Assembly: GCA_021810905.1 (NCBI GenBank)
Contig: JAJZQH010000007.1
Span: forward strand, 134,455 to 175,445
DNA length: 40,991 nt
Source: a bacterium
Lineage (GTDB): Bacteria; UBA10199; 2-02-FULL-44-16; JAAZCA01
Reading direction: 5' to 3'
Shown: one piece after another, positions 1 through 40,991 of the stretch
Layout: every line of letters begins with the position of its first letter
Numbering within the stretch: the stretch's first letter is position 1
Position numbers and translations under genes: made by a program
The notes under the pieces: model-generated
What the model saw: only the letters and a program-made list of their open reading frames with translations
What the model was told of the DNA's origin: nothing
Databases searched by the model: none

Positions 1-2225
1 AGAATAAGACCGGACGGACTAGAGAAATCTCCGTCGCCATCCGGATCCGCCGAATTCATGAATTTCGCCCACACGGGCAGCGCCGCCCTGCCGCCGCTCA
101 TCTTCATCTCAGCGTTGTCGTCGTAGCCCACCCAGACGAGCGCCAGCAAACCCGGAGTGAAACCCACGAACCACGCATCGCGGTAGCTGGAAGTGGTGCC
201 GGTCTTGCCGGCCGCAGGAGGAATAAAACCGCGCGCGCGAACGCCGGCGCCGGTGCCCCTGTCTATGACGCCCTTCATTATATTAGTCGTGATATATACC
301 GGAGCAGCGTCGAACTGGCGCTTCATGCGGAGCGCCTTCTTCTGGAGAATCTCTCCCTCCTTTGTCACGACGCTCATGATCGAGAGCGGTTCAGCGCGTA
401 TGCCTCCGTTGGCAAATATCGTGTATGCGCCCGCCATCTCGATGGGCGCCACCTCAAACGCCCCGAGCGCCAGCGCCGGCACCGGATCCAGCGCGCTCGT
501 GATGCCGGCGTCTCGGGCGGTTGCGACCACGTTGCCCAGGCCCGCTTCTATGGCCAGTTTGGCAGTCGGTATGTTGAGGCTGTTTTCCAGTGCGTAGAAG
601 AGCGTTACCGGACCGCGCTCTTTCTTGTCGTAATTGTTGGGCCGCCACATCTTGCCGCCCGACTCCACTTCAAACGACTTGTCGTCGAGGATGCTGGACG
701 CGGTGAAGACTTTAGAGCTTCTCCTGGGATCCAGCGCCGTGAGATAAACGAAGGGCTTGAAGGTCGAGCCAGGCTGGCGCATCGCCTGCGTGCAATGATC
801 GAACTGCGCCGTCGAATAATCGCGCCCGCCCACGAGCGCGCGCAGATAGCCCGTGGACGGCTGCACTGCAACGAGGCACGCCTCCAGAGGCCCCTGGTGA
901 TCCTTGGGCAGGATATTTGCGTTGTCCTTTTCAACCTGCGTCATTTCGACTGTCACGGCCTGTTCCGCGGCCAGCTGCATGAACATATCCAGTGTCGTGA
1001 AGATCCTCAGTCCTTCTGTCTGCAAGACCTCAGGCGGATACAAGTCCTTCAGCTGGCGCTTCACGAAGTCGATAAAATATGGAGCAGTGGCAACACGCGC
1101 CTTCACGTTGGGAGTCACTATCTTCTCCGCCTTTGCCTCCGCGTACTGTTCCTTTGTGATGAGCCCTTCGTCCATCATTCGCGAAAGCACGAAGTCGCGC
1201 CGTTCCCGCGCTTTGTCGGGATGCGTTATGGGGTTGTAGAGGCTGGGAGAGCGAATCATTCCGGCCAGCAGCGCGCACTCGCCTATGGTGAGCTGAGCGA
1301 CGTCCTTTGCAAAATAGAGCCGGCTCGCCTCCTCCACGCCTGAGACGGAGGTGGAGCCACGCTGGCCGAGATAGATCTCGTTGAGGTACGCCTCCAGTAT
1401 TTCGCCCTTTGTGTGCGTCTGCTCGATGCGGTACGCGATCAACATCTCATTGATCTTGCGGACGAACGAGCGTTGCGGATAAAGGAAAAAATTCTTAACG
1501 AGCTGCTGCGTGAGGGTGGAGCCGCCCTGCACGACGTGCATGGCACGGAGGTTGACCAGCATCGCGCGAAGAATGCCCCATGGATCGACCCCGCCATGTT
1601 TGAAGAATCGTTCATCCTCGATGAGGATTATAGCGCCAACCAGCGGCTTGGGCACCTCGGACAACTTGACCACCGTGCGATCCTCCATCTTGTCGTTAAA
1701 GATGGATGCGACCTCCTCAGGCTCCAGTTTCACGAGCGCCGCCTGCTCGTTCGTGTCGATGCGTTTGATATCCTTGATCACGCCATTCTCGAGCGAGAAA
1801 CGAACCGGGTATCCCTTGGATGCCTCGTCGGGATAAGCAAAATCGTGAAGAAATATTTCCAGCCGGTCTGCGGCCGCGGAATAATCGCCGGGACCTTTCA
1901 CTCCGTCGCCGGTATTGCGGTAGCCCAGCCTGTCTAGCTTCGCCACGATCTTGCGGGAGTCGACGTTGATGCCGGGATACAGGTATTCCGCGTCGGAATA
2001 TACGCGCGAGGGGAGATCCCACTTGCGCGGCTGGTCAAACTTGGCCGCGATCTCCCTGTCCATGTGCCGGCTGTAGTAGGCCACCGCCAGCCATCCAAGG
2101 ATGAGCAGGATCGCCAGGATCTTGACGAGCCGCCACAGGGTGCGCATGCGTGCACGGATGCCGCGCTTCTCCTCCCTGGGCTTTGCCTTTTTGAGCCTGC
2201 TTCGATCTCTGCGATAAGGGGACAT
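1..2225 (-). CDS. mrcB: Bifunctional penicillin-binding protein 1B (3' end outside window)
   Basis: Class A PBP that polymerises lipid II into glycan strands and cross-links the stem peptides on the periplasmic face of the inner membrane. From the ATG at 2225 (AGGA five bases upstream) the protein has a basic cytoplasmic N-terminus, one TM helix at about residues 33-50, and a UB2H-like region (about 70-150, starting PSRVYSDAEYLYPG) that marks the PBP1B rather than the 1A branch. The glycosyltransferase domain has EDERFFKHGG (catalytic Glu203) and GGSTLTQQLVKN. The transpeptidase domain has QPGSTFKPF (nucleophile Ser487), ENSLNIPT (SxN) and AGKTGTT (Lys674). All catalytic motifs are intact. 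The frame is open to base 1 (741 codons visible), so only the extreme C-terminus is missing. UB2H is the docking site for the LpoB activator in enterics; no lpoB is visible here. Confidence 0.95.
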   Translation of the reverse strand, partial: MSPYRRDRSRLKKAKPREEKRGIRARMRTLWRLVKILAILLILGWLAVAYYSRHMDREIAAKFDQPRKWDLPSRVYSDAEYLYPGINVDSRKIVAKLDRLGYRNTGDGVKGPGDYSAAADRLEIFLHDFAYPDEASKGYPVRFSLENGVIKDIKRIDTNEQAALVKLEPEEVASIFNDKMEDRTVVKLSEVPKPLVGAIILIEDERFFKHGGVDPWGILRAMLVNLRAMHVVQGGSTLTQQLVKNFFLYPQRSFVRKINEMLIAYRIEQTHTKGEILEAYLNEIYLGQRGSTSVSGVEEASRLYFAKDVAQLTIGECALLAGMIRSPSLYNPITHPDKARERRDFVLSRMMDEGLITKEQYAEAKAEKIVTPNVKARVATAPYFIDFVKRQLKDLYPPEVLQTEGLRIFTTLDMFMQLAAEQAVTVEMTQVEKDNANILPKDHQGPLEACLVAVQPSTGYLRALVGGRDYSTAQFDHCTQAMRQPGSTFKPFVYLTALDPRRSSKVFTASSILDDKSFEVESGGKMWRPNNYDKKERGPVTLFYALENSLNIPTAKLAIEAGLGNVVATARDAGITSALDPVPALALGAFEVAPIEMAGAYTIFANGGIRAEPLSIMSVVTKEGEILQKKALRMKRQFDAAPVYITTNIMKGVIDRGTGAGVRARGFIPPAAGKTGTTSSYRDAWFVGFTPGLLALVWVGYDDNAEMKMSGGRAALPVWAKFMNSADPDGDGDFSSPSGLI

Positions 2226-2248
2226 GCGATCCTGTTTAATCGAGCGAT

Positions 2249-2338
<90 letters not shown>

Positions 2339-2419
2339 GCTAATCTCTCCAATTGTCAGCAATGCACTGCTATACGCTGCAAGCTCCTACGATAGGCGCG
2401 ATGGAAAATCAATGAACAT

Positions 2420-2449
2420 GAAACCGCCCGCCTCTCTCGGGGCGGGCGG
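2420..2449 (-). terminator. Probable terminator after the proline-rich gene
   Basis: Perfect 9-bp GC stem CCGCCCGCC / GGCGGGCGG with an 8-base loop (2424-2432 and 2441-2449). On the minus strand it is followed by only a short T run (TTTC), so it is a strong hairpin but a weak intrinsic terminator. It lies 26 bp beyond the stop codon of the proline-rich gene and before the tRNA. Confidence 0.55.
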
Positions 2450-2475
2450 CGTTGATCTTCATCTGGATATCACAC

Positions 2476-4119
2476 TCACTGCTGCCAGCGTGACGGCGGC
2501 TTTTGTACCGCTTCCTTTTCACCCGGTCCCGTCACTTCCTCGATCTGATCCGCTGTCTTCTTTTGTGCCGGCCCAGGAGGCGGCGCCACATACGGCTGCT
2601 GCGCAGGCGGAGGCGGATACGCTCCAGGCGGAGCGGGATACGTCCCTACTGGAGGCGGATAGGTGGCGGGCGGCGGCGTGTAAGCCGGTGCAGGATATGG
2701 CTTCGCCTTGGCCGGCGGTGGCGTATAACTTGGAGCTGGGGCTGGAGCCGGCGCAGGTGCAGGCTGCGCCTTTGCCGCAGGCTTCGCACCTGAAGGAACA
2801 GCCGAGGAACGCGGCTTCACATCTTCGAGCCTCACAGCACCAGGAGGCAACGGTTGCTGATCTTCATAACCACCTGGCAGATCTGACTTACCCGTAGGCG
2901 CCGGAGCGCCGTATCCCGTGGGATATGAAGGATAAGCCGGCGCGGGCCTCGGCTTCGGCTTCGGTTTCGCCGCAGCTGCGGGCGGCGGTGTAGTCTGTGT
3001 TACAGGAGGAGGCGTATATGCGGGCTGCGGCGCAGGAGCCGGCTTTGCCGCTGGCGGCGGAGCCTGGGTCACGGGCGGAGGCGTATACGCGGGCTGCGGC
3101 GCAGGAGCGGGCTTTGCCGCTGGCGGCGGAGCCTGGGTCACGGGCGGAGGTGTATATGCGGGCTGCGGCGCAGGAGCGGGCTTTGCCGCTGGCGGCGGAG
3201 CCCGGGTCACGGGTGGAGGTGTATATGCGGGCTGCGGCGCAGGAGCGGGCTTTGCCGCTGGCGGCGGAGCCTGGGTCACGGGTGGAGGTATATATGCGGG
3301 CTGCGGCGCAGGAGCGGGCTTTGCCGCTGGCGGCGGAGCCTGGGTCACGGGTGGAGGTGTATATGCGGGCTGCGGCGCAGGAGCCGGCTTTGCCGCTGGC
3401 GGCGGAGCCTGCGTCACGGGTGGAGGTGTATATGCGGGCTGCAGCGCAGGAGCCGGCTTTGCCGCTGGCGGCGGAGCCTGCGTCACGGGCGGAGGCGTAT
3501 ACGCGGGCTGCGGCGCAGGAGCGGGCTTTGCCGCTGGCGGCGGAGCCTGCGTCACGGGCGGAGGCGTATACGCGGGCTGCGGCGCAGGAGCGGGCTTTGC
3601 CGCTGGCGGCGGAGCCTGCGTCACGGGCGGAGGCGTATACGCGGGCTGCGGCGCAGGAGCGGGCTTTGCCGCTGGCGGCGGAGCCTGCGTCACGGGTGGA
3701 GGCGTATATGCGGGCTGCGGCGCAGGAGCCGGCTTTGCCGCTGGCGGCGGAGCCTGGGTTACAGGTGGAGGTAGTTGCGCCTTTTTCTTAGGTGCTGCGG
3801 CCGGCGGCGGTGCACTCGGCGGAGGCGTATATGCGGGCTGCTGATAAGGTTGAGGCGGATACGGCGGAGGAGGATACGCCTGCGCAGGCGGCGGATATGC
3901 TGGTGCCGGCTGAGGCGCTACTGCCTGGGGCTGTGCCGCTGATTTCGGCTTGCCCACGTCCTCGAGTCTCACCGCGCCTGGAGGCGTCTGTGCCTGTTCA
4001 ACATAGCCTCCAGGAAGGTCTGATTTCTGCTGAGCATACTGCGCTGATGCGGCTACTGAGATACAAAGGATTGCGGATGCTGCGACGGCCATCGCAACAA
4101 ACATTCGTGCCGATCTCAT
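2476..4119 (-). CDS. Secreted proline-rich repeat protein
   Basis: No family recognised. The start at 4119 is preferred because GGGGG lies five bases upstream and the product begins with a clean signal peptide (MRSARMFVAMAVAAS...ASAQ, cleavage near residue 25); an in-frame ATG 17 codons earlier has no ribosome site. The 547-residue protein is almost all Pro/Ala/Lys/Gln/Tyr. Its centre is eleven copies of a 23-residue unit (YTPPPVTQAPPPAAKPAPAPQPA pattern) plus one degenerate copy. Two non-repetitive blocks, KSDLPGGY-x(7,8)-PPGAVRLEDV, occur once right after the signal peptide and once after the repeat array. The C-terminus (KKTADQIEEVTGPGEKEAVQKPPSRWQQ, 28 residues, split here as ...EEVTGPGE and the rest) is ordinary sequence. 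An extended, periplasm-spanning or wall-associated linker role is inferred from composition only. It sits downstream of the alpha-2-macroglobulin gene on the same strand, 73 bp away. Confidence 0.85.
   Translation of the reverse strand: MRSARMFVAMAVAASAILCISVAASAQYAQQKSDLPGGYVEQAQTPPGAVRLEDVGKPKSAAQPQAVAPQPAPAYPPPAQAYPPPPYPPQPYQQPAYTPPPSAPPPAAAPKKKAQLPPPVTQAPPPAAKPAPAPQPAYTPPPVTQAPPPAAKPAPAPQPAYTPPPVTQAPPPAAKPAPAPQPAYTPPPVTQAPPPAAKPAPAPQPAYTPPPVTQAPPPAAKPAPALQPAYTPPPVTQAPPPAAKPAPAPQPAYTPPPVTQAPPPAAKPAPAPQPAYIPPPVTQAPPPAAKPAPAPQPAYTPPPVTRAPPPAAKPAPAPQPAYTPPPVTQAPPPAAKPAPAPQPAYTPPPVTQAPPPAAKPAPAPQPAYTPPPVTQTTPPPAAAAKPKPKPRPAPAYPSYPTGYGAPAPTGKSDLPGGYEDQQPLPPGAVRLEDVKPRSSAVPSGAKPAAKAQPAPAPAPAPAPSYTPPPAKAKPYPAPAYTPPPATYPPPVGTYPAPPGAYPPPPAQQPYVAPPPGPAQKKTADQIEEVTGPGEKEAVQKPPSRWQQ
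3019..3771. repeat. Tandem array, 11 x 69 bp, inside the proline-rich gene
   Basis: The 69-bp period is directly visible (for example equivalent GTATA positions at 3081 and 3150). Copies differ at a few sites: GGCGTATAC versus GGTGTATAT, and one copy each with T-to-I, Q-to-R or P-to-L substitutions. Because 69 is divisible by three, copy-number change keeps the frame. A twelfth degenerate unit follows at the protein's C-terminal side (below 3019). Confidence 0.95.
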
Positions 4120-4192
4120 AAATCCCCCTTTTGTTCGATTCGATCCTAGCACTTTCTCTAGAAAAGACAAGCCGTTGTCTCACCGCACCAGC

Positions 4193-7100
4193 TTACTCTT
4201 TGATCTCAATCGTACGCGCGCGGCCGCGACCGAAGATTTCGGGCCTGTAGAACTCGAACGCAACCGCTCCAGGCATGAGGAACTTCCCTGCTGTCGTCGC
4301 CCGCACGGGATATTTTATGTGGTACACGCCCGGCGGCACGGCTTCGTCCGACCAGACTATCGAATCGTCGCGCACCTCCTGGTGGCGGAACGCGAAGTTC
4401 ATGCCGTAATCGATCTCGGGAATCACGTCGTCGTATTGCGGCGCCTCGTTCCCCGCATTGCGGGATATCTCGTCGTCGCCGCGGGCCTCGATCTCGGCAG
4501 CGTGAGATGAAGTGGCGAGGTTCATATCTATTGCCTCGAACCCGGCCGGCAGCAGGTCCTGCACCACGACGTAGTTCATCTCCTGCGGCAGCATGATCGT
4601 GATGTGTCCCTTGTAGTTCTCGCCGGACTTGAACTCCGTGAGTGGCTTTGTCTCCTTTACGTCATCCAGCGCATAGTATTCGCGAGAGATGATCAACCCC
4701 TCCTCGCGCGTGGGCGCCTTGTCTGGCGGGAGATAATATTTGAGCACCATGTCATAGTAGAGCGTTCCGTCGCCCTTCTTTTCAACCTTGATCTCCGCCG
4801 GCATCGAGAGCTCCATAAGCTCCTTCATCGGCATCGCGGCGGTCCCCACCTCCGTTAAATTCTCCCTTGAGAAGGATTTTTCGATCAACTCCTTTTTTCC
4901 GACCTGTACGCTTGCAGTGAAGTCGGTATCTTCTTCTTTCGCCACCTGAGCATAAGCGGTGGTGAGCATGGAGACGTAGAGATTGTCCTGCGTGCAGTTG
5001 CAAGGCGCCACCTTCTTGCGATTGAGGATGAAATCCATGGCGCGCGGCACGCTTGGATCGTTCGGATCGGCCGTGAGCAGCGCGAGTCCCGCGAGGGCCG
5101 TGTTTTTCATTGCGCTCGACCAGAAAAATTCGGAAGCGGGCCAACTCATGGAGCGAGGTTCTTGTTTTGCCTCCGCGAGCAGCCTCCCCTTGAGCGCACC
5201 GAGATCCATCGACGCGCCGCCGTTTTTCGCGGCCATGATAAGATACGAGAGTCCGGAGACGGAGAGCTCGCTCAGCTGCGCCTTCCACTCGTTGGCATCG
5301 ATCGTCTCGCGTGACTTGTCGAGCGTCATCGCCCAGAGCCCGTATGCGCGATCGTCCGCGCCCAGGATGTATTTCCCCTCCTTCGTCTTCGCCTTTATCT
5401 TCCCCGCGACAAAACCCTTGAGCTTGACGCGCGCCGCCTCGTCGAACTCTATCCCCTGAGCCTTTGCCATGGCGAGGGCCGCGAGCACCTGAGCGCTTGC
5501 GAAGTAGTCCGTGCCGCTGCTCTCGGGCCAGTAGCGCATGCCGCCGTCGTATTGCTGGAAGGTGGCGAAGAGTTCCTTGATGATCGAATCGATCTGATCG
5601 TCGAGGAGTTCTTTCTTTGCGGAGAGCGACTTCGCCTCTTCGATTTTTTCCTTCGCTATCGGCGCCAGGGCGTCGAAATAGCCTTCACCGAAACGCTCCG
5701 TCATGTCGCGCGCCATGAGCAGCGCCATGAGCGTTGCGGACTTCTGCTCCGAGCACCCCCATGGGAAATAGATGAGATTTCTGAGCGAAGGCGCTGCCGC
5801 GAGCGCGATGGAGGCGCGCATGGTCACGTCCAGCCCGCCCATATTCTCTTCTGTTCCCTTTGGAAGATCCACGGCCTCTCGCTCCGCCGCCTTTGTCATG
5901 CCGGAGGTGGCCACCACCTCGGGCGCATATCGATCCTTCACCGGGATACCCACTTCAAGCGAATCGAGCACTGCCCCCTTGGCGTCCTTCGCGTCTGCAG
6001 TCAGACCGAGCCTGCCGCCTGCGGAGCGGATCGAGACGTCGACGGGGAAGGCCTGTTCGGTATTCGCCGGTATCGAGAAGTCGATATTCTGCGAAGGTTT
6101 GTCGCCCTTGAGCAGGCCGTCGCCGGACACCGTGACCGAGATCGTGCCGCTCACCTTCTCCGCGGTCCTGTTGTTGGCGATGATCTTTGCAGTGAGCTCG
6201 TCTCCCCACGCGGCGAAGCGCGGTAGCGCGGTGCGCACGACTACCGGAAGCGTGCTCATGACCTTCGCCCGCGCGCTGCCTACGAACGTGCCGTCGGTAA
6301 GCGAAAGATTTGCGCCAACGGCGCGCTGGCCCTGCGGCGTCTCCGGAGCAGATTGCGCCAGCTCCGCTTCGAACTCCTTTGTCGTCTTTGATTCCGTGAT
6401 GCCCAGCGCTTCTATCACCCACGTGGTGAGATCGTCCGGCAGCTTGAACGACACCTCCGCCTCACCTTTGTCATCGGTCGTCACGTTCGCGGCGAAGAAC
6501 GCGGTGTCCTTGAATATGCGGCGCCGCTTGCCTGCGGCCAGGCCTCCATCTCCAGCCTTGAGCGAAATCATCGACGACGACGTGATCACGCTGTCCGGCC
6601 TCTGATAATAAAATTTCTTCACGAGATCTGGCAGCTTGTAGTTGAGCAGTTTCAGCACGGATTCGTCGGCAACGCTTACGATCACGTGCGCCGAATGAGG
6701 CTTGCCGTCGGCATCAGTCGTCTTGATGCGCACCTTCACCTCATCGCCTGGACGATAGATCGGCGGCGTGTCCTTCTCGCCCTTGCGGTCCGTGGCGAGC
6801 GCAACGTCGAGGCGCTTGCGCTCAGGCTCGACGCGTAACTCTACGTCGCCGCTGTAGAGGAGCGGCGGGTGTTCCGCGTTGCGCCCCACGTGCGCGACGA
6901 TGCTCACGTAGAGATTCGGTATCATGCCCTCGGCGATCGGAAGCTCGAAATGCGAGGCATTGCCTCCAAGGTCAATCACGCGGTACTCGAGCACGTGGCC
7001 GCGCTGCAGCGCGAGCAATGCCTTCGTGACCGGCACCAGCGATTTGACCAGAATTTTGGCCGTCTCGCCCACCTTGTACGATTCCTTGTCCGCCACCAGC

Positions 7101-10100
7101 TCTATCTTCTCGGGCTTGTCCAAACGCCACGGGACATATCCCTCGCCCCACGCGAATATCGTAGTCGCGGACTGCACCTCGTTGCCGCTTCCATCCTTTC
7201 CGTGCGTGACGAACCTGTATTCGCCTCCCTGCGGCAATTGATATGCAAGCGATGTGGCGCCATTGCCATCGGTCTTGCCATCGAGCGTTGCGAGCTTAGT
7301 GTCTTTGGGCTCGAAGACGAGATCCCAGTAACCGCGCGCGTTTCTGCGCTCTATGTATTTATATTCGCGGCGCACGACGTCCATCGTGAACGATTTTCCG
7401 CCCGCGGGCTTGCCGGCGGTATCCAGCGATACCACGTCGATGCCCGCCTTTTCCTTTGCGCCGTACACCCATTTTTTGGGCTTCACGCCGAGATAGAACG
7501 CGGCCTTGTGCACAATCACGTCTTCGCTGCCGGAAACCTCCTGCTGCGACGGATCGGTTATGCTCGCCTCGACGGAGAGGATCTGGCTCGTGGGATATTT
7601 GCCCAGGTTCGGCGTGTATTTGATGACGAGCGCTCCCTTATCATCGAGCTTCGCAGGCACGGAGCTCATGTCCTTTTTGCCGGGATCGCTGAAGAACGTC
7701 GTCGAATATGCGCTCGAGGACGGCGATCGCGGATCCTCGTATTGAGACTGATCCTCGTCGTACTTGACTGCCGAGGAACCTGAGTCTGCGACTACGTCGT
7801 ACTCATAGTCGCTCATGTAATCCATATCGCCATTCTCATCGGCATGCGTCTTGCGCAACAAGTCTTCGTCTATGAAGCTGTAGTCGTAATATCCCTCGGG
7901 CGCGAAGAGATATGTTGATGTCATTATCGACCAGTGCGCTGCTGCGCCCTTGAGTGGCGCGCCGAAGAAGTAACTGCCGACCACGTCCATCACGAGCGGA
8001 TCGTTGCTTATTATTTCATCCTTCTGCGCTTTGACGTCGACCTTGAAAGAAGGCTTGCGATAGCTCGACACCACGAAAGCGCGGCTCATGCGCTGTTTGT
8101 CGATGTCGAGTGCGATCGTGTATTCGCCGCGCGACACGTCTTCCGCTCCGGAGATTTCGAAACTGCCGCTCACCACTCCTCCGGACTCGATCTTTGCATC
8201 AGCCTGCTCGAAGATCGTCTGTCCAGCCGCATCAGTGGCCTGAACCGAAACCGACGTCCCTTCGCCGGGCATGAAGTAACGCCCCTCGCGCACCTCTCTT
8301 ACGAACGAGGAGAAGAAGACTTTCTGGCCAGGCCGATATATAGGCCGGTCTGTGTAAACGTAGGCGTAATAGTGCTTTCCGGGCGCGATCGTTGACGCGT
8401 ATTCGCCGATCTGATGTTCGTCTTCGCAAGAGAGCGACTCGTTGCCCTTTGCCGTGACCTCTGCGCACACGCGCGCGTCCGGCTGCGTCTGAAGGGCGAT
8501 CACGGCAACGCCCTTGTCGTCAGTCACGCCGGTCTTTTCGCCAGCAGTCACCCACTTGCTGGCCTGATCTCCCCATTTTTTCGCAACGACCCGCACCGCG
8601 AGATTTGCCGCCGGCGCGCCGGATTCTATATCCGTAGTCCATACGACCACGCGATCGGAATCGCGCTTCATCGCGATGGCTACTGGCGTCACCTGAATCA
8701 TCGAGTAGACGGCTGCGGGGGGATTGTCGCCCTTCTCAACCACGGAGGGAGAGCCCGTCACCTCCATGAGATATATGCCCGGCGCGGGCTTGTGCTGCAG
8801 GTCCGCGAGATTGATCAAAAAGCGGGTGGATTGATCCTGCTTCGCCTCTATCGGTACATCATAGACCTCATCCGCTGGCATCCTCGACTGATCGATCGTC
8901 AGAGTATCCGGATCGATGGGCAGACGGACTTCCTCTCCAACGAGCGGCAGAGACATCGGCGGCGAGGTTTTGGGATCGACTCCCTCAATATGCGCATCCT
9001 TAAGCGATTCATTATAAGCGCCGCTCCACTTGTACAACCTGAGCTGCGCCGAAGAGACATTAGTGGCGCGATACGGGATCTTCATCGGCCCGTTGAGGGA
9101 TATGATGTTCTTCGTGAGCAACGATCGCACCTCTGGTTCCGCGTGCTTTGTGGCCACGACGTACTTGCCTTCGCCGCCCGAGAGGCGGGCGCCGGAGAGC
9201 GATTCGATCTTTGACGGATCTATCGAGAACTCATACTTGCTGCCTGCCTCATCCAGGAATACCGCGCATCCGCGCTTGTATCCCTCCTTGTATTTCGTGC
9301 GTCCGTCGTCGCCCACCGTCGGGAACGTCTCGCTCTCCTCGAAATAGTAATACGGCTGCAGTTTATTTTTGCTTTCCCTGCTTGCCCCGGAGAGCTCGAC
9401 GTGCAAGGCGCGTTCAAACGATTTTTTCTCGATGGACTGCGAAAACGCGAAGCAGATCCCGGCGCCTGTCCTCAGGCGCTTTGTCTTTCCCGGCTGCAGG
9501 ATCGAGCGCTCGTCGCTGCCCAGGTTCTCCGGGCTGCTCGCGTCCACCTTCTCGAGAGTCATCTCTTTCGGTGGGGTGGTGTAGCTCACCGAAACATCTT
9601 CCGCAGTGCCGATGTCGCCCTTGTCAGCGAGCGTGCCCTTGGGCAGCGTCATCTTGAGCGTCGCATTCCACGGCATATCATTCTTGAAGCGCATGGTGAG
9701 CGTATGCCCGTCCTCCCCCCATGTGAACTCCGGCTTGTTCTCAATTGGTTGATTCGAATTTGCATCCGCGATCGCGAGTTTGCTTTCAACGTCCGAGCGA
9801 TTCATCGCCACGTTGAAGCGCACGAAGATGGTCGCGTCCTTTGGCAGCAGCGTCTGTCCGTCGGCCGGCTCCCATGTCCACACGCTCGGCAGGACCGTCG
9901 TGAACTCCCATGCGAGCGGCGCGTCGAGGCGATACCCATCGATTGATACGAGTCCTGCCGGCATCTCGACCTTGTACTTCGTAGCTGGCGTCAGAGGCTC
10001 GTCGGGGCGGAAGATAAATCCGTGCGTGCCGAGCCAGAAGAATTTCCCGCTGACCGCGGGCGTGATCTTGAGATCGATTCCGCGGGATCGGCCGCTGTCG

Positions 10101-10312
10101 ATGGTCGTGAGCGGCACCACTGCGCGGTTGAACATGACCGCGACGCCGTCTGCGGAGATAGGCACGTCCTCCCCTTGCGGCGAATAGGAAATCACTTTCA
10201 ATTCGCCGACGATGGGCGGCGGCGCTACGTACTTGCGCGCTATGAGATAGGCTCCGGCGGCAGCGGCGATTGCGGCACATGCGATAACGGCGATGATGAT
10301 TTTTTTCTTCAT
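4193..10312 (-). CDS. Bacterial alpha-2-macroglobulin with intact thioester
   Basis: A 2039-residue periplasmic protein of the alpha-2-macroglobulin family (YfhM-like), thought to trap invading proteases through a reactive thioester and a bait region. The start at 10312 has GGGGA five bases upstream. N-terminus: KKK then a hydrophobic helix (residues 5-25), so it is anchored in the inner membrane; V-I-A-C at 9-12 resembles a lipobox, but the hydrophobic run continues past the Cys, so I favour a TM anchor. Then come macroglobulin-like beta domains; YTDRPIYRPGQKVFF at about residue 650 is a typical MG/BRD signature. The thioester motif WGCSEQ is intact (Cys1520, Gln1523) and lies in an alpha/alpha-toroid-like region (MRYWPESSGTDYFASAQVLA downstream). 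C-terminus: the receptor-domain-like beta segment ending RARTIEIKE. It is longer than E. coli YfhM (about 1650). PBP1C, its usual neighbour, lies 1.5 kb upstream on the same strand. Confidence 0.95.
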   Translation of the reverse strand: MKKKIIIAVIACAAIAAAAGAYLIARKYVAPPPIVGELKVISYSPQGEDVPISADGVAVMFNRAVVPLTTIDSGRSRGIDLKITPAVSGKFFWLGTHGFIFRPDEPLTPATKYKVEMPAGLVSIDGYRLDAPLAWEFTTVLPSVWTWEPADGQTLLPKDATIFVRFNVAMNRSDVESKLAIADANSNQPIENKPEFTWGEDGHTLTMRFKNDMPWNATLKMTLPKGTLADKGDIGTAEDVSVSYTTPPKEMTLEKVDASSPENLGSDERSILQPGKTKRLRTGAGICFAFSQSIEKKSFERALHVELSGASRESKNKLQPYYYFEESETFPTVGDDGRTKYKEGYKRGCAVFLDEAGSKYEFSIDPSKIESLSGARLSGGEGKYVVATKHAEPEVRSLLTKNIISLNGPMKIPYRATNVSSAQLRLYKWSGAYNESLKDAHIEGVDPKTSPPMSLPLVGEEVRLPIDPDTLTIDQSRMPADEVYDVPIEAKQDQSTRFLINLADLQHKPAPGIYLMEVTGSPSVVEKGDNPPAAVYSMIQVTPVAIAMKRDSDRVVVWTTDIESGAPAANLAVRVVAKKWGDQASKWVTAGEKTGVTDDKGVAVIALQTQPDARVCAEVTAKGNESLSCEDEHQIGEYASTIAPGKHYYAYVYTDRPIYRPGQKVFFSSFVREVREGRYFMPGEGTSVSVQATDAAGQTIFEQADAKIESGGVVSGSFEISGAEDVSRGEYTIALDIDKQRMSRAFVVSSYRKPSFKVDVKAQKDEIISNDPLVMDVVGSYFFGAPLKGAAAHWSIMTSTYLFAPEGYYDYSFIDEDLLRKTHADENGDMDYMSDYEYDVVADSGSSAVKYDEDQSQYEDPRSPSSSAYSTTFFSDPGKKDMSSVPAKLDDKGALVIKYTPNLGKYPTSQILSVEASITDPSQQEVSGSEDVIVHKAAFYLGVKPKKWVYGAKEKAGIDVVSLDTAGKPAGGKSFTMDVVRREYKYIERRNARGYWDLVFEPKDTKLATLDGKTDGNGATSLAYQLPQGGEYRFVTHGKDGSGNEVQSATTIFAWGEGYVPWRLDKPEKIELVADKESYKVGETAKILVKSLVPVTKALLALQRGHVLEYRVIDLGGNASHFELPIAEGMIPNLYVSIVAHVGRNAEHPPLLYSGDVELRVEPERKRLDVALATDRKGEKDTPPIYRPGDEVKVRIKTTDADGKPHSAHVIVSVADESVLKLLNYKLPDLVKKFYYQRPDSVITSSSMISLKAGDGGLAAGKRRRIFKDTAFFAANVTTDDKGEAEVSFKLPDDLTTWVIEALGITESKTTKEFEAELAQSAPETPQGQRAVGANLSLTDGTFVGSARAKVMSTLPVVVRTALPRFAAWGDELTAKIIANNRTAEKVSGTISVTVSGDGLLKGDKPSQNIDFSIPANTEQAFPVDVSIRSAGGRLGLTADAKDAKGAVLDSLEVGIPVKDRYAPEVVATSGMTKAAEREAVDLPKGTEENMGGLDVTMRASIALAAAPSLRNLIYFPWGCSEQKSATLMALLMARDMTERFGEGYFDALAPIAKEKIEEAKSLSAKKELLDDQIDSIIKELFATFQQYDGGMRYWPESSGTDYFASAQVLAALAMAKAQGIEFDEAARVKLKGFVAGKIKAKTKEGKYILGADDRAYGLWAMTLDKSRETIDANEWKAQLSELSVSGLSYLIMAAKNGGASMDLGALKGRLLAEAKQEPRSMSWPASEFFWSSAMKNTALAGLALLTADPNDPSVPRAMDFILNRKKVAPCNCTQDNLYVSMLTTAYAQVAKEEDTDFTASVQVGKKELIEKSFSRENLTEVGTAAMPMKELMELSMPAEIKVEKKGDGTLYYDMVLKYYLPPDKAPTREEGLIISREYYALDDVKETKPLTEFKSGENYKGHITIMLPQEMNYVVVQDLLPAGFEAIDMNLATSSHAAEIEARGDDEISRNAGNEAPQYDDVIPEIDYGMNFAFRHQEVRDDSIVWSDEAVPPGVYHIKYPVRATTAGKFLMPGAVAFEFYRPEIFGRGRARTIEIKE

Positions 10313-10356
10313 AAGTCCCCCAATGGGCTCATCAAAAATTTGTTTTTTGGCCAGTT

Positions 10357-10381
10357 ATTCCCGAATATTTCTATCGGGAAT
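10357..10381. repeat. Inverted repeat upstream of the alpha-2-macroglobulin gene
   Basis: ATTCCCGA (10357-10364) and TCGGGAAT (10374-10381) form a perfect 8-bp inverted repeat with a 9-base AT-rich spacer. It lies 45-69 bp upstream of the ATG at 10312, where an operator or 5'-UTR hairpin would sit. No known regulator motif is recognised. Confidence 0.5.
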
Positions 10382-10428
10382 CCAGTCAGTAGCCCTTTTT
10401 TCTATTTTTGGCTGAACAGGCGAAATTG

Positions 10429-10483
10429 TGTCTAAAGACGAGGTTCTTTACAACAAATTATTGTCTAAAAATGAGGTTCTTTA
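10429..10483. repeat. Pair of 22-bp direct repeats, IS-end-like
   Basis: Copy 1 at 10429-10450 and copy 2 at 10462-10483 share the pattern TGTCTAAA-R-A-Y-GAGGTTCTTTA with two mismatches, 33 bp apart. Multiple closely spaced terminal repeats of this TGT...AGAC type are reminiscent of IS21-family ends, but no transposase gene remains and I cannot confirm the family. They sit at the junction between the alpha-2-macroglobulin leader and the remnant and toxin-antitoxin patch. Confidence 0.45.
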
Positions 10484-10484
10484 G

Positions 10485-10520
10485 GTAAAAATTTGCAGGC
10501 AAGGCAACTTTTGCCTGCAA
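10485..10520 (-). terminator. Intrinsic terminator of the HTH-NTase/HEPN operon
   Basis: Perfect 10-bp stem TTGCAGGCAA / TTGCCTGCAA (10493-10502, 10511-10520) with an 8-base loop. On the minus strand it is followed directly by ATTTTTACC. It lies 187 bp downstream of the HEPN stop codon and would stop transcription before the alpha-2-macroglobulin gene. Confidence 0.7.
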
Positions 10521-10528
10521 TCGGCGCC

Positions 10529-10702
10529 CTCCATAACTTCGGCAAGGAGTCGCGAACAGACGCGTTCGTCTCTCCAGGAGGCGTCGGACTCTCCTGGCGT
10601 CCCCTGCCGCCATTCACGATCGCTGCCGAGGCTCGTACGAACTGGATGTCAAAACAGGGGTTCGGCGGTGAAGGCGCACTCACTTTAGGCGGTTCGTTCT
10701 GA
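10529..10702 (+). pseudogene. C-terminal remnant of a probable outer-membrane beta-barrel protein
   Basis: An open frame of about 58 codons with good GC3 codon use ends at TGA 10702. The translation shows alternating polar and apolar residues and aromatic caps (GGVGLSWRPLPPFTIAAEA, then EGALTLGGSF) and finishes with a C-terminal Phe, as in beta-barrel proteins recognised by the BAM complex. There is no start codon with a ribosome site: upstream the frame runs into the terminator hairpin and the IS-like repeats, so the 5' part is lost. I read it as the leftover 3' end of a deleted gene. The opposite strand is also open for 89 codons but has no start signals and spans the terminator. Confidence 0.5.
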
Positions 10703-10706
10703 AAAA

Positions 10707-11114
10707 TCAGGAAGGCAACATCGATCTGACCCATTCGAGAAAGCGTGAAGCATGTCTGGAAAGCGCAAGCGCTTCGTCCCTGTCTATCAATCTGACCTCA
10801 TATTCGACGATGTTCTTCATGTAGATGAGATTCCTCAGATGTGAAACATGAGTCTTTTGATCTTTATGCGATATCATGGCCGTTATTAGCTTGATTATAT
10901 CATCGTGTTTCGGGCTTGTGCTCCTTACACCTTTAAAAAAGACAAGCAGCGAATCGGCGGCTGATATACCTGTGTGAATTGCATTGAGACCGACGGCATT
11001 CCACTTTCCCTTTGATAAGCTGTCCTGCATGGTCTCGTGGAATTCGAAAGCTTTCTTCAGGTAGTTTGCATAATCTGATTTATGCACAGCCGTTGTTCTA
11101 ATAGTTTTAGTCAT
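10707..11114 (-). CDS. HEPN-domain protein, partner of an MNT nucleotidyltransferase
   Basis: A 135-residue all-helical protein resembling the HEPN families found beside minimal nucleotidyltransferases: long helices with WNAVGLNAIHTGISAADSLL (about 38-57), and LRNLIYMKNIVEYEVRL near 93-109. In characterised HEPN/MNT pairs the HEPN protein is an RNase toxin and the NTase neutralises it by AMP-ylation; that role is inferred here. The canonical RNase motif R-x(4-6)-H is not obvious: the Arg at about 94 is followed by Y/K/N rather than His, so this may be a non-RNase or variant HEPN. The start codon overlaps the 3' end of the upstream NTase gene by 8 bp, indicating translational coupling. Confidence 0.8.
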   Translation of the reverse strand: MTKTIRTTAVHKSDYANYLKKAFEFHETMQDSLSKGKWNAVGLNAIHTGISAADSLLVFFKGVRSTSPKHDDIIKLITAMISHKDQKTHVSHLRNLIYMKNIVEYEVRLIDRDEALALSRHASRFLEWVRSMLPS

Positions 11115-11733
11115 TGGATTTTATGAGTTCGTTTATTGATTTTCCGAATATTACTTTACCATTCCGCACGATGCTCCTGATGACTTTATTTCTGCTTTTG
11201 AACTGTTTTCTAAACTCTGTTTCATCCATCAGTATTGGCGCGAGATGATTTCCGAAACATGTCGTCATGCTGATTTCAGCTTTGTGCAAAGACTCTTCAA
11301 TAGCGGGTATGTCTTTTTTATGCGACGATATAATCAGTACATCGATGTCGCTATCAGGCCTCGCCTTGCCTGACGCAATACTTCCAAATAATATAATGCT
11401 ATCCGGTGCAGGATCCTTCAAATATCTGGACATAGTTTCAGCAATCACGTCCCTCAGCCGTGCCTCACTTTTAAAAAGAGGAATCAGCATTTTTTTAACC
11501 AACACATTTTTTAAATTGAGGCGGTACAAGATCGATTTCCCCACGTGGCGCATCTCGACTATATCATGTTTATTCAGTTCCTTCAGCGCTGTATGCGCTT
11601 TTACATGAGACAGCCCAATGGCAGCTGCAATCTCTCTTCCGTTGAGTTCCTGATCCGTCAGGACGAGAAACCGAAGAATCCGAACCTTGGACACCTGCCC
11701 CAAGATTTGCTCCAATGGATTCGCAAACAACAT
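11107..11733 (-). CDS. Winged-helix / nucleotidyltransferase (MNT) fusion protein
   Basis: 208 residues. The N-terminal part (about 15-75) is a MarR/ArsR-like winged helix (ELNGREIAAAIGLSHVKAHT, then the wing VGKSILYRLN). The C-terminal part is a minimal nucleotidyltransferase with the polymerase-beta motif GS-x(10)-DxD intact (Gly117-Ser118, Asp129, Asp131; FGSIASGKARPDSDIDVLII). MNT proteins act as antitoxins to HEPN toxins, and the fused DNA-binding domain suggests that this one also represses its own operon. That fits the palindromes 16-42 bp upstream of the ATG. It overlaps the HEPN gene by 8 bp. Confidence 0.88.
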   Translation of the reverse strand: MLFANPLEQILGQVSKVRILRFLVLTDQELNGREIAAAIGLSHVKAHTALKELNKHDIVEMRHVGKSILYRLNLKNVLVKKMLIPLFKSEARLRDVIAETMSRYLKDPAPDSIILFGSIASGKARPDSDIDVLIISSHKKDIPAIEESLHKAEISMTTCFGNHLAPILMDETEFRKQFKSRNKVIRSIVRNGKVIFGKSINELIKSND

Positions 11734-11748
11734 GTATGTCTCCCTTGG

Positions 11749-11775
11749 TTACTTATATTACCATGTGGTAAGTAA
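11749..11775 (-). promoter_or_regulatory. Nested palindromic operator upstream of the HTH-NTase gene
   Basis: TTACTTA (11749-11755) and TAAGTAA (11769-11775) form an outer inverted repeat. Inside it, TTACCA-TG-TGGTAA (11758-11771) is a second perfect palindrome, and a further TTACCA half-site lies at about 11779-11784. It starts 16 bp upstream of the ATG, so bound repressor would cover the promoter or ribosome site. The winged-helix domain of the adjacent gene is the obvious candidate ligand (inference). Confidence 0.6.
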
Positions 11776-11827
11776 AATTACCATAATCCGCACAGATATC
11801 AACCATCAAATATGATTCTATCAGCGA

Positions 11828-13960
11828 TCAGTGCTCGTTTACTCGAAACACTATCTCCTGCCTCTCTCCATCCTCAGCCTCTACGCTAAGCCGATGTCGC
11901 CCCGCGACAGGCTCGATCCAGATCGCGGATTTTCTTTCCGTAGTTGTGGCAAGGAGCTCTCCATCCAGATACCAATCGAGCCTTGCGCCTTCGCTCGATC
12001 TCGCCTCCGCCTCCGCGCGGATCATCTGATGGTCGATCGGCAGATACGGATGAATCCTGAACGTGGCGTTGTCTACGGGATTCATGAGCCTGAATGATTT
12101 TGGCGCAGCGAGCGCCTGCTCCAGCTCCGCCCCGCGGCGAGCGCCAATCGTCGGCGCGGACCTGTCCCGTGCCTCCATCGGCCGGGCGAATTCCTGCGGC
12201 TGGCTGTCGCGCAGCACCAGCTCCATCACCGAATGCCAGATAGGCGCGGCGCCGGTGGCGCCCGTGAACTTGAACGGGTCCAGGGGAGAGCCGTCCGCGT
12301 GCCCCACCCAGACGCCGACCGCGTAGGACGGCGTGTAGCCGATTGTCCAGTTGTCGCGATGATCGAAACTCGTGCCGGTCTTCACGGCCACGGGATACCC
12401 CTCCACCTGCATATCCTCATTGAACCCGAACGCCTTGCGCCGCGCCATAGGGTCCGAGAGCACGGAGGTCACGAGCGCCGCGTACTCCGCTGCCCTGGGA
12501 ACGACCGGCACAGGCCTGGCCGCACGCACATCCGAAAAAATTCGCCACGGCAGAAACTCGCCCCCGCGCGCCAGCGCGGCGTAGGCGTTGGTGAGCTGAA
12601 GGAGCGTGACCTCGCCGGAGCCGAGCGTCACGGAGAGCCCGTAGTGCGGCGGCGGTTGATTGAGCGTGGTGATGCCGAATTTGCGGAGCAGGTCGTGATA
12701 GAATGACAGACCGATATCGTTGAGCGTTACCACGGCCGGAACGTTATACGAATTTGCAAGCGCCTCGCGCATGGTTATCTCGCCGTGATAGCGCCGGTCG
12801 AAATTCTGCGGCGCATATGATTCCTCATCGTCCACGCCGGCGGCCTGAAACGAAAGCGGCTCGTCGGGCACGATTGAATCAGGCGAGTATCCCTTCGCGA
12901 ACGCGGCAAAATACGTGAACGGCTTGAGCGCGGAGCCGGGTTGCCTCAGCGCCACCGCACCGTTCACCTGGCCATCGATCGCCTCGTCGAAATAATCGCG
13001 AGACCCGGCCATTGCGAGCAGATCGCCGCTTGAGACGTCAATCGCCACCACCGCGGCGGTGAGCTTCGGATCGTCTATGATGCGATCCGCGAGCACCGCG
13101 CGCAGCGCATCCTCCACGCGCCGCTGCAGGCCCAGATCCAGCGTGGTGGCCAGCTGCGCCGAGCGAGCGCCGCGCGTGCCCGCCATGCGATAAATTCCCG
13201 CCGCATATTCGATGAAGTGCCGGCCGACCGGCGCTGCTCCTCCCCTTTGTAAGGGGAGGTTGGGAGGGGTAGATCCCGCGTGATCTTCCTCCCCTTGCCC
13301 CTCCTTACAAAGGAGGGGATTTATAAATAAATTTTCCCCATACCTCGCCGGCGCCTTTGGCAGGCGCACCAGCGCGTCGATATCGTCATCAGAGAGTTCG
13401 CCCAACCGCTTTGAAAAATAGACGTCTGCAGCAGCCGCTATCCCGTACGCGCGATGCCCGTAGTAAACCGTGTTGAGGTATCTCTCAAGGATCCAGCGCT
13501 TGCCGTGCCGCATCTCAAGGCCCGCGGCCAGTAAGGCCTCGCGAGCCTTGTTTGCCAGCGTCCTGGCGAGCGCACCACCTTCCTTCTCCTGCATGAGATT
13601 CTTTGCGAGCTGCTGGGTGATGGTCGATCCGCCGCGCACGACGCTGCCGCTCTTGAGATCGAGCGCCGCTGCCTTGATGATGGAAAAGGGATTGAGACCG
13701 CGATGCCAGAAGAACCAACGGTCTTCCGAGCGCACGGTCTTATCGACGATGCCTTGCGGGATGCCTGCGAACGGCGTCCAGTATCGGAAACCCTGATGCG
13801 CGCCCTCTACGCTGCCTATCACCCGACCGTCGCGCGCGGTGAAGGTGACGACATCCGGGTCGCGATCGTAAAGCCCCGCATAAGCGACAAGCATGATCGC
13901 TGCGATAAAGGCCGCTGCAAAAGCTGCGATGACCGTTCGCACATCACGGTCATAGAGCAC
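11828..13960 (-). CDS. pbpC: Penicillin-binding protein 1C
   Basis: Bifunctional glycosyltransferase/transpeptidase of the PBP1C class, 710 residues. TM helix at about 8-30. GT51 domain: SEDRWFFWHRG (Glu79) and GGSTITQQLAKN. Transpeptidase: QPGSALKPF (Ser343), ANSYNVPA (Ser404), VKTGTSF (Lys527). The C-terminal BiPBP_C-type beta domain (MNPVDNATFRIHPYLPIDHQ onward) distinguishes 1C from 1A/1B. PBP1C genes commonly neighbour alpha-2-macroglobulin genes, and the two proteins are thought to work together on wall damage and protease defence; here the pair is separated by an inserted patch. Start is uncertain: the GTG at 13960 has no clear ribosome site. Odd: residues about 212-246, between the GT and TP domains, are encoded by a palindromic repeat inserted in frame. 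The gene lies 37 bp downstream of the Fic gene on the same strand. Confidence 0.95.
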   Translation of the reverse strand: MLYDRDVRTVIAAFAAAFIAAIMLVAYAGLYDRDPDVVTFTARDGRVIGSVEGAHQGFRYWTPFAGIPQGIVDKTVRSEDRWFFWHRGLNPFSIIKAAALDLKSGSVVRGGSTITQQLAKNLMQEKEGGALARTLANKAREALLAAGLEMRHGKRWILERYLNTVYYGHRAYGIAAAADVYFSKRLGELSDDDIDALVRLPKAPARYGENLFINPLLCKEGQGEEDHAGSTPPNLPLQRGGAAPVGRHFIEYAAGIYRMAGTRGARSAQLATTLDLGLQRRVEDALRAVLADRIIDDPKLTAAVVAIDVSSGDLLAMAGSRDYFDEAIDGQVNGAVALRQPGSALKPFTYFAAFAKGYSPDSIVPDEPLSFQAAGVDDEESYAPQNFDRRYHGEITMREALANSYNVPAVVTLNDIGLSFYHDLLRKFGITTLNQPPPHYGLSVTLGSGEVTLLQLTNAYAALARGGEFLPWRIFSDVRAARPVPVVPRAAEYAALVTSVLSDPMARRKAFGFNEDMQVEGYPVAVKTGTSFDHRDNWTIGYTPSYAVGVWVGHADGSPLDPFKFTGATGAAPIWHSVMELVLRDSQPQEFARPMEARDRSAPTIGARRGAELEQALAAPKSFRLMNPVDNATFRIHPYLPIDHQMIRAEAEARSSEGARLDWYLDGELLATTTERKSAIWIEPVAGRHRLSVEAEDGERQEIVFRVNEH
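13237..13325. repeat. Palindromic repeat inserted in frame in pbpC
   Basis: Two CCCC-TTTGTAAGG / CCTTACAAAGG-type palindromes back to back: left TCCTCCCCTTTGTAAGGGGA, right CCCCTCCTTACAAAGGAGGG, about 40 bases between them. It is translated on the minus strand into peptides such as NPLLCKEGQG and TPPNLPLQRGG, a peptide pair I recall recurring in unrelated proteins of other bacteria. Part of the left unit recurs at 17567-17592 with one mismatch. Confidence 0.85.
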
Positions 13961-13997
13961 TGCACGTTACATCGCAACGGCAATTCATGGACAGGGA

Positions 13998-15155
13998 CTA
14001 CACGAGCTTTGGAAAGAGATGCAGGGTCACGTCGCTTGTAAAGGAGAGCCTGAGGCTTCCATGCGCGGAGCTACTCGAGACGAGACGGTTGTCCAACAGC
14101 TCATTGATGATGCCTGTCGCCCTTCTCCTCTGCACTTTGCATATTGATTGCACGTCGCCGCGTTCGATTTCCCCTCGAAAGAGCAATGCCTCAAGGACCG
14201 TGACTGCCTGCTTCGACATGGCTTTCTGCGATCTCTGTATCGCGAGATATTGCTTGAACCGTCTTTCCAGATAATGGAGTTCCAATATCGATTCCATGAA
14301 TTGCAGCTGATCCACGCATGCTCGGAGAAAATATTTACAGAAGGTGACAAGATTCTCTTCCGACAACGGCCCCCTGCCGTCGAAATCGTATCTCCGAGGC
14401 TGATCGGCAAGCGCAAGATGGCGGTCGTATTCGGAACGATTCCGCGCAAAGGCCCTCGTCACCGTCCAGAGTCCGTGTGACCCGATGTTCAGCCGATATT
14501 GATACGCGATAGTAAAGAGTCGAGCCACCCTTCCGTTTCCATCCCTGAAGGGATGTATCCAGAGCAGGCGGTGATGGGACGCGGCAAAGGCCGGCATCTT
14601 CATCGATTCTTCGAGCCTGCTCAGCGAATACGCCTCGTGAAAACGGCCGAGGTTGCCACGAACATCGTCCAATGCATCCGGAGGTATGTGCCTGCCCACG
14701 CTCGCGGGGCGATCCCTGAGTTCGCCGGGCAACACCGGCACACGCCCGCCTTCATGCGTGAGCGCGTAATGCATCTCCTCCGGCAGCTCGGAATAAAACT
14801 CCCTGTGAAGCCAGCAGAGGAAGTCCGCAGAACAGATATCCAGCTCTTTTTCGCGCTCGAGACGCGCGAGCATTTTTTTCTGCGTTGCAATGTGCGCCAG
14901 GTGTTCGAGCTGATAATTCCTGAGGCTCTGGTCGGCCGAAAACTTTTTGGCAAGCGCCGCCTCTATATCGCCGAGCAATGAAGGGTTGCCCTCCATGGCG
15001 TTGGTATAGAAGCTGTTGACCGCAAGCATCAGCTCGCTGATCGATTGGGCGACCCTTGGATGGAGCCCGCTCCCCAGGCTCGCAGAGAGGCGGATGACAT
15101 CTGTCCTGAGACCTTCAAGCTCGCTGTCCATTTTTGAAGGCAAGGCGGGAAACAT
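13998..15155 (-). CDS. Fic-domain protein (probable AMP-transferase) with winged helix
   Basis: Fic enzymes usually transfer AMP from ATP onto target hydroxyls. The active-site loop HPFRDGNGRVAR is complete (His201 with this start). An N-terminal inhibitory helix motif T-x3-E-G (TNAMEG, Glu55) is present, so the protein carries its own brake (class II Fic). The last ~75 residues form a winged-helix-like domain (VTVLEALLFRGEIERGDVQS, then a wing), as in Fic proteins that regulate their own promoter. Start choice: a near-consensus -10 TATAAT lies at 15162-15167, seven bases upstream of the ATG at 15155, making this start practically leaderless. The ATG at 15131 is an alternative, and the frame is open upstream to 15218 through the promoter and operator repeats, which I exclude. 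pbpC follows 37 bp downstream and may be cotranscribed. Confidence 0.9.
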   Translation of the reverse strand: MFPALPSKMDSELEGLRTDVIRLSASLGSGLHPRVAQSISELMLAVNSFYTNAMEGNPSLLGDIEAALAKKFSADQSLRNYQLEHLAHIATQKKMLARLEREKELDICSADFLCWLHREFYSELPEEMHYALTHEGGRVPVLPGELRDRPASVGRHIPPDALDDVRGNLGRFHEAYSLSRLEESMKMPAFAASHHRLLWIHPFRDGNGRVARLFTIAYQYRLNIGSHGLWTVTRAFARNRSEYDRHLALADQPRRYDFDGRGPLSEENLVTFCKYFLRACVDQLQFMESILELHYLERRFKQYLAIQRSQKAMSKQAVTVLEALLFRGEIERGDVQSICKVQRRRATGIINELLDNRLVSSSSAHGSLRLSFTSDVTLHLFPKLV

Positions 15156-15161
15156 GAGGAC

Positions 15162-15218
15162 ATTATAGGCCGGTAATCCCAAAATCGCCATAAAAAAATG
15201 CGCATTTGAAGTGCGCAT
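15162..15218 (-). promoter_or_regulatory. Promoter and ATGCGCAT operator of the Fic gene
   Basis: On the minus strand a perfect TATAAT (15162-15167) is preceded by a poor -35. Immediately upstream lie the palindrome ATGCGCAT (15198-15205) and a one-mismatch copy GTGCGCAT (15211-15218), spaced 13 bp, about one helical turn plus. A third perfect copy with similar flank (ATGCGCATTGGAAATGC) is at 15287-15294. The arrangement suggests an autoregulatory operator. Confidence 0.6.
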
Positions 15219-15336
15219 TTATATGAGCGTAATTTGTTGATTAATAGTAATTAAATGTACTTTAAGATCAAATTTTTCTCTTAAAAATGCGCATTGGAAA
15301 TGCCTGTTGGGGGCTCCGGACGAGCAAGTTTATTTC

Positions 15337-15382
15337 CACAAAAATGTGTATATTTACAACTCCATTTATACACATTTTTGTG
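15337..15382. repeat. Perfect 16-bp inverted repeat in the Fic upstream gap
   Basis: CACAAAAATGTGTATA (15337-15352) and its exact reverse complement (15367-15382) flank a 14-base loop. A T-rich run (TATTTTTTTT) follows on the plus strand. It could be an operator (two TGTGTATA half-sites), an AT-rich terminator, or the scar of a lost gene. The rest of 15219-15491 shows no convincing gene. Confidence 0.6.
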
Positions 15383-15491
15383 TATTTTTTTGGCGTCGCG
15401 CTACGGGAGGGAAAGTGTACTAAGGCGGCGCAACACCGCAACGGCTATTCGTGAACAGAAGAAACGCCAACAGGAAAACGATTAATGAGAA

Positions 15492-16457
15492 CTAAAAGGG
15501 GTCTGGGACGTTCCATCCCTTATCGTCCTTTGGTGGTGGAGGATATACCAAGTATGGATATCTCTCATGTCCTCCCTCTTTCAGCTCTCGCCGAATCGCG
15601 TCCATCGCCGCAGGAGTTGGGATCAGAATGCGCTCGGAGTCGACATTGAGCTCATTCCCCATGAACAAGTTAAAGAGCCAGAGAAAGGGCTTATCATTCA
15701 GTCTTCCCGGTGTCCCCCCGAAACTGTTTGCTGCAGTTGCAAGTCCTTCTTCGATCTTTCCGCGCGGCACCTTCACCTCTGTATAAAGCTGATCCTGAGC
15801 TGGGCCTTTTTTGAAAGCGACCGTCATCGCATTTTGCATCTCCCTCATCATTCCATTCATCCAAAAACCATTTCTTTCGGTGAAGAAATAATTCCTGAGC
15901 CCCTCAACGGCTTGCTCCGTGGGGAGATAAAATTCGCGCGATGTCTTCAGATCATTACCAAGGGCGGCGTTGAAGCTTCTCAGGTCATGATAATTCCATT
16001 CAGGATGTCCCTGCAGAAAGACCTTGATCGGCTCCGGCATATACTGGGGAGATTCGTGTCTCCACGTCCGCAATCCTGGATAAAGCGTCTCCAGTGATTT
16101 ATCAAGATCCGTAATCATGACCTTCGTGGCAACCTCATCGATCGATCGACAATCCGTCATCCTGAGTGCAGACGCCATTCTGCTTCCTCCCGGAAAGAGA
16201 TCGAAGTGATATTCATGTGTGAGCTCAGCAGCGCGTTCTTGCAATATCGTGGAAACCTTGAGACCTGGATTGCTCTGAATAAGAATATCGAGTCGTTGTG
16301 ACGGAGATCCAAAACCATCGAAACGATGGTCTGAAATATATTCCTCGACTTTGACGGGTCCAGGCTCGATGTTTGAATAGGGCATATTCAATGAATCTTT
16401 TTCGTCAATCATTCCAGGAAGAGCTCCATCATCGACAATAACTCTGAGCGTAGTCAT
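15492..16457 (-). CDS. Hypothetical protein, 321 residues
   Basis: Not recognised. The ATG at 16457 has GGGAGGG six bases upstream, and codon use is ordinary. The protein is soluble-looking, with no signal peptide or TM segment; acidic N-terminal part (VIVDDGALPGMIDEKDSLNM), mixed alpha/beta centre with aromatic patches (GFWMNGMMREMQNAMTVAFK at about 197-216), and a Pro-rich C-terminus (LVYPPPPKDDKGWNVPDPF). It is a single gene with no close same-strand partner; downstream is the Fic regulatory gap. In size and style it resembles the 25970-27196 hypothetical protein, but I see no alignable similarity. Confidence 0.75.
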   Translation of the reverse strand: MTTLRVIVDDGALPGMIDEKDSLNMPYSNIEPGPVKVEEYISDHRFDGFGSPSQRLDILIQSNPGLKVSTILQERAAELTHEYHFDLFPGGSRMASALRMTDCRSIDEVATKVMITDLDKSLETLYPGLRTWRHESPQYMPEPIKVFLQGHPEWNYHDLRSFNAALGNDLKTSREFYLPTEQAVEGLRNYFFTERNGFWMNGMMREMQNAMTVAFKKGPAQDQLYTEVKVPRGKIEEGLATAANSFGGTPGRLNDKPFLWLFNLFMGNELNVDSERILIPTPAAMDAIRRELKEGGHERYPYLVYPPPPKDDKGWNVPDPF

Positions 16458-16575
16458 AATTCCCTCCCTCTCTAGAATTTTTTCTATCTGGCCAGCCTCC
16501 CATCAGCGATATGCCACCTCACTAAACTTGCAATCTCCATGCCATGAAAGACCATGTCTAAGTTCCTGATTTTTC

Positions 16576-16596
16576 GAGAGAGAGAGAGAGAGAGAG
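16576..16596. repeat. (GA)n microsatellite
   Basis: Ten GA dinucleotides plus G, in the gene-free stretch 16458-16950, 119 bp upstream of the hypothetical gene's start codon. Too far for a classical spacer-length phase-variation switch of that gene. No other function is visible. Confidence 0.85.
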
Positions 16597-16706
16597 TCAA
16601 AATGAGAAATCGCTGTCAGAACGTCAAAAAAATGGCAACGCGAAGAGGCTGTTGATTTTCTCCGGGTGCATTTTGAAGATGCAAAACCCTTGGGATAAAG
16701 AAGTTC

Positions 16707-16901
16707 GGTAACTATTCACATGCCTTGGAACTCATTTCAAAATCCTGCGAGGGGAGGATTGCCCTTCTGGACGCTGGGGAGGGGAACCGTGGCCGCAGGC
16801 CACGGGGAGGGGGTTTCCCCCTCCGAAGTTGCGTCCAGAAGGGCAATCCGTACCGAGCGATAGGGTTTTGAAATGAGTTCCAAGGCACCTGAATAGTTAC
16901 C
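16707..16901. repeat. Long palindromic element (MITE-like)
   Basis: The left arm (16707-16774) and right arm (16831-16901) are near-perfect inverted copies about 70 bp long. They begin GGTAACTATTCA and end TGAATAGTTACC, with inner ends GCCCTTCTGGACGC / GCGTCCAGAAGGGC. The 56-bp centre holds two more hairpins (CCGTGGCC-GCA-GGCCACGG and GGAGGGGG-TT-CCCCCTCC type). The whole 195 bp would fold into one long hairpin. No ORF and no clear target-site duplication. A solo right arm is at 28373-28418. The element fills much of the 16458-16950 gap. Confidence 0.85.
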
Positions 16902-16950
16902 AAGTTTTTTCATCTTGCATGGCGCATGGGAGCGACTATCATTATTATTC

Positions 16951-17604
16951 ATGGTGGAAACCGAAAAGAGAAAAGCTCCAAAAAAGATTGCTTACTTCTA
17001 TGCCGTGCTTCCCTTCATCGCCGGTTGCGTCATCTGCTCGCTGCTCGGCGTGAAGATGGTGCGTTCGATCATGGACGCGGGCGACGCATACCCGCGCATG
17101 ATGGCGCCGGGCGTTGAAAACGTAACGCTCACCGAGCCCGGCGATTATACGATCTTCTTCGAGCACAAGAGCGTCATCGGAAACAAGGCCTACGTGGCGC
17201 CCAAGGATGCGATATCCGGCATGACCTGCTCGATCAGAAACGCGGAGACCGGCCAGGAAATACCCGTAAAACCCTCTTCCGCAAACATGAGCTATTCGTT
17301 CGGCAGCCGCGAAGGGACCTCCCTCTTCGAGTTCACTATCCCCTCGGCTGGAAACTATCGCATAGAGGCGGCATTTCCCGGAGGCCTGGAGCCTGCTCAA
17401 AAATACGTACTAGCCATCAGCAAGGGTTTTATGAAGGACATCTTCCAGTCGATCGGAATGGGATTCGCGATCACGGGGATACTCATACTCTCCATCGGCC
17501 TGTCGACCGCCGCAATCGTGATAGTCTACCTGCGCCGATCGAAGGCCGAAGCTGCATCCGGGGATTACCCCTCCCAACCGCCCCTTACAAAGTTGAGGGG
17601 TTGA
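16951..17604 (+). CDS. Membrane protein with periplasmic beta-sandwich, two TM helices
   Basis: Function unknown. 217 residues from the ATG at 16951; there is no clear ribosome site, and TTG 16915 or GTG 16954 are alternatives. TM1 at about 12-35 (AYFYAVLPFIAGCVICSLLG), an extracytoplasmic domain of about 130 residues rich in beta strands (VTLTEPGDYTIFFEHKS, SLFEFTIPSAGNYRIEAAFP, resembling Ig-like or carbohydrate-binding folds), then TM2 at about 170-192 and a short basic tail. The last ~11 residues and the stop codon come from a palindromic repeat copy (17565-17600). The serine hydrolase gene starts 22 bp downstream, so the two probably form an operon. Confidence 0.8.
   Translation: MVETEKRKAPKKIAYFYAVLPFIAGCVICSLLGVKMVRSIMDAGDAYPRMMAPGVENVTLTEPGDYTIFFEHKSVIGNKAYVAPKDAISGMTCSIRNAETGQEIPVKPSSANMSYSFGSREGTSLFEFTIPSAGNYRIEAAFPGGLEPAQKYVLAISKGFMKDIFQSIGMGFAITGILILSIGLSTAAIVIVYLRRSKAEAASGDYPSQPPLTKLRG
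17565..17600. repeat. Partial copy of the pbpC palindromic repeat
   Basis: ACCCCTCCCAACCGCCCCTT followed by ACAAAG matches the reverse complement of the left unit in pbpC (about 13244-13269) with one mismatch over 26 bp. It encodes the C-terminal PSQPPLTKLRG of the upstream gene and lies next to its TGA. Confidence 0.8.
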
Positions 17605-17626
17605 TCCATCTCCGTTCGGAGGCCAT

Positions 17627-18820
17627 GTGAAATCCGTAAAAAGATACGTCGTGAGTATCGTTGCGCTCCTGCAGCTCGGTCTTCTCTCCTGCCTCGGCGC
17701 AGGCTGCAGCTCCGGTCAGCCAGGGGGCTTCGACTCAGGGCTCGCCCTCAAGCTCCAGCAGTCGCTCGACAGGTCGGTCGCCCTGCTTGCCATACCGGGC
17801 GCGGTCATGGCGGTACGCGCCCCTGATGGAACGACGTGGGCGGGGGCGAGCGGGCATGCGGTGCTCCCCGCTGCCAATGGTTCGCCTGTAACGATCGAGA
17901 TGACGACCGATCTGCACTTCCGCATCGCCAGCACGACCAAGAGCCTTACAGCCACGATCATCCTTCAGCTCGTCGATGAGGGGAAGCTCTCGCTCGACGA
18001 GACCCTGGATCAGATCATGGCTCGATGGTTCGCGCCGGGGTATATCGATTTCGCGATTCCGTACAGCGACACGATAACGCTGCGCAACCTCATGGAGATG
18101 AGGAGCGGAATGGCCGATTACTCGTCGACCGCGGCGTTCGCAGCGCTTATGCAGAAGCAGCCGCCAGAGCCGGTGGATCCGAGAGAATTGATCAGGATGA
18201 GCGTCCAGAGCACGAATCCGGCGTCACATGCGCCGGACGTGGCGATGGAATACTGCAACACGAATTTCATCATGCAGGGCATCATCATCGAACAGGTCAC
18301 TGACAACTCCTTTGCCAGCGAGCTCGAGGGCAGGCTTCTCGTCCCGCTCGGCATGACCGAGACCCTGGAGCCCACCGGCATCGCCATGCCTTCTCCCTAT
18401 GCGCACGGCTATCTCTTTGGAGAAGGGCAGCTGCACGATATGACCGATACGCTGGATCCCTCATGGCTCTGGTCAGGCGGCGGCATAGTTTCAACAATCG
18501 GCGATCTGCGCACCTGGGTAACGGCGCTCGTGGATGGGCGCATGATCAGCCCCGCCATGCAGCAGGAGAGGATGAAGATGAAGCCGGGATTCGTGGAGAC
18601 GTGGCCCGTCGAATACGGACTCGGAATCTACAACGACAACGGCGCGATCGGACATTACGGCAACTGCGCGAAATTCTACACGACGTACGCCATGCGCTAC
18701 GCCGGCTACGACATCGCGGTGCTCACCAACGGCGAGCTGCAGGAGCACAGCGATCCAGAAAGGCATCCCGCGCGCTCGATCTTCTGGAACGCAGTGCAAG
18801 ATGCGGGCATTTCACCATGA
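17627..18820 (+). CDS. Serine hydrolase of the class C beta-lactamase family, lipoprotein
   Basis: 397 residues from a GTG start with GGAGG five bases upstream. Lipoprotein signal peptide with lipobox LGAGC (Cys27). The penicillin-recognising serine hydrolase fold is shown by S-T-T-K (Ser102, Lys105), Y-C-N (Tyr209, Asn211) and H-Y-G (His343-Gly345, in place of KTG). Family members include D-Ala-D-Ala carboxypeptidases, esterases and class C beta-lactamases; the HxG triad variant and lipid anchor favour a periplasmic peptidase or esterase acting on wall peptides over a true beta-lactamase. It is preceded 22 bp upstream by a two-TM membrane protein, probably an operon partner. Confidence 0.9.
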   Translation: MKSVKRYVVSIVALLQLGLLSCLGAGCSSGQPGGFDSGLALKLQQSLDRSVALLAIPGAVMAVRAPDGTTWAGASGHAVLPAANGSPVTIEMTTDLHFRIASTTKSLTATIILQLVDEGKLSLDETLDQIMARWFAPGYIDFAIPYSDTITLRNLMEMRSGMADYSSTAAFAALMQKQPPEPVDPRELIRMSVQSTNPASHAPDVAMEYCNTNFIMQGIIIEQVTDNSFASELEGRLLVPLGMTETLEPTGIAMPSPYAHGYLFGEGQLHDMTDTLDPSWLWSGGGIVSTIGDLRTWVTALVDGRMISPAMQQERMKMKPGFVETWPVEYGLGIYNDNGAIGHYGNCAKFYTTYAMRYAGYDIAVLTNGELQEHSDPERHPARSIFWNAVQDAGISP

Positions 18821-19094
18821 ATCCAAACCGGAGAAGAAGCAGGGTGTTTTGTGAATGATTGTGCAAAGTCGTGACGATCAAAATCGTTCAGGGGGATGGA
18901 GTGACATTTGTCCATTGATCGATTACTCCCATCATCCCCGCCTATCCCGATTTGATTGCAGTGTAAGGAGGAGGGGGATGTAGAGGGCTTGTTGAAGAGC
19001 GAGGATGTTTGTATTGGTTAGGTGTTCCAGAAATTCTTGGGCTAACAATAAATTGAAAAAGCTGTTCGTAGAAATGCATTTGATTATCTTATTT

Positions 19095-19946
19095 ATGGAC
19101 GAACTCAACAGTTACATTGATTATGTTGTAAATGAAAAAGCGGCTCTTTTTATTGGAGCTGGTTTATCTCGGATATGCGGATGTAAGGGCTGGGATGATA
19201 TTTGCACGAATCTTTATAAAGCATGTGAAGACAAATTGAAAGTGAGTGAATCTGAATTTAGATTAGCAAAACCAGATGAGAAAATGACGTTTGTAAAGAA
19301 AATATTGGATAGTGATGATGGACGGCCGGTTTATCAACACATTCTACGAAATGGACTAAATCCAGACCCGGAACTACTGGTTAAAAAGTATATCCCCCTC
19401 ATTAAATCTATCAGAACGATACATCCTCATCCTAAGATTGTTACTACAAATCCTGACACTTGTTTAAAATTGAGTGGTCAATACAATGATTATTTTGTGT
19501 TTCATAAACTTTGCGATTTAACGTCTCATAATTTTGACGTGCAAAAAGCCATATTTCATATTCATGGTTCACGTGAAGAAACTGATGCCGAGGTGTGGTC
19601 AATACCACAATATCAAGAACGATATTCAGATGCGAAGTTTTGCGAGTTTATTAAACATATTTTTACAAATTACTCGGTATTGTTTCTGGGATATGGATTA
19701 AGGGAAGCTCCAATTTTACGGATAATATCTACCGTGGTTTCAAAATGTCCGCAGCATTATGCCTTGCTTCCATCCGATTCAGAGGTGTTGCCGCAGAAAA
19801 GCATATTTCAAGAAATCTATAAAATATCATTAATAGATTACGGCAATAAAAGTACACTAAGGAACAGACTACAAGAATGGATAAGTTTGAATTTTGATAC
19901 GGTACTGTCTGGCGACGAAACTAATGCCGATAGAAGTAGAATATGA
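19095..19946 (+). CDS. SIR2-domain protein, candidate NADase effector of a defence pair
   Basis: 283 residues consisting of a single SIR2-like Rossmann domain. NAD-binding motifs: ALFIGAGLS (Gly21-Ala-Gly-Leu-Ser25), a GWDDICTNLY helix, VTTNPDT (Thr117-Asp121), the catalytic-type His in FHIHGS (His157), and FLGYGLRE (about 197-204). There are no zinc-binding Cys pairs of protein-deacetylase sirtuins, so it belongs with the defence-associated SIR2_2-type NAD hydrolases (Thoeris ThsA, DSR, SIR2-HerA). I start at ATG 19095 because the SIR2 core begins within 15 residues; frame-compatible ATG 19074 is an alternative, and neither has a strong ribosome site. DNA is markedly AT-rich compared with the rest of the window, a sign of recent transfer. 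The 1092-residue gene starts 19 bp after its stop. Confidence 0.88.
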   Translation: MDELNSYIDYVVNEKAALFIGAGLSRICGCKGWDDICTNLYKACEDKLKVSESEFRLAKPDEKMTFVKKILDSDDGRPVYQHILRNGLNPDPELLVKKYIPLIKSIRTIHPHPKIVTTNPDTCLKLSGQYNDYFVFHKLCDLTSHNFDVQKAIFHIHGSREETDAEVWSIPQYQERYSDAKFCEFIKHIFTNYSVLFLGYGLREAPILRIISTVVSKCPQHYALLPSDSEVLPQKSIFQEIYKISLIDYGNKSTLRNRLQEWISLNFDTVLSGDETNADRSRI

Positions 19947-19965
19947 ATAGGTTAGGAGATAATTT

Positions 19966-22900
19966 ATGAACGACACTTTTTATAAAGACGTATCAGTAAT
20001 TGATGCGGCTTTGTCAGATGTATCGCTTGATAATAAAGATTACGATCGTATTTTGAATCTGATCAGTAATAATTCAATGCTTCGTGACTATTTTTTTACA
20101 CACATTAAGAATGAGCAATGGTTTGATGTAATAAGTCGTAATAGATATTTTGATCCTCAATATGTTAGTATTATAGATGAAGGCGATTTATTATTGATAA
20201 ATGTCTTAGGCTATCTCGAACGCATAGCGATGAATCTCTTGCAACATGCTGGATATGATGAAAAGTTAATGGGTGTTATTAATGAAATAATTAAATATGC
20301 AAAAGACAAACAAGTTAAAAATCCCTATATCTGGCACGAACTATTAATAATCCTGAGCAAAATCCCGTCATATGTAATAGCTAATTATCTGCCAATCGAT
20401 GGCGATTATGGTTTTGATGCGCTTTTGTCGGAGTGTGTAAGTCTTGATCTACCTGGCAACCTAACCATTGTTGATATTGGTGAAAGGTTGTTTCCCATGT
20501 TTATAAATGACGATTCAATGCGTGCATATGCCGATATTGTTGCCAAGATTATTACTGATATCAGGGTTGGCAAAACAAAAAGGACTCTATCAGATAAGAA
20601 TGAAGCCGGCTTAAAAGCTGAATCTTACTGGGTATTAAAAGCGTTTGAAAAGAGCGGTAATGCACTTGCCAAAAAGAGTGAAAGAACAATTTATGCTGTA
20701 GCAAATAATCTTAAGAGGGCCTTAGAATATAATAGGTCCAATAATTCGGTTGATATCAAAAAAGATGATGATGTTTATGAATTATTTGTGTCACGAATTC
20801 AATCGGATGACTTCAGTGATGATCACATAAGTTATAAGAGAGATGAATATATATTTGAGATCAAGAAGTATGCCGGGAAACAGCTTGAGAAATATAATAA
20901 AGAAGAAGACGTTCTAGGATTAATCGGTGTCGAACCTGAACTGTCATGTGTAAAACCAGCGCATGTTAAAGCAATATCGAAGACAGAGTTTGTTTTTCAA
21001 ATTAGGAAATTGATACCTAGTGAGCTGGGTCTTGAATGCACTGAGAGATATGAAGAAAAGTTGGAGTGGTTATATGACAGGTTGTATGAGGACTATTCTC
21101 AAGTATGGTTTAAATCTTTAGCTAGTGGTGGTCGTATTCATGTTCATGACGCAAATGAAGTCTTAGCCATACTTCTTCGAGATATGTTATTGGCTAGAGC
21201 TGAACTTAATCCAAGTAGCTGTAGATGTATAATTGATAAATTCCTATCTGATGAGTATAGATTTCCATTGTTTAAGAAATATGTGCTCTTCTTTGTAAAT
21301 AAATATTGGGATGATGGTTATTCAGATCTGCTTGATACAATCCTTTCCATGCCTAATGTATTACGTGAAGATGCATTTGAGGTTGAGCTATATGACATAT
21401 TGAAAACGCATTATTTGAAATTCTCCACAGAGCAGAATCTCAAAATCAAGTCTCTTATTGATGATATTCCGGATTACTATCGTGATGATGATAAATGTAT
21501 TAATCACTGGAAACTTAAATGGCTCTCCCCTTTAAAAAATAGTGAATATTTCAAAGGTGCTTTTGAGGATGCAAGGGCGAAGTCTGATCTTGAGGATAAG
21601 AAAGAATATGAGCCAGCAAGAGATCCATTTAGGCTTAGGATGATTGCTGGAAAATCATCAATATCTAAGGATGAGCTCATAAATAAACATGAAGCTGAAA
21701 ATCTTGTAGATGAATTCAATAAATTTAAAATAGAGGATCGCTGGGCGGCATTTGACGGTGAACCTGATAGGGAGGGGCTTGGAGATTTACTTAAACAGGC
21801 TGTTGTTGATAATCCAAAATTGTTTTCGGACAAAATTGATCAGTACAAGAAAGCCCCGCCTTATTTTGTGCATCGTATATTGTGGGGATTTAATGAGGCG
21901 TTGAGAGCGCAAAAGCCACTGGACTGGCCTAATATAGTTACATTCTGCTATGCTTACATTGTCGAAAATAAGGCTTTGCTTGCTGATGAAACTGAGACTG
22001 AAGACGCAAAGGTAAAAAATGAATATTCGTGGGCTATTGGTGATGCAGTTGACTTGATAGAGGATGGCTCGAATGCTGATTTATTGCCTAAAGAGTGTTT
22101 TGAGAAAGCAAGTCAGATTTTCGATGAAGCGTCTCAAATAGTTAAGGGCAAGATTGATCCAGAAATCCAAAGAGACGGGATTAATTATGCCTTAAACACT
22201 ACTATGGGAAAGGTTGTAAGATCAAATATGGTATTTGGCCTTAGGGTTGCGAGGGAAACAAAAGTTAAAGAAGAAAATTGGGGACAAAAGAATTATGAAC
22301 GCTACTTTGGAAAAGGCGTTGAGGCTTTTATCTGGTTTGGTCATTACTTCCCTCAATTGCGTTATTTAGATCAGGCATATGCTGAAACCAAATTGCAGGA
22401 TTTAACGGAAAAAACCAACACAGACCATGAGTGGCAAGCCTTTATGGAAGGCTACCTGACTAGTTCAAATATCTATGATGACATATATTTCCTACCGGCA
22501 ATGAGAAAACATTATGAGAAAGCACTTGCCAGTAAAGATTTTGATAAAAAAGATGATGCCAGACTTGTTCATCATATCACTATAGAATATTTACGTGGCA
22601 AAGAATTCCTGGCTGAAACAAACGCAGATGGCCAACAAAGCCTCTTCTGGAAGCTATTACATGAGATTGATGTCCCAGAAAAACATGAAAGGTGGATTAC
22701 AGTTGCAGGTTACTTTTGGTCTATATCACCCAGAACTTTACGGGAGGTCATCACGAATAATGATGTCGAGGAAAAACCATTAAACAGTGAAATTATACAG
22801 CGAATACTGGAGTTCTGGGGATGGACATATGACAAACGAGAAAAAATAAAGCAGCTTCTGGTAGATGATTACAATCATTTTCTGGGTTCCCTAGCCGATC

Positions 22901-23244
22901 TTACAATTTATCTTAATGAGATTGACGATGTAACAGAAAAATGGCTTCTTCTTTCGGCCCCATATTGTGAGCTACAGCACATGTCCAACTTCTTTATCGA
23001 ATATCTGACTGCCTTCCTCGATGATGAAGAAAGTGTAAAAAAGATAGGCAAAATATTCCTCAATATTCTAGATGGAGCTACCCCAACCTTTAGAGACGAT
23101 GACATCCATAGGATTGTAGAAGGATTGTATAAACTTAAGGATAAATACCCTCGGCTTAAGCATGACGCTGACAAAATCTGCAATACCTATGGTGAACGTG
23201 GCCAGCATTTCTTGAAAGAACTCTATTTCAAAAATCAATCCTAA
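19966..23244 (+). CDS. Very large protein of unknown function, partner of the SIR2 gene
   Basis: 1092 residues, ATG 19966 preceded by TAGGAGAT. No known catalytic motif: no Walker A/B (AGKSS near residue 564 lacks the GxxxxGK spacing), no signal peptide, no TM helix. Composition and periodicity suggest an all-helical repeat scaffold, acidic and Tyr/Asp-rich. Near the N-terminus, RDYFFTHIKNEQWFDVISRN, then RYFDP (residues 40-64) resembles the FF-x-HLK-x-WF-x-L...G-x-FDP segment I associate with large helical STAND- or SIR2-linked proteins. C-terminal stretches (ERWITVAGYFWSISPR at about 906-921; IVEGLYKLKDKYPRLKHDADK near 1045) could belong to a DUF4020-like region, but I cannot confirm this. 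It shares the low GC of the SIR2 gene and is 19 bp downstream. I infer a sensor/regulator that controls the SIR2 NADase. Confidence 0.85.
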   Translation: MNDTFYKDVSVIDAALSDVSLDNKDYDRILNLISNNSMLRDYFFTHIKNEQWFDVISRNRYFDPQYVSIIDEGDLLLINVLGYLERIAMNLLQHAGYDEKLMGVINEIIKYAKDKQVKNPYIWHELLIILSKIPSYVIANYLPIDGDYGFDALLSECVSLDLPGNLTIVDIGERLFPMFINDDSMRAYADIVAKIITDIRVGKTKRTLSDKNEAGLKAESYWVLKAFEKSGNALAKKSERTIYAVANNLKRALEYNRSNNSVDIKKDDDVYELFVSRIQSDDFSDDHISYKRDEYIFEIKKYAGKQLEKYNKEEDVLGLIGVEPELSCVKPAHVKAISKTEFVFQIRKLIPSELGLECTERYEEKLEWLYDRLYEDYSQVWFKSLASGGRIHVHDANEVLAILLRDMLLARAELNPSSCRCIIDKFLSDEYRFPLFKKYVLFFVNKYWDDGYSDLLDTILSMPNVLREDAFEVELYDILKTHYLKFSTEQNLKIKSLIDDIPDYYRDDDKCINHWKLKWLSPLKNSEYFKGAFEDARAKSDLEDKKEYEPARDPFRLRMIAGKSSISKDELINKHEAENLVDEFNKFKIEDRWAAFDGEPDREGLGDLLKQAVVDNPKLFSDKIDQYKKAPPYFVHRILWGFNEALRAQKPLDWPNIVTFCYAYIVENKALLADETETEDAKVKNEYSWAIGDAVDLIEDGSNADLLPKECFEKASQIFDEASQIVKGKIDPEIQRDGINYALNTTMGKVVRSNMVFGLRVARETKVKEENWGQKNYERYFGKGVEAFIWFGHYFPQLRYLDQAYAETKLQDLTEKTNTDHEWQAFMEGYLTSSNIYDDIYFLPAMRKHYEKALASKDFDKKDDARLVHHITIEYLRGKEFLAETNADGQQSLFWKLLHEIDVPEKHERWITVAGYFWSISPRTLREVITNNDVEEKPLNSEIIQRILEFWGWTYDKREKIKQLLVDDYNHFLGSLADLTIYLNEIDDVTEKWLLLSAPYCELQHMSNFFIEYLTAFLDDEESVKKIGKIFLNILDGATPTFRDDDIHRIVEGLYKLKDKYPRLKHDADKICNTYGERGQHFLKELYFKNQS

Positions 23245-23331
23245 TTTTTACCCCCACCTCCCGCAATTTGAGTTAACAAAGTGGGGCTAGGGTATTTGTG
23301 TTCACCTGCTATCTTTCCGACCCAGTAAATG

Positions 23332-23356
23332 CGTCCGACGGAGCAAGCTTTGTGTT
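23332..23356 (+). repeat. 25-bp direct repeat, copy 1
   Basis: CGTCCGACGGAGCAAGCTTT followed by GTGTT recurs at 27247-27271 in the same orientation with three mismatches. This copy lies 88 bp after the SIR2-partner stop codon, in the gap before the GerMN gene. Confidence 0.5.
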
Positions 23357-23396
23357 TCCTTGATGTCGAATCAATCGAAAAGTAAGTTGAGTCGAG

Positions 23397-23945
23397 TCAT
23401 GCGTCCCAGCCCTCGATCCTTTTTCCGTCGATCGAATACTGCACGTCCTTCACGGATGTGAACTGTCTGGCCGTCCTTTCAATCGGTTCCATCACGCGGT
23501 AGGCGCTTCCGGGTGTGTTTTCCAGGTAGCACATGGCATCGGGCCGGAAGTCGATGACCGCGGTGCCGTCGCGCAGGATCGTGGCGCCGATAAAATATCT
23601 TCCAAGGGGCTTCAGCGCCCCCGCGTCTCTTTTCTTCTGACACTCCGTATTATAGTCCTCCACCGTCTCCGGGGAAAAAAACGCCGAAAGGCCCCTGGCC
23701 TTCTCCTCATCGGCAGGCCCCTTGAACAGCGCGATCAAGGCGTTCTTCAACACGTTCGCAGTGCCAGTGATCGTGCGGGAGACCGCCACTGCCTCGGGCA
23801 ACCCCTTGCCGGTATCGTGCAGAAAGAACACCTGCACCGTTTTACCCGGTTGCGCCTGCGCTCCACAGGAGAAGATCGACAAGAGCGCCAGCGCTGCGAC
23901 CGTTGTAGCGCATTGCGCAAGCTTGAGCGAAATTCTGGGCATCAT
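23397..23945 (-). CDS. Secreted GerMN-domain protein
   Basis: 182 residues. The ATG at 23945 has GGAGG seven bases upstream. Signal peptide about 1-31 (hydrophobic core TTVAALALLSIFSCGAQA, probable cleavage A-Q-A-Q). The remainder is a GerMN domain: VQVFFLHD, VLKNALIALFKGPADEEKAR, the FSPET turn, ILRDGTAVIDF, then MEPIERTARQFTSVKDVQYS and ending DGKRIEGWD. GerMN domains occur in spore germination GerM and in many exported proteins of non-sporulating Gram-negatives; the binding partner is unknown. It is a lone gene. Confidence 0.9.
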   Translation of the reverse strand: MMPRISLKLAQCATTVAALALLSIFSCGAQAQPGKTVQVFFLHDTGKGLPEAVAVSRTITGTANVLKNALIALFKGPADEEKARGLSAFFSPETVEDYNTECQKKRDAGALKPLGRYFIGATILRDGTAVIDFRPDAMCYLENTPGSAYRVMEPIERTARQFTSVKDVQYSIDGKRIEGWDA

Positions 23946-24116
23946 GATTTTCCTCCAACGATCAGTTTTGCATATTCCCAGAAGATCAGATCGCGAACCG
24001 TTTTGACGGCAGCGGGTGGCATGGCCGCATCATTGCAGATATCCTCTCCCGGTCAAGGGATGAGTTCCTTCATCTCTCTTCTCCAGCCACGCAGGATGGA
24101 TTCGAAGACCACCATG

Positions 24117-24143
24117 AGAAAAATTTGGATAAGTTTTTATCCA
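24117..24143 (-). terminator. Intrinsic terminator of the NTase/winged-helix operon
   Basis: Perfect 7-bp stem TGGATAA / TTATCCA (24126-24132, 24137-24143) with a GTTT loop. On the minus strand it is followed by AAATTTTTCTC. It is 33 bp past the stop codon at 24176. The stem is short and AT-rich, so termination may be partial. Confidence 0.55.
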
Positions 24144-24175
24144 TCCATGGTCTTGAATGCGCATTCTGAAGGGAT

Positions 24176-25192
24176 TTACTCAGTCACGTACTCGTATATC
24201 CCCTCAACCTGCGAGATGATCCTCGCCTGCAATTCATCCATGCCCACACGGATGAGCGCTGGATAATGTGCACTCGCGCTGAGCGAGTGCTTGAGGTCGA
24301 TACAGGCTTCGTTCAAAAGGGCTGAACATGCGTCGCTGAAATCGTTCATGCGGCTTTTGACTATTGCCTCTTCCTTCACTCCCTTCAGTCTGGTTTCGAG
24401 CGATTTGATGTGCAGGCAAAGCTTTGCGATGGCGAACCAGTCTATGAACGCCTTCTCCCCGTCCCTTCCCGTGCCGAAGATCTCTTTGGATCCTTTGAGC
24501 TGTACGTCCGGAAGGTAGACCTTGTTCTTGCCGCCCTGCGCCTTCGGGTCGATCACAAGAACACCGGCTTGTTCCAGATCGCAAAGCGTTCTGAAGATGG
24601 ATGAATTGTTATAGTGAAGCATGCGCGTGAGATGCGGCGCTGATATTTGCAGATGAAAAGGATTCTTTTCCTGATTCAGGACGACGCTCGCATAATAGAT
24701 GATGTCCGCCCTCGATCCAACTCCGAACATGAGGCGCAGAAAGAGCTGGCGGTTGTTTACGATGATGCTGTGGTGCGCATCGAGTTTTTTTCGCGATGCC
24801 TTCGAATGCCTGGACGATGCTGATTTCGATCTCCTGGTTTCGAACTGGCTGGAGATCGATCGCCATCGGCTCGTGTCAACATGCGCGAAAGTATTCGCGA
24901 GGATGTCGAAGAGGTCGCTGGCCGCGTCTTTTTCCGCCTGCATCTCCTTGAGGTATCTCTTCAGACGCTCGACTGAAACGAGCGAGCCGTAGATGCCAAG
25001 CCATTCGCGCAGCGCCTCGGCCAGCCGCAGGTCGTGCCTGCCCACGATGGACGTAAGCACGACCAATGCCTCCGGGTCGGTCGAACACTTGTTGACGCGG
25101 CCGGGCCCCGTAACACCGAGGCGGTTCCAGTGGCACCACGCGAGATCCACTTCGATTTCACGCAGATTATGGAAAAACTTCGTGAGCGACAT
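24176..25192 (-). CDS. Winged-helix protein paired with a nucleotidyltransferase (TA-like)
   Basis: 338 residues, no exact family recognised. A winged-helix region is visible at about 180-230 (LQISAPHLTRMLHYNNSSIF, then RTLCDLEQAGVLVI and a basic wing KAQGGKNKVYL). The N-terminal third (about 1-105) is helical with GRHDLRLAEALREWL, and a Ser/Arg/Lys-rich hinge (RRSKSASSRHSKASRKK, 120-136) separates the halves. It overlaps the upstream NTase gene by 26 bp in a different frame, a tight coupling typical of toxin-antitoxin operons. By analogy with NTase-based systems (AbiE, MenA) the winged-helix member may be antitoxin/repressor and the NTase the toxin, but the polarity is not established. Confidence 0.75.
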   Translation of the reverse strand: MSLTKFFHNLREIEVDLAWCHWNRLGVTGPGRVNKCSTDPEALVVLTSIVGRHDLRLAEALREWLGIYGSLVSVERLKRYLKEMQAEKDAASDLFDILANTFAHVDTSRWRSISSQFETRRSKSASSRHSKASRKKLDAHHSIIVNNRQLFLRLMFGVGSRADIIYYASVVLNQEKNPFHLQISAPHLTRMLHYNNSSIFRTLCDLEQAGVLVIDPKAQGGKNKVYLPDVQLKGSKEIFGTGRDGEKAFIDWFAIAKLCLHIKSLETRLKGVKEEAIVKSRMNDFSDACSALLNEACIDLKHSLSASAHYPALIRVGMDELQARIISQVEGIYEYVTE

Positions 25193-25721
25193 CGTTCCAC
25201 CCGTTCTTCACCAAAAAATCTTTCATGATCTCTTTGAACGGTTCTGAGACGTCATGCGTGAGACACCACCTGACGGCCGTCGCCAATTCTTCATCCGTGG
25301 GATTGAGGGCTTTCAGGTCCTGCAGGTGATAACCTCCGCGATCCACGGATGCGTAGAGTTTGAAATGAATTTGATCGAATCTGTCAGCGATGCAGATGGT
25401 AAGGTTGGAATGAAGCTCGAGCTTTTTGCATCGACCATGAAAACCATCGGGCAGGCCCATGCGAAGGAGATCGATCGGCCCTTGATTGATCCAGTCGGGT
25501 TTAAGCCCGAAATAATCGGCGGTGATTTTGACGGCTTCGGTGAACGCAGGGGGCAGAACTTCCGGCGAGACGATGTCGATATCCTTCGTCACGCGCTTCA
25601 CGTACCCGAGGAGGTTGAGGGCCGCTCCTCCGCAGATTGAAACTTCCAGGGGTGCGCCCCGGAGCTCGTCGTAAATTCTGGCCAGGTGTCTGAGATACGA
25701 GGTGATCTCTTTGTCGTCCAT
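25167..25721 (-). CDS. DUF6036-like nucleotidyltransferase (TA-like)
   Basis: 184 residues. The nucleotidyltransferase core motif is present: ICGGAALNLLGYVKRVTKDI, then DIV (Gly31-Gly32; metal-binding Asp47 and Asp49). The later part (DRFDQIHFKLYASVDRGGYH, LKALNPTDEELATAVRWCL) matches the helical end seen in stand-alone nucleotidyltransferases of DUF6036/AbiEii style. Such proteins AMP-ylate or otherwise modify tRNA or proteins and act as toxins in several type IV-like systems; here that is inference. It is first gene of a two-gene operon, with TTGCAA operator-like repeats 30-58 bp upstream and a terminator after the second gene. Confidence 0.82.
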   Translation of the reverse strand: MDDKEITSYLRHLARIYDELRGAPLEVSICGGAALNLLGYVKRVTKDIDIVSPEVLPPAFTEAVKITADYFGLKPDWINQGPIDLLRMGLPDGFHGRCKKLELHSNLTICIADRFDQIHFKLYASVDRGGYHLQDLKALNPTDEELATAVRWCLTHDVSEPFKEIMKDFLVKNGWNDVAHEVFP

Positions 25722-25750
25722 GGTTTCATGATCTCAAATTATATGAATTA

Positions 25751-25779
25751 TTGCAAAATAATATTGCAATTAATGCAAT
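25751..25779 (-). promoter_or_regulatory. TTGCAA repeat operator upstream of the NTase operon
   Basis: TTGCAA (25751-25756), TTGCAA (25764-25769) and the inverted half-site TGCAAT (25774-25779) lie in a very AT-rich stretch 30-58 bp upstream of the start codon. The second and third form ATTGCA-ATTAA-TGCAAT, a perfect 6-bp inverted repeat. They are placed where the promoter should be; the downstream winged-helix protein is a plausible ligand. Confidence 0.5.
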
Positions 25780-25969
25780 TAAATAACGGTGATCGCTGCT
25801 CCCAAAAAATTAGTAGTTCGTTGATAATAAAGAGGTAATATTGATCTCATCGCAGGGATTTCTGGAACAACTACGACTCTTCGATGACTTGCTGAAATGC
25901 CCGGAATATTCTGAGCGGAGTGCTGCCACGTAAATGATGGATGTGGCGCCGCAGAGAAGCGGCGGTCGT

Positions 25970-27196
25970 TCACGGGATAAAATACGGGATAAAATAATGA
26001 TACACGGAGGCCGCGCCTGCGATCACTTTCTTCGCCTTATCGATCTCTTGTCCGATCAGCACGCCGCCGGTCGTCACTCCCAGGGAGTTCTGCGCCTTGA
26101 CATCGACCTGGAACGGGCTCAGGCCGGCGAGCGCTCCGATGGCCTGCGCCTCAGGAAATGAATCGCGGCCCCAGAAGAGAGACGGTGGGAGGGTTCGAGA
26201 CGCGATACGGCTCTTGATCGTATCCTCGATGTAGGCATCGAGCCTCATTTTCCACAGATCCTTGATCCTCTGCTCCCCGTCAGGGAATTCGGCTATTATT
26301 TTGACGGCGTTCAAACCCGCCATCGCCTCTCCAAACTTACTCTCGTCATGCACGTTATCGATGGCGCATTTCTCGAAATAAGCAAAATCGGTCTTTGCCG
26401 TATTGGCGATGATCCCGATGGCTTCGATCCTGTCTTTGGCGATTCCGTTATCGATCGCAAATGTAGCGAGCTCATTGGCATGACTGACATATGAAGGGCC
26501 CGATAAATAACGGTGGTCTCTGACATCTCTGCTTAAATCGCCGACCGCCTCTTCAAATGCGATCTTCGCATACGCATGTTTTATTTCCGCAGAGTCTGCC
26601 TCAGCTTTACCACTCAACTTTGCAAGCCGATCGATGGCTGAAAAGATGGCGGGAATGTTCCCTATATTCCAACGCCAATCATTTTTCTGCGGCATGAGTG
26701 AATTGAAAATCCTTTCAGAGATACGGCGCACCTCCGTTTTGAGCACAGGATTATCGCATTTGCTGATGTCTTCCAACGTCGTGAGAACATCAGGCATCCC
26801 AGATCCCCCAAAGCGATCGAACAAATCCCCTACATGAATAACGTTTTCGGAAAATGAGAGGTCGATGCTGTGAAGCGTCGCGAATTCGTCCCTCAGCTTG
26901 TTGGCATCCTCTATTGCCGCGAAAGTCGGGCTCTTCGCACCAAGCCTCTTTCTCATGTAATCCAGCACGTCTGTATTGAGGCGAAACGGCGGTACGTACC
27001 CATTCCTCTGTTGAATGAGCGTGATCGCGGCACTGAGGAGACGGGAATCTTCCGTGCGGTCGAAATAATCCTTCACCGTGATCGGGGCGGCTTCTTCCGT
27101 TCTCTTCCCGCCGTAGGTTATCGGCGCTACGGTATCCGACAGATCGATCCGATAATTGTCGTTTCTATCCAGAAATTTAATGTCTGGCTTGTTCAT
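25970..27196 (-). CDS. Hypothetical protein, 408 residues
   Basis: Not recognised. ATG 27196 has GGGGAG eight bases upstream. No signal peptide or TM helix; mostly helical, with a beta-like Gly-rich patch near the C-terminus (LGVTTGGVLIGQEIDKAKKV). The N-terminus (IKFLDRNDNYRIDLSDTVAP) is polar and Asp-rich. The gene ends with a 12-bp tandem duplication (ACGGGATAAAAT, 25972-25983 and 25984-25995) that produces the C-terminal YFIPYFIP, so the stop region has been remodelled. It lies between two NTase modules but on no obvious operon with either. Confidence 0.72.
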   Translation of the reverse strand: MNKPDIKFLDRNDNYRIDLSDTVAPITYGGKRTEEAAPITVKDYFDRTEDSRLLSAAITLIQQRNGYVPPFRLNTDVLDYMRKRLGAKSPTFAAIEDANKLRDEFATLHSIDLSFSENVIHVGDLFDRFGGSGMPDVLTTLEDISKCDNPVLKTEVRRISERIFNSLMPQKNDWRWNIGNIPAIFSAIDRLAKLSGKAEADSAEIKHAYAKIAFEEAVGDLSRDVRDHRYLSGPSYVSHANELATFAIDNGIAKDRIEAIGIIANTAKTDFAYFEKCAIDNVHDESKFGEAMAGLNAVKIIAEFPDGEQRIKDLWKMRLDAYIEDTIKSRIASRTLPPSLFWGRDSFPEAQAIGALAGLSPFQVDVKAQNSLGVTTGGVLIGQEIDKAKKVIAGAASVYHYFIPYFIP

Positions 27197-27246
27197 GGAG
27201 TTTTCTCCCCGAAGTGACCACCCCCAACAGAATATTTATCGGAATT

Positions 27247-27271
27247 CGTCAGACGGAGCAAACTTAGTGTT
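27247..27271 (+). repeat. 25-bp direct repeat, copy 2
   Basis: CGTCAGACGGAGCAAACTTA followed by GTGTT matches 23332-23356 with three mismatches. It lies in the 86-bp gap between the hypothetical gene (start 27196) and the second NTase gene (stop 27283). Confidence 0.5.
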
Positions 27272-27282
27272 CAGGCTCTTCT

Positions 27283-27849
27283 TTATCGGTATCTTGAAAG
27301 CAAAGTTCCAAAGTCCGCTTTATTCTCCGGATAAATTGTCTCCACGACAATCATTCCCGAAAGCAGAAGGCTGCGAGGGTCGCCGATAAAGTCCGGAATC
27401 ATGTCGGCGACTATGGCCTTGAATCGTTCGTAGGGAAGGGCTGTCTTTTCGATTATCGCGTAGATATCTTCCGGGTCCTGCTTGTAGAATCTTTCAAGTT
27501 TAAGTCGTATCAGATCTTCTGCTGTTATCGAATTCACTTCAAGGGCCTTGCCGCGAAAGAGATTGATCTTTGACGCGTGCGCAAAATCCACGGTGGAAGT
27601 CACAGTTACAATATCGACCGTAAATCCAAGTTCGGGACACGCTTTTTGGAATGCAATCGCATCTCCGACATAGGCGATGTCGATGTCCGCAGTCGAACGG
27701 TCGCGGATTCCTTGAAGGATAATCGAGACGCCGCCTATCGTCGTAACGCTGATCTTCTCATTACGTTTTGCCAGCAGATCGTCAAGCTGCTCAAACATCT
27801 CAAGCAGGTCTGCGCGTGTTGCTGCACTGTTACGCCCTCTTTTTTTCAC
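27283..27849 (-). CDS. Nucleotidyltransferase of a second TA-like pair
   Basis: 188 residues with TIGGVSIILQGIRDRSTADI, then DIAY: Gly39-Gly40 and metal-binding Asp55/Asp57 of the nucleotidyltransferase fold, plus the later signature VNSITAEDLIRLKLERFYKQ (about 105-124) that reads like the 'DLI.lKl' segment of DUF6036-type NTases. It is distinct from the 25167 NTase in sequence. Its start ATG overlaps the stop TGA of the upstream winged-helix gene by four bases (ATGA), so translation is coupled. Toxin or antitoxin role is inferred from this arrangement only. Confidence 0.82.
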   Translation of the reverse strand: MKKRGRNSAATRADLLEMFEQLDDLLAKRNEKISVTTIGGVSIILQGIRDRSTADIDIAYVGDAIAFQKACPELGFTVDIVTVTSTVDFAHASKINLFRGKALEVNSITAEDLIRLKLERFYKQDPEDIYAIIEKTALPYERFKAIVADMIPDFIGDPRSLLLSGMIVVETIYPENKADFGTLLSRYR

Positions 27850-28271
27850 GCAGCCTTTCTGGTGCGCCTTGGCACGCGGTTACGATAGAAACGAAGTTTC
27901 GCGAGTTCAAGTTGCGATAGAACGACCGGACGCGTGAGCTGCCAGTCTCCGAGAAAAATGTAGTCTTCAGCCTCCGGGCTTTTTTCATCGAGAAAACGCA
28001 CGTCCTCTAAAAGAGCACGAAAGAACGTGGAACGCTCATCGATAAGCGATTGCATGCGCGCGTCCTCGAGGAGTTTTATGCGCTGGCGTTCCAAAAGAGG
28101 CAACGCTTTGTCGGTGAGCTCGTAGAACAGACGGCCACTCTTGTAGGCTTTTTGTACGAAGCCCATGCGAATGAGTTGATGAAGTGCCGCAAGGTCGTTC
28201 TTTACGGCCTCTCGGTGCAGCACTCCATGACGCGCAAAACGACTGATGATGCTTCGATATGATACCTTCAC
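27846..28271 (-). CDS. Small winged-helix protein upstream of the NTase
   Basis: 141 residues from a GTG at 28271. The first ~80 residues form a winged helix (SRFARHGVLHREAVKNDLAA, helix LHQLIRMGFVQKAY, wing SGRLFYELTDKALPLLERQR). The C-terminal part is helical and ends very basic (LRFYRNRVPRRTRKAA). It overlaps the downstream NTase by 4 bp. A consensus promoter ends only 8 bases before the GTG, so the mRNA appears leaderless. It probably binds the CAACTAT palindrome at its own promoter. Confidence 0.78.
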   Translation of the reverse strand: MKVSYRSIISRFARHGVLHREAVKNDLAALHQLIRMGFVQKAYKSGRLFYELTDKALPLLERQRIKLLEDARMQSLIDERSTFFRALLEDVRFLDEKSPEAEDYIFLGDWQLTRPVVLSQLELAKLRFYRNRVPRRTRKAA

Positions 28272-28279
28272 AACTATGC

Positions 28280-28321
28280 ATTATAATTGATAAATATGAA
28301 TAAGTCAACTATTTATAGTTG
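28280..28321 (-). promoter_or_regulatory. Consensus promoter with palindromic operator, leaderless start
   Basis: On the minus strand: -35 TTGACT (28303-28308), exactly 17 bp, -10 TATAAT (28280-28285). The GTG start codon begins 9 bases after the -10, implying a leaderless or near-leaderless transcript. CAACTAT-TT-ATAGTTG (28306-28321) overlaps the -35, and a half-site CAACTAT (28271-28277) overlaps the start. The layout suggests repressor binding by the encoded winged-helix protein. Confidence 0.75.
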
Positions 28322-28372
28322 TTTTATCAAGCCTGACCGTGATCGACATATTGACGGAGTCGGCTCCGAATT

Positions 28373-28418
28373 GAGCGATATGGTTTTAAAATGAGTTCCA
28401 ACGCACCTGAATAGTTAC
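28373..28418 (+). repeat. Solo arm of the long palindromic element
   Basis: GAGCGATA-TGGTTTTAAAATGAGTTCC...CACCTGAATAGTTAC matches the right arm of the 16707-16901 element (16855-16899 region) with about four mismatches. No left arm follows. Its terminal GTTAC supplies the TAA stop (28415-28417) of the gene on the opposite strand. Confidence 0.8.
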
Positions 28419-29029
28419 TTCAACTCGTTGATCCAGTACTTCGTATAGAACATCCGGTCGAGCTGCTTCTTGTTCTCGCGCACGATCGAGACGTTCTGCT
28501 CCGGGATCTGCACGACCGCGTCGAGCGCCATCGCAGCGAGCGCCGAGCCCGCATCGCTCTTCAATACCTGCTGTACCGCTGGCCTGTACTCCTCAGGGAT
28601 CTCGTCCATGTTCATGACCAGCCCGTAGTCGGCGATCTGTCGAACGAGCGCGGCCTTGGTCTTGTCCGGCTGGATGCTGAAATATCCCATCATCACGTTG
28701 CCCCACAGTTCCACGAACTGGTCCCACGTGAGGCTATTGTCCTTGAGCACATTTCGCACGTCGCGCGTATCTTTTATCTTCTGAACGTACTTGAGAGGGT
28801 CGGCGTTCTTGAAATCGGTCTTTCTGTCCTTGAGTATCTCGGCGCGCAGCGGTCCCCTCATCTCCGAGAAGACCTTCACGAACACGTAGAAGTCGTTTGC
28901 CGAGAACGGTTTGATGGAGAACTGATCGGGCATGATGGAAGAGCCGGTCGCAGCCCACGCGCCCGCGGAGATAAAGAGAAAGATCGCAGCTGCCGCAAGT
29001 GAAAACCGCCTGATAAAAGCCGCGCGCAT
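28415..29029 (-). CDS. Secreted hypothetical protein
   Basis: 204 residues, family not recognised. ATG 29029 is chosen because GGAGG lies four bases upstream and the product opens with a signal peptide (MRAAFIRRFSLAAAAIFLFI...AWA, cleavage about residue 26); an in-frame ATG 11 codons earlier lacks a ribosome site. The mature part is helical: FSIKPFSANDFYVFVKVFSE, LTWDQFVELWGNVMMGYFSI, IPEEYRPAVQQVLKSDAGSA. Its stop codon is contributed by the solo repeat arm, so the original C-terminus may have been longer. Divergently arranged with the beta-propeller-like gene at 29103. Confidence 0.78.
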   Translation of the reverse strand: MRAAFIRRFSLAAAAIFLFISAGAWAATGSSIMPDQFSIKPFSANDFYVFVKVFSEMRGPLRAEILKDRKTDFKNADPLKYVQKIKDTRDVRNVLKDNSLTWDQFVELWGNVMMGYFSIQPDKTKAALVRQIADYGLVMNMDEIPEEYRPAVQQVLKSDAGSALAAMALDAVVQIPEQNVSIVRENKKQLDRMFYTKYWINELK

Positions 29030-29055
29030 ATCGCCTCCTTTAATTATATCGTTCA

Positions 29056-29085
29056 TTGACACTCAATCAGATAAATCTTTATAAC
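29056..29085 (+). promoter_or_regulatory. Promoter of the beta-propeller-like gene
   Basis: -35 TTGACA (29056-29061), 18-bp spacer, -10 TATAAC (29080-29085). The predicted transcription start near 29092 leaves about 11 nt of leader containing GGAGG (29093-29097) before ATG 29103. Confidence 0.7.
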
Positions 29086-29102
29086 GCAATATGGAGGTCG
29101 CC

Positions 29103-30503
29103 ATGAGATATCTAATGAATGCTCCCCGCGGCAAGCCGCGGGGTATCACCGGCAACATCGACGATCACCCTCACCCTTCCCTCTCCCCTCAAGGGAGAGG
29201 GTGGCGGAAACCCCGCAGCAAGCTGCGGGGAATCATCTCATTGAATGATTCGAAAAACGGTTTTCCCCTTCGTACTGCAACAAGCATACTGTTTTTGATC
29301 GCAATCAGCGTCTGCACGAGCGCATTCGCTGCCGACAAGGCGCCGCCTGCCAAGGGCCAGCTGTTTTCAGACCCGCAGTTCGGCGGCAAACTCGTGAGGA
29401 TGACAGACAAGGCCGTCGACGGCTATTCGGGTCAGGGAATCGAAAACGAATACGCGAGGTCCGACCCGGAGAACAGCGACGGAACGCTCGTCATCCTGCG
29501 CGGCAATGACGGAGAGTGGTATCTTTACAACGCGGCCTCGTTCAAGCTGATCAAACACCTCTCGGGCATCAACAACGGAGGACAGGAGCCGGAACCGAGG
29601 TGGGACGCCAAGGATCCGAAGAAATTCTATTTTCTCTCCGGCATGAAGCTCAAGAGCTACAACACCGATACCGGCGCGTCCGCCGTTGTGCACGACTTCA
29701 GCGGCGTCGATCCCAAGGCCGCAACTATAACGACAAAGACTGAAGGCGACGCGTCGCTGGATCGCAGATTCTGGTGCTTCATGCTCGAGGATTCGAATTA
29801 CAAGCTGAAATCCGTGATCGCATACGACATGCAGACAAATGCCGTGCTCGGACAGAAGCCGGCGGGCACGTTTCCGGACGACATCAACTGGGTGAGCATG
29901 GACATGTCGGGCAAGCACTGCGTGATCGGGTACGAGGATTCCGACACCGACAAGGACGAAATCACGCCGCCGGTAGATGTCTTCTCGCGCGACATGTCGA
30001 CGAAGGTCGCCACGCTGCCAAAGGGGAGCAACGGCCACATGGACCTCGCGCTCACTGCTGATAAGCGCGACGTGATGGTCTATCAGAATAACTCCACCGA
30101 CTGGGTCGCGATGGCGGACCTTGAAACCGGAAAGGAGACGAACCTCATAGAGATCCCCTTCTCCACAAATCCTGACATAGGTCTGCACGTCTCCGGCAAC
30201 TGCGCAGGAAAACCAGGTTGGGTGCTCATCTCAACGTACGGCTCGAAAAATCCGCCTGAAGGCAAAGGTCATTCGTGGATGGACAACATGCTCTTCATGC
30301 TAGAGCTCAAGGCAAAGCCGGCGGTGCGCAAGCTCGCGGCCACGAACGCTTACACGTCAATCAATTTTGACGGCGATAAAAATTATTTTGCCGAGGCCTT
30401 TGCGGCGATCAACACCAAGGGCACGAAGATATACTTCGGATCAAACTGGGGAGATTGTTCGAAGAACGAATATTCTGAAACCTACGTCCTGACCGCGCCG
30501 TAG
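29103..30503 (+). CDS. Secreted beta-propeller-like protein with repeat-derived N-terminus
   Basis: 466 residues. The start at 29103 is set by GGAGG five bases upstream; ATG 29091 would overlap the predicted transcription start. Residues about 6-45 are translated palindromic repeats (APRGKPRGI, HPHPSLSPQGRG, PRSKLRGI), and only then comes a hydrophobic signal sequence (about 58-76, ATSILFLIAISVCTSAFAAD), which is abnormally far from the start. A TTG at 29241 with GGGGA nine bases upstream would give a normal-length signal peptide and may be the working start. The mature part has repeated beta-strand blocks with W/Y and D-G turns (DGTLVILRGNDGEWYLYNAA, GQEPEPRWDAKDPKKFYFLS, DINWVSMDMSGKHCVIGYED, GHMDLALTADKRDVMVYQNN), typical of WD40/TolB-like propellers. 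Substrate unknown. Confidence 0.8.
   Translation: MRYLMNAPRGKPRGITGNIDDHPHPSLSPQGRGWRKPRSKLRGIISLNDSKNGFPLRTATSILFLIAISVCTSAFAADKAPPAKGQLFSDPQFGGKLVRMTDKAVDGYSGQGIENEYARSDPENSDGTLVILRGNDGEWYLYNAASFKLIKHLSGINNGGQEPEPRWDAKDPKKFYFLSGMKLKSYNTDTGASAVVHDFSGVDPKAATITTKTEGDASLDRRFWCFMLEDSNYKLKSVIAYDMQTNAVLGQKPAGTFPDDINWVSMDMSGKHCVIGYEDSDTDKDEITPPVDVFSRDMSTKVATLPKGSNGHMDLALTADKRDVMVYQNNSTDWVAMADLETGKETNLIEIPFSTNPDIGLHVSGNCAGKPGWVLISTYGSKNPPEGKGHSWMDNMLFMLELKAKPAVRKLAATNAYTSINFDGDKNYFAEAFAAINTKGTKIYFGSNWGDCSKNEYSETYVLTAP
29124..29230. repeat. Three palindromic repeats inside the 29103 gene
   Basis: CCCCGCGGC-AA-GCCGCGGGG (29124-29143), CCCTCTCCC-CTCAA-GGGAGAGGG (29179-29201) and CCCCGCAGC-AA-GCTGCGGGG (29211-29230). 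The outer two are variants of one unit, and the middle one belongs to the common CCCTCTCCC...GGGAGAGGG repeat type. All are read through in frame. Confidence 0.88.
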
Positions 30504-30508
30504 AAAAT

Positions 30509-31312
30509 TTACCTGCGCCTGTAGATCGCCAGAAAGTTGGTGTACGATAACATGATCGTCGGGATCACTATTCCGGAAAAACCGTTATAATTGATCAACG
30601 TCGCATCAAATACCGGTTGCCACTTATCCGGATCAAATAAGGCGCGTCCGAACGCCTCGGTATCCGACTGTACGACAAGATAGCCTCCTGGTGCGACGTC
30701 GCGCCCGAGGTTTTCACCGTCCCTCGCAACCTGCGGATCCGGATTCGTCCAGTAGACGATGTCCGCTGAGTTCGGTCGATATATCGCCATACCTCCCATT
30801 GCATAAAATATTCTGGCGGAGATCTCCAAAGGCGCCTCGTCCGTCACGATCATCGAATGATGGGCACGCGCAGCCCAACGCAGCTCTTTCACCAGGGCGC
30901 AGCTTCCCAAGGACGCCAGGACAATTGCCAAGTGCGGCATCAGGTTCGGGCCGTTATCGATGGCCTGGATATCGCCGGGACCACCAGCCCCGCAGAGCAG
31001 GCGGTGCAACGCTTCGAGGCGCGGGTAGCGCAATCGGCCCCTGAGGTAAGCGACGATGCTGTCATAGCCAGGCTCCATATCGAAATAATCGCTGTCGGAA
31101 GCGCTCGTGAGCGGCGGATTTTTTCGCAGGACTTCCAAAACCTCGTCATGACTTACAGTCGGCTCATCCCGAAAAATTGCCGTACCTCGTTCAAAGAGAG
31201 AGACTTCCTCTGCATCCGCTGCTTCACTTTCCGCCGAAAATACGGGATCGTCTTGCGCATCCAGTTCCGACGCTTGTGATGCAACGTATATGAATGGCGT
31301 CCTTACCTGCAT
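30509..31312 (-). CDS. Methyltransferase-like protein
   Basis: 267 residues, ATG 31312 with GGAGGAGTGG upstream. The region about 110-250 looks like a class I SAM-dependent methyltransferase: IQAIDNGPNLMPHLAIVLAS (motif I position, but G-x-G is degenerate), ADIVYWTNPDPQ (motif IV-like), GRDVAPGGYLVVQSDTEAFG (motif VI strand-loop). Activity is therefore uncertain. The N-terminal ~50 residues are acidic (ASELDAQDDPVFSAESEAAD) and may be a diverged version of the N-terminal tag of the 35.7-40 kb genes. It converges on the propeller gene with only 5 bp between stop codons. Confidence 0.65.
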   Translation of the reverse strand: MQVRTPFIYVASQASELDAQDDPVFSAESEAADAEEVSLFERGTAIFRDEPTVSHDEVLEVLRKNPPLTSASDSDYFDMEPGYDSIVAYLRGRLRYPRLEALHRLLCGAGGPGDIQAIDNGPNLMPHLAIVLASLGSCALVKELRWAARAHHSMIVTDEAPLEISARIFYAMGGMAIYRPNSADIVYWTNPDPQVARDGENLGRDVAPGGYLVVQSDTEAFGRALFDPDKWQPVFDATLINYNGFSGIVIPTIMLSYTNFLAIYRRR

Positions 31313-31425
31313 TTTCCACTCCTCCGGCCCACTCGATATATCGGCGCCGCGAGTTTGAAGTTGCTATTTTTTTGAGAGGTAACTGACGGAAAAAATGCAC
31401 TGCTGAAGGGGGCAAAAACAGCGGT

Positions 31426-32856
31426 TCAGGCGAGTTCCGGCACCATCTCCTCATCCGGGGGTTCGTTCTCAGGCCTTATCCCGATATCGCCCGGAGCGGG
31501 CCTGGCACGCCTGGACGGCAGTGCCTTGAAGATGGTCTCCCCGTGCTGGGAGAGATCGAGCCCGATATCCTCCTGCTCGGGACGCACGCGGAGGGTGATC
31601 AGTCTGTCGGTGACCTTATAAATGATATACGAGCCGCCGAAGGTGTAGACGCCCACGATGAGCAGCGCGGCAAGGTGCCTCAAAAAGACCGTCGAATCGC
31701 CGTGGATCAGCCCCACCTTGTCGGCAAAGATCCCGGTGGCCACCATGCCGACGATTCCGCCAACGCCGTGACAGGGAAATACGTCCAGCGTGTCGTCGAG
31801 CTGGGACTTTGATTTCCAATGGACCGCCAGGTTGCTGATGAGGCTCGCGCCCACGCCTATTGCAATGCTCGCGCCCACGGTGACGTAGCCCGCGGCCGGG
31901 GTGATGGCCACGAGCCCCACCACCGCGCCCACGCATGCCCCGAGCGCGGATGGCCTGCGACCCCTCACGGTATCGAAGAAGACCCAGGCGAGCATGGCCG
32001 CGGCTGAGGCCGCATTCGTGGTGATGAATGCGGAGACCGCAGTGGCGTTGGCCGCGAGCGCGGAGCCCGCGTTGAACCCGAACCAGCCGAACCAGAGCAT
32101 GCCCGTCCCCAGGAGCACGAAGGGGATGTTCGCGGGCAGATGCGGCTCGCTGGATTCGCACGCCTTGCGCCGGCCCAGCACCATGGCGCCGGCGAGCGCG
32201 GCAAAGCCCGCAGACATGTGCACGACCGTGCCGCCGGCGAAATCGAGCACGCCCCATTGGCGCAGGAAACCGTGGGGGTGCCACGTCCAGTGCGCCAGCG
32301 GGCAGTAGATGAAGAGGGCGAAGAGCGTGATGAAGAGGATGTAGCTCGAAAAACGCACGCGCTCGGCAAACGAACCCGTGATGAGCGCGGGTGTGATGAT
32401 CGCGAACTTGAGCTGGAACATGGCAAAGAGCGCAAGCGGTATCGTGGGAGAGAGATCCGGATTCGTGGCCGCGCCCACGCCGCGGAACATGAAATATGTG
32501 AAGGGATTTCCCACTACCCCGCCTATGCTGTCGCCGAACGCGAGGCTGAAGCCCACCACTATCCACAAGAGGCTCAGCACTCCCATGGAGATGAAGCTCT
32601 GAAGCATGGTGGAGATGACGTTTTTGCGCTGAACCATGCCGCCGTAGAAGAATGAGAGCCCCGGCGTCATGAGCAGCACGAGAGCTGTGGCCGTGAGCAT
32701 CCAGGCCACGTCGCCCGCGACCACTGAGCCGCTTTCGACGCGAGGAGCCTGAGCGGGGATCAGGATACCCGCGAGCGCAATCGCGATGATAATGCCGAAG
32801 GAGACGGTCCATTCGGTCTTGAGCTTCTTCATCTCCTTCTCGGGAAATGTCGACAT
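31426..32856 (-). CDS. amt: Ammonium transporter Amt
   Basis: 476 residues, eleven-TM Amt/MEP/Rh fold. Start ATG 32856 with GGAGGG nine bases upstream. Key features: FFYGGMVQRKNV (about 69-80), the conserved FAERVRF segment (163-169), the twin pore histidines His213 (GGTVVHMSAG) and His363 (FPCHGVGGIVG), and WFGWFGFNAGS at 255-265. The first TM-like stretch (about 16-36) may act as a signal sequence as in E. coli AmtB. The cytoplasmic C-tail carries LSQHGETIF (His-Gly-Glu), the usual regulatory tail. No GlnK/PII gene is adjacent, so it is a single gene, divergent from the GH57 gene. Confidence 0.97.
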   Translation of the reverse strand: MSTFPEKEMKKLKTEWTVSFGIIIAIALAGILIPAQAPRVESGSVVAGDVAWMLTATALVLLMTPGLSFFYGGMVQRKNVISTMLQSFISMGVLSLLWIVVGFSLAFGDSIGGVVGNPFTYFMFRGVGAATNPDLSPTIPLALFAMFQLKFAIITPALITGSFAERVRFSSYILFITLFALFIYCPLAHWTWHPHGFLRQWGVLDFAGGTVVHMSAGFAALAGAMVLGRRKACESSEPHLPANIPFVLLGTGMLWFGWFGFNAGSALAANATAVSAFITTNAASAAAMLAWVFFDTVRGRRPSALGACVGAVVGLVAITPAAGYVTVGASIAIGVGASLISNLAVHWKSKSQLDDTLDVFPCHGVGGIVGMVATGIFADKVGLIHGDSTVFLRHLAALLIVGVYTFGGSYIIYKVTDRLITLRVRPEQEDIGLDLSQHGETIFKALPSRRARPAPGDIGIRPENEPPDEEMVPELA

Positions 32857-32952
32857 GGCGATATCCCTCCGCTGAAAAAATAAAGTTCGAGTCTATTATT
32901 CAAATGGGCCCGCTCGTCAACGGAAAGTGCGCCTCGCCCACGCCATCTGTTG

Positions 32953-32981
32953 TTGAATCCTGCGTTGATTGCGTTTACATT
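32953..32981 (+). promoter_or_regulatory. Probable promoter of the GH57 gene
   Basis: TTGAAT (32953-32958), 17-bp spacer, TACATT (32976-32981), each 4/6 to the sigma-70 consensus, ending 28 bp before ATG 33010 with GGGAGG in between. Moderate support only. Confidence 0.5.
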
Positions 32982-33009
32982 GTTCCGACTGCGAACAGGG
33001 AGGCCTCAG

Positions 33010-35433
33010 ATGGATCGTAAAATATGCATACATGCCCACTTCTACCAGCCGCCCAGGGAAAACCCCTGGCTGGAGGAGATCGAACTGCAGGATTCCGCGT
33101 ATCCGTATCACGACTGGAACGAGAGGATCGCCTCGGAATGTTACGCGCCAAACTCCGCGTCTCACATTCTGGGCCCCGATAGAAACATCGCCGAGCTCGT
33201 GAACAATTACTCAAAAATCAGTTTCAACTTCGGACCCACGCTGCTCACGTGGCTCGAACTGCACGAACCCGACGTCTATTCAGCGATCCTGGACGCGGAC
33301 AGGCAGAGCAGGGAGTTCTACTCCGGCCACGGTTCTGCCATCGCGCAGGCGTACAACCACATGATCATGCCGCTTGCCAACGCCCGCGACAAGCGCACGC
33401 AAGTGATCTGGGGGATGAGGGATTTTGAAAAACGCTTCGGAAGAAAACCCGAAGGCATGTGGCTGCCCGAGACCGCTGTGGATATAGAGACGCTCGATAT
33501 CATAGCGGAGCAGGGGATCGCGTTCACGATACTGGCTCCGCACCAGGCGCACCGCATGCGCAAGATCGGAGAAGAGAAGTGGATAGACGTCACGGGCGGC
33601 AAGATCGACCCGAGGCGGCCCTATGTCTGCGCGCTTCCATCCGGAAAAACCATCGCGCTCTTCTTCTACGACGGCATGATCTCACACGACATCGCATTCG
33701 GCAGGCTCCTCGAGAACGGCGAATACTTTGCGGGCCGATTCGTCGACGCGTTCGGCAGGGAAAAGGAACCGCAGCTCGCACACGTTGCCACGGACGGCGA
33801 GACGTACGGACATCATCGCCATTTCGGCGACATGGCCCTCGCCTACTGCCTGCGCGCCATCAAACTCAATCGAACGGCGTCGCTCTCCATATACGGCGAA
33901 TACCTGGAAAAACATCCGCCCACGCACGAGGCCGAGATATACGAGAATACCTCCTGGAGCTGCAGTCACGGCATCGAGCGATGGAAGAGCGACTGCGGCT
34001 GCAGGGCCAGTTCGCCCGAGGGATGGAATCAAAAATGGCGCGCCCCGCTGCGAGACGCGATGGATTGGCTGCGCGAAGGGCTCGCCAGGATTTACGAGGA
34101 GCACGGGGCGAAGTATTTCAAAGATCCGTGGCAGGCGCGTGACAACTATATAGACGTGATGCTCGACCGTTCGACCGAAAACACAGGCAGGTTCGTCGCG
34201 GCGCACGCAAAAAGCGACCTCTCGCATTACGACGTCGTCAAATCGCTCAAGCTGCTCGAGATGCAGCGCCATGCGATGTACATGTACACGAGCTGCGGCT
34301 GGTTTTTTGACGATATCGCCGACATCGAGTCCGCGCAGGTCATGAAATGCGCGTGCAGGGCCATGCAGCTCGCGAGGGACGTAAGCAGCGTCGATCTGGA
34401 GCCGGAGTACGAGAAGATGCTGGAACGCGCGCCCAGCAACGTCCGTGAATTCGAGAACGGCGCGAAGTTATACAGGCTCCTCGTAAAGCCGTCCATGCTC
34501 GATCTTCCGCGAGTCGGCGCGCACTATGCGGTCTCCTCCATGTTCGAGGAATATCCGGATAAGACCGGAATCTATTGCTACACGGCGCAGAGACAATACC
34601 ACGACGAGATGGAGATGGGCAGACAGCGCCTGCTCATCGGCAGGGCCACGATCCGATCGAACATCATCCAGGAGGAGGGAAATATCTCCTATGCGGTGCT
34701 GCATCTGGGCGATCACAACATGCTGGGCGGCGTGAAGCTCTACACCGACGACGGATCGTTCGATGCGATGCGCTCCGAGATGAAGGAGAAATTTTCCAAG
34801 GGAGACGTCTCCCGTGTCATCGGGATGATGGACAGGCATTTCGGCACGCACAACTACTCGCTGTGGAATCTTTTCAAAGACGAGCAGCGCAAGGTCCTCT
34901 CGCTGGTGCTCAGCGAGGCGACGCGCGGGGTCGAGGCCTCGTTCCGCCAGATCTACGAGCACAACTACCCCGTAATCAAGGTCATGCACGACATGAAGCA
35001 CCCTCTTCCGATGGCGCTCGCAGCCACCGTGGAGTTCATCGTCAACACCGACCTGCACGTGATCTTCGCGGATGAGCAGATCGATTTCGATCGCCTCGGA
35101 AAACTCGCCGAGGAAATTCAGAGGTGGTCGATCAGGATCGACGCCGATGCAATCGGATTCGAGGCGAGCCGCAGGCTCGACGAATTTGTGGAGAGACTCG
35201 CAAGCGACCCGAAGGATACCGGGATCATGGAAACGATGGGCAGGATGCTGGGCGTGCTGAAGGGAATTCCGATCAAGCTGAACCTGTGGAAGGCGCAGAA
35301 CGTGCATTTCAACATCGGCAGACAGATGCTTGCGGAGATATCCAGAAGCGCCGATGCCGGAGATAGCGCGGCGGCAAAGTGGAGGGATGACTACACCGCC
35401 CTCGGAAATCTCATGCAGACAATGAATTCATGA
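33010..35433 (+). CDS. GH57 glycoside hydrolase with DUF3536 domain
   Basis: 807 residues from ATG 33010 (GGGAGG six bases upstream); the product opens at the conserved IHAHFYQPPRENPW. GH57 enzymes are retaining alpha-glucan hydrolases or transferases (amylase, amylopullulanase, branching). Catalytic candidates: nucleophile Glu154 in MWLPETAVD and acid/base Asp262 in HVATDGETYGHH; the TSWSCSHGIERW block (about 318-330) is also typical. The C-terminal half from about residue 390 is the DUF3536 region found in proteobacterial members. Without a signal peptide it is cytoplasmic, probably acting on storage glucan. Monocistronic. Confidence 0.93.
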   Translation: MDRKICIHAHFYQPPRENPWLEEIELQDSAYPYHDWNERIASECYAPNSASHILGPDRNIAELVNNYSKISFNFGPTLLTWLELHEPDVYSAILDADRQSREFYSGHGSAIAQAYNHMIMPLANARDKRTQVIWGMRDFEKRFGRKPEGMWLPETAVDIETLDIIAEQGIAFTILAPHQAHRMRKIGEEKWIDVTGGKIDPRRPYVCALPSGKTIALFFYDGMISHDIAFGRLLENGEYFAGRFVDAFGREKEPQLAHVATDGETYGHHRHFGDMALAYCLRAIKLNRTASLSIYGEYLEKHPPTHEAEIYENTSWSCSHGIERWKSDCGCRASSPEGWNQKWRAPLRDAMDWLREGLARIYEEHGAKYFKDPWQARDNYIDVMLDRSTENTGRFVAAHAKSDLSHYDVVKSLKLLEMQRHAMYMYTSCGWFFDDIADIESAQVMKCACRAMQLARDVSSVDLEPEYEKMLERAPSNVREFENGAKLYRLLVKPSMLDLPRVGAHYAVSSMFEEYPDKTGIYCYTAQRQYHDEMEMGRQRLLIGRATIRSNIIQEEGNISYAVLHLGDHNMLGGVKLYTDDGSFDAMRSEMKEKFSKGDVSRVIGMMDRHFGTHNYSLWNLFKDEQRKVLSLVLSEATRGVEASFRQIYEHNYPVIKVMHDMKHPLPMALAATVEFIVNTDLHVIFADEQIDFDRLGKLAEEIQRWSIRIDADAIGFEASRRLDEFVERLASDPKDTGIMETMGRMLGVLKGIPIKLNLWKAQNVHFNIGRQMLAEISRSADAGDSAAAKWRDDYTALGNLMQTMNS

Positions 35434-35519
35434 TTCCGGCGTCGGATCTGTTCCATCAATTTTCCGAAGTTCCGCTGCGCTTCCTTGTCACCACAATCAT
35501 CTCATCGGCCTCGTCGTCC

Positions 35520-35630
35520 TCACGACAGGGATCGCCGATCCCTCACCTTCCGTCCTTCCTGCACAAATGCGAAAGCGCGTCTGTCCCACGACCAGGGAAA
35601 TGAAAAATCCGCTGCCATTGTGGAACTCAT
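35520..35630 (-). pseudogene. Decayed 5' end of a fourth N-terminal-tag gene
   Basis: A 36-codon frame, MSSTMAADFSFPWSWDRR then non-homologous sequence to TGA. Its leader GTGAAACGAAAGGATGCCCG (about 35631-35652) is nearly identical to the leader of the 37510-38781 gene. The first codons match the 35721-37418 gene without gaps (M1, S3, T4, M5, F11, D16 identical). It could still be translated as a small protein because the ribosome site is intact. The remainder of 35434-35720 shows nothing else. Confidence 0.5.
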
Positions 35631-35720
35631 AACGGGCATCCTTTCGTTTCACTGTTTCGGAGAAGGTCCCTATAGGAGCAAAGCCCGCTTGAGAGTGCAA
35701 TAGGATCACGACGAAATGAA

Positions 35721-37418
35721 TCAGCGCGCCTTCTTGTCGTTTTTCTTCACCGGTTCTGGAATGCCCAGATCGCGCAGATACTGCTGACGGCGTCCCGGAT
35801 TCTTGAGGAACTCATACGCCTCCATGACCCCCCGAAACATCGCAGTACAGCGTTCCTTATCAGCGGCTTCATTTTTATCAGGATGCAGCTTGATCACCAG
35901 CGATCGCATCGCGCGCCTGAGCTCACCATCCGTCACCTCCCAGCGCGGGGCTAAACCGAGAACTGAGAAGTAATCCTTCGCTCCCGCCCCTGCAGCTCGG
36001 ACACCCGCTGCTGCGGACGGTCTCTCCTGCGCGCTGTCTTCGGCCCAGACATACTTCCAGATATGGGACGGGATCACACCCGGGTTTCGGCGGTCATAAT
36101 TCTGGAGCTGAAAGGCAAGCAGCCCGTTGAGCTCAGGGATGAAACTCTGCGCCGATTGGCGGAGGACATGCTCCACGTGTCCCTCGTCCGATGCATTCCT
36201 GCCCCACGCACGTCTCTCGAGCAACGTGCCAAAGAGGAGAGAGGTATTTTCGATCGTACCGCCCCACATGGGTGCCGCTATCGCGACGAGATGCAAAGGC
36301 ACCTCCTGCCGCAGCTTCGCGATGCTGTTCTGCAGCCATCTCTTTTTCTCCGGAGACATCCCGTTGATGCAGCGGGCGATCAAGAGTATCGAGAGCAGTG
36401 CTGTCCAATCCTTGTTTTTGATGATCCCGAAGATCATCCCTTCGAAGCCCTCCTGTATCGCGCCATGAGGGAGACACTTCCAGACGCGATCAGGAATCCT
36501 CCTCGGAAATTGCCGGTCATAATCGCAGAGCATCTTCGCAAGGCCCAGCCAGTGAAGATCGGAAAAGAGATCATGACCGATTTCTAGCGCCTGCTCGACC
36601 GCCCCTGTTTCGCCCCCCGGCAGACGTTCAAGCAACGTCTCCATCAAGTCGCATATATCTCCAGTGAAACCACCTTCAAAAGCTCGGAATGAAGACGCCA
36701 GGACGTCAGAAGGGATCGCGCGGCGATGTTCGACGATACGGCCCTGCAGCCATTTCCTTTTTTCATCGGAACCCCTGGAAGAGCGGCCGAAGAGATCGAA
36801 GGCGCTCATCAATTTCTCCCATTGCTTGTTTTCAACGATTTCTCGAAAGCGGGCGGCGACGTCCTCGCGGCTCTTCGCCCTGAGCAGCCACCGGTTGTTG
36901 TTTGCCTCTAGGCATCGGCCTTTGAGCCGCTGCAGCTTGTGCCTCAGGTCATCACCCAGAAAATAGACGAATGCGCTCACGGCCGCCGTGATTGCCACGA
37001 AGTTCACGGCCAGCAGCAGCAGGGGATCCGGCGAGACCGATTCGAACAGGCCGCCTATTCCCAAAAACGCATCGGAGGACGAAGGCGCGCTCCGCGCATG
37101 GGCGTCCCAACCGAAAAGCATTGCGGCGGAGAGCGCAGAGATCGAGGCGGCGACGAGCTGCGGCCGCACCGCTGTTCCCTTTTTTTCCGAAGGAGGAAAT
37201 GCGAGCCGCCGCGTGCGCGCGGCGCGGAACGAGGCAGCGCCCGAGCTCTCGATCGTCCCTCGCAGGCAATAGGAAGAATCCTCGGCCTCAACGGCGGGGA
37301 GTTCATCAACAGCTTCGGGGACGATATCTTCTCCCGCGTCAGTGACGCAGACCTCGGAGAGGGTCGCTGCATCGCTCGCTGGAAGAAATAATAGGCCCTG
37401 CGTCATTGTCGAATTCAT
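35721..37418 (-). CDS. Membrane-anchored protein with C-terminal J domain and N-terminal tag
   Basis: 565 residues. The C-terminus (about 480-550) is a J domain, DYFSVLGLAPRWEVTDGELR then LVIKLHPDKN with the HPD triad intact (His512-Asp514), so it should stimulate a DnaK/Hsp70 ATPase. Two hydrophobic segments near residues 92-112 and 132-153 place it in the membrane. Between them and the J domain are repeated LW/WLQ..I..LR-type helical blocks (KRKWLQGRIVEHRRAIPSDV; KKRWLQNSIAKLRQEVPLHL), an internal duplication of about 130 residues. N-terminus MNSTMTQGLLFLPASDAATL aligns gaplessly with the tags of the next two genes. ATG 37418 has GAGGG nine bases upstream. The partner Hsp70 is not in the window. 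Confidence 0.85.
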   Translation of the reverse strand: MNSTMTQGLLFLPASDAATLSEVCVTDAGEDIVPEAVDELPAVEAEDSSYCLRGTIESSGAASFRAARTRRLAFPPSEKKGTAVRPQLVAASISALSAAMLFGWDAHARSAPSSSDAFLGIGGLFESVSPDPLLLLAVNFVAITAAVSAFVYFLGDDLRHKLQRLKGRCLEANNNRWLLRAKSREDVAARFREIVENKQWEKLMSAFDLFGRSSRGSDEKRKWLQGRIVEHRRAIPSDVLASSFRAFEGGFTGDICDLMETLLERLPGGETGAVEQALEIGHDLFSDLHWLGLAKMLCDYDRQFPRRIPDRVWKCLPHGAIQEGFEGMIFGIIKNKDWTALLSILLIARCINGMSPEKKRWLQNSIAKLRQEVPLHLVAIAAPMWGGTIENTSLLFGTLLERRAWGRNASDEGHVEHVLRQSAQSFIPELNGLLAFQLQNYDRRNPGVIPSHIWKYVWAEDSAQERPSAAAGVRAAGAGAKDYFSVLGLAPRWEVTDGELRRAMRSLVIKLHPDKNEAADKERCTAMFRGVMEAYEFLKNPGRRQQYLRDLGIPEPVKKNDKKAR

Positions 37419-37509
37419 CGGAATATACCCTCACCTCATCGCATCTAGTCCTGCGTCGCCAGATCTCGAAACAATCTTGTTCTCTCTGAGCAAATGAAAA
37501 TCAACGAGA

Positions 37510-38781
37510 CTAGCCAACCTTTGCGTCTCTCGACACCACCACCGGCTCGTCGGCCGCATCCACCTCGCGATACGGAGCGCCCACCCGCACCTTCTGTCCC
37601 TGCGGCTCGATTCTGAAGCGCGTCTGTTCCTCGATCAGGATTCGCACTCTCTCCTTGCCCATCTCCGATTGCATATTGTCGAGGAGCCGCCGCGCCTTCT
37701 CGTTTTTCGCCTCCACCAGCGTGAGGAGCCACGCTATCACGGAGCTGTTGCCGCGCTTCGCGAACCATTCCACCATTTCCTCGATCCCGTCGGCATCGAT
37801 CCACTTCGGGTGCCAATCGAGCTTGATCGGGGCGATGAATTCCGCTGAATTCGCCAGCTCGTTATGCTCCGCGATGATCTGAAGGAGTCTGGCATTCATG
37901 GGTGATTGTGCGGCGGAATCGACAAAGGGCGCCAGCATCTGCGGCCCCATGAGTTTCCTGAAATCGTAGACGCGGCCGTCTTCTTCGCTCACGACTCTGG
38001 AACCCATTGCGAAGGCCCTTTGAAAGTCCTCCATCAATTGCACAACGCTACAGCCCCTGAAGCGATATGGATCGGCATATAGCTTCACGGAATCGTACCA
38101 CTCATACGCCTCGCGCTGAGAAAGCCTCCCGGTCAATCCGGTCAATGTTTCGCGAATGACTCCGCTCCCGATTTCCTCGGCCGACTCGAAGAGCTTTCCC
38201 AAACCATACAAGAGAAACAGGCCAATGAGAATCGCGAAAGCGACGAGGCCTCCTCCAGGGCCATACACTATGGTCGGAATCCCCACGGCCAGCGTCAGAC
38301 CGCCGCCCACGGTATATTTCACGAGTTTGCGCTTAGCCGCTTCACGCCCGACCAGCGCGTCCAGGTTCTGATATTCAGCGCCCTGATAGATGATGGGTGA
38401 GAGCCCGCTCGATCGGACCACGAGCGCCTCCTTGCGCTGGGCAGGCACGATCGCCGTTGTGAACGCATCAGTCGCTGACGGAGATGCGTCCTCGTGAGTC
38501 CCCGAAGGCTCGATCGGAATTCCGGTCGCGCTCATAAACCTCGTCCCGCCAAAGGCCCACGGATAGATCCCCTCGATCGCGACATCGCCGCGGCCGGAGC
38601 AGGATTCAACCTTCGACGCCAGGGCGTATTCGCTCGATGGCGCCACTGCGGAGATAGCCTCGCTGCCCTCGCAGCCCTCCTGCACCAACTCATCCGCCGC
38701 GTCGTTGACGCCGGGGTCGGACATGGCAGCCGCGTCGCTCACTGGATAGAAAGTCAAATTCAGAGACGTTCCGACGCTCAT
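37510..38781 (-). CDS. Hypothetical two-TM protein with N-terminal tag
   Basis: 423 residues, family not recognised. ATG 38781 is preferred over the ATG nine bases upstream because AAAGGA is eight bases before it (and abuts the earlier one), and because it makes the tag align gaplessly with its paralogues: MSVGTSLNLTFYPVSDAAAM then SDPGVNDAAD. After an acidic, Ser-rich low-complexity region, a hydrophobic pair at about 163-200 (GGGLTLAVGIPTIVYGPGGG, LVAFAILIGLFLLYGLGKLF) forms a hairpin or one long TM region. The C-terminal ~210 residues are soluble and helical (LRETL.., RLLQIIAEHNELANSAEFIA, ARRLLDNMQSEMGKERVRIL), ending in a beta-rich basic tail. Confidence 0.8.
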   Translation of the reverse strand: MSVGTSLNLTFYPVSDAAAMSDPGVNDAADELVQEGCEGSEAISAVAPSSEYALASKVESCSGRGDVAIEGIYPWAFGGTRFMSATGIPIEPSGTHEDASPSATDAFTTAIVPAQRKEALVVRSSGLSPIIYQGAEYQNLDALVGREAAKRKLVKYTVGGGLTLAVGIPTIVYGPGGGLVAFAILIGLFLLYGLGKLFESAEEIGSGVIRETLTGLTGRLSQREAYEWYDSVKLYADPYRFRGCSVVQLMEDFQRAFAMGSRVVSEEDGRVYDFRKLMGPQMLAPFVDSAAQSPMNARLLQIIAEHNELANSAEFIAPIKLDWHPKWIDADGIEEMVEWFAKRGNSSVIAWLLTLVEAKNEKARRLLDNMQSEMGKERVRILIEEQTRFRIEPQGQKVRVGAPYREVDAADEPVVVSRDAKVG

Positions 38782-38946
38782 ATCGGGCATCCTTTCGTTT
38801 CAGTGTCTCGAACCTCGATTGCCTTCAACCCATAGCCCTGAATCTCTTCGCGCCATTCCCCGTCGTGCTGCTGGTGGGGGCGGAATCCACTCGAGGTCTT
38901 TATCCGTCGATTTCGTTCTCCTTGACCGGTTCTGAAATCATGACGT

Positions 38947-40008
38947 TCAATTGGTCTTTCTCGACGAGCCCGCAGAGGAGCCGAACATCCTTGCGAGTTT
39001 CGCCTGAGCCCTGAGCAGCTTCTGCACCGAGGGAGAAAAGGCCCCGCTCACGCTGAAAAAGATCTCCCTGCAGTCGGCTTCCGTGATTTCGTCATGCGCT
39101 GCATGAGTGTATCTGAACAGACCGTCAGCGTTCATCTCATTCCGGTACCAGAGGTCCAGAGCGATGCATTTCAATATTTCACCGCGGACGTCCGGATCCC
39201 TTTCAAAACAAAACCTCTCAAAGAGAGCAGAGAAGATAGGGATCACATAAGGCCCTCCCCTGTCTATCTGCCTGTAATCGCCGGTGGCATCATGAAAAAG
39301 TTCGAAGAGATTTCGAATGGCGACTCGACGCACGAAGGGATCGGGATCTTTCGTGCACGCGATGAAGACGTCGCGGAGGTGTTCGTCAAAGAGATGCTCG
39401 CGCCACGGATGATTGAAGAGGATGCCGACGAGCTCATCCGCGAGCCAATCCTGTGCTACCCTCTCCTGCTCGCGGGGGTCCAGCGAGCCGGTTTCAATTC
39501 GACCGGTCTCATATCGATAGAAGAGGCGATGCCTGAGTCGTTCGTACATGTCGCCTGAGAGCTCCCGGATCGTTTTCGGCACTTCGGCGATGATCGCCGG
39601 TATGGCATCGGCTGCGCTGCGCCCGCGGGCACACTTCTCGCAAAGGACCTCGAGCGATCCGGTCCCGCCCTTGAGCAACTCCTCGTCTGCCTGCAATAAA
39701 AGAGAGACAATTTCATCCGGTCCACTCCTCGATGAAGCCCTGGCCTTATCTGTGCTCGGGACAAAGAGCTCGTTTCGAATCGGATATCCCTCGAATGTCA
39801 TTTGCGCTCTCAGCGGATTTTGAGCATCCATGGTGAAATCATCCTCGATCAAACCCTCCTCACGCGCCCCAAATTCAAGCCCGATGAAAGATCCGTCCGT
39901 TCCCGTATATTCCGACGCTTCCGCCGCGTCGTTGACGCCGGGGTCGGACATGGCGGCCGCATCGCTCGCGGGATGGAATGTCATATTCAAGGTTAATGCG
40001 CCGGTCAC
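38947..40008 (-). CDS. HEAT-like repeat protein with N-terminal tag
   Basis: 353 residues from a GTG at 40008. AAGGAGG six bases upstream and the gapless alignment of the tag (MTGALTLNMTFHPASDAAAM then SDPGVNDAAE) both decide this start; the frame stays open 51 codons further upstream but without a ribosome site. No TM helix. The C-terminal half looks like helical HEAT/ARM-type repeats (DEHLRDVFIACTKDPDPFVR, RVAIRNLFELF; FERDPDVRGEILKCIALDLW), a protein-binding scaffold. The last residues are basic and Ser-rich. DNA of the tag is 35/35 identical to the 37510 gene over 39920-39954, while the rest of the proteins is unrelated. Confidence 0.82.
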   Translation of the reverse strand: MTGALTLNMTFHPASDAAAMSDPGVNDAAEASEYTGTDGSFIGLEFGAREEGLIEDDFTMDAQNPLRAQMTFEGYPIRNELFVPSTDKARASSRSGPDEIVSLLLQADEELLKGGTGSLEVLCEKCARGRSAADAIPAIIAEVPKTIRELSGDMYERLRHRLFYRYETGRIETGSLDPREQERVAQDWLADELVGILFNHPWREHLFDEHLRDVFIACTKDPDPFVRRVAIRNLFELFHDATGDYRQIDRGGPYVIPIFSALFERFCFERDPDVRGEILKCIALDLWYRNEMNADGLFRYTHAAHDEITEADCREIFFSVSGAFSPSVQKLLRAQAKLARMFGSSAGSSRKTN

Positions 40009-40137
40009 GCAAGTCCTCCTTAAGCCCAATTTCTCATGACTCCTTATCGGAGGTTCGTCTGATTTGTTGCGCGTTATTTTCACCCAGATCCGACAAGGAG
40101 AAAAGGGGGGATAGGTGAAAAGAGGTTGGCAAGGACG

Positions 40138-40220
40138 CGTTACCCACAAGTCCTTCATCATCCGCCCGCCCTGCTACGCGAGAGGCTCGCGGCCGGACGA
40201 TGAAGGACTTATGGATAACG
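40138..40220. repeat. REP-like palindromic element at the 3' end of the HNH gene
   Basis: The left arm CGTTACCCACAAGTCCTTCA + TC (40138-40159) and right arm GATGAAGGACTTATGGATAA + CG (40199-40220) are inverted copies, 20 of 22 matching. Between them lies CGCGAG-AGG-CTCGCG (40177-40191). It covers the HNH stop codon (TAA, 40209-40211) and could also act as a bidirectional terminator. Confidence 0.7.
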
Positions 40221-40991
40221 CTTCTGATCTCCAAACACGGCCTTCATCGCCAACTGATTATGTGCGTGGCAGAGGAGGCGGATATTCATCGGATCGTTCG
40301 AGCTCCCGCCTTTTGCAAACGGCCGCACATGATCGAATTGTAAAAACCCGCGTGCATCGCATCGCTTGCCATCAGGCGCAACGTACTGGCATCTGCCCTG
40401 ATCGCGTTGCCAGACCAGGTCCTTCACGCGCTGCGGGATGTATCGTGCATGCTGATGGTCGGACTTCTGCGGCCGAACCCTTGGAGCGTTCCTCATTGCC
40501 TTACGCTCGATCTTCTTTTCCGGGTCTTTCTTTTCGAGCAGCACATTGAGCGCCTCATCGACGATGTCTTCGAGCTTCGCGGCGGGATACTTATGCCGAA
40601 GCAACTGTTTTGCGCGCTCGATCTTGTTTCTGAGTTCCTCGCTCCCGGTAAACTGAAATTTCACGCGCTGTTCAGAGAGGGGCGAGATCGCATCGCGCCT
40701 CGCCGGGTTCTCCGGAGGCGAATAAAGTATGTTCACATCGCTGCATCGTACCACATGAGTCTGCTCCAGTTCCGGGCTCGACAGTGCATTGCATGGGGAA
40801 CTTGCGCCGGCGCAAGTCGGAGTCGGGAGATTGCGAATCATGTCCGGCACATCAGGCATGGGTGCATATTCGGCCCTCATCCTTTCAACATCTCGTTTTG
40901 ATTTGAAGGCTGCACGCCTCAGCAGCTCTTCATGATTCTCTTCGGTCAATAGAGGCGATAATATGTTGATCGCCGTCAGATTCACTTTTCC
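40209..40991 (-). CDS. HNH endonuclease domain protein (5' end outside window)
   Basis: The C-terminal ~60 residues carry an HNH nuclease domain: Cys in GRCQYVAPDGKRCDARG, then LQFDHVRPFAKGGSSNDPMN and IRLLCHAHNQLA (D-H, N and H of the HNH signature). The middle part (VKFQFTGSEELRNKIERAKQ, LLRHKYPAAKLEDIVDEALN, VLLEKKDPEKK) matches the usual linker of a family of HNH proteins common in deltaproteobacteria. The family normally has ~150 more N-terminal residues, and the frame runs off the window, so I treat it as 5'-truncated; the GTG at 40985 is unlikely to be the true start. Targets unknown. Its stop codon lies within a palindromic element. Confidence 0.85.
   Translation of the reverse strand, partial: GKVNLTAINILSPLLTEENHEELLRRAAFKSKRDVERMRAEYAPMPDVPDMIRNLPTPTCAGASSPCNALSSPELEQTHVVRCSDVNILYSPPENPARRDAISPLSEQRVKFQFTGSEELRNKIERAKQLLRHKYPAAKLEDIVDEALNVLLEKKDPEKKIERKAMRNAPRVRPQKSDHQHARYIPQRVKDLVWQRDQGRCQYVAPDGKRCDARGFLQFDHVRPFAKGGSSNDPMNIRLLCHAHNQLAMKAVFGDQKRYP

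What the first reader, a model, noticed from the sequence alone, without database searches (positions are those of the whole stretch)
35520..40008. Unrelated proteins sharing a gapless N-terminal ~31-residue tag
Seen: MSVGTSLNLTFYPVSDAAAM.., MTGALTLNMTFHPASDAAAM.. and MNSTMTQGLLFLPASDAATL.. align without gaps (consensus F-x-P-x-S-D-A-A-x-[ML]-S), then diverge into a two-TM protein, a HEAT-like protein and a J-domain membrane protein. It is not a Sec or Tat signal: no basic n-region or hydrophobic core. A modular tag on diverse bodies suggests a sorting or secretion signal (for example a type III-like N-terminal signal) or a recombination-driven gene family.
Basis: partly seen in the sequence, partly recalled or inferred. 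Interest (0 to 1): 0.78.

Follow-up and report, generated by a model that had tools for sequence, protein, structure and literature searches.

The report
Shared N-terminal tag on unrelated proteins
Three neighbouring genes of an uncultured bacterium begin with the same short protein tag but continue into unrelated proteins, and because the genome also encodes a type III secretion machine the tag is most likely (not proven) an export signal passed from gene to gene by recombination.

Summary
Genes g1 (35721-37418), g2 (37510-38781) and g3 (38947-40008), all minus strand, share a gapless ~31-residue N-terminus; their alignment scores were never reached in 200,000 shuffles, and their bodies show no sequence similarity. 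Between g2 and g3 the tag DNA is 85-93% identical over codons 11-31, against about 30% upstream of the start codon and past the tag, so only this block was duplicated or converted. The exact tag occurs nowhere else: not in this genome, its phylum relatives, GTDB contigs or viral contigs. What recurs is its style. About 22 mostly lineage-specific proteins in a 0.9-Mb sample start with a K/R-free, non-Sec N-terminus, about 5.7-fold above four comparison genomes. All four known members of the g2 body family, across three taxonomic families, have such N-termini with different sequences. A sister genome has a second adjacent pair sharing another tag on unrelated bodies, one a SET domain. The genome encodes a non-flagellar type III secretion apparatus without a recognisable dedicated secretin. 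Best reading: an N-terminal export signal, most likely for that apparatus, spread by terminal reassortment. Export was not shown, and the Ser/Thr/Pro composition argument proved weak.

The parts
38947..40008 (-). g3, 353 aa, GTG start; helical, marginally HEAT-like body
39916..40008 (-). tag of g3 (codons 1-31)
37510..38781 (-). g2, 423 aa; hydrophobic segment about residues 168-200 and a confidently predicted helical C-terminal domain (about residues 222-388)
38689..38781 (-). tag of g2 (codons 1-31); codons 11-31 are 85-93% identical in DNA to g3
35721..37418 (-). g1, 565 aa; predicted TM about residues 128-156, helical middle, C-terminal J domain
37326..37418 (-). tag of g1 (codons 1-31), older copy, 67-76% DNA identity to the others in codons 11-31
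35778..35975 (-). J domain of g1 (residues 482-547)
   Evidence: PF00226 4.8e-12
30509..31312 (-). unknown 267-aa protein (MQVRTPFIYVASQASELDAQDDP...), weakly similar N-terminus (gapless score 18 to g2 and g3), probably not a copy of the tag

Best explanation
The tag is a short, disordered N-terminal export-type signal on lineage-specific proteins, most likely recognised by the genome's non-flagellar, FliO-containing type III secretion apparatus. Newly made g1-g3 would be engaged through the K/R-free ~25 residues and the acidic linker behind them by the sorting platform and export gate (SctQ-SctL-SctN, then SctV/SctU), and the bodies (J domain, helical domains, membrane segment) would act outside the cytoplasm. 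New substrates arise when the 5' coding end of one substrate gene is copied onto a neighbouring body (terminal reassortment). Shown: shared tag, unrelated bodies, tag-limited DNA homology, apparatus genes, K/R-free style kept in homologues of other families. Inferred: that the tag is a secretion signal, that the T3SS reads it, and where the bodies act.
For: Gapless tag far beyond chance on bodies without similarity. DNA homology confined to the tag. Tag region predicted disordered in g2, pLDDT about 30. Non-flagellar T3SS export apparatus: SctV over its equivalog cut-off while FlhA is below its own; SctJ, L, N, Q, R, S, T, FliO, FliJ-like and LcrH-like chaperones in one locus; SctU. K/R-free non-hydrophobic N-termini: 27/522 against 7/734 in four comparison samples, p 9e-6, and above internal windows of the same proteome, p 0.0018; enriched near sctV, p 0.006. 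All four g2-family proteins from three taxonomic families have this property with different sequences. A second adjacent pair sharing a different tag in the sister genome G003, one body a SET domain. In the neighbour scan the other short N-termini shared by unrelated bodies were mostly known export signals (lipobox, prepilin) or receiver domains.
Against: No export data. The exact tag is found only three times, in one cluster. Ser/Thr/Pro in the K/R-free N-termini (25.4%) is hardly above K/R-free internal windows (23.2%), and acidic residues are not depleted, unlike published type III signals (PMC2669295). Unknown proteins next to the LcrH-like chaperones, the likeliest T3SS substrates, carry K/R early. 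No SctC over its cut-off. Some K/R-free N-termini are on a sigma-70-like protein and an aminotransferase. G034 has SctV but only 1 of 296 such N-termini.
Confidence: 0.45

Rival explanations
1. The shared tag is only a by-product of local recombination: tandem duplication or gene conversion of a 5' coding end among adjacent lineage-specific genes, keeping a good translation start but carrying no trafficking function.
For: Exactly three copies, all adjacent; a 35-nt exact DNA match between g2 and g3; no other genome has the tag.
Against: Does not explain why homologues of g2 in other families keep a K/R-free N-terminus of different sequence, nor the genome-wide excess of such N-termini. Between g2 and g3 amino-acid changes in codons 11-30 are fewer than silent ones per site (dN 0.07, dS 0.26), which hints at constraint, although the sites are few.
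Confidence: 0.3
2. The tag is a docking peptide for something other than the T3SS, for example a chaperone, a membrane scaffold or another secretion system.
For: Composition-only signals are not specific to T3SS; the T3SS found has no recognisable secretin; a T2SS locus is also present.
Against: No contractile sheath gene in the genome or its three family members, which speaks against phage-tail-like injection. K/R-free N-termini are enriched near sctV. Type VI secretion, Tad pili and microcompartments were not tested.
Confidence: 0.13
3. g1, g2 and g3 are one very diverged family, homologous over their whole length, and the tag is simply its conserved end.
For: The bodies of g2 and g3 are predicted mostly helical and g3 is marginally HEAT-like; g2 resembles helical-repeat proteins only at non-significant scores.
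Against: Tag silent-site divergence between g2 and g3 is only 0.26-0.40 while the bodies are at random similarity (z 0.3), which ordinary whole-gene divergence cannot produce. g2's body family is found with other N-termini.
Confidence: 0.12

Closest known systems
Terminal reassortment of type III effectors (Stavrinides, Ma and Guttman 2006, as cited in PMC7555288 and PMC2669295)
   Same: Existing secretion N-terminus joined to other bodies by rearrangement; N-terminal position; a type III apparatus in the same genome.
   Different: Described for pathogens with effectors shown to be secreted; here the donor, the machine's substrates and secretion are all unproven, and upstream DNA was not carried along in g1-g3.
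Myxococcus needleless T3SS* (PMC3459982, PMC12248157, PMC12075869)
   Same: Non-flagellar export apparatus with FliO in the locus and no recognisable secretin of its own.
   Different: Here the locus also has LcrH/SycD-like chaperones behind unknown proteins; a Tad/Kil partner was not looked for; no phylogeny of the apparatus was built.
Prepilin and lipoprotein signal sequences
   Same: The familiar case of a conserved N-terminus on unrelated bodies; recovered by the same neighbour scan.
   Different: The tag has no basic n-region, no hydrophobic core, and no lipobox or prepilin motif.

Membership tests
Type III secreted substrate (effector) | Secreted in a T3SS-dependent way | not testable with these tools
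   needs an experiment
Type III secreted substrate (effector) | A type III export apparatus in the same genome | tested here: met
Type III secreted substrate (effector) | Non-cleaved, disordered N-terminal ~25 residues that are not a Sec signal | tested here: met
   no K/R and no hydrophobic core; pLDDT about 30 over the tag of g2; non-cleavage itself not testable
Type III secreted substrate (effector) | Ser/Thr/Pro enrichment and depletion of acidic residues in the first 25 residues (PMC2669295) | tested here: inconclusive
   Ser/Thr/Pro 25.4% against 15.8% proteome-wide but 23.2% in K/R-free internal windows; acidic residues not depleted
Type III secreted substrate (effector) | Genes near T3SS components | tested here: inconclusive
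   the K/R-free class is enriched near sctV, 5 of 28 genes, p 0.006, but g1-g3 themselves lie on another contig
Terminal reassortment | Shared N-terminus on non-homologous bodies with block-limited DNA homology | tested here: met
Needleless (Myxo-type) T3SS | No secretin SctC, FliO in the locus | tested here: met
   no SctC over cut-off, best secretin lies among T2SS genes; FliO 55.7 bits over a 55.25 cut-off; basal tree position not tested
Contractile injection system cargo | Contractile sheath gene (PF04984) in the genome | tested here: not met
   none in own genome or its three family members
Sec/Tat or lipoprotein signal | Basic n-region, hydrophobic core, cleavage site or lipobox | tested here: not met
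   no K/R before residue 57 in g2 and no hydrophobic core in its first 60 residues

The most novel reading that the evidence does not exclude
The K/R-free, acidic-tailed N-termini mark the unknown substrate repertoire of an early-branching, secretin-less T3SS that is present almost throughout this uncultured deltaproteobacterial class, with substrates evolving by swapping their 5' ends; this would give a sequence handle on the effectors of needleless T3SS in general.
Probability: 0.25. Interest if true: 0.8.

Novelty: new variant of a known kind. Interest (0 to 1): 0.52.

Why it matters
Needleless, FliO-containing type III apparatuses help Myxococcus lyse prey, and a comparable apparatus appears almost class-wide in the uncultured lineage studied here, but the papers read here speak only of potential T3SS effectors. 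A recognisable N-terminal signal class with terminal reassortment would make a substrate list directly testable, and would show that signal swapping, known from pathogens, also operates in other bacteria.

Tried and rejected
Genome-wide spread of this exact tag: rejected. Occurrence in public genomes or viral contigs: none; no phage homologue of g2. Shared promoter or upstream region of g1-g3: rejected, upstream identity 22-32%. Full-length homology: no signal. Flagellum instead of T3SS: rejected, a single FHIPEP that is SctV over its equivalog cut-off. Phage-tail-like injection: no sheath gene. G002 as a T3SS-negative control: it lacked FHIPEP but has SctJ and SctU, so its SctV is probably missing from the assembly. 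Simple Ser/Thr/Pro argument for a type III signal: weakened by my own control. Fold searches with the g2 model: no significant match; the g3 model was too poor to use. The second genome-contig scan found only the two class-level g2 relatives already in hand.

Full report
CHECK OF THE OBSERVATION. The three minus-strand genes are open and score as coding: g1 37418-35721 (565 aa), g2 38781-37510 (423 aa) and g3 40008-38947 (353 aa, GTG start behind AAGGAGG). Their first ~31 residues align without gaps, with 11 invariant columns of 35. Gapless BLOSUM62 scores are 54, 63 and 110; none of 200,000 residue shuffles reached them, and the best unrelated N-terminus among the other sampled proteins scored 23-24. 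After the tag there is nothing in common: pairwise BLASTP of the bodies gives only noise, and body z-scores are 0.8, -0.7 and 0.3 against N-terminal z-scores of 11.3, 9.0 and 16.7.

WHAT THE DNA SAYS. Between g2 and g3, DNA identity is 0.85-0.93 from nt 31 to nt 93 and 0.60 in the first 30 nt. It is 0.27-0.32 in the 120 nt upstream of the start codons and 0.23-0.37 beyond codon 31. g1 is an older copy (0.67-0.76 in the same block). Silent-site divergence in the g2/g3 tag is only 0.26-0.40, so two whole genes that separated at that time could not have bodies at random similarity. A recombination event (transfer or conversion of the 5' coding end, or replacement of the body) is the simplest account. 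The upstream region was not carried along.

HOW WIDE IS THE TAG. A profile of the tag finds these three places in the own genome and otherwise only a chance-level match, nothing convincing in the phylum or further relatives, none in the GTDB contig scan and none in viral contigs. The window ends at the end of contig C19, so the cluster may be truncated.

A WIDER STYLE. Genes called in about 905 kb of the genome include an unusual class: no Lys/Arg in residues 2-36, no hydrophobic core, then an Ala/Asp/Glu-rich stretch. Of 698 proteins of at least 100 aa, 31 qualify, and 22 remain after I removed apparent housekeeping or exported proteins by eye. For proteins of at least 200 aa the rate is 27/522 against 7/734 in four other genome samples (odds ratio 5.7, p 9e-6), and twice the rate of internal windows of the same proteome (5.2% against 2.5%, p 0.0018). 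The class is enriched around sctV (5 of 28 genes, p 0.006) and its members tend to be adjacent (p 0.002). Cautions: the adjacency count includes the trio itself; the sctV neighbourhood is where I first noticed the class, so that p-value is not independent; and Ser/Thr/Pro content (25.4%) is hardly above that of K/R-free internal windows (23.2%), so it adds little.

SUPPORT FROM HOMOLOGUES. The g2 body has one paralogue (contig C9, also near a contig end) and two relatives in other taxonomic families of the class, whose contigs are deposited as Deltaproteobacteria metagenome-assembled genomes. All four proteins are K/R-free for the first 39-77 residues although their N-terminal sequences differ; in the sampled relatives G002, G003 and G034 the property has a frequency of about 0.7% (5 of 747). 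A property kept while the sequence changes is what a signal read by composition would show. In sister genome G003 two adjacent genes (L129:1543-3639 and 3883-4722) share another N-terminus (57% identity over 72 residues) on unrelated bodies; the second body is a SET domain (6.6e-12). A scan of genes at most five apart for similar N-termini on unrelated bodies returned, besides these two clusters, mainly lipoprotein and prepilin signals, receiver domains and a probable dinucleotide-binding pair (the naming of those pairs is by eye).

THE MACHINE. The genome has one FHIPEP protein, SctV by NCBIfam (792.7 bits over a 692.25 cut-off; the FlhA model stays below its own cut-off). A locus on contig C15 holds SctJ, SctL, SctN, two SctQ/FliM/FliN-like proteins, a FliJ-like protein, FliO, SctR, SctS and SctT, plus three LcrH/SycD-like TPR proteins, two of which follow unknown proteins of 371 and 355 aa. 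Several of these score below the curated cut-offs and some score as well with flagellar as with injectisome models, which fits an early-branching system but was not tested by a tree. SctU is on contig C2. No SctC passes its cut-off, and the best secretin lies among T2SS genes. FHIPEP is found in 43 of the 45 other genomes of the class that were searched. FliO in the locus and the missing secretin recall the Myxococcus needleless T3SS* (PMC3459982, PMC12248157), which is needed for prey lysis and is proposed to work with effectors (PMC12075869).

MECHANISM AND CONFIDENCE. Most likely the tag is an N-terminal export signal, read by composition and disorder, for this T3SS, and g1-g3 are candidate substrates made by terminal reassortment, a process described for type III effectors (PMC7555288). 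Shown: modularity, block-limited DNA homology, apparatus, style conservation. Inferred: secretion, the identity of the machine, the function of the bodies. Against: the presumptive substrates beside the LcrH-like chaperones carry K/R early; some K/R-free N-termini are on a sigma-70-like protein and an aminotransferase; without a secretin it is unclear that anything leaves the cell; G034 has a T3SS but few such N-termini. I give 0.45 to this reading, 0.30 to recombination without trafficking function, 0.13 to another docking system and 0.12 to remote full-length homology.

NOVELTY. Terminal reassortment and type III signals are known; a candidate signal class in this uncultured lineage, whose T3SS resembles the early-branching type, would be a new variant. 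It is moderately interesting now, and would be much more so if export were shown.

Noticed in passing
window 19005-23244 (+): Two-gene unit: a SIR2-like protein (PADLOC Dsr1 1.2e-41, first part of the model) followed by a 1092-aa protein matching the rest of the Dsr1 model (1.7e-72); looks like a split DSR1-type defence system.
   Followed up: partly
L129:1543-4722 (sister genome G003): Two adjacent genes share a 72-residue N-terminus (57% identical) and very similar 25 nt upstream, on unrelated bodies; the second carries a SET domain.
   Followed up: partly
L042:17579-18979 and contig C18:19062-20744, next to sctV: Two tandem paralogues with a nearly identical ~105-residue K/R-poor N-terminus and HEAT-repeat bodies beside sctV.
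   Followed up: partly
contig C20:19160-22243 and L075:7344-10061: Two large proteins (1027 and 905 aa) about 25 kb apart share a Cys-rich N-terminus (40% over 67 residues) with little similarity beyond.
   Followed up: no
L042:8999-9928: Sigma-70-like protein with a K/R-free acidic N-terminus, the kind of N-terminus otherwise seen on orphans here.
   Followed up: no
window 40134-40224: 36-nt inverted repeat (86% complementary, 19-nt loop) between g3 and the HNH gene; REP-like.
   Followed up: no
window 2476-4170 (-): Protein built of many copies of a Pro-rich unit (TQAPPPAAKPAPAPQPAYTPPPV).
   Followed up: no
contig C9:72714-106866: Partial Rhs-like cores (MVYYIDDHLGSTALVTDSNG...) with shared 5' parts and different 3' tails.
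   Followed up: no
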